Assembly: GCA_026415695.1 (NCBI GenBank)
Contig: JAOAGP010000073.1
Coordinates: 1-32,449, forward strand
Source: Thermodesulfovibrionales bacterium
Lineage (GTDB): Bacteria; Nitrospirota; Thermodesulfovibrionia; Thermodesulfovibrionales; Dissulfurispiraceae
Direction: 5' to 3'
DNA: 32,449 nucleotides
Below the pieces are notes generated by a model. The model saw nothing but the letters and a program-made list of their open reading frames with translations. It searched no databases and was not told the DNA's origin. Below are positions 1 to 32,449 of the stretch, in pieces (position 1 is the stretch's first letter; each line of letters starts with the position of its first letter). A program made the translations under genes and the position numbers.

Positions 1-41
1 TATTGGGATTTGTATAAGAAAATTGGCTAACTCTCATTTTT

Positions 42-70
42 AGATTATTTTTAAGAAATATGAGTATAAT
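42..70 (+). promoter_or_regulatory. possible promoter before dgkA-PAP2
   Basis: A perfect -10 hexamer TATAAT lies at 65-70, about 60 bases before the first gene. No good -35 sits 17 bases upstream (AGATTA at 42-47), so this is a weak call. The first 30 bases of the window read in frame 1 as a nine-residue tail ending in a TAA stop (28-30). This could be the 3' end of an upstream gene, but it is too short to judge. Confidence 0.3.
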
Positions 71-133
71 TCAAGATGCTTCAGTTTTATTAAGAAAAGG
101 CAGAGTAGGACTAATTTTTAATAGGGGTTGCTC

Positions 134-826
134 TTGAAGAGATGGTTTGAGAGTGTAAATTGTGCAATTGAAGGCATACTTCAGGCTGCAAAGACACAAA
201 GGCATCTGAGATATCATCTGTATGTGGCTGTAATAGTTCTTTTTGTTTCATACATGTTGGGTGTCAGTAGAACTGACTTTCTGATAATCTCCATTATGGC
301 AGTATTGGTCATATTTGCAGAGATGGTAAATACTGCCATTGAATACATTGTTGATTTAGTCTCACCAGAATACAACGAAAAGGCTATGGAGATTAAAGAC
401 ACATCTGCTGGGGCTGTGTTAATCACGGCATTTGCAGCAGTGGTTATTGGCTACATTGTGTTGTTTCCTTACCTAAAGGATACCTTTGAGACAGGGATAA
501 AGATTGCAAGACATTCAAAAGAGGAGATTACGCTCCTTTCAATAATAGTTGTCCTCGTTTCAGTGATAATACTGAAATCCCGCTTTGGCAAAGGTCATCC
601 ACTAAGAGGAGGTATGCCAAGTGGACACACCGCTGTTGCCTTTTCTATTTGGACAGCCGTTACCTTCATCACAAAAGACTTTACAATATCACTCTTTACC
701 TTTGTGCTTGCAGGTCTGATTGCACAGAGCAGGGTGATCGTTAAGGCACATACACCACTTGAGGTTTTGGTAGGTGCAATGTTAGGCTCATCTTTAACAA
801 CAATACTCTTTCTTATATTTAGATGA
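134..826 (+). CDS. DgkA-type lipid kinase fused to PAP2 phosphatase
   Basis: Predicted integral membrane protein of about 230 residues joining two lipid-phosphate enzymes. Residues 1-115 are a DgkA-family diacylglycerol/undecaprenol kinase, with three membrane helices and the signature EMVNTAIE at about 63-70 followed by KDTSAGAV. Residues 130-230 are a PAP2 phosphatase, with PSGH at about 162-165 and SR-x5-H at about 199-206. The usual Asp after the His is a Glu. The kinase would phosphorylate a lipid alcohol with ATP and the phosphatase would remove phosphate from a lipid phosphate or pyrophosphate, so the fusion suggests undecaprenyl-phosphate recycling; that is inference. I chose the TTG at 134 because AGGGG (123-127) sits six bases before it; the TTG at 128 abuts that site. 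The gene overlaps rnr by four bases (ATGA). Confidence 0.85.
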   Translation: MKRWFESVNCAIEGILQAAKTQRHLRYHLYVAVIVLFVSYMLGVSRTDFLIISIMAVLVIFAEMVNTAIEYIVDLVSPEYNEKAMEIKDTSAGAVLITAFAAVVIGYIVLFPYLKDTFETGIKIARHSKEEITLLSIIVVLVSVIILKSRFGKGHPLRGGMPSGHTAVAFSIWTAVTFITKDFTISLFTFVLAGLIAQSRVIVKAHTPLEVLVGAMLGSSLTTILFLIFR

Positions 827-2904
827 TAGAAAAGGGCGAGATAAAGAGATTTTTTGAAAGACACCACAAATCACCTAAATCTTTTAGGGATGTCTGCCTT
901 TATTTTAATCCTTCACCACCTGAAAGAAGGGCATTAAAAAGGCTAATCAGACAGCTTGTAGATGAAGGATTTCTTATTAGAAACAGAAAAGGACAGTATA
1001 GTCTTTTTAGTGAGGCTAAATTCTTTACAGGATTTTTTGAGGCACACAGGGATGGCTACGGCTTTGTAATACTTGAAGAGATTGGACAAAAGGATATCTT
1101 CATCCCTGCTAAATCAGTAAATGGAGCTATGGATCAAGACAAGGTTATTGTCAGGCTTGACAGTAAGGCAAGACACGAGGGATGTATTGTAAAGATTGTT
1201 GAAAGGGGGCGAAAGAAGGTTATTGGCGTCCTTGATAGAAATAGGGGTGGCTACTACATAAGACCAAAGGAAGCAAAGATTCCATATGATTTTTATGTAT
1301 CACCAAAGGACTTAAATGATGCAAGAGAAGGTGATTTTGTTATTGCAGATATTAAACAATACCCTGATGCAAGATGTTTACCCACTGCATGTAACCTAAA
1401 GGTTATAACTCCTCCAAAGTCTCCAACCGAACACTTAGACATGATTATCAGGGAGGCTGAGCTTACTGAAGAATTTTCTATAAACGCAAAAAAACTGGAT
1501 GTAAAGCCAAGGACAACCAAAAGAAAAGACTTGAGGGATCTAATCACCATTACCATTGATGGAGAAAATGCAAGGGATTTTGATGATGCAATTTCAATAC
1601 AAAAGTCTAATGATGGCTATAGGCTTTGGGTACACATTGCAGATGTTTCTGATTATGTTTTATGGGATACTCCACTTGATTTAGAAGCAAGGGCAAGGGG
1701 CAATAGTTACTACCTGCCAGACAGGGTTATCCCGATGCTGCCAAAGATACTATCTGATGATATATGCAGTCTAAAACCCCGTGTAGATAGACTTACATTT
1801 ACTGTTGAGATGCTTTTTAACAATGATGGCAAACAATTAGCATCTGATTTTTATCTTAGCATTATCAACAGCAATGAAAGGATGACATACACCACCGTTA
1901 ACGAGATTATAACAAACCCCAATTCTACTGAAGTTGACAGATATGAATATTTGATAAGAGATTTGCATCTCATGACAGAACTTTGTCAATTGTTGAGGCA
2001 AAGGCGAAAAGAAAGAGGTAGTCTTGATTTTGACCTGCCAGAACCAGAGGTTATTTTGGACATAAGGGGGAACCCTCAAGACATCATAAGGGCAGAAAGA
2101 AACCTTGCCCACAGTCTCATTGAGGAGTTTATGATAGTAGCAAACGAGTCAGTTGCAAGACATATTGAGTCATTTCAGATGCCATCAATATACAGGGTGC
2201 ATGAGATACCTGACAGAGACAGATTGGATGAGGCTATATTGTATCTTTATAACGCAGGGGTAATCAAAAATAAACACTTTGGAGGCATAAACGACCTACA
2301 CAGATTTGTATCAATGTTTACAGGACAGCCATTGAGCGAGTTGATACTAAAGAATATCCTTAAGAGTCTCAAACAGGCAAGGTATTCAACTACAAACATT
2401 GGTCACTTTGGACTTGCATCAGAGTGTTATACACATTTTACCTCACCTATTAGGAGATATCCCGATTTGGTCATACATAGGATTTTAAAGGACATCATCC
2501 TACATGGTGACATAACCTACCCAAGAGATGACAGATTTGAGACAATGCTTGATGAGATTGCATCTTCATCTTCACGAAGTGAGAGAAAGGCTGATAACAT
2601 TGAAAATAAGTCTATCAATGTGATGAGGGTTTGGTTTATGAAAGAACGAATAGGAGAGGTTTTTACAGGTTATGTAACGGATGTAATACCTTATGGATTA
2701 AGGGTAAGGCTAAACGATTATTACATAGAGGGTTTCCTTCATGTGTCACAGATAGTAGATGATTACTATTTTTATGATGATAGGGCAATAAGGTTGGTTG
2801 GTTCGCACAGAAAAAAGATTTATAATATTGGCAAAAAACTTGATGTTGTTGTGGATTCTGTTGATATGGATACATTGGAGGTGTTGTTTGGTCTGCCAAT
2901 TTAG
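823..2904 (+). CDS. rnr: ribonuclease R
   Basis: 3'-5' exoribonuclease that degrades structured RNA in the cytoplasm. The domain order is complete: N-terminal winged-helix segment (about 1-62), cold-shock-like OB domains (about 65-200), RNB catalytic domain (about 240-560) and S1 domain (about 606-690). The RNB domain carries the acidic catalytic cluster in DGENARDFDDA near residue 250 and TSPIRRYPDL near its end. At 693 residues it is shorter than the E. coli enzyme (about 813) because the basic C-terminal tail is missing, as in many other bacteria. The ATG overlaps the stop of the preceding lipid enzyme gene as ATGA, indicating translational coupling. RNase II is less likely given the N-terminal helix-turn-helix region and the overall length. 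Confidence 0.93.
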   Translation: MIEKGEIKRFFERHHKSPKSFRDVCLYFNPSPPERRALKRLIRQLVDEGFLIRNRKGQYSLFSEAKFFTGFFEAHRDGYGFVILEEIGQKDIFIPAKSVNGAMDQDKVIVRLDSKARHEGCIVKIVERGRKKVIGVLDRNRGGYYIRPKEAKIPYDFYVSPKDLNDAREGDFVIADIKQYPDARCLPTACNLKVITPPKSPTEHLDMIIREAELTEEFSINAKKLDVKPRTTKRKDLRDLITITIDGENARDFDDAISIQKSNDGYRLWVHIADVSDYVLWDTPLDLEARARGNSYYLPDRVIPMLPKILSDDICSLKPRVDRLTFTVEMLFNNDGKQLASDFYLSIINSNERMTYTTVNEIITNPNSTEVDRYEYLIRDLHLMTELCQLLRQRRKERGSLDFDLPEPEVILDIRGNPQDIIRAERNLAHSLIEEFMIVANESVARHIESFQMPSIYRVHEIPDRDRLDEAILYLYNAGVIKNKHFGGINDLHRFVSMFTGQPLSELILKNILKSLKQARYSTTNIGHFGLASECYTHFTSPIRRYPDLVIHRILKDIILHGDITYPRDDRFETMLDEIASSSSRSERKADNIENKSINVMRVWFMKERIGEVFTGYVTDVIPYGLRVRLNDYYIEGFLHVSQIVDDYYFYDDRAIRLVGSHRKKIYNIGKKLDVVVDSVDMDTLEVLFGLPI

Positions 2905-2911
2905 ATGTGTA

Positions 2912-3835
2912 ATGTTGTGTTTGTTGATTTTAATGCTTCTTCTTTGCCAAAGAGTAGAGGCAAAAAAGGTGCAGGAATTTGGTGGCTCAATCAAAATCTA
3001 TGTGGTTGATAAGGATAAAAAGACAATATACTCAACAAAAGGGCAGGTTGTTGATAAAACAGGGATAATCCTTACAGACATAAAGTCTATACAAAGATGG
3101 CTTGATGATATAAGCAATAACCTCATTGCTATAGACACATCAGGCAGGGTATTTAACATACATAGGCTAATAGCCACTCATTCAAAAGGCAGGTTTGCCA
3201 TAATAAGTTTAGATACCAATGGGGCATTATTGTATGAAAAAAAGATATCCCAAGATTACATCAAATATACGGATTTCATAGGTAAAGCCATAACGACCTT
3301 TAAGAAGAAATCTTCCTATATCCAGCCAGAAATACAGCCAAAGCAGGATACACCACCCTTAAAACCTATGGAGATTCAGCCCCCTTCAATATACACATTT
3401 GAGCATTACAAACAACAAGGCTATTTGCTCCTTTCTGAAAGGAGATACAAAGAGGCTGAGGATATGTATCTCAAGGCGTTGAGCATTAGAGGGTTAGATG
3501 TTGGCGTTCTTAAATCATTGGCATTGATTAATACCCTTTTAGGAAGATTTGAGGATGCAGTGAGATATTACAAGATGATAGCAAGATACGAAGACAGTTC
3601 CGAAATACTTAAAAAGATTTCAAACTTGTACATATTATTAGAACAATACACAATGGCTGAAAGATGCATCAAGAAGGCACTCTCTCTAAATCACTTTGAT
3701 GCTCAATTACATTACACCCTTGCGATACTTAAGATGCTTTCAGGTGATAAGGAGCAGGCTTACAAACAGTATATCACTCTTAACAAACTAAATAAGGATA
3801 AGGCAGAAGAGGTTTTTGATATACTTTTTAGATGA
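2912..3835 (+). CDS. exported TPR protein with degenerate HtrA-like domain
   Basis: A 307-residue protein with an N-terminal signal peptide (hydrophobic 2-12, likely cleavage after VEA at 17). Residues 22-105 read like the first barrel of an HtrA/DegP trypsin domain: a VVDKTGIILT strand, then a second strand set ending in RFAIISL. The catalytic His position is Lys or Ile, the Asp position is Arg or Phe, and the Ser-bearing second barrel is absent, so no protease activity is expected. A Pro-rich linker (about 138-158) leads to at least three tetratricopeptide repeats (about 163-300), a protein-binding scaffold. An in-frame ATG lies further upstream inside rnr, but I use 2912 because it starts exactly at the signal peptide, seven bases after the rnr stop. 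The likely location is periplasm or outer membrane. Partner unknown. Confidence 0.75.
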   Translation: MLCLLILMLLLCQRVEAKKVQEFGGSIKIYVVDKDKKTIYSTKGQVVDKTGIILTDIKSIQRWLDDISNNLIAIDTSGRVFNIHRLIATHSKGRFAIISLDTNGALLYEKKISQDYIKYTDFIGKAITTFKKKSSYIQPEIQPKQDTPPLKPMEIQPPSIYTFEHYKQQGYLLLSERRYKEAEDMYLKALSIRGLDVGVLKSLALINTLLGRFEDAVRYYKMIARYEDSSEILKKISNLYILLEQYTMAERCIKKALSLNHFDAQLHYTLAILKMLSGDKEQAYKQYITLNKLNKDKAEEVFDILFR

Positions 3836-3857
3836 AAATATTAAATGTGAGTATCAA

Positions 3858-4949
3858 TCAGGTGCTGTTTTTAGTTTTAACCTTGCCAAGCATCTTTACA
3901 AAGAGCAAGAGCAGGTCTGGGTCGTAGTCTGTTTTTTCTTGAGAAATTGTATTTAATGCCTGAAAGGGAGTAAAGGCTGGTTTATAGGGTCTTGATGTTG
4001 TAAGAGCATCATAACAATCTGATATGGCTATGATCCTGCTTGTTAATGGTATCTCGTTGCCACGCAGTTTGTTTGGGTATCCATTTCCAGATATCTTTTC
4101 ATGATGATGTAGGACGGGATTTATCGCATCCTTTGGAAAGGAGGGGTTTTCTTTTAATAGGTTTACTCCTTCAATAACATGCCTCTGCATAGTTTTGTAT
4201 TCAATCTCTGTTAGTCTGCTTGGTTTATTCAGTATTTCAGGGGCGATTAAAGTCTTACCAATATCATGAAGCATTGCGCCAGTTGCAAATTGTCTTATCT
4301 CCCTCTTTTTCAAACCTAAAAGAATAGATAATCCTATGCACAATACTGCTACATTTAGACAGTGGTTGTATGTGTAGTAGTCATAGTTTGACAGTGATAG
4401 CATATTAAAGAGCATCTCCTCGTCATGTATAATTGATTCTGTGATGTCAATTACTAACTCACCAATCTCCTTTACCCTTTCACCACTTCTTGGTTCTCGC
4501 AAGACTTCATCAATTATTATCTTTGAGTTTTCCCTCATAAGAACAGCCTTCATTTTTGGGCACTGAACTGCATCTGATTTGTTGTATTTTAAAAGACCGT
4601 TGACATACCTCTTAAATAGATGAACCTGTTTTTTTTGTATAGCTAATGCACAGAGATTATCTGATACAATGTCATCAATCTGTTTTTTTTCGATAATAAC
4701 AGGGTGTATCTCTGTTGCTTCAATTAATGGGATGAAGTTTAGTAGTTTTTGCTTAAATACAACAAAATCAATTAATGTGTTCTCTACGATGGATGATTTT
4801 TCTATCTGAAAGAAAAGTTCTTTTTTGTGTGCAAACTGCTTTATGGCTTGGTCATCAATTCTATCTTCTAAGGTAAGCGGAGGGGGCTGACCTGAATATA
4901 AAACCTCTTGTTTGTCCTCATCGGATATTTGTCTAAACTTTGTTGACAT
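3858..4949 (-). CDS. HD-GYP domain protein, probable cyclic-di-GMP phosphodiesterase
   Basis: Soluble 363-residue protein. The C-terminal half is an HD-GYP domain with the metal-binding and signature residues in place: YNH at 194-196, HDIGK at 228-232, H257, HHHE at 281-284, GNGYP at 289-293 and the ISDCYDALT block at about 309-317. This family hydrolyses cyclic di-GMP and so shifts cells towards motility. The N-terminal 160 residues are mostly helical and charged, do not match a receiver, PAS or GAF domain that I can recognise, and probably sense or bind something. The gene stands alone, converging on the TPR gene with 22 bases between them. There is no clear ribosome-binding site before the ATG at 4949 and no better in-frame start nearby. 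Confidence 0.85.
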   Translation of the reverse strand: MSTKFRQISDEDKQEVLYSGQPPPLTLEDRIDDQAIKQFAHKKELFFQIEKSSIVENTLIDFVVFKQKLLNFIPLIEATEIHPVIIEKKQIDDIVSDNLCALAIQKKQVHLFKRYVNGLLKYNKSDAVQCPKMKAVLMRENSKIIIDEVLREPRSGERVKEIGELVIDITESIIHDEEMLFNMLSLSNYDYYTYNHCLNVAVLCIGLSILLGLKKREIRQFATGAMLHDIGKTLIAPEILNKPSRLTEIEYKTMQRHVIEGVNLLKENPSFPKDAINPVLHHHEKISGNGYPNKLRGNEIPLTSRIIAISDCYDALTTSRPYKPAFTPFQALNTISQEKTDYDPDLLLLFVKMLGKVKTKNST

Positions 4950-5318
4950 AATTGATAGTAGTTTCTGTTAACTTAATAGGTATTGTCAAGTTAAATAAAT
5001 TCTTGCCAGATAAAAATGATTCTTAAGATATACTTTATCTTTCATGGGCAACACATGTATTTCAGTTTGCAAAGATGCTTGGAAATACCCTTGCAAGAAA
5101 CTGTAATAATCTGAGATGGTAAAGCCGCAAACATTGATGCCCTTAAGCATTCAAGGATTAACGAAGCACCAAGTGTTTTTATAACTACTCACTTTGAATA
5201 TATCTGACCATTTATTGATGAAGTTGAGACCTGATAAAATAATCAGCAGGGCTAATTTGGGTAGCATAACTTAAGATAAAAGTATCAATTAAGAAAGGCT
5301 AATCTAATGTGATGAATA
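4950..5318. other. non-coding stretch with possible decayed coding sequence
   Basis: This is the only gap above 300 bases. No intact gene is visible. On the plus strand, 5027-5113 reads without stops in one frame (WATHVFQFAKMLGN within it). After a small phase change, 5115-5204 reads open in another (NIDALKH, EAPSVFITTHFEY), followed by a TGA and a further short open run. The residue composition looks protein-like rather than random, so this may be a decayed gene, but I do not recognise the family and chance is possible. The stretch 4950-5020 presumably contains the promoter of the HD-GYP gene on the minus strand; it includes TTGACA (minus strand, near 4983-4988) but no matching -10. Confidence 0.3.
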
Positions 5319-5347
5319 ATTCCCCCTCTTGATTAAAGAGGGGGAAT
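5319..5347 (-). terminator. intrinsic terminator after acs
   Basis: Perfect 12-base inverted repeat (left arm 5319-5330, right arm 5336-5347) with a five-base loop; the stem core is CCCCCTCTT paired with AAGAGGGGG. It lies 28 bases past the acs stop codon. In the minus-strand direction it is followed by an AT-rich but not purely T tract, so termination may be bidirectional or assisted. Confidence 0.75.
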
Positions 5348-5374
5348 GTGTAGGATTTAATTTAAAACATCTTA

Positions 5375-7345
5375 CTACTGACGACCTTGTAAGAGTTCAT
5401 CCACAACAGTTGGATCGGCAAGGGTACTTGTATCCCCTAACTCCTCTACATCACCCCTTGCAATCTTTCTAAGAATCCTCCTCATAATCTTACCACTTCT
5501 TGTCTTTGGCAAACCGGGTGCAAATTGCATCTTATCTGGTGTTGCAATTGGACCTATAACAGCCCTGACATGACCAACAAGTATCTTTTTGAGCTCATCA
5601 GACGGTTGATAACCCTCTTTGAGCGTGACATATACATAAATGCCTTCACCCTTGATATCATGAGGATATCCAACGACTGCAGCCTCGGCAACTGCCTCAT
5701 GGCTCACAAGGGCTGACTCTATCTCTGCTGTGCCTAATCTATGACCAGATACATTGATGACATCGTCAATCCTACCCATAAGCCAAAAGTCTCCATCTTC
5801 ATCTATCCTTGCACCATCACCAGTGAAATACTTGCCGGGAACCCTTGAGAAATAGACATCCTTTACCCTTTTATTTTCTGGGTCTCCATAAGTTCCTCTT
5901 AAGATGCCTGGCCATGGTTTTTCAATCACGAGATATCCACCCTCATTTACTCCTGCCTTTGAGCCATCTTCTTTTAAGACAACAGGGACAATACCGGGAA
6001 ATGGTCTATTTGCAGAACCGGGTTTTAGTGTCATTGCACCGGGTAAGGGGGTAATCATTATACCTCCTGTTTCTGTCTGCCACCATGTATCAACTATGGG
6101 CAGTTTCCCCTTGCCAATATTATTGTGATACCACATCCATGCCTCAGGATTGATAGGTTCACCAACAGAACCCAACACCCTTAAGGAAGACAAATCATAC
6201 TTTGCAGGCCATGATTCTCCTTCTCTCATAAGTGCCCTTATTGCAGTTGGTGCTGTGTAGAATATGTTTACCTTGTGTTTTTCAACGATATCCCAAAATC
6301 TACCGGGGTTTGGGTAAGTAGGGACACCCTCAAACATAAGACTTGTTGCCCCATTTGAGAGCGGGCCATAAAGTATATAACTATGCCCTGTTACCCATCC
6401 AAGGTCTGCAGTACAGAAATGGATGTCTTCGTCGTGATAGTCAAATATCCATTTGAATGTTAGTTTTGCATATAAGAGATATCCTGCTGTTGTATGCAAT
6501 ACCCCCTTTGGCTTTCCAGTAGAGCCTGATGTGTAGAGTATAAACAGTGGGTCTTCTGAATCCATCTTTTCAGGTTCGCAGTATTTAGGTATGTCAGGAT
6601 CAGACATGCATTCATGCCACCATATATCCCTATTTGGCTCCATGTCCACGCCACTTGTTCTTTGGACTACGACCACCTTTTCAACTGTAGGACATTCTTG
6701 AAGTGCGGTGTCTGCATTTGCCTTAAGAGGCACTTGTCTGCCTCCTCTTACCCCTCTGTCTGCAGTGATAAGTAGTTTTGCCTTGCAGTCTTGGATCCTA
6801 TCTTTCAATGCCTGTGAACTAAACCCACCAAATACTACGCTATGTATGGCACCAATCCTTGCACATGCCAACATGGAAATGGGAAGTTCAGGTATCATCG
6901 GAAGATAGATAGTAACCCTGTCGCCCTTCTTGATACCTAATTTTTTTAGGGCATTTGCAAACTTGTTTACCTCGTAATACAGTTGCTGATATGTGTATGT
7001 TTTATAACTGCCGTCATCTGCCTCCCAGATTAAGGCAGCCTTGTTTCTTGTGGGTGTATTTATATATCTGTCAAGGCAATTGTATGATACATTCAATTTT
7101 CCACCTATGAACCATTTCACAAATGGCTTGTTGAAATCGTATTCAAGAACCTTTGACCATTTGGTATCCCAAACGAGCATCTGTTCTGCCATCTCACTCC
7201 AAAAACCTTCAGGGTCTTCAATAGATCGTTTGTAAATACTTTCGTATTCCTCCATGCTCTTGATGTGTGCCTTTGCACTGAATTCCTTTGATGGTGGAAA
7301 TGTTCTTTTTTCATCCATCAATACTGAGATTGACTCTTTTGACAT
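5375..7345 (-). CDS. acs: acetyl-CoA synthetase (AMP-forming)
   Basis: Converts acetate, ATP and CoA to acetyl-CoA through acetyl-AMP in the cytoplasm. At 656 residues it is the normal family length. Visible motifs: the ATP-binding loop [11 protein letters not shown], the acetate/AMP pocket segment [10 protein letters not shown], the hinge block [14 protein letters not shown], the [14 protein letters not shown] motif, and the C-terminal [11 protein letters not shown]. The last contains the lysine (about 619) that is acetylated by Pat-type enzymes in other bacteria, so post-translational control is plausible. A textbook ribosome-binding site (AAGGAGGT) precedes the ATG. It is the last gene of the acetate operon, 41 bases after actP and just before a strong hairpin, which fits uptake followed by activation of acetate. 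Confidence 0.96.
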
Positions 7346-7386
7346 CTTTACCTCCTTAAAGTTGATTTAGATAAATAAGATTCAAA

Positions 7387-9105
7387 CTACTCTGCACCTA
7401 TACCTATAAATGACCTAATCTTTTCATCCTCAAATTTCTTCTCAGCCTCTTTGTCTCTAAATATCAAAGACACTATTATTCCAACAACGAAGGACAAAGA
7501 CATGGAGATTATTCCGGGGTTTCGCATATCAAATATTGGTTTTGGCATCTGCTCTTTTAGATTACTAATAGCCTTTGATGCCTTCTGTTTCTCTTCTTTT
7601 ATCATCTCATCTATCGTGTTCTGTTCCTTTGTTGTAGTCCTTTGTGCCATTAGGTTATCAATCTTTATCTTTGACTCCTTCTCAATGTCCTTTATTTTGG
7701 TTTCTATTGCTTTCTTGTCACCGCTGTGTATGATATCTACCCATACTGTAGGGCTTAGTATAATCAATCCAGTAGCAAGTGCTAAACCAGTATAAATACT
7801 CGCTACCGCCCCCTTTGTAGTAAATCTTTTCCATAATATTGAAAGTAACAGGGCAGGAAAGTTAGCACTTGCTGCAACGGCAAACGCAAGTCCTACCATA
7901 AATGCAACATTCTGCCCTTTAAATACAATTCCTAGTAGTATAGCACTTACCCCAAGAAAGAGTGTGGCAGCCTTTGCAACCCTCACCTCTTCTTTCTCGT
8001 TTGCAATGCCTTTCCTTATAACCCCTACATACAGGTCATGTGAAAGTGCTGAAGCCCCAGCCAAAGTTAGTCCAGCGACAACCGCAAGTATTGTAGCAAA
8101 TGCAACGGCTGACAAGAAACCTAAAAAGGGAGTGCCCCCTAATGTCTCAGCAAGCAGTGGTGCTGCCATATTACCACCCTTGTCAATACCGGCTATTATG
8201 TCTTGCCCAACAAGCACAGCAGCACCAAAACCAATGGTAACGGTCAGTATATAAAAGTATCCAATGAAGCCAGTTGCATAAAAAACAGATTTTCTCGCCT
8301 CTTTAGCATCAGGGACGGTATAAAATCTCATAAGTATATGTGGCAATCCAGCAGTCCCAAACATCAATGCTAAACCCAATGAAAATGCCTCTAAGGGATT
8401 GGCAATGAGACCACCTGGTTCAAGGAATTTGTCTCCGTATTTTGTTACCGCTTCATTGAAAAGGTTGCCATAGTTGAAACCAAACTGTGCAAGTGTAAGG
8501 ATTACAAGTAAGGTAGCTCCACCTAAAAGTAATACTGCCTTGATTATCTGAACCCAAGTGGTTGCAAGCATGCCTCCAAACAAGACATAGGATATCATCA
8601 GTCCGCCAACGATTATTATGGCAATCTCATAAGGTAAGCCAAATAGCAGTTTTATAAGGGTGCCAGCGCCCACCATCTGTGCAATCAGATAAAATAAAAC
8701 AGTTATAAGTGAACCAGTAGCAGCCGCTGTCCTAATAGGTCTTTGATGTAACCTGTATGCCACAACATCAGCAAAGGTATATTTCCCCAAGTTCCTAAGC
8801 GGCTCAGCAATGAGGAAGGTGAGTATTGGCCATCCAACAAGCCAACCCACTGAGTATATCAGTCCATCATAACCCTTTAGGGAAACGAGCCCAGCAATAC
8901 CTAAAAAAGACGCCGCAGACATGTAGTCTCCAGCCAGTGCAAGCCCGTTTTGAAACCCTGTAATGCTTCTGCCTGCTGCATAAAATTCCTTTGTAGTCCG
9001 AGTCCTTTTTGCAGCCCAATATGTAATAAAGAGTGTGCCACTTACAAATAAAAGAAAAAACAGTATTGATTCTAAATGCACTTGTCCTATGGTTGTCTGT
9101 TGCAT
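7387..9105 (-). CDS. actP: acetate/cation symporter of the SSS family
   Basis: Sodium:solute symporter that imports acetate and other short monocarboxylates across the inner membrane. It has about 13 membrane helices and ActP-like signature stretches ([16 protein letters not shown] near 42-57, [36 protein letters not shown]). Its 572 residues exceed the usual 550 or so because of a strongly charged, probably coiled-coil segment of about 67 residues (roughly 462-528) between the last two helices, where typical ActP proteins have a short loop. The ribosome-binding site GGGTGAG precedes the ATG. The DUF485 gene ends four bases upstream and acs follows, the classic DUF485-actP-acs arrangement. 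Confidence is high for family and role, lower for exact substrate. Confidence 0.93.
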
Positions 9106-9109
9106 GGTC

Positions 9110-9415
9110 TCACCCTATCTTTTCACGAATGTTTTTTACCATCGTGTCGTATTTGTTATTAGCCCAGAGGACATATATACCTGTTAGTATCCATGAAAGT
9201 ATGATTGTGCCAACTGCAATGGGTATTCCCCATGTTATCACACCATAAAATTTTGATGATAAAAAAGGTTTGTTGTAGGCTATAAGCCAAATAAAGCCGA
9301 AATACAGAAACAGCTCAAGCACTGTCAAAACAAAAGAGATGATAGTCTTTTGGCTGACAAGTGTTTTAAATTCTGGATCTTCTTGGATCCTTACCCCTCT
9401 TCTTCCCTCTGTCAT
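9110..9415 (-). CDS. DUF485 (YjcH-like) small membrane protein
   Basis: A 101-residue inner-membrane protein with two hydrophobic helices (about 25-47 and 58-82) and charged ends. The [12 protein letters not shown] start and the arrangement Q-K-x-I-x-F near the first helix are typical of the DUF485 family, which nearly always sits directly upstream of ActP-type permeases and is thought to accompany them; its exact job is not established. Strong ribosome-binding site (AAGGAGGGGG). Four bases separate it from actP, so the two are surely co-translated. Confidence 0.85.
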
Positions 9416-9447
9416 TTTGTTTTACCCCCTCCTTCTTGTTTTTTTGA

Positions 9448-11358
9448 TTAAATAATCATGCTTTTGTATCTGTCAATGATATACACCTGCACATTGGATA
9501 TAAGATTAAATGTCTGTTTCAGGAGTCTTCTCTGAAGATTAGTAAGGTGCTCGGGATTGATAAAGTTATCAGGTGTCTTGCCTTCCTTTATCTTTGCAAG
9601 TTGGTTTTGTATCCTTAGCAACATCAAAAGGTCAAATCCGTGCAGTAATTCATCGGCATAGTCCTTCATCATGCCGTGTAGTCCTCGGAGTGCCTCAATC
9701 CTGTCGTATGTTGAGGTCTCTTTTACCCCTCTCTCAAATGCAAATAGTCTTACAATATCAACTATCAAGGTGGTTCCTTTGATCTTCAGATTGAGTTTGT
9801 CTTTATGCTCACCTTCTTTCTCTAATACAAATGATTTGAAAAAGCCAATCGGAGGTTTGTTTTTTATGGCCATATTTGCAACACTGCCAAGGAATAGTTT
9901 TTGATTTTGAATGTTTTTAAACAGATTGTCCTTAAGGTCATTAGCCAATTTTAAATCCCCATAAAGTGGTCTGAAATCAAAGAAAATCAGAGATTTTATG
10001 AGTGCATCAGGGAATGGATTCATTATCCATTGGTTAAACATCCTTCTCCACTGTGATAATGGTTGCCTCCACATAGGGTTACTTGCCATGTATCCTGCAG
10101 GGCATGTAGGAAAGCCACATTTTTGTAGAGATTCTTTAACAAATTGGGTGAAATCCTCAAAATACTTATCAACTATTGGTTTTAGTATAGGGTCATAATC
10201 TTCATAAATGATTGCATTGTCTTGGTCGGTTTTGAAGGTTTGCTCCTTGCGTCCTTCACTACCAAAGACTATCCAACAGTAAGAGATAGGCGGTTTTCCG
10301 AATCTCTTTTCTGTGAGAGAAAGGATCTTCTTTACCAGTCTGTCATTTAGTTCAGTTATTATCTTTGTAATTGCGTAAGCCTTTACCCCCTCTTTAAGCA
10401 TCAGGTTTATAATCGTGTTAATCTTTTTTGAGACTGGCACTAATCCATCTACAGAGATTTGATTCTCAATGTCTCTTGCTATGTTAATGGGGGATATCCC
10501 CTGTAGTGTCATTAGATCATGGTTTGTGATGATACCCTTTAGCTTGCCATCATCCACAACGAGTAGATGATGGATGTTGTGTCTTATCATCTTTAGGAGA
10601 GCCTCAAAGCAGTATTCCTTTGAATCTACCTTTATTAGTGTAAGCGACATGATTGACCCTATGTTTTCATTTACATCCCTACCCCTTGCAACAACCTTTT
10701 CACGGAGGTCTTTGTCAGTAACGATACCTACAGGGACTGCATCATTATCAATTATCACAAGACAGCTGATCCTGTGTATAGACATGATTTCTGCTGCTTC
10801 TTTAATGGTTGTATTGTCTTGAAAGGCTGATATTACACCTTTGGTTGAAAGTTCACCCACAGTGGTTGTAAAGAGCAGTTTATCACTGCCGATATTCATG
10901 AGCCCTTTGTCTTCGTATTCTCTAACGGGTTTGTCTATGTATTTTCTTAAAAATGTCTTGTTGAAATAATCACGAAAGTCAGTATTTCTCTCAAGAAGCC
11001 TCAAGAAGTTTTCTTTTGAGATCAGCAAGCAGATGGTATCCTGTAAGGTAACCACCGTTGCCTTTGCAACATCACTACTCATTAGGGATAGATAGCCAAT
11101 TAGCTCACCTTCACCACGATAGTCAGTAATCACCTCAATACCATCCTCTGTTGTGATAAAGACCTTTACGCTACCCTTTTTTATTACCCTCAAGAATTTG
11201 CTTGGCTCTGCCCCCTGTTTCATGATGATGGTGTCTTTAGGATAGAATTCTATGGATATTTGTTCGCTTAATGAGACTAACTCATTGTTTTGTAAAAATT
11301 GAAATGGAGGGATCTCTGACAAAAAATTTACTATCTCTTCGGTTTTCATGTCTATCAT
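9448..11358 (-). CDS. cNMP-binding / CBS pair / DUF294 nucleotidyltransferase signalling protein
   Basis: A 636-residue cytoplasmic regulator with four parts in order: a cyclic-nucleotide-binding fold (about 15-115), a tandem CBS pair (about 170-285) that would bind adenine nucleotides, a DUF294 nucleotidyltransferase domain with the GSEGRKEQTFKTDQDNA motif (near 365-380), and the helical DUF294 C-terminal domain. The nucleotidyltransferase motif resembles those of GlnD/GlnE, so it may transfer a nucleotide onto a protein partner; substrate unknown. Relatives are often encoded beside ActP, as here. The gene is the first of the acetate unit: an extended -10 promoter lies just upstream, AAGGGGT serves as ribosome-binding site, and DUF485 follows after 32 bases. 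An alternative start is the Met three codons later (11349). Confidence 0.88.
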   Translation of the reverse strand: MIDMKTEEIVNFLSEIPPFQFLQNNELVSLSEQISIEFYPKDTIIMKQGAEPSKFLRVIKKGSVKVFITTEDGIEVITDYRGEGELIGYLSLMSSDVAKATVVTLQDTICLLISKENFLRLLERNTDFRDYFNKTFLRKYIDKPVREYEDKGLMNIGSDKLLFTTTVGELSTKGVISAFQDNTTIKEAAEIMSIHRISCLVIIDNDAVPVGIVTDKDLREKVVARGRDVNENIGSIMSLTLIKVDSKEYCFEALLKMIRHNIHHLLVVDDGKLKGIITNHDLMTLQGISPINIARDIENQISVDGLVPVSKKINTIINLMLKEGVKAYAITKIITELNDRLVKKILSLTEKRFGKPPISYCWIVFGSEGRKEQTFKTDQDNAIIYEDYDPILKPIVDKYFEDFTQFVKESLQKCGFPTCPAGYMASNPMWRQPLSQWRRMFNQWIMNPFPDALIKSLIFFDFRPLYGDLKLANDLKDNLFKNIQNQKLFLGSVANMAIKNKPPIGFFKSFVLEKEGEHKDKLNLKIKGTTLIVDIVRLFAFERGVKETSTYDRIEALRGLHGMMKDYADELLHGFDLLMLLRIQNQLAKIKEGKTPDNFINPEHLTNLQRRLLKQTFNLISNVQVYIIDRYKSMII

Positions 11359-11386
11359 GTGTTTTACCCCTTATTTTTTAGCAATA

Positions 11387-11395
11387 ATTATACCA
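11387..11395 (-). promoter_or_regulatory. extended -10 promoter of the acetate operon
   Basis: On the minus strand the sequence reads TGGTATAAT, a perfect -10 with the TG extension, so a -35 is not essential (none is obvious). Transcription would start near 11380, leaving a leader of about 22 bases before the ATG at 11358. This would separate the acetate unit from the universal stress protein gene upstream. Confidence 0.6.
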
Positions 11396-11490
11396 TTTGA
11401 AGTTGCCTAAAAATCCTTGATTTGATGAACCATATTGCAAATTTTGTTACAAAAAATACAATGTTTGTTACGATAGGTAACAGCGGGTTT

Positions 11491-11949
11491 CTATTCCACT
11501 ATCCAAACGGTGCAACTTTTTGGTGTGTGCAATATCTTATTAGATGTGCTACCAAATATGAATTCCTCTTTCTTGGATATGCCCCTTCTACCAATCACTA
11601 CAGTTGAGCAATTAATCTCTTGTTGTTTTTGTAATATGCATTCACCGACTGAACTACAAGACTCAACAATGAGTATTTCCTTAATACTATCTTCCTTAAA
11701 GCCAAAATCAGTAAGCACCTTGTGAGATCTGTGAAGGATACCCTCCCCTGCAACCTTTTTTTCTCTAATCCAACTTGTCTTTTCTTCTTCGTTGAAAAAA
11801 TAGTCATCCTGTGGGAGTAAGACTATGTGCAGAAGAAATATCCTAAAATCAGTCATCCCCCTTAACAATTCACCAACATAGTTAATAGCCCTCATAGAGT
11901 TTTCTGACTCGTCTACTGCTATGAGTATTTTTCTGTTTATTTTATCCAT
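11491..11949 (-). CDS. universal stress protein (UspA family)
   Basis: Small cytoplasmic alpha/beta protein of 152 residues. It starts with the family beta strand KILIAVDES (Asp13) and has the full ATP-binding pattern G-x2-G-x9-G-S/T (Gly120, Gly123, Gly133-Ser134), so it belongs to the nucleotide-binding subgroup. Members adjust stress or energy responses, usually by binding partners. A clear ribosome-binding site (CGGAGGTAAT) precedes the ATG. It lies 16 bases after the kinase-like gene and about 130 bases before the cNMP/CBS protein. A weak hairpin (TGTTAC/GTAACA at about 11465-11481) follows the gene and may reduce readthrough into the acetate unit. Confidence 0.9.
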   Translation of the reverse strand: MDKINRKILIAVDESENSMRAINYVGELLRGMTDFRIFLLHIVLLPQDDYFFNEEEKTSWIREKKVAGEGILHRSHKVLTDFGFKEDSIKEILIVESCSSVGECILQKQQEINCSTVVIGRRGISKKEEFIFGSTSNKILHTPKSCTVWIVE

Positions 11950-11965
11950 TGTGATTACCTCCGTT

Positions 11966-12931
11966 TTATTTAGAGATTTTTTGTCTCAACTCCTGTAAGT
12001 CAGTGAGAAGTTGTCTTGTATCGTCATAATAGACTGGTGCCCCTACCGAAAAATGTAGTAGTATCAAGTTTAACTCATCAGGTATATATTCAAATACCTT
12101 TTTTAGATTAACCACCCTGTTGTTAAAGATTATATTCATATCGTCTTTGTTGAGTGTATAAAAGGCAGGGCTGTTTGTTGCCTTTAGTGCTTGTATCGTA
12201 ACATCTCCTCTACCTGTGATGTATGTCAGTATGTTGCCTAATCCAAAAAGGTCATAACCAAACATATTTTCCTTGTGTATGTAGTTGTAATCAAAGTCTA
12301 TCCATGTGTTTATACAGGTGTTTTTTTCCCTGATGATGTGGTCTCTTCTGATATCGCCGTGTTTTTCGTTGTTTTCGTGTAAGAAGGCAATCGCCTTTAC
12401 TAATTCAATGTATTCATCTAAAACCTGTGGGAAGTAATTGAAGAAATAATCCTCGTGACTACTTCCAAGTGTCAGGATGTAGTCTGCGTAATTTATACCC
12501 TTGATAAAGTCAATAATCCTTACTATATTACCTGCAGAGTCCTTCACTGAAAATCCCTGCATGAATCTCCTATCTCCTCTTACCATCTCAAGTATCCGTG
12601 CCTCTTTTTTAGAACTCCTGAAACACTCAAAGGTTATATCACCAACCCTTGATGTAAATCTTTCGTGAAAGGTAAGCTTGATTATCTTTTGGCTTGCATC
12701 AATCAAATCAATCGCCTTTTTTACCCAAAATTTTGGTTGCTCATCAATACCAAAACGCCCTTCCTTTTGGTCGTGTCTTATCAAATACGGAATGTTGTTG
12801 AGCAAAACAATATCATCATAGCCAATCTTGTAATAATCGCTCGTATCAGTGATGATGTTTAGTCGTTTAGGCAGGTTTTCCTTTGGAAGTCTTTGGACTA
12901 ATAAGTCCCATATTTCAGATTCGCTTAGCAT
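11966..12931 (-). CDS. protein-kinase-like protein with HGD and DFD motifs
   Basis: A 321-residue soluble protein. Its C-terminal half carries the catalytic core of a protein-kinase-like fold: AIAFLHENNEKHGDIRRDHI (about 180-199), where the catalytic loop reads H-G-D rather than H-R-D, and WIDFDYNY (about 210-217), where the metal-binding D-F-G reads D-F-D. A lysine in a beta strand (IIKLTF, about 83-88) could be the ATP-binding one. The N-terminal 75 residues are unfamiliar. Such HGD forms occur in aminoglycoside-phosphotransferase-like and other atypical kinases, so the substrate might be a small molecule or a protein. It begins three bases after carB and is followed by a universal stress protein gene, which favours a stress or metabolic signalling role; that is inference. 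Confidence 0.65.
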   Translation of the reverse strand: MLSESEIWDLLVQRLPKENLPKRLNIITDTSDYYKIGYDDIVLLNNIPYLIRHDQKEGRFGIDEQPKFWVKKAIDLIDASQKIIKLTFHERFTSRVGDITFECFRSSKKEARILEMVRGDRRFMQGFSVKDSAGNIVRIIDFIKGINYADYILTLGSSHEDYFFNYFPQVLDEYIELVKAIAFLHENNEKHGDIRRDHIIREKNTCINTWIDFDYNYIHKENMFGYDLFGLGNILTYITGRGDVTIQALKATNSPAFYTLNKDDMNIIFNNRVVNLKKVFEYIPDELNLILLHFSVGAPVYYDDTRQLLTDLQELRQKISK

Positions 12932-12934
12932 CTT

Positions 12935-15900
12935 TTAATGTCTGTGGTATTCTTGAATGGACTTGATTGTCATCTGCTTTGTCTTTACCATCTCCATGGC
13001 TGTAACCGCAGCCTTAGCCCCAGCAATTGTGGTTGAATAAGAGATACCAAACTGTAGAGCAGATCTCCTGATTGAAAGCGAATCCCTCTGTGCCTGAGCC
13101 CCTGTGACTGTGTTTATGATGTAAGAAAGTTCTCTGTTTTTAATCATATCAACGCAGTGGGGTCTTCCCTCATTGACCTTGTTTATTGCCTCCACCTTAA
13201 TGCCATGGTTTCTTAAGTAGGATGCAGTCCCACGGGTTGCAACAAGTGAAAATCCTAATGCAATGAGCCTTTTTGCTATCTCCACTGTAGCAGGCTTGTC
13301 CTTATCCTTTACACTGATAAAACACTTTCCACCAATGGGAAGCCTGTTGTTTGAGGCACTTTGAGCCTTTGCATAGGCAAGACCGAAGTCTTCATCAATA
13401 CCCATAACCTCGCCAGTTGATTTCATCTCAGGACCAAGGATAGTGTCAACACCGGGGAATTTATCAAACGGAAATACTGCCTCTTTTACTGAAACATGCC
13501 TGATCTCAAAGTCTTTTGTAATGTTTAGTTCCTTTAATGTTTTACCAGCAATGAGTTTTGCGGCAATCTTTGCAAGAGGCACTCCTATTGTCTTACTTAC
13601 ATAAGGTATTGTCCTTGATGCCCTTGGATTTACCTCAAGGACATAGATTGTATCATCCTTGACTGCAAACTGTGCATTCATCAATCCAACAACCTTTAAT
13701 TCAAGAGCAATCCTTTTTGCCTCTTCTTTGATCTCCGATATTATACTCTGAGGAAGGGAGTAAGGCGGTATTGAGCAGGCAGAATCACCTGAATGGATAC
13801 CTGCCTCTTCAATGTGCTCCATCACGCTTCCAATGACGGCAATCTCTCCATCTGATATTGCATCCACATCTACCTCTATGGCATCCTCAAGATATTTATC
13901 AATCAAGATAGGATGCTCTGGGGATACCTTAACCGCCTTTTCCATGTATTCAATCAAAGACTTTTCATCATAGACTATCTCCATTGCCCTGCCACCTAAC
14001 ACATACGATGGTCTTACCAACACAGGATAACCAATGGTATTTGCAACCGTAATAGCCTCACTCACAGACATCACAGTCTCGCTTTGGGGTTGTTTGAGAG
14101 ACAGTTTGTCAAGTAGCTCCTTAAACCTCTTTCTGTCTTCTGCCCTGTCAATAGAGTCTGACTTTGTGCCAAGGATGTTTACCCCCTCTTTTTCAAGCGG
14201 AACGGCAAGTTTTAGTGGTGTTTGGCCACCAAACTGAACGATTACTCCAATGGGGTTTTCCTTTTTGATGATGTGTAGCACATCCTCAAGTGTAAGGGGC
14301 TCAAAGAAGAGTTTATCTGATGTGTCGTAATCAGTGCTGACGGTTTCAGGATTGCAATTGACCATTATGGTCTCATAGCCCAGTTCCTTTAAGGCATAGA
14401 CAGCATGCACACAGCAGTAGTCAAATTCAATGCCCTGTCCAATCCTATTTGGTCCTGATCCTAAAATCACAACCTTTTGCCTGTTTGATGGTCTTGCCTC
14501 ACATTCAACGGTTTTTGTGATCTTGGCATTATCACTATCTGCGAGACTAAAAAACGGTCTTTCATAACTTGAATACAGATACGGCGTGTATGCCTCAAAC
14601 TCACCTGCACAAGTATCCACAAGTTTATACACAGGTATGATATCGTTGCGATACCTAAACTCCCTAATCTCTTTTTCAGCCTTGCCCAAGAGATTGCCTA
14701 ACAACCTATCCGAAAAACCCATCATCTTTGCATCGTAGATAACTTGGCTTAAGTCATCAGAGAGTTCTAATCCCTTAAGAGAAGTTAGTTCTTTTTCGGT
14801 GTCAACAATCTCTTTTATATTATTGAGAAACCATCTGTCTATCATAGTGAGTTCATAGATATCGTCCACTGACATGCCTTGCCTAAATGCCTGAGCGATG
14901 TAAAGAAGTCTGTCTGCATTGGGGGTTTTAAGCCTTGCCCTTACTTCATCTTTAGATGCCTCAACTGGCTCCAATCCATAAAGCCCTGTCTCAAGGCTCC
15001 TTAATCCTTTTTGCAGGGATTCCTTAAATGTCCTTCCAATAGACATTATCTCACCCACAGACTTCATCTGTGTCATCAATACTGGGTCTGCGGTTGGAAA
15101 CTTTTCAAAGGTAAATCTCGGTATCTTTGTGACAACATAGTCAATTGTAGGTTCAAATGACGCAGGTGTTTCCTTTGTGATATCGTTTGTCAGTTCATCA
15201 AGGGTATAACCGATTGCGAGTTTTGCCGCAATCTTTGCAATAGGGAATCCTGTTGCCTTACTTGCAAGTGCTGAACTCCTTGATACTCGTGGATTCATCT
15301 CGATTACTACCATATCCCCGTTTGACGGGTTAATCGCAAATTGTATGTTTGAGCCTCCAGTGTCAACACCTATCTCCCTGATAACCGCAATTGCAGCATC
15401 ACGCATAACTTGGTATTCCTTATCAGTAAGTGTCTGAGCAGGTGCAACAGTTATAGAATCACCAGTGTGAATGCCCATAGGGTCAAGGTTTTCAATAGAG
15501 CAGATGATGACTACATTGTCTTTTCTGTCTCTGACTACCTCAAGTTCAAACTCCTTCCAACCAAGGACGGACTGCTCTATCAACACCTGAGACACGGGAC
15601 TTAATTTAAGTGCCCTCTCAAGCATCATTTTGTATTCTTCAATGTTGTAGGCAATGCCACCTCCTGTGCCACCAAGTGTGAAGGCAGGACGAAGAATGGC
15701 AGGGAATCCTGTTTTTTCTACAGCCTTTAGGCCTTCATCTATGGTGTTTACTGCCTCACTGATAGGAACCTTTAGCCCTATGGATGTCATTGCTGATTTA
15801 AATAACTGCCTGTCTTCCGCCTTCTTAATAGCGTTTAGGTTAGCCCCAATGAGCCTTACGCCCTGTTGCTCTAAAATGCCACTTTCGGCAAGTTGAACTG

Positions 15901-16195
15901 CAAGGTTAAGGGCGGTCTGTCCCCCCATTGTTGGTAAGAGTGAATCAGGTTTTTCTTTCTTGATGATTAGTTCAAGTATATCCCTTTGAAGTGGTTCAAT
16001 GTATGTTGCATCGGCGATCTCAGGATCCGTCATTATGGTTGCAGGATTGGAGTTAACAAGCACTACCTCAATCCCTTCTTCTTTTAATGCCTTACACGCC
16101 TGAGTGCCTGAATAATCAAACTCGCAAGCCTGACCGATTATTATCGGTCCTGAGCCGATGAGCATCACCTTTTTGATAGTTTTATCCCTTGGCAT
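12935..16195 (-). CDS. carB: carbamoyl-phosphate synthase large subunit
   Basis: Makes carbamoyl phosphate from bicarbonate, ammonia (passed from glutamine by CarA) and two ATP, feeding pyrimidine and arginine synthesis. Length 1086 residues, normal. Two homologous halves are visible, each starting with a GSGP nucleotide-fold segment ([17 protein letters not shown] near 13, [15 protein letters not shown] near 580). ATP-grasp domains lie at about 130-340 and 680-880, the oligomerisation region between them, and the C-terminal MGS-like allosteric domain at about 950-1080 ([16 protein letters not shown]) would bind regulators such as UMP. GGGGGAT is the ribosome-binding site. carA is not next to it; the downstream partner is a kinase-like gene with three bases between. 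Confidence 0.97.
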
Positions 16196-16239
16196 CTATC
16201 CCCCATTGTCTGAAGATTTAAAAAGATATGTTTAGTATA

Positions 16240-17385
16240 TCAGAAAATAACAGCAGATAAGACAGTGCCAACCAAGGCAAGTGTTACTACATTGTTTTTA
16301 AAGGCAAGCCATATGAGTGAGCACATCAAAAACACAATCTTAACCACATCCCAACTTACAGCAATACCAAACTTCACAGATACAAACATCAACAACCCTG
16401 CAAATGCAACCACCATCCCTTTCGTTGATGATATGAAATAACGAGAGGTTGCAATCTTATTAAAAAGAGGCATCATTACTAATACAAGAAGTGGTCCGGG
16501 TGCAAAGATTGCAAATGTGGCTGCAAATGCACCAAGTAAACCTGCTATGTTGTATCCTACAAATGTAGCATTTATCAATACAGGTCCGGGGGTAACCTGT
16601 CCCAATGCTATACCGTCCATAAATGTCTTACTGTTTAACCACATCTTTGTCTCAACAACCTCATGATACATAATCGGCAATGCTGTATATACACCGCCAA
16701 ATGACATAAGTGCTATCTTTGTCATAGTAAATGAAAGTTCAAGTATCTTGGCATCAATTACAAACATTGCTACATAAAAAACAAACACCACAAAAGCGAT
16801 GAAGATGATGTGTGATAAAGGCACATCCCTGTGGGCTTTGATGTTTTGCGTAGAAGGAGACTCTTTATATAAAAGTATCCCCAAAATAGCAGACAACATT
16901 ATCACAAATAGGGGGTTTACCCCACTAAAGAGTAAGCCTGCATAGATAAGTGCCAAAACATAACCTTTGATGCTCTTGGCTAACCTATCAAGACAAAATC
17001 TCACACAGGCATTGATTACTATTGCTACAACTACCACCTCAAGCCCTTGAAATATTGACATGACGATCTTTAGATTTTGGGATACCTTATATGACATTGA
17101 AAACATGAGCATTATCAAAAACGAAGGCATCAAGAATGCAGAAAAACCTAACAACATTCCCTTAAGACCTCTTAATTGATATCCGTAGTATGCAGAGGTG
17201 TTTACAACTATTGCGCCGGGCAAACTTTGGCAGATGACAAGCCCTTTTGTGAATTCATCATGATTTAACCATTTTTTGTCTTTGACAACAGTTTGATTTA
17301 TGTATTGAATCATGGCAGGACCGCCAAAAGATATAAACCCTAATCTAAAAAAAGCCAAGAATATCTGTAGTAGTGAGGGAGGCAC
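16240..17385 (-). CDS. ChrA-family chromate/anion transporter, two-domain form
   Basis: Inner-membrane protein of 381 residues with two homologous CHR domains. Domain one shows FFRLGFISFGGPAMI near 11 and SLPGAIVVNTSAYYGY near 54. Domain two shows MSFGGVYTALPI near 230 and ALGQVTPGPVLINATFVGY near 265. Proton-coupled chromate/sulfate antiport is the best-known activity of the family, but many members outside resistance islands have no proven substrate, so I do not assign a symbol. The start is a GTG that shares its G with the TAG stop of fliD, a one-base overlap that forces translational coupling. No chromate-resistance neighbours (chrB, reductase) are present. Confidence 0.85.
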   Translation of the reverse strand: MPPSLLQIFLAFFRLGFISFGGPAMIQYINQTVVKDKKWLNHDEFTKGLVICQSLPGAIVVNTSAYYGYQLRGLKGMLLGFSAFLMPSFLIMLMFSMSYKVSQNLKIVMSIFQGLEVVVVAIVINACVRFCLDRLAKSIKGYVLALIYAGLLFSGVNPLFVIMLSAILGILLYKESPSTQNIKAHRDVPLSHIIFIAFVVFVFYVAMFVIDAKILELSFTMTKIALMSFGGVYTALPIMYHEVVETKMWLNSKTFMDGIALGQVTPGPVLINATFVGYNIAGLLGAFAATFAIFAPGPLLVLVMMPLFNKIATSRYFISSTKGMVVAFAGLLMFVSVKFGIAVSWDVVKIVFLMCSLIWLAFKNNVVTLALVGTVLSAVIF

Positions 17386-19154
17386 TATTTAGTTTTTTTC
17401 TTTACGGAATTTGATAGCAGACCAAGTAGCCCTTTTTGCTCATCTTGGGGTTGATTTAACAACTCATTGAGAGGGTTGTTTTCAGACTGGCTTATGATTA
17501 TCTGCTTTATCTTAAGCCTTCCTTTTACAATGTTTTGCCTTTTTTCAAGATCCTTTATCTCGTCTTCATATGTGCTTTTTTGTTGAGGGATAGTGCCCTC
17601 AATGTATTCTTTAAACTTAACAGAGAGTTTAGAAGAAAAGGATGTTAGAGAAAACGCCACAGTATTAGCGTCCCTTGAGATCAGGTTTTTCAGCCCTGTC
17701 TCGTCATATTGCAGAGTGCCTTTTGATGTGTATTTTAATCCCAAATAGGCAAGAAGATTGGTATTTGACACAAAGAAAGACCTCAAATCCGAATCAAGAT
17801 TGTTGAGCATCGTATCAGTGTGTAATGCACCGGGTTGTTCTGGGGTGCCTTTTTGCTGTTCTATCAGATTCATCGTAGCATTAAATGAGTTTACAAAGAC
17901 ATTCAAATCAGAAACCATGCTCAAAGGATAAATAGAAAGCCTGAAGGTTTTTTCATAGTCTTCACCCGGTTTGATGAGATTTAGGGTCACACCTGAGATG
18001 ATATCTGAAATGTTGTTGATAGTTCTTGAATATTCCTTACCGTTTACCTTCAATATGGCATTTTGTGGTTTGCTATGTTGTGTCATGTTGGCAATCCCAC
18101 CTGTGATATTGTTGTTTTCATCGTATGTTGGATTAAAGGCAAATCTCCCAAGCCCTGCATTTGTGGTCTCACCAACGGTTGTATCACCAAAAGTGCCATC
18201 GTTGTTGATATCTACCTCTATGGTTATCTTGTTATCTGCACCCATGTTGTCAGCACTTATTTTCAGTCTATAAGGTGATAACTGCGCAGTTTCATCACTT
18301 GTAAGCTTTTTGTTGTTTTGAACGGTTTGAGGAGTATTGCTAAATCCCAACATACTATATGCAGTGCTTTCAGCATCATCCCAAAGAAATTCAACATCGG
18401 CACCAGTCTTATTGAGTATTGAAAACTTGTTTGTCTCTTTGTCATATGTGACAGAGAATTTCTCAACCCCCTGATTGTATGCCTCTGTGAGGCCATTTCT
18501 AATCTTGTTTGCCAGTTCTTCACCACTGTAACTTCCTGTTTCAATATTTGCTGTGTATGTAGTGCCACCGACCTTAAATCTTATCTTGTTGTTTGTGTTT
18601 GTAACATCAAATGCAGTGATAACAGCAGTCACACCTGCATCTGAATCATTGATGGTATCTTTTAAGTCTTCTAATGAGTTGTTACTGCTGTTTATTGTAA
18701 TATCAACTGCAGGGTTAGAGCCAACCTTTATCCTCATCTTTTGCTCACTGTAGGTAGACAGATCTGCAACCTCATCTGTCAATTGTGAAAAGGTAGTAGA
18801 AAGTATCTCATGATTCTTTGCGATCTGTTTTATCTGTATGTTGTAGTTAGAATATCCTGCTATTATGTTTGCAGTGGCGGTAACATAATTTGTGTTTGAC
18901 GATAAAACCCCTCTTATACCCCTTGTTACAGACTTGAGTTTGTTGACCAAATCATTTGTAACCATGAGATTATTCATTAAGGTTGAATAGGATGTAATCT
19001 TTATCTCTGCATCAGTCTGTTTGTATTTTAGTGATTGGTATTCCTGCATGTCTTTGGTTGCAAGGTATTTGGCTATTATTGCCTTGTTTGAGGTCTGAAG
19101 AGGCTTAAAGGGGTTATCAAAGGCATTGAAGGGGTTTACCGTCTTAATATTCAT
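17385..19154 (-). CDS. fliD: flagellar hook-associated protein 2 (filament cap)
   Basis: Forms the pentameric cap at the filament tip that folds exported flagellin. Length 589 residues, within the family range. The helical N-terminal region (about 40-130) is FliD_N-like. A flagellin hook-IN type segment follows (about 145-200, IKVGSNPAVDITINS then LEDLKDTINDSDAGVTAVI), then variable surface domains, then FliD_C (about 360-565) with the FVNSFNATMNLI helix and LAYLGLKYTSKGTLQYDE, ending in a charged coiled coil. The first 35 residues, Asn/Pro/Phe-rich, are an unusual extension; export is by the flagellar type III system so no signal peptide is expected. Ribosome-binding site AAAGGAG. No fliS or flagellin gene is adjacent; the downstream gene is a transporter overlapping by one base. 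Confidence 0.88.
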   Translation of the reverse strand: MNIKTVNPFNAFDNPFKPLQTSNKAIIAKYLATKDMQEYQSLKYKQTDAEIKITSYSTLMNNLMVTNDLVNKLKSVTRGIRGVLSSNTNYVTATANIIAGYSNYNIQIKQIAKNHEILSTTFSQLTDEVADLSTYSEQKMRIKVGSNPAVDITINSSNNSLEDLKDTINDSDAGVTAVITAFDVTNTNNKIRFKVGGTTYTANIETGSYSGEELANKIRNGLTEAYNQGVEKFSVTYDKETNKFSILNKTGADVEFLWDDAESTAYSMLGFSNTPQTVQNNKKLTSDETAQLSPYRLKISADNMGADNKITIEVDINNDGTFGDTTVGETTNAGLGRFAFNPTYDENNNITGGIANMTQHSKPQNAILKVNGKEYSRTINNISDIISGVTLNLIKPGEDYEKTFRLSIYPLSMVSDLNVFVNSFNATMNLIEQQKGTPEQPGALHTDTMLNNLDSDLRSFFVSNTNLLAYLGLKYTSKGTLQYDETGLKNLISRDANTVAFSLTSFSSKLSVKFKEYIEGTIPQQKSTYEDEIKDLEKRQNIVKGRLKIKQIIISQSENNPLNELLNQPQDEQKGLLGLLSNSVKKKTK

Positions 19155-19178
19155 CTTTTGTCTCCTTTAAGATTTGAT

Positions 19179-19207
19179 AAAAAAGCCAGCACTTCTTGAT
19201 GCTGGCT
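19179..19207 (-). terminator. intrinsic terminator between rhodanese fusion gene and fliD
   Basis: Eight-base perfect stem (AGCCAGCA at 19184-19191, TGCTGGCT at 19200-19207) with an eight-base loop. On the minus strand it is followed by six T residues (19184-19179), the classic Rho-independent form. It would end the sodB/rhodanese unit. It leaves only about 25 bases before the fliD start, so any fliD promoter must lie before or within it, for example the AT-rich TTTAGT/TAATAT pair on the minus strand near 19210-19240. Confidence 0.8.
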
Positions 19208-19240
19208 ACAATATTATTTTCGTAAAAAAAACACTAAAGA

Positions 19241-20080
19241 TTAGTTTTTTGTTATTTTATCAAGCAGATCTCCTATCCTCTTGAGATGTGCCTTTTCATC
19301 AGCAATTATTCTATCAAGGAGTTTTCTTGCCTCTTCATCTTCTGTAAGTCTGTGCATTTTCATATAGAGGTCAACGGCGTTTATCTCTAATTGCATTGAC
19401 CACTCAAGGATGTTTATATGCAGTAAGGATGACTTTTTTATGGATTGCAATGTCTCACTAATGCTTACACCACTTTCCATTATGTCTGAAAATCTGCTCC
19501 TTGCGGTTTCCTGTATCTTGTCTTCATCAATGTCAGCCATCTTGCAAAATGATATCACATCATCCTTGTGCTTAACCTCAAATCTTGATAGTTGTATAAA
19601 AGCCTCTTTGATCTTAGTATCGTTGATGATATCAGCACATCCTGTATAAAACCTGTAGGCTCCGTCCTCCATTGCCCAAGATAACGACACAATATCCTCA
19701 ATTGCATCCAAAGATGGTATTAATGAAAGCCCTAACTCATAATCACCTTCTGCCTCTAATCCGTTCCAAGAATTCATACCACCTTTGATTGAATATACAT
19801 CCAAAAAACCGGAGTCTTTCAAAAACACCGCAGCTGCATAACTCCTCTTGCCAGACCTACAATATGTTATAACTGGTATTTGGTTGTCCAATTCTGAAAT
19901 CCTGTCGGGTAGTTCAGATAATGGTATCAATATAGAGCCGGGTATGTGAGATTGCTTGTATTCATTGGGTTGTCTAACATCAAGTAGAGTGAAGGATTCA
20001 ATTGGTTTGTTTTCTATAAATTTGCTTGCCTCTTCAGGTGTTAATTCTTTGACGATACTACTATGACTGTCAGGATTCAT
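19241..20080 (-). CDS. rhodanese domain fused to rubrerythrin/ferritin-like domain
   Basis: Cytoplasmic protein of 279 residues. Residues 10-115 are a single rhodanese domain with the LLDVRQPNEY start and the active-site loop CRSGKRS, whose Cys74 would carry a persulfide. Residues 120-278 are a four-helix ferritin-like domain of the rubrerythrin type, with candidate di-iron ligands E138, E168 with H171, E226 or E232, and E262 with H265. The combination suggests sulfur transfer coupled to peroxide or redox chemistry; the exact reaction is not known to me. The gene starts 13 bases after sodB, with GGGAGTG as ribosome-binding site, so the two form an oxidative-stress operon ended by a hairpin. 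Confidence 0.85.
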   Translation of the reverse strand: MNPDSHSSIVKELTPEEASKFIENKPIESFTLLDVRQPNEYKQSHIPGSILIPLSELPDRISELDNQIPVITYCRSGKRSYAAAVFLKDSGFLDVYSIKGGMNSWNGLEAEGDYELGLSLIPSLDAIEDIVSLSWAMEDGAYRFYTGCADIINDTKIKEAFIQLSRFEVKHKDDVISFCKMADIDEDKIQETARSRFSDIMESGVSISETLQSIKKSSLLHINILEWSMQLEINAVDLYMKMHRLTEDEEARKLLDRIIADEKAHLKRIGDLLDKITKN

Positions 20081-20093
20081 AAGGACACTCCCA

Positions 20094-20669
20094 TTATTTT
20101 AGGCGAGCCTCTAATGCTTCATTGTTTATGTTTTTGAAGAATGCCTCAATATAGTCAGGCCGCTTAAGTCCGTAGTCAAGCATAAATGCGTGTTCAAATA
20201 CATCAAGGATGAGAATTGGCTTACACCCTGATAGGTGTGCAACATCGTGCTCATTTATCCAGCAGTTAAACATCCTTGCACTTGATAAATCCTCATATAG
20301 CACAACCCAACCAATGCCCCTCATCGTTGCTGTTGCCCTAAAGTCCTTTTCCCACTCTTCATAACTACCAAAGCCTTGAGCCACCTTTTTAGCAAAGGCA
20401 CCATTCTTATCAATCCCCTTGCCACCTAAATTCTCAAAGTAGTACTCATGCAGCCTCATTCCGTTAAACTCCCAACCAAACCTCCTTTTCAATTCTGCAA
20501 ATTCAGGCGTTGCAGACTTGCCTTCCTTTAGCATCTGATTTAAGGTTTCTGCAATCTTGTTTGTGTTTGTCACATATCCTTGATAGAGTGTGAAGTGGTT
20601 TTTTAGGAGTTGTTCACTGAAGCCCTCCATCCCTAAAAGTTTTGAATAGTCCTTTGCAGTATAAGACAT
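20094..20669 (-). CDS. iron/manganese superoxide dismutase
   Basis: Dismutates superoxide to oxygen and hydrogen peroxide in the cytoplasm. The 191 residues show the Fe/Mn family in divergent form: metal ligands H25 (KNHFTLY), H74 (MRLHEYYF), D156 and H160 (LDVFEHAFMLDY). The usual Trp two residues after the ligand Asp is Phe, and the normal N-terminal HHxxY motif reads NHFTLY, so metal preference cannot be called. The reading frame extends to a TTG at 20675, but that codon abuts GGAGG; the ATG at 20669 has a six-base gap from it and is the better start. It is followed after 13 bases by the rhodanese-ferritin gene. Confidence 0.9.
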   Translation of the reverse strand: MSYTAKDYSKLLGMEGFSEQLLKNHFTLYQGYVTNTNKIAETLNQMLKEGKSATPEFAELKRRFGWEFNGMRLHEYYFENLGGKGIDKNGAFAKKVAQGFGSYEEWEKDFRATATMRGIGWVVLYEDLSSARMFNCWINEHDVAHLSGCKPILILDVFEHAFMLDYGLKRPDYIEAFFKNINNEALEARLK

Positions 20670-20710
20670 AGTCAACCTCCAAATTTCTTAAATTTCATTA
20701 AAGACATAAG

Positions 20711-20716
20711 ATTATA
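20711..20716 (-). promoter_or_regulatory. candidate -10 of the superoxide dismutase operon
   Basis: A perfect TATAAT on the minus strand, about 42 bases before the sod start codon. The hexamer 17 bases upstream (CGCTAT) is a poor -35. The shared intergenic region with lgt (20670-20821) contains no convincing Fur or other palindromic operator. Confidence 0.4.
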
Positions 20717-20770
20717 TCCTATCACAATAAAAAATAGCGATACCATGATGCGACAGTCAATAACGATGTT

Positions 20771-20800
20771 TTGATAAACCTATCCATTGTTTTTTAAAAT
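20771..20800 (+). promoter_or_regulatory. sigma-70-type promoter of lgt
   Basis: TTGATA at 20771-20776 and TAAAAT at 20795-20800, each 5 of 6 to consensus, with an 18-base spacer. The start of transcription would fall near 20807, giving a leader of only about 15 bases before the ATG at 20822, consistent with the poor ribosome-binding site there. Confidence 0.5.
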
Positions 20801-20821
20801 AGCAACCAACGGTTTTAAGAA

Positions 20822-21613
20822 ATGATTGATTACCCAAACATAAGCCCTGAGATATTGAGGATTGGCCCTGTTGCTGTTAGATGGTATGGGGTTATGTATC
20901 TGATAGGTTTTGTCTCTGCATACCTACTGGTTAGGCTACAGATAAAACAGAGGATGCTCAATCTACCAAAGGACTTTGTAGAATCCATGTTTTCTTACAT
21001 CATAGTGGGTTTGTTAATAGGGGCAAGGGTTGGTTATGTGCTTTTTTACAACCTTAATTTTTATGTTCAAAATCCTCTTGAGGTCTTTGCTGTGTGGCAT
21101 GGGGGGATGTCGTTTCATGGCGGTTTAATAGGTGCAGTTGTTGGAGGTTACATCTTTTCAAAAAGATACAAGGCAGATTTCTGGCAATTGGCAGACATAG
21201 TCATCGTTACTGCACCTATTGGGTTGGGATTAGGTAGGATTGGAAACTTCATAAATGGTGAACTCTATGGAAGACCAACTGATGTCCCTTGGGCAATGGT
21301 ATTTCCAACAGATCCACTAAGACTACCAAGACACCCATCACAATTATACGAATGCATGCTTGAAGGGGTTTTATTGTTTATCATCCTCTGGAGTGTTAGA
21401 AATAGTGGATTGAGACACGGCAGTATTACAGCATTGTTTCTTCTGTTATACGGGGTTTTTAGGTTTAGTGTTGAGTTTGTGAGACAACCTGATGGGTTTG
21501 TAAATCTTTATTTGGTTCAGGTTACAACAGGCCAGTTTTTAAGTCTTTGGATGATATTTTTTTCGTTTGTTATCTTGTTTTGGATAAAAAAGAGCCGAGA
21601 AGATAGCAGGTGA
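20822..21613 (+). CDS. lgt: prolipoprotein diacylglyceryl transferase
   Basis: Inner-membrane enzyme that moves a diacylglyceryl group from phosphatidylglycerol to the lipobox cysteine of prolipoproteins, the first lipoprotein maturation step. The 263 residues form about seven membrane helices and contain the signature GLGRIGNFINGELYGRPT (about 138-155), the WHGGMSFHGGLIG segment (about 96-108) and the RHPSQLYE motif (about 176-183). The substrate phosphatidylglycerol would come from pgsA encoded nearby on the other strand. The gene is alone on its strand, divergent from the superoxide dismutase operon and convergent with plsY, with five bases between the stops. Only a weak AAGAA precedes the ATG. 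Confidence 0.95.
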   Translation: MIDYPNISPEILRIGPVAVRWYGVMYLIGFVSAYLLVRLQIKQRMLNLPKDFVESMFSYIIVGLLIGARVGYVLFYNLNFYVQNPLEVFAVWHGGMSFHGGLIGAVVGGYIFSKRYKADFWQLADIVIVTAPIGLGLGRIGNFINGELYGRPTDVPWAMVFPTDPLRLPRHPSQLYECMLEGVLLFIILWSVRNSGLRHGSITALFLLLYGVFRFSVEFVRQPDGFVNLYLVQVTTGQFLSLWMIFFSFVILFWIKKSREDSR

Positions 21614-21618
21614 CAGAG

Positions 21619-22290
21619 TTATCGCCTCTTCATAAAACTAACCTTGTCCTCCTTTCCTTCTATCAATCTCTTTATGTTAGAACGATGGCTTATAAATATC
21701 AATACAGCAAGTATAGAGGCAAATAGTATCTTTTCAGGACTTTTGTCAATAAAAAATACGAATACTGGAGTAAGTGCAAAAGATACAAGAGCACTTAAGG
21801 ATGAAATACCTGACCATCTCAATGTAAAAAGCCATGCTGTGATAGTTAATAAACCTGCATGAGGGACATACCCAAGTATCATACCTATTCCAGTTGCAAC
21901 ACCTTTACCCCCTCTAAATCCTAAAAACACGGAGAAGTTATGTCCTAAAACGGCAGATAACCCTGCTATACCCTGAAGGGTTGAAAGCCCTTTTAGTAGA
22001 TAGGTTTTATCAAAGAGGTTTATCTCAAATACCTGTGTAGATATGTCAGAAAAGAGTAATTTAGTGACAACCACAGGGATTATGCCCTTTGATATATCCC
22101 CAATGAGTGTAAAAAGTGCCTCCTTCTTGCCAACTGTTCTTAGGACATTCGTAGCACCAATGTTTTTGCTCCCAACCTTTCGTATGTCAATGCCCTTTGT
22201 CTTGGCAATGATTAGTCCAGTTGGGATTGAGCCTATAAGAAAGGACGCTAAAATAATCAAAAAAATCGTGGAAGTATCAATGTTAATCAT
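21619..22290 (-). CDS. plsY: acyl-phosphate:glycerol-3-phosphate acyltransferase
   Basis: Inner-membrane enzyme that acylates glycerol 3-phosphate from acyl phosphate, the first step of phospholipid synthesis. Family motifs are clear: GSIPTGLIIAK (about 20-30), GSKNIGATNVLRTVGK (about 40-55) and GHNFSVFLGFRGGKGVATG (about 113-131). There are five to seven predicted helices in about 223 residues. The open frame begins at 22302, but I take the ATG at 22290: GGAG sits six bases before it and it overlaps the pgsA stop as ATGA, the usual coupling signal. It is third in the kdsC-pgsA-plsY operon. PlsX, which makes acyl phosphate, is not in the window. Confidence 0.94.
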   Translation of the reverse strand: MINIDTSTIFLIILASFLIGSIPTGLIIAKTKGIDIRKVGSKNIGATNVLRTVGKKEALFTLIGDISKGIIPVVVTKLLFSDISTQVFEINLFDKTYLLKGLSTLQGIAGLSAVLGHNFSVFLGFRGGKGVATGIGMILGYVPHAGLLTITAWLFTLRWSGISSLSALVSFALTPVFVFFIDKSPEKILFASILAVLIFISHRSNIKRLIEGKEDKVSFMKRR

Positions 22291-22820
22291 ATGTTTCTCC
22301 ATAAAAATACAGTGTATTTGTATCCCGATATCACAGCAAATACCAACGATATGTAGATTAGAATAAGTCCTACATCATAGAAGTCAATATTGACTAAACT
22401 TCCCGGTAGCAACAAAAAGATTATGGCGACCATCTGGGTTGCGGTTTTTATCTTACCACCTTTTTCTGCAGGTATCACGATACCCTTTAGGATGCCAACC
22501 ACCCTTATCAGTGAAACCAAAAACTCCCTTCCAATGATGACTACTGCAATCCATGTAGATATCCTAACCATATCAACAAGCAGTATCAAGGCAGCAATTA
22601 TCAGCATCTTATCGGCTATTGGGTCTATGATAATGCCAAACTTTGTAATCTGATTTGAACGCCTTGCAATGTATCCATCCAAAAAATCGGTAATGGATGC
22701 AAGAAGGAAGAAGAGTATTCCGATTAAGGGACTGTTAGGCGTAAAATACAAAAATGGGGGGATTAAGGCTATCCTGATGAATGTCAGGAAGGTTGGAATG
22801 TTAAATCTGAAGATATGCAT
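22287..22820 (-). CDS. pgsA: CDP-diacylglycerol-glycerol-3-phosphate 3-phosphatidyltransferase
   Basis: Makes phosphatidylglycerol phosphate from CDP-diacylglycerol and glycerol 3-phosphate in the inner membrane. The 177 residues hold the complete CDP-alcohol phosphotransferase motif: D45-x2-D48-G49-x2-A52-R53-x8-G62-x3-D66-x3-D70. The FNIPTFLTFIRIALIP start and the REFLVSLIRVVG segment (about 98-109) are typical of PgsA rather than of PssA. The start overlaps the end of kdsC by 20 bases and the stop overlaps plsY by four. The ribosome-binding site is weak, so translation probably relies on coupling to kdsC. Confidence 0.92.
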   Translation of the reverse strand: MHIFRFNIPTFLTFIRIALIPPFLYFTPNSPLIGILFFLLASITDFLDGYIARRSNQITKFGIIIDPIADKMLIIAALILLVDMVRISTWIAVVIIGREFLVSLIRVVGILKGIVIPAEKGGKIKTATQMVAIIFLLLPGSLVNIDFYDVGLILIYISLVFAVISGYKYTVFLWRNI

Positions 22821-23364
22821 CTAACACGCCTTGCCATTTATCCTGTGATTTTAGGATCAACTCACATACCTCTCTTACTGCCCCTTTACCACCTTTATTC
22901 TTTGTAACATAATGGGCTAATTGTTTTACTTCATGCACAGCATCCTTTACAGCAATAGCAAACCCAGCCCTTTTAAACAAAGGGATGTCGTTTATGTCAT
23001 CACCAATACATGCTATTTCGTTGTCATTTAGTGATGATGATTGTTTCATCTCATTGTATGCCAGAGATTTGTCTGCAGAGGCTTGATAGATGTATGTGAT
23101 GCCTAATTCCAATGCCCTTTTACTGACTATTTCAGATTGTCTGCCTGTGATTACTGCTGTCATAATCCCACAATCATGCAGCATCTTTATACCGTGTCCA
23201 TCTTTGACATCAAATATCTTAATCTCATGACCTTTGCTATCAAAGATGATACCCCCATCGGTAAGCACACCATCCACATCCATGATTAGTAGTTTGATAG
23301 CAGATGCCCTTTTTAGTATTTCTGCTGTTGTATGAGATTGTCTCCTTTTTGGGGTAGTATTCAT
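22801..23364 (-). CDS. kdsC: 3-deoxy-D-manno-octulosonate 8-phosphate phosphatase
   Basis: HAD-family phosphatase that releases KDO from KDO 8-phosphate for lipopolysaccharide core synthesis. The 187 residues show HAD motif I MDVDGVLTDG (nucleophile D29, acid D31), motif II VITGR (71-75), motif III lysine at about 99 (ADKS) and motif IV GDDINDIP (121-128). The small cap-less C1-type layout and the C-terminal GGKGAVREVCE, which closes the active site of the tetramer, are KdsC hallmarks. It is first of a three-gene overlapping operon with pgsA and plsY. GAGG lies about 12 bases before the ATG, a rather long gap. A related sugar-nucleotide cytidylyltransferase phosphatase domain is the main alternative. 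Confidence 0.9.
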   Translation of the reverse strand: MNTTPKRRQSHTTAEILKRASAIKLLIMDVDGVLTDGGIIFDSKGHEIKIFDVKDGHGIKMLHDCGIMTAVITGRQSEIVSKRALELGITYIYQASADKSLAYNEMKQSSSLNDNEIACIGDDINDIPLFKRAGFAIAVKDAVHEVKQLAHYVTKNKGGKGAVREVCELILKSQDKWQGVLDAYLQI

Positions 23365-23434
23365 GGTTTGTAATCGCCTCTTAAAAGTAGTTAAACTATG
23401 ATATCAAATATGTTTCATAAATGGTGATGAAAAC

Positions 23435-23713
23435 TTGAATGCCAAGATTATAATATTTTTAGTATCTGTGATGATAATTACTTTTTTGGGTATCTATGAA
23501 GAAAATACCTATGCCACTGAGATAACTCTCCCTCAATCTAACCAAAGCGATTTCACCTTTTCCGTAATAGTCTCACGGATTAAAGAGATTCAGGATAGGT
23601 TGTCAAACCCAACACTTCCTAAAGGTGAAAGAGATGTCCTTGAACAAGAATTAGAGATGCTCAAAGGGCTCCTCTCTCACCACATCCGTAAGGGCATCAA
23701 CAAGACTGATTAG
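23435..23713 (+). CDS. small exported coiled-coil protein, unrecognised
   Basis: A 92-residue protein I do not recognise. Residues 3-28 form a signal peptide or membrane anchor (hydrophobic IIIFLVSVMIITFLGIY, possible cleavage after YA at about 28). The rest is a polar segment ending in an amphipathic, probably coiled-coil helix (about 42-86, with RIKEIQDRL and LEQELEMLKGLL). The TTG at 23435 is the only sensible start and has GGTGAT six bases before it. The gene is divergent from kdsC and converges on leuA with ten bases between stops. Likely periplasmic or inner-membrane tethered. Confidence 0.6.
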   Translation: MNAKIIIFLVSVMIITFLGIYEENTYATEITLPQSNQSDFTFSVIVSRIKEIQDRLSNPTLPKGERDVLEQELEMLKGLLSHHIRKGINKTD

Positions 23714-23723
23714 ATAAAACGCA

Positions 23724-25283
23724 TCAGTTATCAATCTTGCAACACTCATCCGTCATTATCTTTACAGTCTGAATATTTGGCGCCCTTTTCCTATACGCTA
23801 TCTTATTTAAGGCTGTAATGTATGCCTTTGCAGCGGCTACCAATATGTTCGTATCCGCCCCTTGTCCCCTTACCTTGATGTCGTCTTCTTGGAGTGTGAC
23901 GGTCACCTCACCTAATGCGTCTGTTCCGCCTGTTATCCCTTTAACCTCAAACTTTAGCAGGTTACTTTTTGTATTAGTTGCAGAGGCAATTGCCTTATAG
24001 ACTGCATCTACAGGTCCATCGCCGTATTCAATCACATCTATTACCTCGTCTTTTATAGATAATTTTAGTGCAGCCATCGGTTTTGAGTTTATCCCACTTG
24101 ATACATATAAGTCTTTAAGACGGTATGTTTCAACAACCTTGTTTGTCTGCTCTGATATTAATGCCTCTATGTCTTCATCAAATATGTCCTTTTTCTGATC
24201 TGCAAGGTTTTTGAATTTAACAAACGCTACCTCAATCTCCTCTGGGGTCAACTCGTAACCAAGTTCCTTGAGCCTTGATTTAAAGGCATGTCTGCCTGAA
24301 TGTTTGCCTAACACTAGCTCTGTCTTTGATAAACCTATATCTGATGGTTTTATAATCTCGTAGGTCATCTTTTCTTTCAACAAACCATCCTGATGTATGC
24401 CTGACTCATGAGCAAATGCGTTTGCACCAACAATAGCCTTATTTGGTTGCACGGATATCCCAGTTATCCTTGTAATGAGCCTGCTTGTCCTGATGATCTC
24501 TTTTGTGTTGATATTTGTATCTGCCTTGTAATAGTCTTTGCGGGTCTTAAGAGCCATTACTACCTCTTCCATAGAGCAGTTTCCAGCCCTCTCGCCTATG
24601 CCATTTATTGTGCATTCAACCTGCCCTGCACCGTTAAGTATGGCTGATAATGAATTTGCCACTGCTAAACCAAGGTCGTTGTGACAATGCACTGATATCA
24701 CTGCAGAGTCTTTTATCCTTTCTTTGATTGCCTTTATCATCATTCCAAATTCTTCAGGTAGTGTATAACCAACGGTATCTGGTATGTTGACTGTTGATGC
24801 CCCTGCCTCAATCACAGCCTCCACAACATCCAACAGATACGGTAATTCAGTCCTTGTTGCATCCATAGGGGAAAACTCCACATCATCTACCAAACTCCTT
24901 GCAAGTTTTACCATCTCAACAGAGCGTTTTAGTGCCTCTTCTCTACTTACCCTAAACTGGTATTTCAGGTGAATATCGGAAGTTGAGTGGAAGGTGTGTA
25001 TCCTTTTCTTTGGGGCGTTTGCTATTGCCTCGTATGCCCTCTTAATATCTTGTTCCTTCGCCCTTGCAAGTGCTGCAATAATAACACCTTGCACCTCTTC
25101 AGCAATTCTCTTGACGGCATCAAAATCACCTTGTGATGCTATGGGGAAACCTGCCTCAATAACATCTACACCTAAACGGACTAACTGCCTTGCCGCCATT
25201 ATCTTTTCTTCAACATTCATTGATGCACCGGGAGACTGCTCTCCGTCTCTTAAAGTGGTATCAAATATCTTGATTATCCTCAT
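23724..25283 (-). CDS. leuA: 2-isopropylmalate synthase
   Basis: Condenses acetyl-CoA with 2-oxoisovalerate, the first committed step of leucine synthesis. The 519 residues match the bacterial LeuA length. The catalytic TIM barrel shows FDTTLRDGEQSPGASM (7-22), HCHNDLGLAVANS (199-211) and the NGIGERAGNCSMEEV block (227-241). The C-terminal 120 residues form the leucine-binding regulatory domain, so feedback inhibition is expected. GAGGAG precedes the ATG, which overlaps the pssA stop as ATGA. Citramalate or homocitrate synthase is less likely because the N-terminal and barrel signatures are those of LeuA. No other leu genes are adjacent. Confidence 0.94.
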   Translation of the reverse strand: MRIIKIFDTTLRDGEQSPGASMNVEEKIMAARQLVRLGVDVIEAGFPIASQGDFDAVKRIAEEVQGVIIAALARAKEQDIKRAYEAIANAPKKRIHTFHSTSDIHLKYQFRVSREEALKRSVEMVKLARSLVDDVEFSPMDATRTELPYLLDVVEAVIEAGASTVNIPDTVGYTLPEEFGMMIKAIKERIKDSAVISVHCHNDLGLAVANSLSAILNGAGQVECTINGIGERAGNCSMEEVVMALKTRKDYYKADTNINTKEIIRTSRLITRITGISVQPNKAIVGANAFAHESGIHQDGLLKEKMTYEIIKPSDIGLSKTELVLGKHSGRHAFKSRLKELGYELTPEEIEVAFVKFKNLADQKKDIFDEDIEALISEQTNKVVETYRLKDLYVSSGINSKPMAALKLSIKDEVIDVIEYGDGPVDAVYKAIASATNTKSNLLKFEVKGITGGTDALGEVTVTLQEDDIKVRGQGADTNILVAAAKAYITALNKIAYRKRAPNIQTVKIMTDECCKIDN

Positions 25284-26074
25284 TGTTGTTTCTCCTCTTT
25301 TGTCAGATTTTGGTCATTTATAGTGTCTTGATTTGACCTTTTATTTTTTATGAATAGATAAATATTCTCAATTATACCACCAAAAAGGTATATCATAGCA
25401 AAGACAAAGATAGCAGTGGACGGATGTATTAGGAGCACAAAGAGTATTAGGACAAAAACAACCAAAAACCAAAATGGCTTTCTCTCGCTAAAGTTTATCT
25501 CCTTTATTCCGTGAAATCTTAGTGTGCTAACCATCAAAAGAGATAAGACGGTAGTTATTATCGGGAAGATGATGTTTTTATCAGGTATCTCGGTGTTAAA
25601 CTCATAATAAAATATAACTATTGATGCAATCACTGTAGCGGCTGCAGGTATAGGCATGCCTTTAAATGCCTTTGATGTAGTAGTGCCAGTCTGGACATTA
25701 AATCTTGCAAGTCTTAAGGCACCGCAAGCCACAAATAGAAAGGCAACTGCCCAGCCAACCCTACCAAACGGTATTAAACTCCATTTATATATAAGTATTG
25801 ACGGGGCAACACCAAAAGCCACGAGGTCTGATAGTGAGTCAAGTTCAATACCAAATCTCGTTGATGTATTGGTAAGCCTTGCAATCCAGCCATCAAGTCC
25901 ATCAAAGATGTTAGCAAGTATGATTGCCCATGCAGCATATACAAAATTGCCATTTATAGCAGAAAGTATTGCAAAAAAACCACAAAACATACCGCACAGC
26001 GTAAGGGTATTTGGTAGTAGGTATATCCCCTTTTTTGTCTTTTTGAAGTCAATCTTTCTATGGTAGAATTTCAT
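25280..26074 (-). CDS. pssA: CDP-diacylglycerol-serine O-phosphatidyltransferase
   Basis: Membrane enzyme that makes phosphatidylserine, the precursor of phosphatidylethanolamine. The 264 residues hold the CDP-alcohol phosphotransferase motif (D58-G59-L60-D61-G62-x2-A65-R66-x8-G75-x3-D79-x3-D83) with the PssA-type start LLPNTLTLCGMFCGFFA (about 19-35) and LSDLVAFGVAPSILIY, and about seven hydrophobic helices. GAGG lies eight bases before the ATG. It is coupled to leuA by a four-base overlap. The matching decarboxylase psd is not in the window. It is divergent from the pyruvate-kinase-domain gene over 106 bases. Confidence 0.93.
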   Translation of the reverse strand: MKFYHRKIDFKKTKKGIYLLPNTLTLCGMFCGFFAILSAINGNFVYAAWAIILANIFDGLDGWIARLTNTSTRFGIELDSLSDLVAFGVAPSILIYKWSLIPFGRVGWAVAFLFVACGALRLARFNVQTGTTTSKAFKGMPIPAAATVIASIVIFYYEFNTEIPDKNIIFPIITTVLSLLMVSTLRFHGIKEINFSERKPFWFLVVFVLILFVLLIHPSTAIFVFAMIYLFGGIIENIYLFIKNKRSNQDTINDQNLTKEEKQQ

Positions 26075-26140
26075 ACAACATGCCTCAAGCCGTTATTTTA
26101 ACCTAAAGTAAGACAAAAAATTAAAAGAACTTTGGGATTG

Positions 26141-26149
26141 TGTTAAAAT
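26141..26149 (+). promoter_or_regulatory. extended -10 promoter before the pyruvate-kinase-domain gene
   Basis: TGTTAAAAT combines the TG extension with a 5-of-6 match to TATAAT. Transcription would begin near 26156, about 25 bases before the start codon. No -35 is evident. Confidence 0.45.
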
Positions 26150-26180
26150 AGTAACCCATAAATGAATTTAGGGTGAGATT

Positions 26181-26756
26181 ATGATGATAAAAAAGGTTGT
26201 TACTTATTTTGAAAAACCCGGTAGGGAAAACTCTGAAGCATGTCTTGATATAGTCAAGGATGCTATCAGGCAATACGGCTATAAACACTTAGTAATCGCC
26301 TCAACCGAAGGCGATACAGGTTTGCTTTTCAGTAGGCAACTCAAAGATGAGGGTATAAATATCGTTGTTGTAACACACTGTGCAAACTTCAAGGGACCCA
26401 ATGTAGAGGAGATTAAGCAAGAGGTTAAGGAAGAGATCCTTTCCCTTGGTGCAAAGATACATACAGGAACGATGGTTACCCACAGTATTGAGACAGCGTT
26501 TTCAGCAAAATTTCAAGGGTTATATCCTACACTAATAGTTGCAAATACCTTAAGGAGATTCTCTGAAGGGGTAAAGGTGTGCTGTGAGATTGTGATGATG
26601 GCAACAGATGCAGGCTTAATACCAGAAGGGCAAGAGACACTCGCAGTTGCAGGAACAGGCAGAGGGGCTGACACTGTTACAGTAATCAGATCATCTGCCT
26701 CAAAGAGATTTTTAGATTTAAAGGTGCTTGAGATATTAGCAAAACCAAGAAATTAG
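26181..26756 (+). CDS. standalone pyruvate kinase C-terminal (alpha/beta) domain protein
   Basis: A 191-residue soluble protein that consists of just the regulatory alpha/beta domain found at the C-terminus of pyruvate kinases, with no catalytic barrel. Visible segments: LVIASTEGDTGLLFSRQL (about 37-54), INIVVVTHC (about 59-67), VKVCCEIVMMATDAGLIP (about 131-148) and the final AVAGTGRGADTVTVIR strand. In pyruvate kinase this domain binds allosteric effectors; the standalone form is a known but uncharacterised family, perhaps a small-molecule sensor. The frame begins ATGATG; GGTGAG lies closer to the ideal distance from the second ATG (26184), so either is possible. Flanked by pssA (divergent) and hsp20. 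Confidence 0.8.
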   Translation: MMIKKVVTYFEKPGRENSEACLDIVKDAIRQYGYKHLVIASTEGDTGLLFSRQLKDEGINIVVVTHCANFKGPNVEEIKQEVKEEILSLGAKIHTGTMVTHSIETAFSAKFQGLYPTLIVANTLRRFSEGVKVCCEIVMMATDAGLIPEGQETLAVAGTGRGADTVTVIRSSASKRFLDLKVLEILAKPRN

Positions 26757-26799
26757 ACCGAGGGAGTGTCTTTTAATGATTAAAAAACATAAGCCAAGT

Positions 26800-26824
26800 T
26801 CTATACTAAAAGTTTTTGTATAGA
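26800..26824 (+). terminator. possible hairpin terminator after the pyruvate-kinase-domain gene
   Basis: Seven-base perfect inverted repeat TCTATAC (26800-26806) and GTATAGA (26818-26824) with an 11-base loop. It is AT-rich and lacks an immediate T tract, so it may be weak or serve another purpose. Confidence 0.35.
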
Positions 26825-26847
26825 CCTTGATATTTCTTTAATTAATC

Positions 26848-26877
26848 TTGACATTAACATGTAGATTAATTTATAAA
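26848..26877 (+). promoter_or_regulatory. sigma-70-type promoter of hsp20
   Basis: A perfect -35 TTGACA (26848-26853) and TATAAA (26872-26877, 5 of 6) with an 18-base spacer. The start of transcription would lie near 26884, leaving a leader of about 20 bases. No sigma-32 consensus, CIRCE (TTAGCACTC repeat) or HAIR element is seen. A second CTTGACA copy lies 32 bases downstream (26879-26885). Confidence 0.5.
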
Positions 26878-26880
26878 ACT

Positions 26881-26901
26881 TGACAAAATTATACCTTGTC
26901 A
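26881..26901 (+). repeat. inverted repeat directly before the hsp20 start codon
   Basis: TGACAA (26881-26886) and TTGTCA (26896-26901) with a nine-base gap, ending one base before the ATG. It would lie at the very start of the hsp20 transcript, where it could be a repressor site or a small leader hairpin that affects translation. Function is inferred from position only. Confidence 0.4.
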
Positions 26902-26902
26902 T

Positions 26903-27277
26903 ATGTATGCGTTAAAGGGGATATACTTTTTAAATCAGCAGATAGATGATCTCTTTGGCTCTGATGTAGAAAGGAGTGTGTCATCTTGGTTACCATCCTC
27001 TGATGTTTGTGAGACTGCTGATAGATTTGAGGTCGTGATTGAATTACCTGGTGTCAAAGAGGATGACATAGAACTTGAGGTCAAATACAATACACTCAAG
27101 GTAAAAGGTGAAAGAAGGACTACTTTTGAGGGATTTAGATACTTTCAGTTGGAAAGAGGGTATGGGGGATTTTACAGGCTGTTTATCTTCCCTACTGACA
27201 TAAGTAAAAATTTAATAACAGCAAGGCTTAAAGACGGAATACTCTATATTGAGGTAGATAAGAATAAAAAAGTGTGA
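26903..27277 (+). CDS. small heat shock protein (Hsp20/alpha-crystallin)
   Basis: ATP-independent chaperone that holds unfolding proteins. It has 124 residues: a short N-terminal arm (1-32), then the alpha-crystallin domain (about 33-122) with ELPGVKEDDIELEV, LKVKGERR and the closing ARLKDGILYIEV (about 107-118). It ends right after VDKNKKV, so the usual C-terminal tail with the I-x-I/V oligomerisation motif is absent, which would weaken large oligomer assembly. There is no Shine-Dalgarno sequence before the ATG; an AAAGGGG lies inside codons 4-6 and no later in-frame start fits it. It follows the pyruvate-kinase-domain gene by about 146 bases and precedes ino1 by 37. Confidence 0.85.
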   Translation: MYALKGIYFLNQQIDDLFGSDVERSVSSWLPSSDVCETADRFEVVIELPGVKEDDIELEVKYNTLKVKGERRTTFEGFRYFQLERGYGGFYRLFIFPTDISKNLITARLKDGILYIEVDKNKKV

Positions 27278-27280
27278 TTT

Positions 27281-27286
27281 TATAAT
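27281..27286 (+). promoter_or_regulatory. candidate -10 before ino1
   Basis: A perfect TATAAT four bases after the hsp20 stop, 28 bases before the ino1 start. The hexamer at -35 distance (ATAAGA) is poor, so readthrough from hsp20 may also supply ino1. Confidence 0.35.
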
Positions 27287-27314
27287 TTAAGATTAGAGGG
27301 GATAGGTAGGTTTT

Positions 27315-28421
27315 ATGGGCAAAATTAGGATCGCTATTGCAGGAGTTGGAAATTGTGCAAGCTCGTTGATACAAGGGATTAATTATTACAGGGAATTAGG
27401 AAGCAAGGGAAAGGATCACACATCTGGGCTTATGCATTATAACCTTGGTGGGTATCTTCCATCAGACATTGAGGTGGTATGTGCATTTGACATTGATGTT
27501 AGAAAGGTTAAAAAACCTCTAAAGGAGGCAGTATTTGCAAAACCAAACTGCACAAAGGTCTTTTGTGAAAACATAGAGACATCTGAAAATGTAATAGTTC
27601 AGATGGGTGAGATACTTGATGGTGTGTCCTCTCATCTTTTTGATTATCCGGAGGATCAGCGTTTTATTCCTTCTAATGAAAAACCATGTGATGTGGTCAA
27701 AGTATTGAAGGATAGTGGTGCTCAAATGCTTATCAACTACTTGCCTGTAGGTTCAGAGAAGGCAACGCGTTTTTATGCAGAGTGTTGTCTTGAGGCAGGG
27801 GTTGGGTTTGTCAATTGTATGCCTGTTTTTATCGTATCTGATGATGATTGGGCAAAGAGATTTGAGGCTAAAAATATACCAATACTTGGAGATGATATAA
27901 AGGCACAAATCGGTGCGACAATAGTTCATCGTTGGCTTACAAAACTCTTTATGGATAGGGGTATCCACATAGACCATACTTACCAACTGAATGTTGGTGG
28001 CAATACCGATTTCCTCAACATGCTAAACCACAATAGGCTTAAATCAAAAAAGATATCAAAAACTGAGGCAGTAAGATCCCAGATTAGTCACAGCATCTCA
28101 AACGATGACATACACATAGGCCCTTCAGACTATGTGCCTTGGATGAAGGATAACAAGGTATGTTTCTTAAGGATTGAAGGTAAAGGATTTGGAAATGTCC
28201 CGATGAATATTGAGTTGAGGCTTTCGGTGGAAGACTCTCCAAATAGTGCAGGTGTTGTTATTGATGCCATAAGGTGTTGTAAATTGGCTATTGATAGAGG
28301 AATTGGCGGGCAACTAATCTCACCTTCTGCCTACTTTATGAAGCATCCTCCAATACAATTTAGTGATGAAGAGGCACGGATGATGGTTGAGGAGTTTATC
28401 CAAAATAAAAGAGAGAGATGA
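27315..28421 (+). CDS. ino1: myo-inositol-1-phosphate synthase
   Basis: NAD-dependent cytosolic enzyme converting glucose 6-phosphate to 1L-myo-inositol 1-phosphate. The 368 residues resemble the short prokaryotic form (as in actinobacteria and archaea) rather than the 500-residue eukaryotic one. Seen: the NAD-binding glycine loop IAGVGNCASSL (8-18), NYLPVGSEKATRFYA (about 141-155), GDDIKAQIGAT (192-202), LNVGGNTDFLNML (225-237) and the lysine-rich KSKKISKT (243-250) of the active site. The ribosome-binding site is within GAGGGGATAGGTAGG. The next gene, a CDP-alcohol phosphotransferase, starts four bases after the stop, so the product is probably used for an inositol phospholipid. Confidence 0.93.
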   Translation: MGKIRIAIAGVGNCASSLIQGINYYRELGSKGKDHTSGLMHYNLGGYLPSDIEVVCAFDIDVRKVKKPLKEAVFAKPNCTKVFCENIETSENVIVQMGEILDGVSSHLFDYPEDQRFIPSNEKPCDVVKVLKDSGAQMLINYLPVGSEKATRFYAECCLEAGVGFVNCMPVFIVSDDDWAKRFEAKNIPILGDDIKAQIGATIVHRWLTKLFMDRGIHIDHTYQLNVGGNTDFLNMLNHNRLKSKKISKTEAVRSQISHSISNDDIHIGPSDYVPWMKDNKVCFLRIEGKGFGNVPMNIELRLSVEDSPNSAGVVIDAIRCCKLAIDRGIGGQLISPSAYFMKHPPIQFSDEEARMMVEEFIQNKRER

Positions 28422-28425
28422 TGCC

Positions 28426-28989
28426 ATGTTGAGTGCAAAACTCGGTCACATATTGGACAAACCACTTGAGCCTATAGCAAAAAAGATCAATATACATCCC
28501 AATGTGCTTACAATTACTGGTCTTGTCATTACGATTATCGCATCTGCAGTCATTCCATTTCATCTTGCTATAGGCGGTCTTCTAATCATATTAGGTGGTT
28601 TTTTTGATATGCTTGATGGAGTTGTGGCAAGGACTAATAGGATGAATACAAGGTTTGGGGCATTCCTTGATTCAACTATTGACAGATACTGTGATTCCAT
28701 AATCTTTATTTCTATCGCGTGGTATTTTTTCAATGAAGGTAATCTGTATGGGGTTTTACTAACCACAGGGGCAATGGTTGGTGCACTATTGATAAGTTAT
28801 GTCAGGGCGAGGGCTGAAGGATTAGGGATTGAGTGCAAGGTTGGGCTCATGGAAAGACCCGAGAGGATAGTCCTTTTATCCTTTGGGTGTATAAGCGGAC
28901 TGATATTGTATGTGATGGCGATTGTATTCTTACTAAATCACATGACGGTATTTCAGAGGATTATTCATGTTTATAAGTCGGAGGTTTAG
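28426..28989 (+). CDS. CDP-alcohol phosphotransferase, probable phosphatidylinositol-phosphate synthase
   Basis: Integral membrane protein of 187 residues, about six helices. The family motif is complete: D61-x2-D64-G65-x2-A68-R69-x8-G78-x3-D82-x3-D86. Given its place directly after ino1, the likely reaction is CDP-diacylglycerol plus inositol 1-phosphate to phosphatidylinositol phosphate, as in mycobacterial PgsA1. A second pgsA-like or di-myo-inositol-phosphate synthase role cannot be excluded, though the cytidylyltransferase domain fused to the latter in thermophiles is missing here. An in-frame start at 28387 lies inside ino1; I chose the ATG at 28426 because it begins at the conserved family N-terminus and has GAGAGA nearby. 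Confidence 0.8.
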   Translation: MLSAKLGHILDKPLEPIAKKINIHPNVLTITGLVITIIASAVIPFHLAIGGLLIILGGFFDMLDGVVARTNRMNTRFGAFLDSTIDRYCDSIIFISIAWYFFNEGNLYGVLLTTGAMVGALLISYVRARAEGLGIECKVGLMERPERIVLLSFGCISGLILYVMAIVFLLNHMTVFQRIIHVYKSEV

Positions 28990-28994
28990 TTTTG

Positions 28995-29003
28995 TGTTAT
29001 AAT
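28995..29003 (+). promoter_or_regulatory. extended -10 promoter of the DUF948-speE operon
   Basis: TGTTATAAT: a perfect TATAAT with the TG extension. The predicted transcript start is near 29010, 32 bases before the ATG at 29042. It is the only clear promoter before the six-gene unit that ends with speE. Confidence 0.6.
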
Positions 29004-29041
29004 GGTTGGTCTTCAAAATTTAAGATGAGAGGGGACTAAAG

Positions 29042-29440
29042 ATGGTTGACTATATCTGGGTAGTAGTGGTAAGTCTTGGTTTTTTATTCCTCATCGTTGG
29101 TTTTTTGGTTGGTATCTCAATACTGATATATGCAACTTTGGAGATCAAAAAGGCAGTAAACAGCGTAAAGTCTTTGGTTGAAAAGATAGAGACAAACATC
29201 CATCCAATCATTGATAGCACTGACTCAACTATAAGGGGTATAAAGGCTATAAGTGATGATGTAAAACACATCACCGGTAATGTCAAAAACCTATCAGAAT
29301 CTCTAACGGATTTGGCTAATAATGTTAGAGATGCAAGTAAGATGGTTGTTGAATTAAGAGAGTCTCTGTCAGTTAAGGGTGCAGGCTTAAAGGCTGGTCT
29401 TAAGACCGCTTTAGAGGTTTTATTAAAACAAAAAGGTTAA
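29042..29440 (+). CDS. DUF948 membrane-anchored coiled-coil protein
   Basis: A 132-residue protein with one N-terminal membrane helix (about 5-30) and a long amphipathic helix region (about 36-115) of the type IKAISDDVKHITGNVKNL, repeated in heptad-like fashion. This is the DUF948 pattern; proteins of this family often pair with YtxH proteins, as here, and are linked to general stress in some Firmicutes, but no molecular function is known. The ribosome-binding site AGAGGGG lies seven bases before the ATG. It is followed after 13 bases by ytxH-like. Confidence 0.8.
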   Translation: MVDYIWVVVVSLGFLFLIVGFLVGISILIYATLEIKKAVNSVKSLVEKIETNIHPIIDSTDSTIRGIKAISDDVKHITGNVKNLSESLTDLANNVRDASKMVVELRESLSVKGAGLKAGLKTALEVLLKQKG

Positions 29441-29453
29441 AGGAGGTGCAGAA

Positions 29454-29765
29454 ATGAGACACGAAGAAGGAGGCTTTAGTTCTGGGGCAATACTGCTTTC
29501 ATTTGTGCTTGGAGGTATTGTAGGTGCTGGAATTGCAATGTTACTTACTCCTCAATCAGGTCCTGAAACAAGGAGAAGGATGAGGGAATTTGTGGATGAT
29601 GTAAGGGATAAGACCACTGATTATGTATCGCATGCTAAAGAGAGGATATCAACCACGGTAGAAAAGGGCAAGGAGTTTTTTGATGAGAAAAAGTCAGCCA
29701 TTGCTACCGCATTTGAGGCAGGCAAAGAGGCATTTGAAAAGGAAGTCAGCAAACAACAGCAATAG
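29454..29765 (+). CDS. YtxH-domain protein
   Basis: A 103-residue protein with a glycine-rich N-terminal membrane helix (about 12-32) and the family signature GIAMLLTPQSGPETRRRM (about 26-43), followed by a charged helical tail containing KERISTTVEKGKEFFDEKK. The family has no defined function; it usually accompanies DUF948. It has the strongest ribosome-binding site of the operon (AAAGGAGGTG). Its stop codon touches the hypA start with no spacer. Confidence 0.82.
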   Translation: MRHEEGGFSSGAILLSFVLGGIVGAGIAMLLTPQSGPETRRRMREFVDDVRDKTTDYVSHAKERISTTVEKGKEFFDEKKSAIATAFEAGKEAFEKEVSKQQQ

Positions 29766-30110
29766 ATGCACGAGGTATCAGTTGCCCAAGCACTTTTAGA
29801 CAAGGTCATAGAAGAATGCCTTAACAGTGGCTATAAATCTGTAAGGTCTGTAAAGGTAGATATTGGCAGGGCATCAGGTGTAGTATCTGATGCCCTGTTT
29901 TTTGCCTACAATGCACTAAAGTCAGATACCATAGCAGGAGAGTCATCGCTTATCATCAACGAAATAGACATCGCTGCACGGTGTGATGACTGCCAAAAGG
30001 AATTTACAACCCAAGAGAAATATGTATATGAATGTCCTTTTTGTAGTTCTTGGAGGTTTACCATCTTAAAGGGCAAAGAACTAAATCTCATAGAAATAGA
30101 GGTAGATTAG
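29766..30110 (+). CDS. hypA: hydrogenase/urease nickel incorporation protein HypA
   Basis: Delivers nickel during [NiFe]-hydrogenase maturation, working with HypB. The 114 residues begin with the essential MHEVSVAQ (His2 is the nickel ligand) and contain the zinc site C73-x2-C76 and C90-x2-C93. It begins at the base after the ytxH stop and ends at the base before hypB, so the three are translated as a block. No hydrogenase structural gene, other hyp gene or urease gene is present in the window. Confidence 0.94.
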   Translation: MHEVSVAQALLDKVIEECLNSGYKSVRSVKVDIGRASGVVSDALFFAYNALKSDTIAGESSLIINEIDIAARCDDCQKEFTTQEKYVYECPFCSSWRFTILKGKELNLIEIEVD

Positions 30111-30767
30111 ATGAAGATTCAAGTGGTTTCAAAGATACTTGATGCAAATGAGAGGATTGCAGTTGAAAACAAAGAGGCATTTGACAGGCATCATGTGTTT
30201 GTAATCAATCTTATGAGCTCGCCGGGTGCAGGTAAGACCACACTTCTTGAAAAGACGATATCACAACTAAAGGATTCAATAAGCATTGCTGTAATAGAAG
30301 GAGATATTGCTGGAGTAGACGATGCGATGAGGATAGAGGCATTAGGTATCCCTGTTGTGCAGATAAACACAGGAGGTTACTGTCATTTAGATGCAGGTAT
30401 GATAAGGGATGCCTTCAATGAGTTTGATTTGACAAAGACGGATTTAATATTCATAGAAAATGTGGGAAACCTTGTCTGTCCTGCGGAATTTTATATGGGT
30501 GAGGATATAAAGGCGATGATTTTAAGCATCACTGAAGGTCATGACAAGCCACTTAAATACCCAACAATGTTTCAAAACTCAAGCGTTATTTTGATAAACA
30601 AGATAGACCTTAAACCACATCTTGATGTAGATATTGACAAGATAAAGACAGACATAAAAAAGCTCAATCCATCTGCAGTCATTTTTGAGGTCTCATGTAA
30701 AACAGGCGAGGGTCTTCAAGGGTGGATAGACTGGCTCAAGACAGCCTCTACATCAAAAAGGCTCTAA
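30111..30767 (+). CDS. hypB: hydrogenase nickel incorporation GTPase HypB
   Basis: SIMIBI-class GTPase that, with HypA, inserts nickel into the hydrogenase precursor. The 218 residues contain the P-loop SSPGAGKTT (36-44), the switch-type EGDIAGVDDA (63-72), the NKIDL guanine motif (163-167), and the dimer-interface metal site C91-H92 (GGYCHLDA) with C123 (NLVCPA). The N-terminal CxxCGC and histidine-rich nickel-storage segments of E. coli-type HypB are absent, the short form seen in archaea and many bacteria. Ribosome-binding site GAGGT lies inside hypA. The 3' end overlaps tadA by 46 bases. Confidence 0.95.
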   Translation: MKIQVVSKILDANERIAVENKEAFDRHHVFVINLMSSPGAGKTTLLEKTISQLKDSISIAVIEGDIAGVDDAMRIEALGIPVVQINTGGYCHLDAGMIRDAFNEFDLTKTDLIFIENVGNLVCPAEFYMGEDIKAMILSITEGHDKPLKYPTMFQNSSVILINKIDLKPHLDVDIDKIKTDIKKLNPSAVIFEVSCKTGEGLQGWIDWLKTASTSKRL

Positions 30768-31207
30768 AAGAGGCAGAAAAGGCGTTTAAAAAAGACGAAG
30801 TGCCAGTAGGGGCAGTAGTTGTATATAAAGGTAAGATAATATCAAGAGCCCACAACACAAAGGAAAAAAAGAATGATCCTACCCAACATGCAGAGTTACA
30901 AGCCATTTCAAAGGCTGCAAGGAGATTAAAAAGTTGGAGACTCAATGACTGCACACTCTATGTAACCCTTGAGCCATGCATCATGTGTGCAGGTGCCATA
31001 TTACAAGCCCGCATAGGCAGGCTTGTGTATGGGGCAGCTGACCCTAAGGCAGGTGCTGTTGAGAGTTTGTATGAGATTTGCAGTGATAGGAGATTAAATC
31101 ATCAAATAGAGGTTACATCTGGTATATTACAAAAGGAATGTTCTGACATTCTAAAAACCTTTTTTAAAAACAAACGAAGGAGGATAAAGGATGATAAAGT
31201 TTTTTGA
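30722..31207 (+). CDS. tadA: tRNA-specific adenosine deaminase
   Basis: Converts adenosine 34 of tRNA-Arg(ACG) to inosine, allowing wobble decoding. The 161 residues carry the zinc and catalytic motifs H56-A57-E58 and P85-C86-x2-C89 (TLEPCIMCAGAI), with VPVGAVVV and the C-terminal helix of the TadA family. Start choice: GTG at 30722, with GAGGG about nine bases upstream; it overlaps hypB by 46 bases but yields the expected N-terminal DSLYIKKALKEAEKA. The 3' end overlaps speE by 17 bases. Guanine deaminase-type relatives are less likely given the strict HAE/PCxxC spacing and context. Confidence 0.93.
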   Translation: MDRLAQDSLYIKKALKEAEKAFKKDEVPVGAVVVYKGKIISRAHNTKEKKNDPTQHAELQAISKAARRLKSWRLNDCTLYVTLEPCIMCAGAILQARIGRLVYGAADPKAGAVESLYEICSDRRLNHQIEVTSGILQKECSDILKTFFKNKRRRIKDDKVF

Positions 31208-32027
31208 AAAAGACCCTTATGCACCAATACAATATGTTTATGATGTCAGCGAGGTGTTGTATCAAAAAAAGAGTAAGTTTCAGGATATCTTGGTCATACA
31301 AAACCCATATTTTGGCAAGATGCTCATCCTTGATGGTGTGGTGCAAATAACTGAAAGGGATGAGTTTTTCTATCACGAGATGTTAGTCCATCCATTGATG
31401 CACGCACATCCATCCCCTCAAAATGTAATTGTCATCGGTGGTGGAGACGGCGGAACTGTAAGAGAGGTTGTCAAACATGAGACCGTTAAAAAGGTTTTCT
31501 TCATTGAGATTGATGAGGATGTCATAGAAACATCCAAGAGATTCTTTCCCTCAGTTGCTTGTTCAGTAGATGACAAGAGGGTAGAGATAAAGTGTATGGA
31601 TGGGGCAGAGTTTGTAAAGAGCAGACAAGGTGATATTGATATAGTTATAGTTGATTCAACCGATATCATCGGTTTTGCAAAAAGTCTTTTTACAGTGGAG
31701 TTTTTCAAAAATGTCAAAGACTGTCTCACAGATGAAGGCATGTTTGTAACACTATCTGAATCCCTACATTTTCACAAAGAGATGGTTGTTGAGGTGCAGG
31801 AATCTATGAAACTCATCTTTCCCATTGTTGACCTTTATAGTGCAAATATTGCCACATACGCAGGCAATTGGTGGACCTTTTCTTGTGCATCAAAAAAACA
31901 CTCCTTAAGGGATATCAAAAGACCTGTGACTGTTGATACAAAGATCTATTCAGAGGAGATACACCATCAGGCATTTCTGCCAAAGACATTTTATGAAAGA
32001 TTGATGAAAGGCAAATTGGCATGGTAA
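31191..32027 (+). CDS. speE: spermidine synthase (polyamine aminopropyltransferase)
   Basis: Transfers an aminopropyl group from decarboxylated S-adenosylmethionine to putrescine in the cytoplasm. The 278 residues show an N-terminal beta domain, then the Rossmann-like fold with GGGDGGTVRE (83-92), EIDEDVIE (106-113), MDGAEF (136-141) and the catalytic IVDSTD (153-158). It begins inside tadA with an excellent ribosome-binding site (GGAGG, seven bases before the ATG). It is the last gene of the operon before a terminator-like hairpin. SpeD and SpeA or SpeC homologues are not in the window. Confidence 0.94.
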   Translation: MIKFFEKDPYAPIQYVYDVSEVLYQKKSKFQDILVIQNPYFGKMLILDGVVQITERDEFFYHEMLVHPLMHAHPSPQNVIVIGGGDGGTVREVVKHETVKKVFFIEIDEDVIETSKRFFPSVACSVDDKRVEIKCMDGAEFVKSRQGDIDIVIVDSTDIIGFAKSLFTVEFFKNVKDCLTDEGMFVTLSESLHFHKEMVVEVQESMKLIFPIVDLYSANIATYAGNWWTFSCASKKHSLRDIKRPVTVDTKIYSEEIHHQAFLPKTFYERLMKGKLAW

Positions 32028-32042
32028 TTTAGTAATCAAGGA

Positions 32043-32078
32043 CTGACAAAATTTGTCAGATGGTGTTGTCAGGTTTTT
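32043..32078 (+). terminator. terminator-like inverted repeats after speE
   Basis: CTGACAA (32043-32049) pairs with TTGTCAG (32066-32072), a seven-base stem with a 16-base loop, followed by GTTTTT. The left arm can alternatively pair with TTTGTCAG at 32052-32059, forming a 17-base near-perfect palindrome. The first form looks like an intrinsic terminator. Confidence 0.55.
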
Positions 32079-32157
32079 GCATGGTAAGGTCTGTTGTGTT
32101 TGTATCTGTAATTGCCTTGAGATTTGGATCGTGCTGGCAAAATAGGAAGTTTTAGTT

Positions 32158-32340
32158 ATGAAAAAAATATTCTTGATAATGAATTTGATAATGTTGTTTG
32201 TCTTGGTCTCCGATGTATCATCAAAGGAAGTGCCTTTCACCCTTGAAGACAGGGACAGACTCATGAGGGTAGAGGCGAGATTGACGGAGATGGATAAGAG
32301 GTTTGAGCCATTATGGGATAGACAAACAATGATTTTCTAA
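32158..32340 (+). CDS. small exported protein, unrecognised
   Basis: A 60-residue protein with a signal peptide (residues 1-22: Lys-Lys, then a hydrophobic stretch, cleavage probably after VSS at about 22) and a highly charged helical mature part (EDRDRLMRVEARLTEMDKRF) of coiled-coil character that stops shortly afterwards. AGGAAG lies eight bases before the ATG. The mature part looks like the beginning of a longer heptad protein cut short, but no continuation is seen in other frames. I do not recognise the family. Likely periplasmic. Confidence 0.55.
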   Translation: MKKIFLIMNLIMLFVLVSDVSSKEVPFTLEDRDRLMRVEARLTEMDKRFEPLWDRQTMIF

Positions 32341-32369
32341 TCTTATTATAAAGAAGGAGAGGTGGTATA

Positions 32370-32449
32370 ATGAAATATGCGGTTATTATTATGTTTCTAT
32401 TTTTCATGGTTAATTCGGCTTATGCAGAATTAACAAGGAAAGATTTTGA
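32370..32449 (+). CDS. start of an exported protein, cut by window end
   Basis: The first 26 codons of a gene with a good ribosome-binding site (AAGGAGAGG, within 12 bases of the ATG). The residues seen are a signal peptide (MKYAVIIMFLFFM, cleavage probably after AYA at about 19) followed by ELTRKDF. The frame is open to the end of the window. It follows the preceding small exported gene by 29 bases, so they are probably co-transcribed. Nothing can be said about function. Confidence 0.6.
   Translation, partial: MKYAVIIMFLFFMVNSAYAELTRKDF

Follow-up and report, generated by a model that had tools for sequence, protein, structure and literature searches.

A divergent protein kinase family encoded beside a distinct type of universal stress protein in Nitrospirota and Desulfobacterota

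Introduction

What does a kinase-like protein encoded between carB and a universal stress protein gene do, and with which of its neighbours does it work? The question is raised by a contig of a Thermodesulfovibrionales bacterium, analyzed here as one window of 32,449 nucleotides, in which an earlier note based on the sequence alone had singled out an atypical kinase-like protein and proposed that it belongs to a small signalling module linking nucleotide supply, stress and acetate metabolism. In the following, this protein is called KIN and the universal stress protein encoded beside it USP.

Associations between kinases and Usp domains are on record. According to the consulted sections of the sources cited here, Ser/Thr kinases of Mesorhizobium and Bradyrhizobium carry a fused USPA domain, as does a kinase of the ABC1 type in Nitrosomonas, and plant kinases with Usp domains are cited as well (PMC1262709); bacterial kinase-Usp domain combinations were listed in 2005 and 2010 (PMC1262709, PMC2877116). 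Phosphorylation is on record as well, for USPs of E. coli, M. tuberculosis and Sulfolobus, and a phosphatase can be the target of a USP (PMC5549992, PMC7693658, in part). Excerpts of the papers cited report that M. tuberculosis Rv2623 is phosphorylated at Thr237, PknG being among the kinases active in vitro (PMC5549992), that the Sulfolobus protein SaUspA is phosphorylated in vitro by the kinase ArnC, with a relevance stated to be unknown (PMC7693658), and that tomato SlRd2 is phosphorylated by CIPK6 (PMC10003552).

Results

The locus

The genes follow each other on the minus strand in the order carB, KIN, USP, cNMP/CBS/DUF294 gene, DUF485 gene, actP and acs (Table 1), in a draft genome that is 99.7% complete and contains 11 USP-domain matches. 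The description given in the earlier note holds at this level: the kinase-like reading frame carries H191-G192-D193 and D212-F213-D214, its start lies 3 bases after the carB stop when the junction is read directly, an ATP-binding-type USP follows after a 16-base gap between the KIN stop and the USP start, and a cNMP/CBS/DUF294 gene is found beyond it. The product of usp matches PF00582 with 56.5 bits (cut-off 24) and has the ATP-loop motif G-2x-G-9x-G-S (G120, G123, G133 and S134). The row from the DUF294 gene (cNMP-CBS-NTase) through DUF485 and actP to acs (5375-11358, minus strand) would appear to be a cluster for the uptake and activation of acetate that is distinct from the KIN-USP pair. 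Promoter and terminator scans gave 14 against 12.4 and 4 against 3.1, respectively, near the shuffled expectation.

Table 1. Features of the KIN-USP locus, in positions of the window.
Feature	Position	Strand	Basis
carB	12935-16195	-	named from sequence
KIN, divergent protein kinase of 321 aa with intact catalytic residues	11966-12931	-	ORF, alignments, model
KIN loop EGRFGIDEQPKFW (residues 57-69), conserved, at the position of the glycine-rich loop	12725..12763	-	alignments
KIN Lys85, end of beta3 (ATP lysine by position)	12677..12679	-	123/124 rows, 1 gap
KIN Glu110, helix C	12602..12604	-	124/124 rows
KIN catalytic loop HGDIRRDH, residues 191-198, catalytic D193	12338..12361	-	alignment
KIN metal loop WIDFD, residues 210-214, DFD replacing DFG	12290..12304	-	alignment
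GGAGG, ribosome-binding-site-like sequence of usp	11958..11962	-	inside the 16-base gap after KIN, read directly
USP, partner-type universal stress protein of 152 aa	11491-11949	-	ORF, Pfam
USP residues 120-136, GRRGISKKEEFIFGSTS, ATP loop and partner signature	11542..11592	-	partner versus paralogue rows
cNMP/CBS/DUF294 gene	9448-11358	-	132 bases beyond USP

KIN belongs to a divergent kinase family with intact catalytic residues

We aligned relatives of KIN from three phyla in 124 rows. H191, D193, D197, H198, D212, D214 and D227 are each present in all 124, and G192 and R195 each in 123. In the structure model, Lys85 closes strand 81-85 and Glu110 lies within helix 107-116. The Asn of HRDxxxxN and the Gly of DFG are absent from the family, which has H198 and D214 instead in 124/124 rows; H198 occupies the position of the metal-binding Asn of protein kinases. 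Since the HGD and DFD motifs are kept across 124 relatives, they are family signatures and not signs of decay: the motifs that had been called atypical are indeed there, as regular properties of the family. The invariant catalytic residues also rule out that KIN is a pseudokinase.

The N-terminal region had been described as unfamiliar. It turns out to be an ordinary N-lobe with Lys85 and Glu110, which contains an unusual and highly conserved loop, EGRFGIDEQPKFW. This loop is invariant or nearly so in the A1 alignment and more varied across the 124 rows, in which K67 and W69 are nonetheless fully conserved (124/124). Among 17 aligned relatives, 48 columns are invariant, including EGRF, IDEQPKFWV, K85, E110, HGDIR, DH and W.DFD.

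The model of KIN has a mean pLDDT of 91.2, and the sole segment below 50 is 56-65, part of the conserved N-lobe loop. When it was compared with the PDB by VIA-align, all 1000 aligned chains had Z of at least 8, and the top ranks were taken by AAK1, GAK, S. aureus Stk1 and PknB (Z 17.1-17.6; the best match, at Z 17.6, superposes 227 residues with an rmsd of 3.5). The Foldseek and VIA match lists are filled by protein kinases, so that the absence of other families from them proves nothing. A profile search of PDB sequences retrieved RNase L (2.7e-6), MSK1 (6.7e-6), 9x4g (3.6e-5) and also titin; 9x4g is a 245-aa non-specific Ser/Thr kinase with an HGDL motif, which we take to be Bud32-like.

No curated family recognises KIN: the window protein matches nothing in Pfam at E <= 1, its NCBIfam matches are fragments below threshold, and most relatives match Pfam Pkinase below its cut-off. 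PF00069 is matched at E <= 0.1 by 16 of 17 scanned members, all weakly; in the 10 members scored singly Pkinase is the top family throughout, with 15.6-31.5 bits, all below the curated cut-off of 31.7. One member passes PF07714 (26.3 against a cut-off of 23.1). The best PADLOC match among anti-phage kinases, PD-T4-6 (20.8 bits, E 3.9e-5, one 106-residue stretch), is what would be expected from a distant kinase, and we read it, the MkoA match and the NCBIfam matches of single members as probably generic kinase similarity. As to a phage or plasmid origin, there was no PHROG match and no plasmid match, and the 14 pattern hits included no relative from viral contigs. Because of its conserved residues, its kinase fold and its sub-cut-off Pkinase matches, KIN constitutes a separate, divergent family within the protein-kinase superfamily. 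It resembles the Hanks-type, eukaryotic-like kinases of PF00069 (PknB, Stk1) in fold, in the order of strands and helices, and in the Lys, the helix-C Glu and the catalytic and metal Asp residues; it differs from them in HGDIRxDH (His for Asn), in DFD for DFG and in the unusual conserved loop that replaces the glycine-rich loop. The family might be included in KINtaro (PMC10870513).

KIN is patchily distributed and is mostly followed by a USP gene

Close relatives at 40-65% identity occur in three phyla, which argues against chance similarity. Of the 395 Nitrospirota genomes, 58 have KIN (47 of the 324 of good quality), patchily within families; the genus of the window has it in one of three genomes. 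In Desulfobacterota, by which we mean the phylum of G401 (Desulfobacula), 61 of 345 genomes have a match, with E <= 1e-90 in 57; the four weak ones (G430, G473, G545 and G749) were left out of the counts. In Planctomycetota, 46 of 294 genomes match and 5 strongly, those outside the KIN family scoring 18-34 bits, and these we take to be Hanks-type kinases. Further loci are L021, labelled Spirochaetia, and L031, labelled Deltaproteobacteria and filed under Myxococcota in the tree. The kinase tree omits 14 duplicate or fragment loci.

After removal of duplicates, the Nitrospirota linkage set comprises 62 distinct loci or genomes, L021 included. The USP gene lies immediately downstream of KIN on the same strand in 57 of these, as two separate genes in 56 and as a fusion in one; the remainder are four genomes of genus g6, in which the genes are not adjacent, and one contig end. 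One of the g6 genomes, G007, has the order folP-KIN-isocitrate dehydrogenase (L037:8497-11560) and its USP gene elsewhere (G007:C1:1538375); in another, G030, KIN is itself divided between two contigs. On the other hand, the genes that directly precede KIN form 41 clusters in 59 Nitrospirota loci, and those two places beyond KIN form 43 in 58. In Desulfobacterota, a USP gene adjoins KIN in 49 of 57 cases, downstream in 45 and upstream in 4, the others being one contig end and 7 loci without a USP gene within 450 bases. None of the five Planctomycetota loci has an adjacent USP gene. Under a rough chance rate (20 USPs per 2000 genes, one side, one strand) linkage counts of this size would not be accidental. 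Two loci (L042 in G032 and L044 in G044) have a further, high-scoring USP gene (PF00582) upstream of KIN, so that USPs flank KIN on both sides.

The linkage to usp that the earlier note had proposed to check is therefore conserved, and this part of the suggested module stands. The remainder does not: among the 123 other KIN loci (median flank 6.3 kb), carB adjoins KIN in none and occurs in L020 and L025, at distances of 2.2 and 7.2 kb, respectively, homologues of DUF294, DUF485 and actP occur in none, and acs occurs in one, at 3.1 kb. The links with carB, the DUF294 gene and the acetate genes are local to the window.

In L107 (G383; L107:6775-8250), KIN and USP form one in-frame reading frame of 491 aa with a short linker and the Usp domain at the C-terminus. 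The sister genomes G279 and G333 have two reading frames, 118 and 7 bases apart, respectively. A lost stop codon is the simplest origin of the fusion; in a draft genome, a sequencing error is possible. The 661-aa reading frame of L212 revealed no second domain.

KIN co-occurs with one type of USP

Genomes contain several USPs (4-20 USP-domain matches in 12 genomes). Partner-type USPs were sought with two profiles, A2, built from 28 partner USPs and applied to Nitrospirota, and A3, built from 30 and applied to Desulfobacterota. As both were made from linked USPs, their detection of those proteins is partly circular. Genomes without a match in the KIN profile search of their phylum are called KIN-negative. 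Among 390 Nitrospirota genomes, A2 reaches at least 118 bits in the 58 KIN-positive ones and in no other, the rest staying at or below 101 bits: the partner-type USP is found in 58/58 KIN-positive and 0/332 KIN-negative genomes. The hits include the four g6 genomes with unlinked genes (244-256 bits), none of which was used to build the profile, and G335, also outside the profile set, where KIN and USP are on separate contigs (182 bits). In G279, KIN and the partner USP each occur twice. A3 reaches at least 136 bits in 54 Desulfobacterota genomes, namely 53 of the 57 KIN-positive and 1 of the 288 KIN-negative (G485), and the next-best KIN-negative genome reaches 127 bits. The KIN-positive genomes without a partner-type USP are G401, G405, G544 and G509; in G449, G740 and G536 the partner is present though not adjacent.

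Both cut-offs were chosen after the gaps (118 against 101 bits; 136 against 127) had been seen, and the P values of the co-occurrence (1e-70 and 2e-56) ignore the relatedness of the genomes. Scoring covered all USP candidates in 13 genomes, with the same outcome there, and a subset of the candidates in some others. The exception in G485 (G485:C547:18857-19306; 171.8 bits) is a partner-type USP with no KIN detected, possibly owing to an assembly gap; the USP of G449 has nearly the same score, and KIN is present in that genome. In Nitrospirota genomes of family f29 that lack KIN (G213, G222, G225 and others), there is another group of USPs, to which the partner profile gives about 92-101 bits.

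Partner USPs also differ from paralogues around the ATP loop. E129 is found in 111/111 partner rows against 8/40 paralogues, E128 in 107/111 against 12/40, K/R126 in 109/111 against 6/40 (among the listed letters), S136 in 105/111 against 6/40, and S/T125 in 109/111 against 21/40. The ATP-loop motif itself is not universal in partners, one clade having GRHH and another GDVS. In the USP tree, from whose paralogue rows the USP of the window, that of G677 and a piece of the G044 partner had been left out, one split of moderate support (SH-aLRT 82) unites all 111 partners with a single "paralogue", L133, which comes from the KIN-positive genome G403. By score the partner is a member of the USP family PF00582, in which it forms a divergent subgroup with GRRGxSKxEEFxxGSxS.

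Some kinases have other or additional neighbours

The kinases without a USP (Planctomycetota, Desulfobacula, Desulfosudis, G544 and the Myxococcota/delta bin) form a clade of 9 rows (SH-aLRT 97), which indicates that the kinase fold can serve other partners. In L031 (L031:1003-3637), KIN has two neighbours on the other strand, a response regulator that matches GCV_H and a PAS histidine kinase with an unassigned N-terminal stretch; the reading frames after KIN in L240 and L241 contain a similar stretch. A PAS histidine kinase, in L031 together with the response regulator, is a possible alternative partner set for the USP-free kinases. In one clade of Desulfobacterota, a GAF-domain gene directly precedes KIN in 9 loci, giving the order GAF-KIN-USP (L245, at 5488-6069; L250, L251 and L255-L260).

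Discussion

The computed evidence shows that KIN and USP are kept together by selection, and their functional coupling is close to shown. Intact catalytic residues, a kinase fold, conserved gene order, co-occurrence and a natural fusion support the pair. On balance, we favour the view that KIN and USP are a dedicated signalling pair, in which KIN is an active, divergent kinase that most likely phosphorylates its private USP partner on a Ser/Thr of the ATP loop. KIN would use ATP for this reaction, the candidate sites on USP being S/T125 or S136, and phosphorylation would switch USP between states that may differ in nucleotide binding, dimer formation or client binding. That USP is the substrate rather than the regulator we infer, as we do the phosphosite, the trigger and the physiological output. 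Several observations count against the pair: the kinases of all five Planctomycetota and a related set of kinases from Desulfobacterota or Myxococcota stand without an adjacent USP, and in Desulfobacterota four KIN-positive genomes lack the partner and one KIN-negative genome has it. Against a special role of S/T125 counts the Ser/Thr found there in about half of the paralogues (21/40).

The roles could be reversed, which we consider possible, if doubtful: a USP carrying ATP or another nucleotide would bind KIN and switch it on or off, and KIN would phosphorylate other proteins. SaUspA offers a precedent: it binds a phosphatase and stimulates it, an effect that ATP strengthens, according to part of the report (PMC7693658). 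The ATP-loop motif retained in USP would suit such a role, the KIN-positive genomes without a partner imply that KIN can act alone, and the GAF gene before KIN in the 9 Desulfobacterota loci suggests a ligand input. However, no other conserved target gene adjoins the pair in Nitrospirota, and the aligned USPs of the GAF clade have Asp for Ser at the phosphate-binding position (GDVS), which makes nucleotide binding by them doubtful.

It is unlikely that KIN is instead an APH-like small-molecule phosphotransferase whose product, or nucleotide, is bound by USP. HGD is common to APH-type enzymes, and WaaP, like KIN with H198, has His in place of Asn. Weak matches exist to APH (PF01636; 2/17 members at E <= 0.1, one of which, scored singly, has 22.0 bits against a cut-off of 23.2) and to Kdo/WaaP (PF06293; 4/17 members, best E 5.1e-4, that member with 20.0 against 21.3). 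But Pkinase, with matches that are also weak, is hit by far more members (16/17) and ranks first in all 10 listed singly, the fold matches shown are protein kinases, and no conserved biosynthetic gene lies nearby. Finally, a wider module of KIN and USP with carB, the DUF294 gene and acetate uptake, suggested by the carB stop close to KIN and by the same-strand genes just downstream in the window, is refuted by the absence of any such neighbourhood from the 123 other KIN loci and retains next to no probability.

The KIN-USP pair can be set beside known systems, as far as the consulted parts of the respective papers describe them. The kinase-USPA proteins likewise couple a kinase of the same superfamily to Usp; by description they are single multidomain proteins, set apart from the two genes of KIN-USP, and the ABC1 protein of Nitrosomonas carries Usp at the N-terminus, in contrast to the C-terminal Usp of the L107 fusion (PMC1262709). 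In the plant kinase-Usp proteins and in SlRd2/CIPK6, Usp is a kinase partner or substrate, as proposed here; these are eukaryotic and involve other kinase families (PMC1262709, PMC10003552). SaUspA, ArnC and PP2A resemble KIN-USP in that a USP is phosphorylated by a kinase and acts on a phospho-signalling enzyme, but the sections concerned describe no gene pair in which a kinase is dedicated to a USP (PMC7693658). The portions consulted of a USP survey of Desulfovibrionaceae (PMC8401546) and of a paper on the microbial kinome (PMC1821047) make no mention of such a pair. Kinase plus Usp is thus an already known theme; of the dedicated two-gene pair we found no earlier description in the literature searched, a scope outside which most subscription papers and all preprints fall.

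As a tentative suggestion, KIN-USP may represent an unrecognised two-protein class, in which an ATP-binding USP would be a nucleotide or energy sensor that physically gates a private kinase, the altered HGDIRxDH/DFD active site and the EGRFGIDEQPKFW loop would be adapted to USP, GAF input proteins would have been added in some lineages and USP replaced by other partners in others. KIN is an unannotated kinase family in 58 of the 395 Nitrospirota and 57 of the 345 Desulfobacterota genomes sampled. It accompanies a single type of USP and is nearly confined to genomes that have this type, which provides a defined pair to assay, and it marks which of the USP-domain matches of a genome is the partner. 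As a conserved two-gene unit in two phyla, once fused, KIN-USP offers a route to what phosphorylates USPs or what USPs control.
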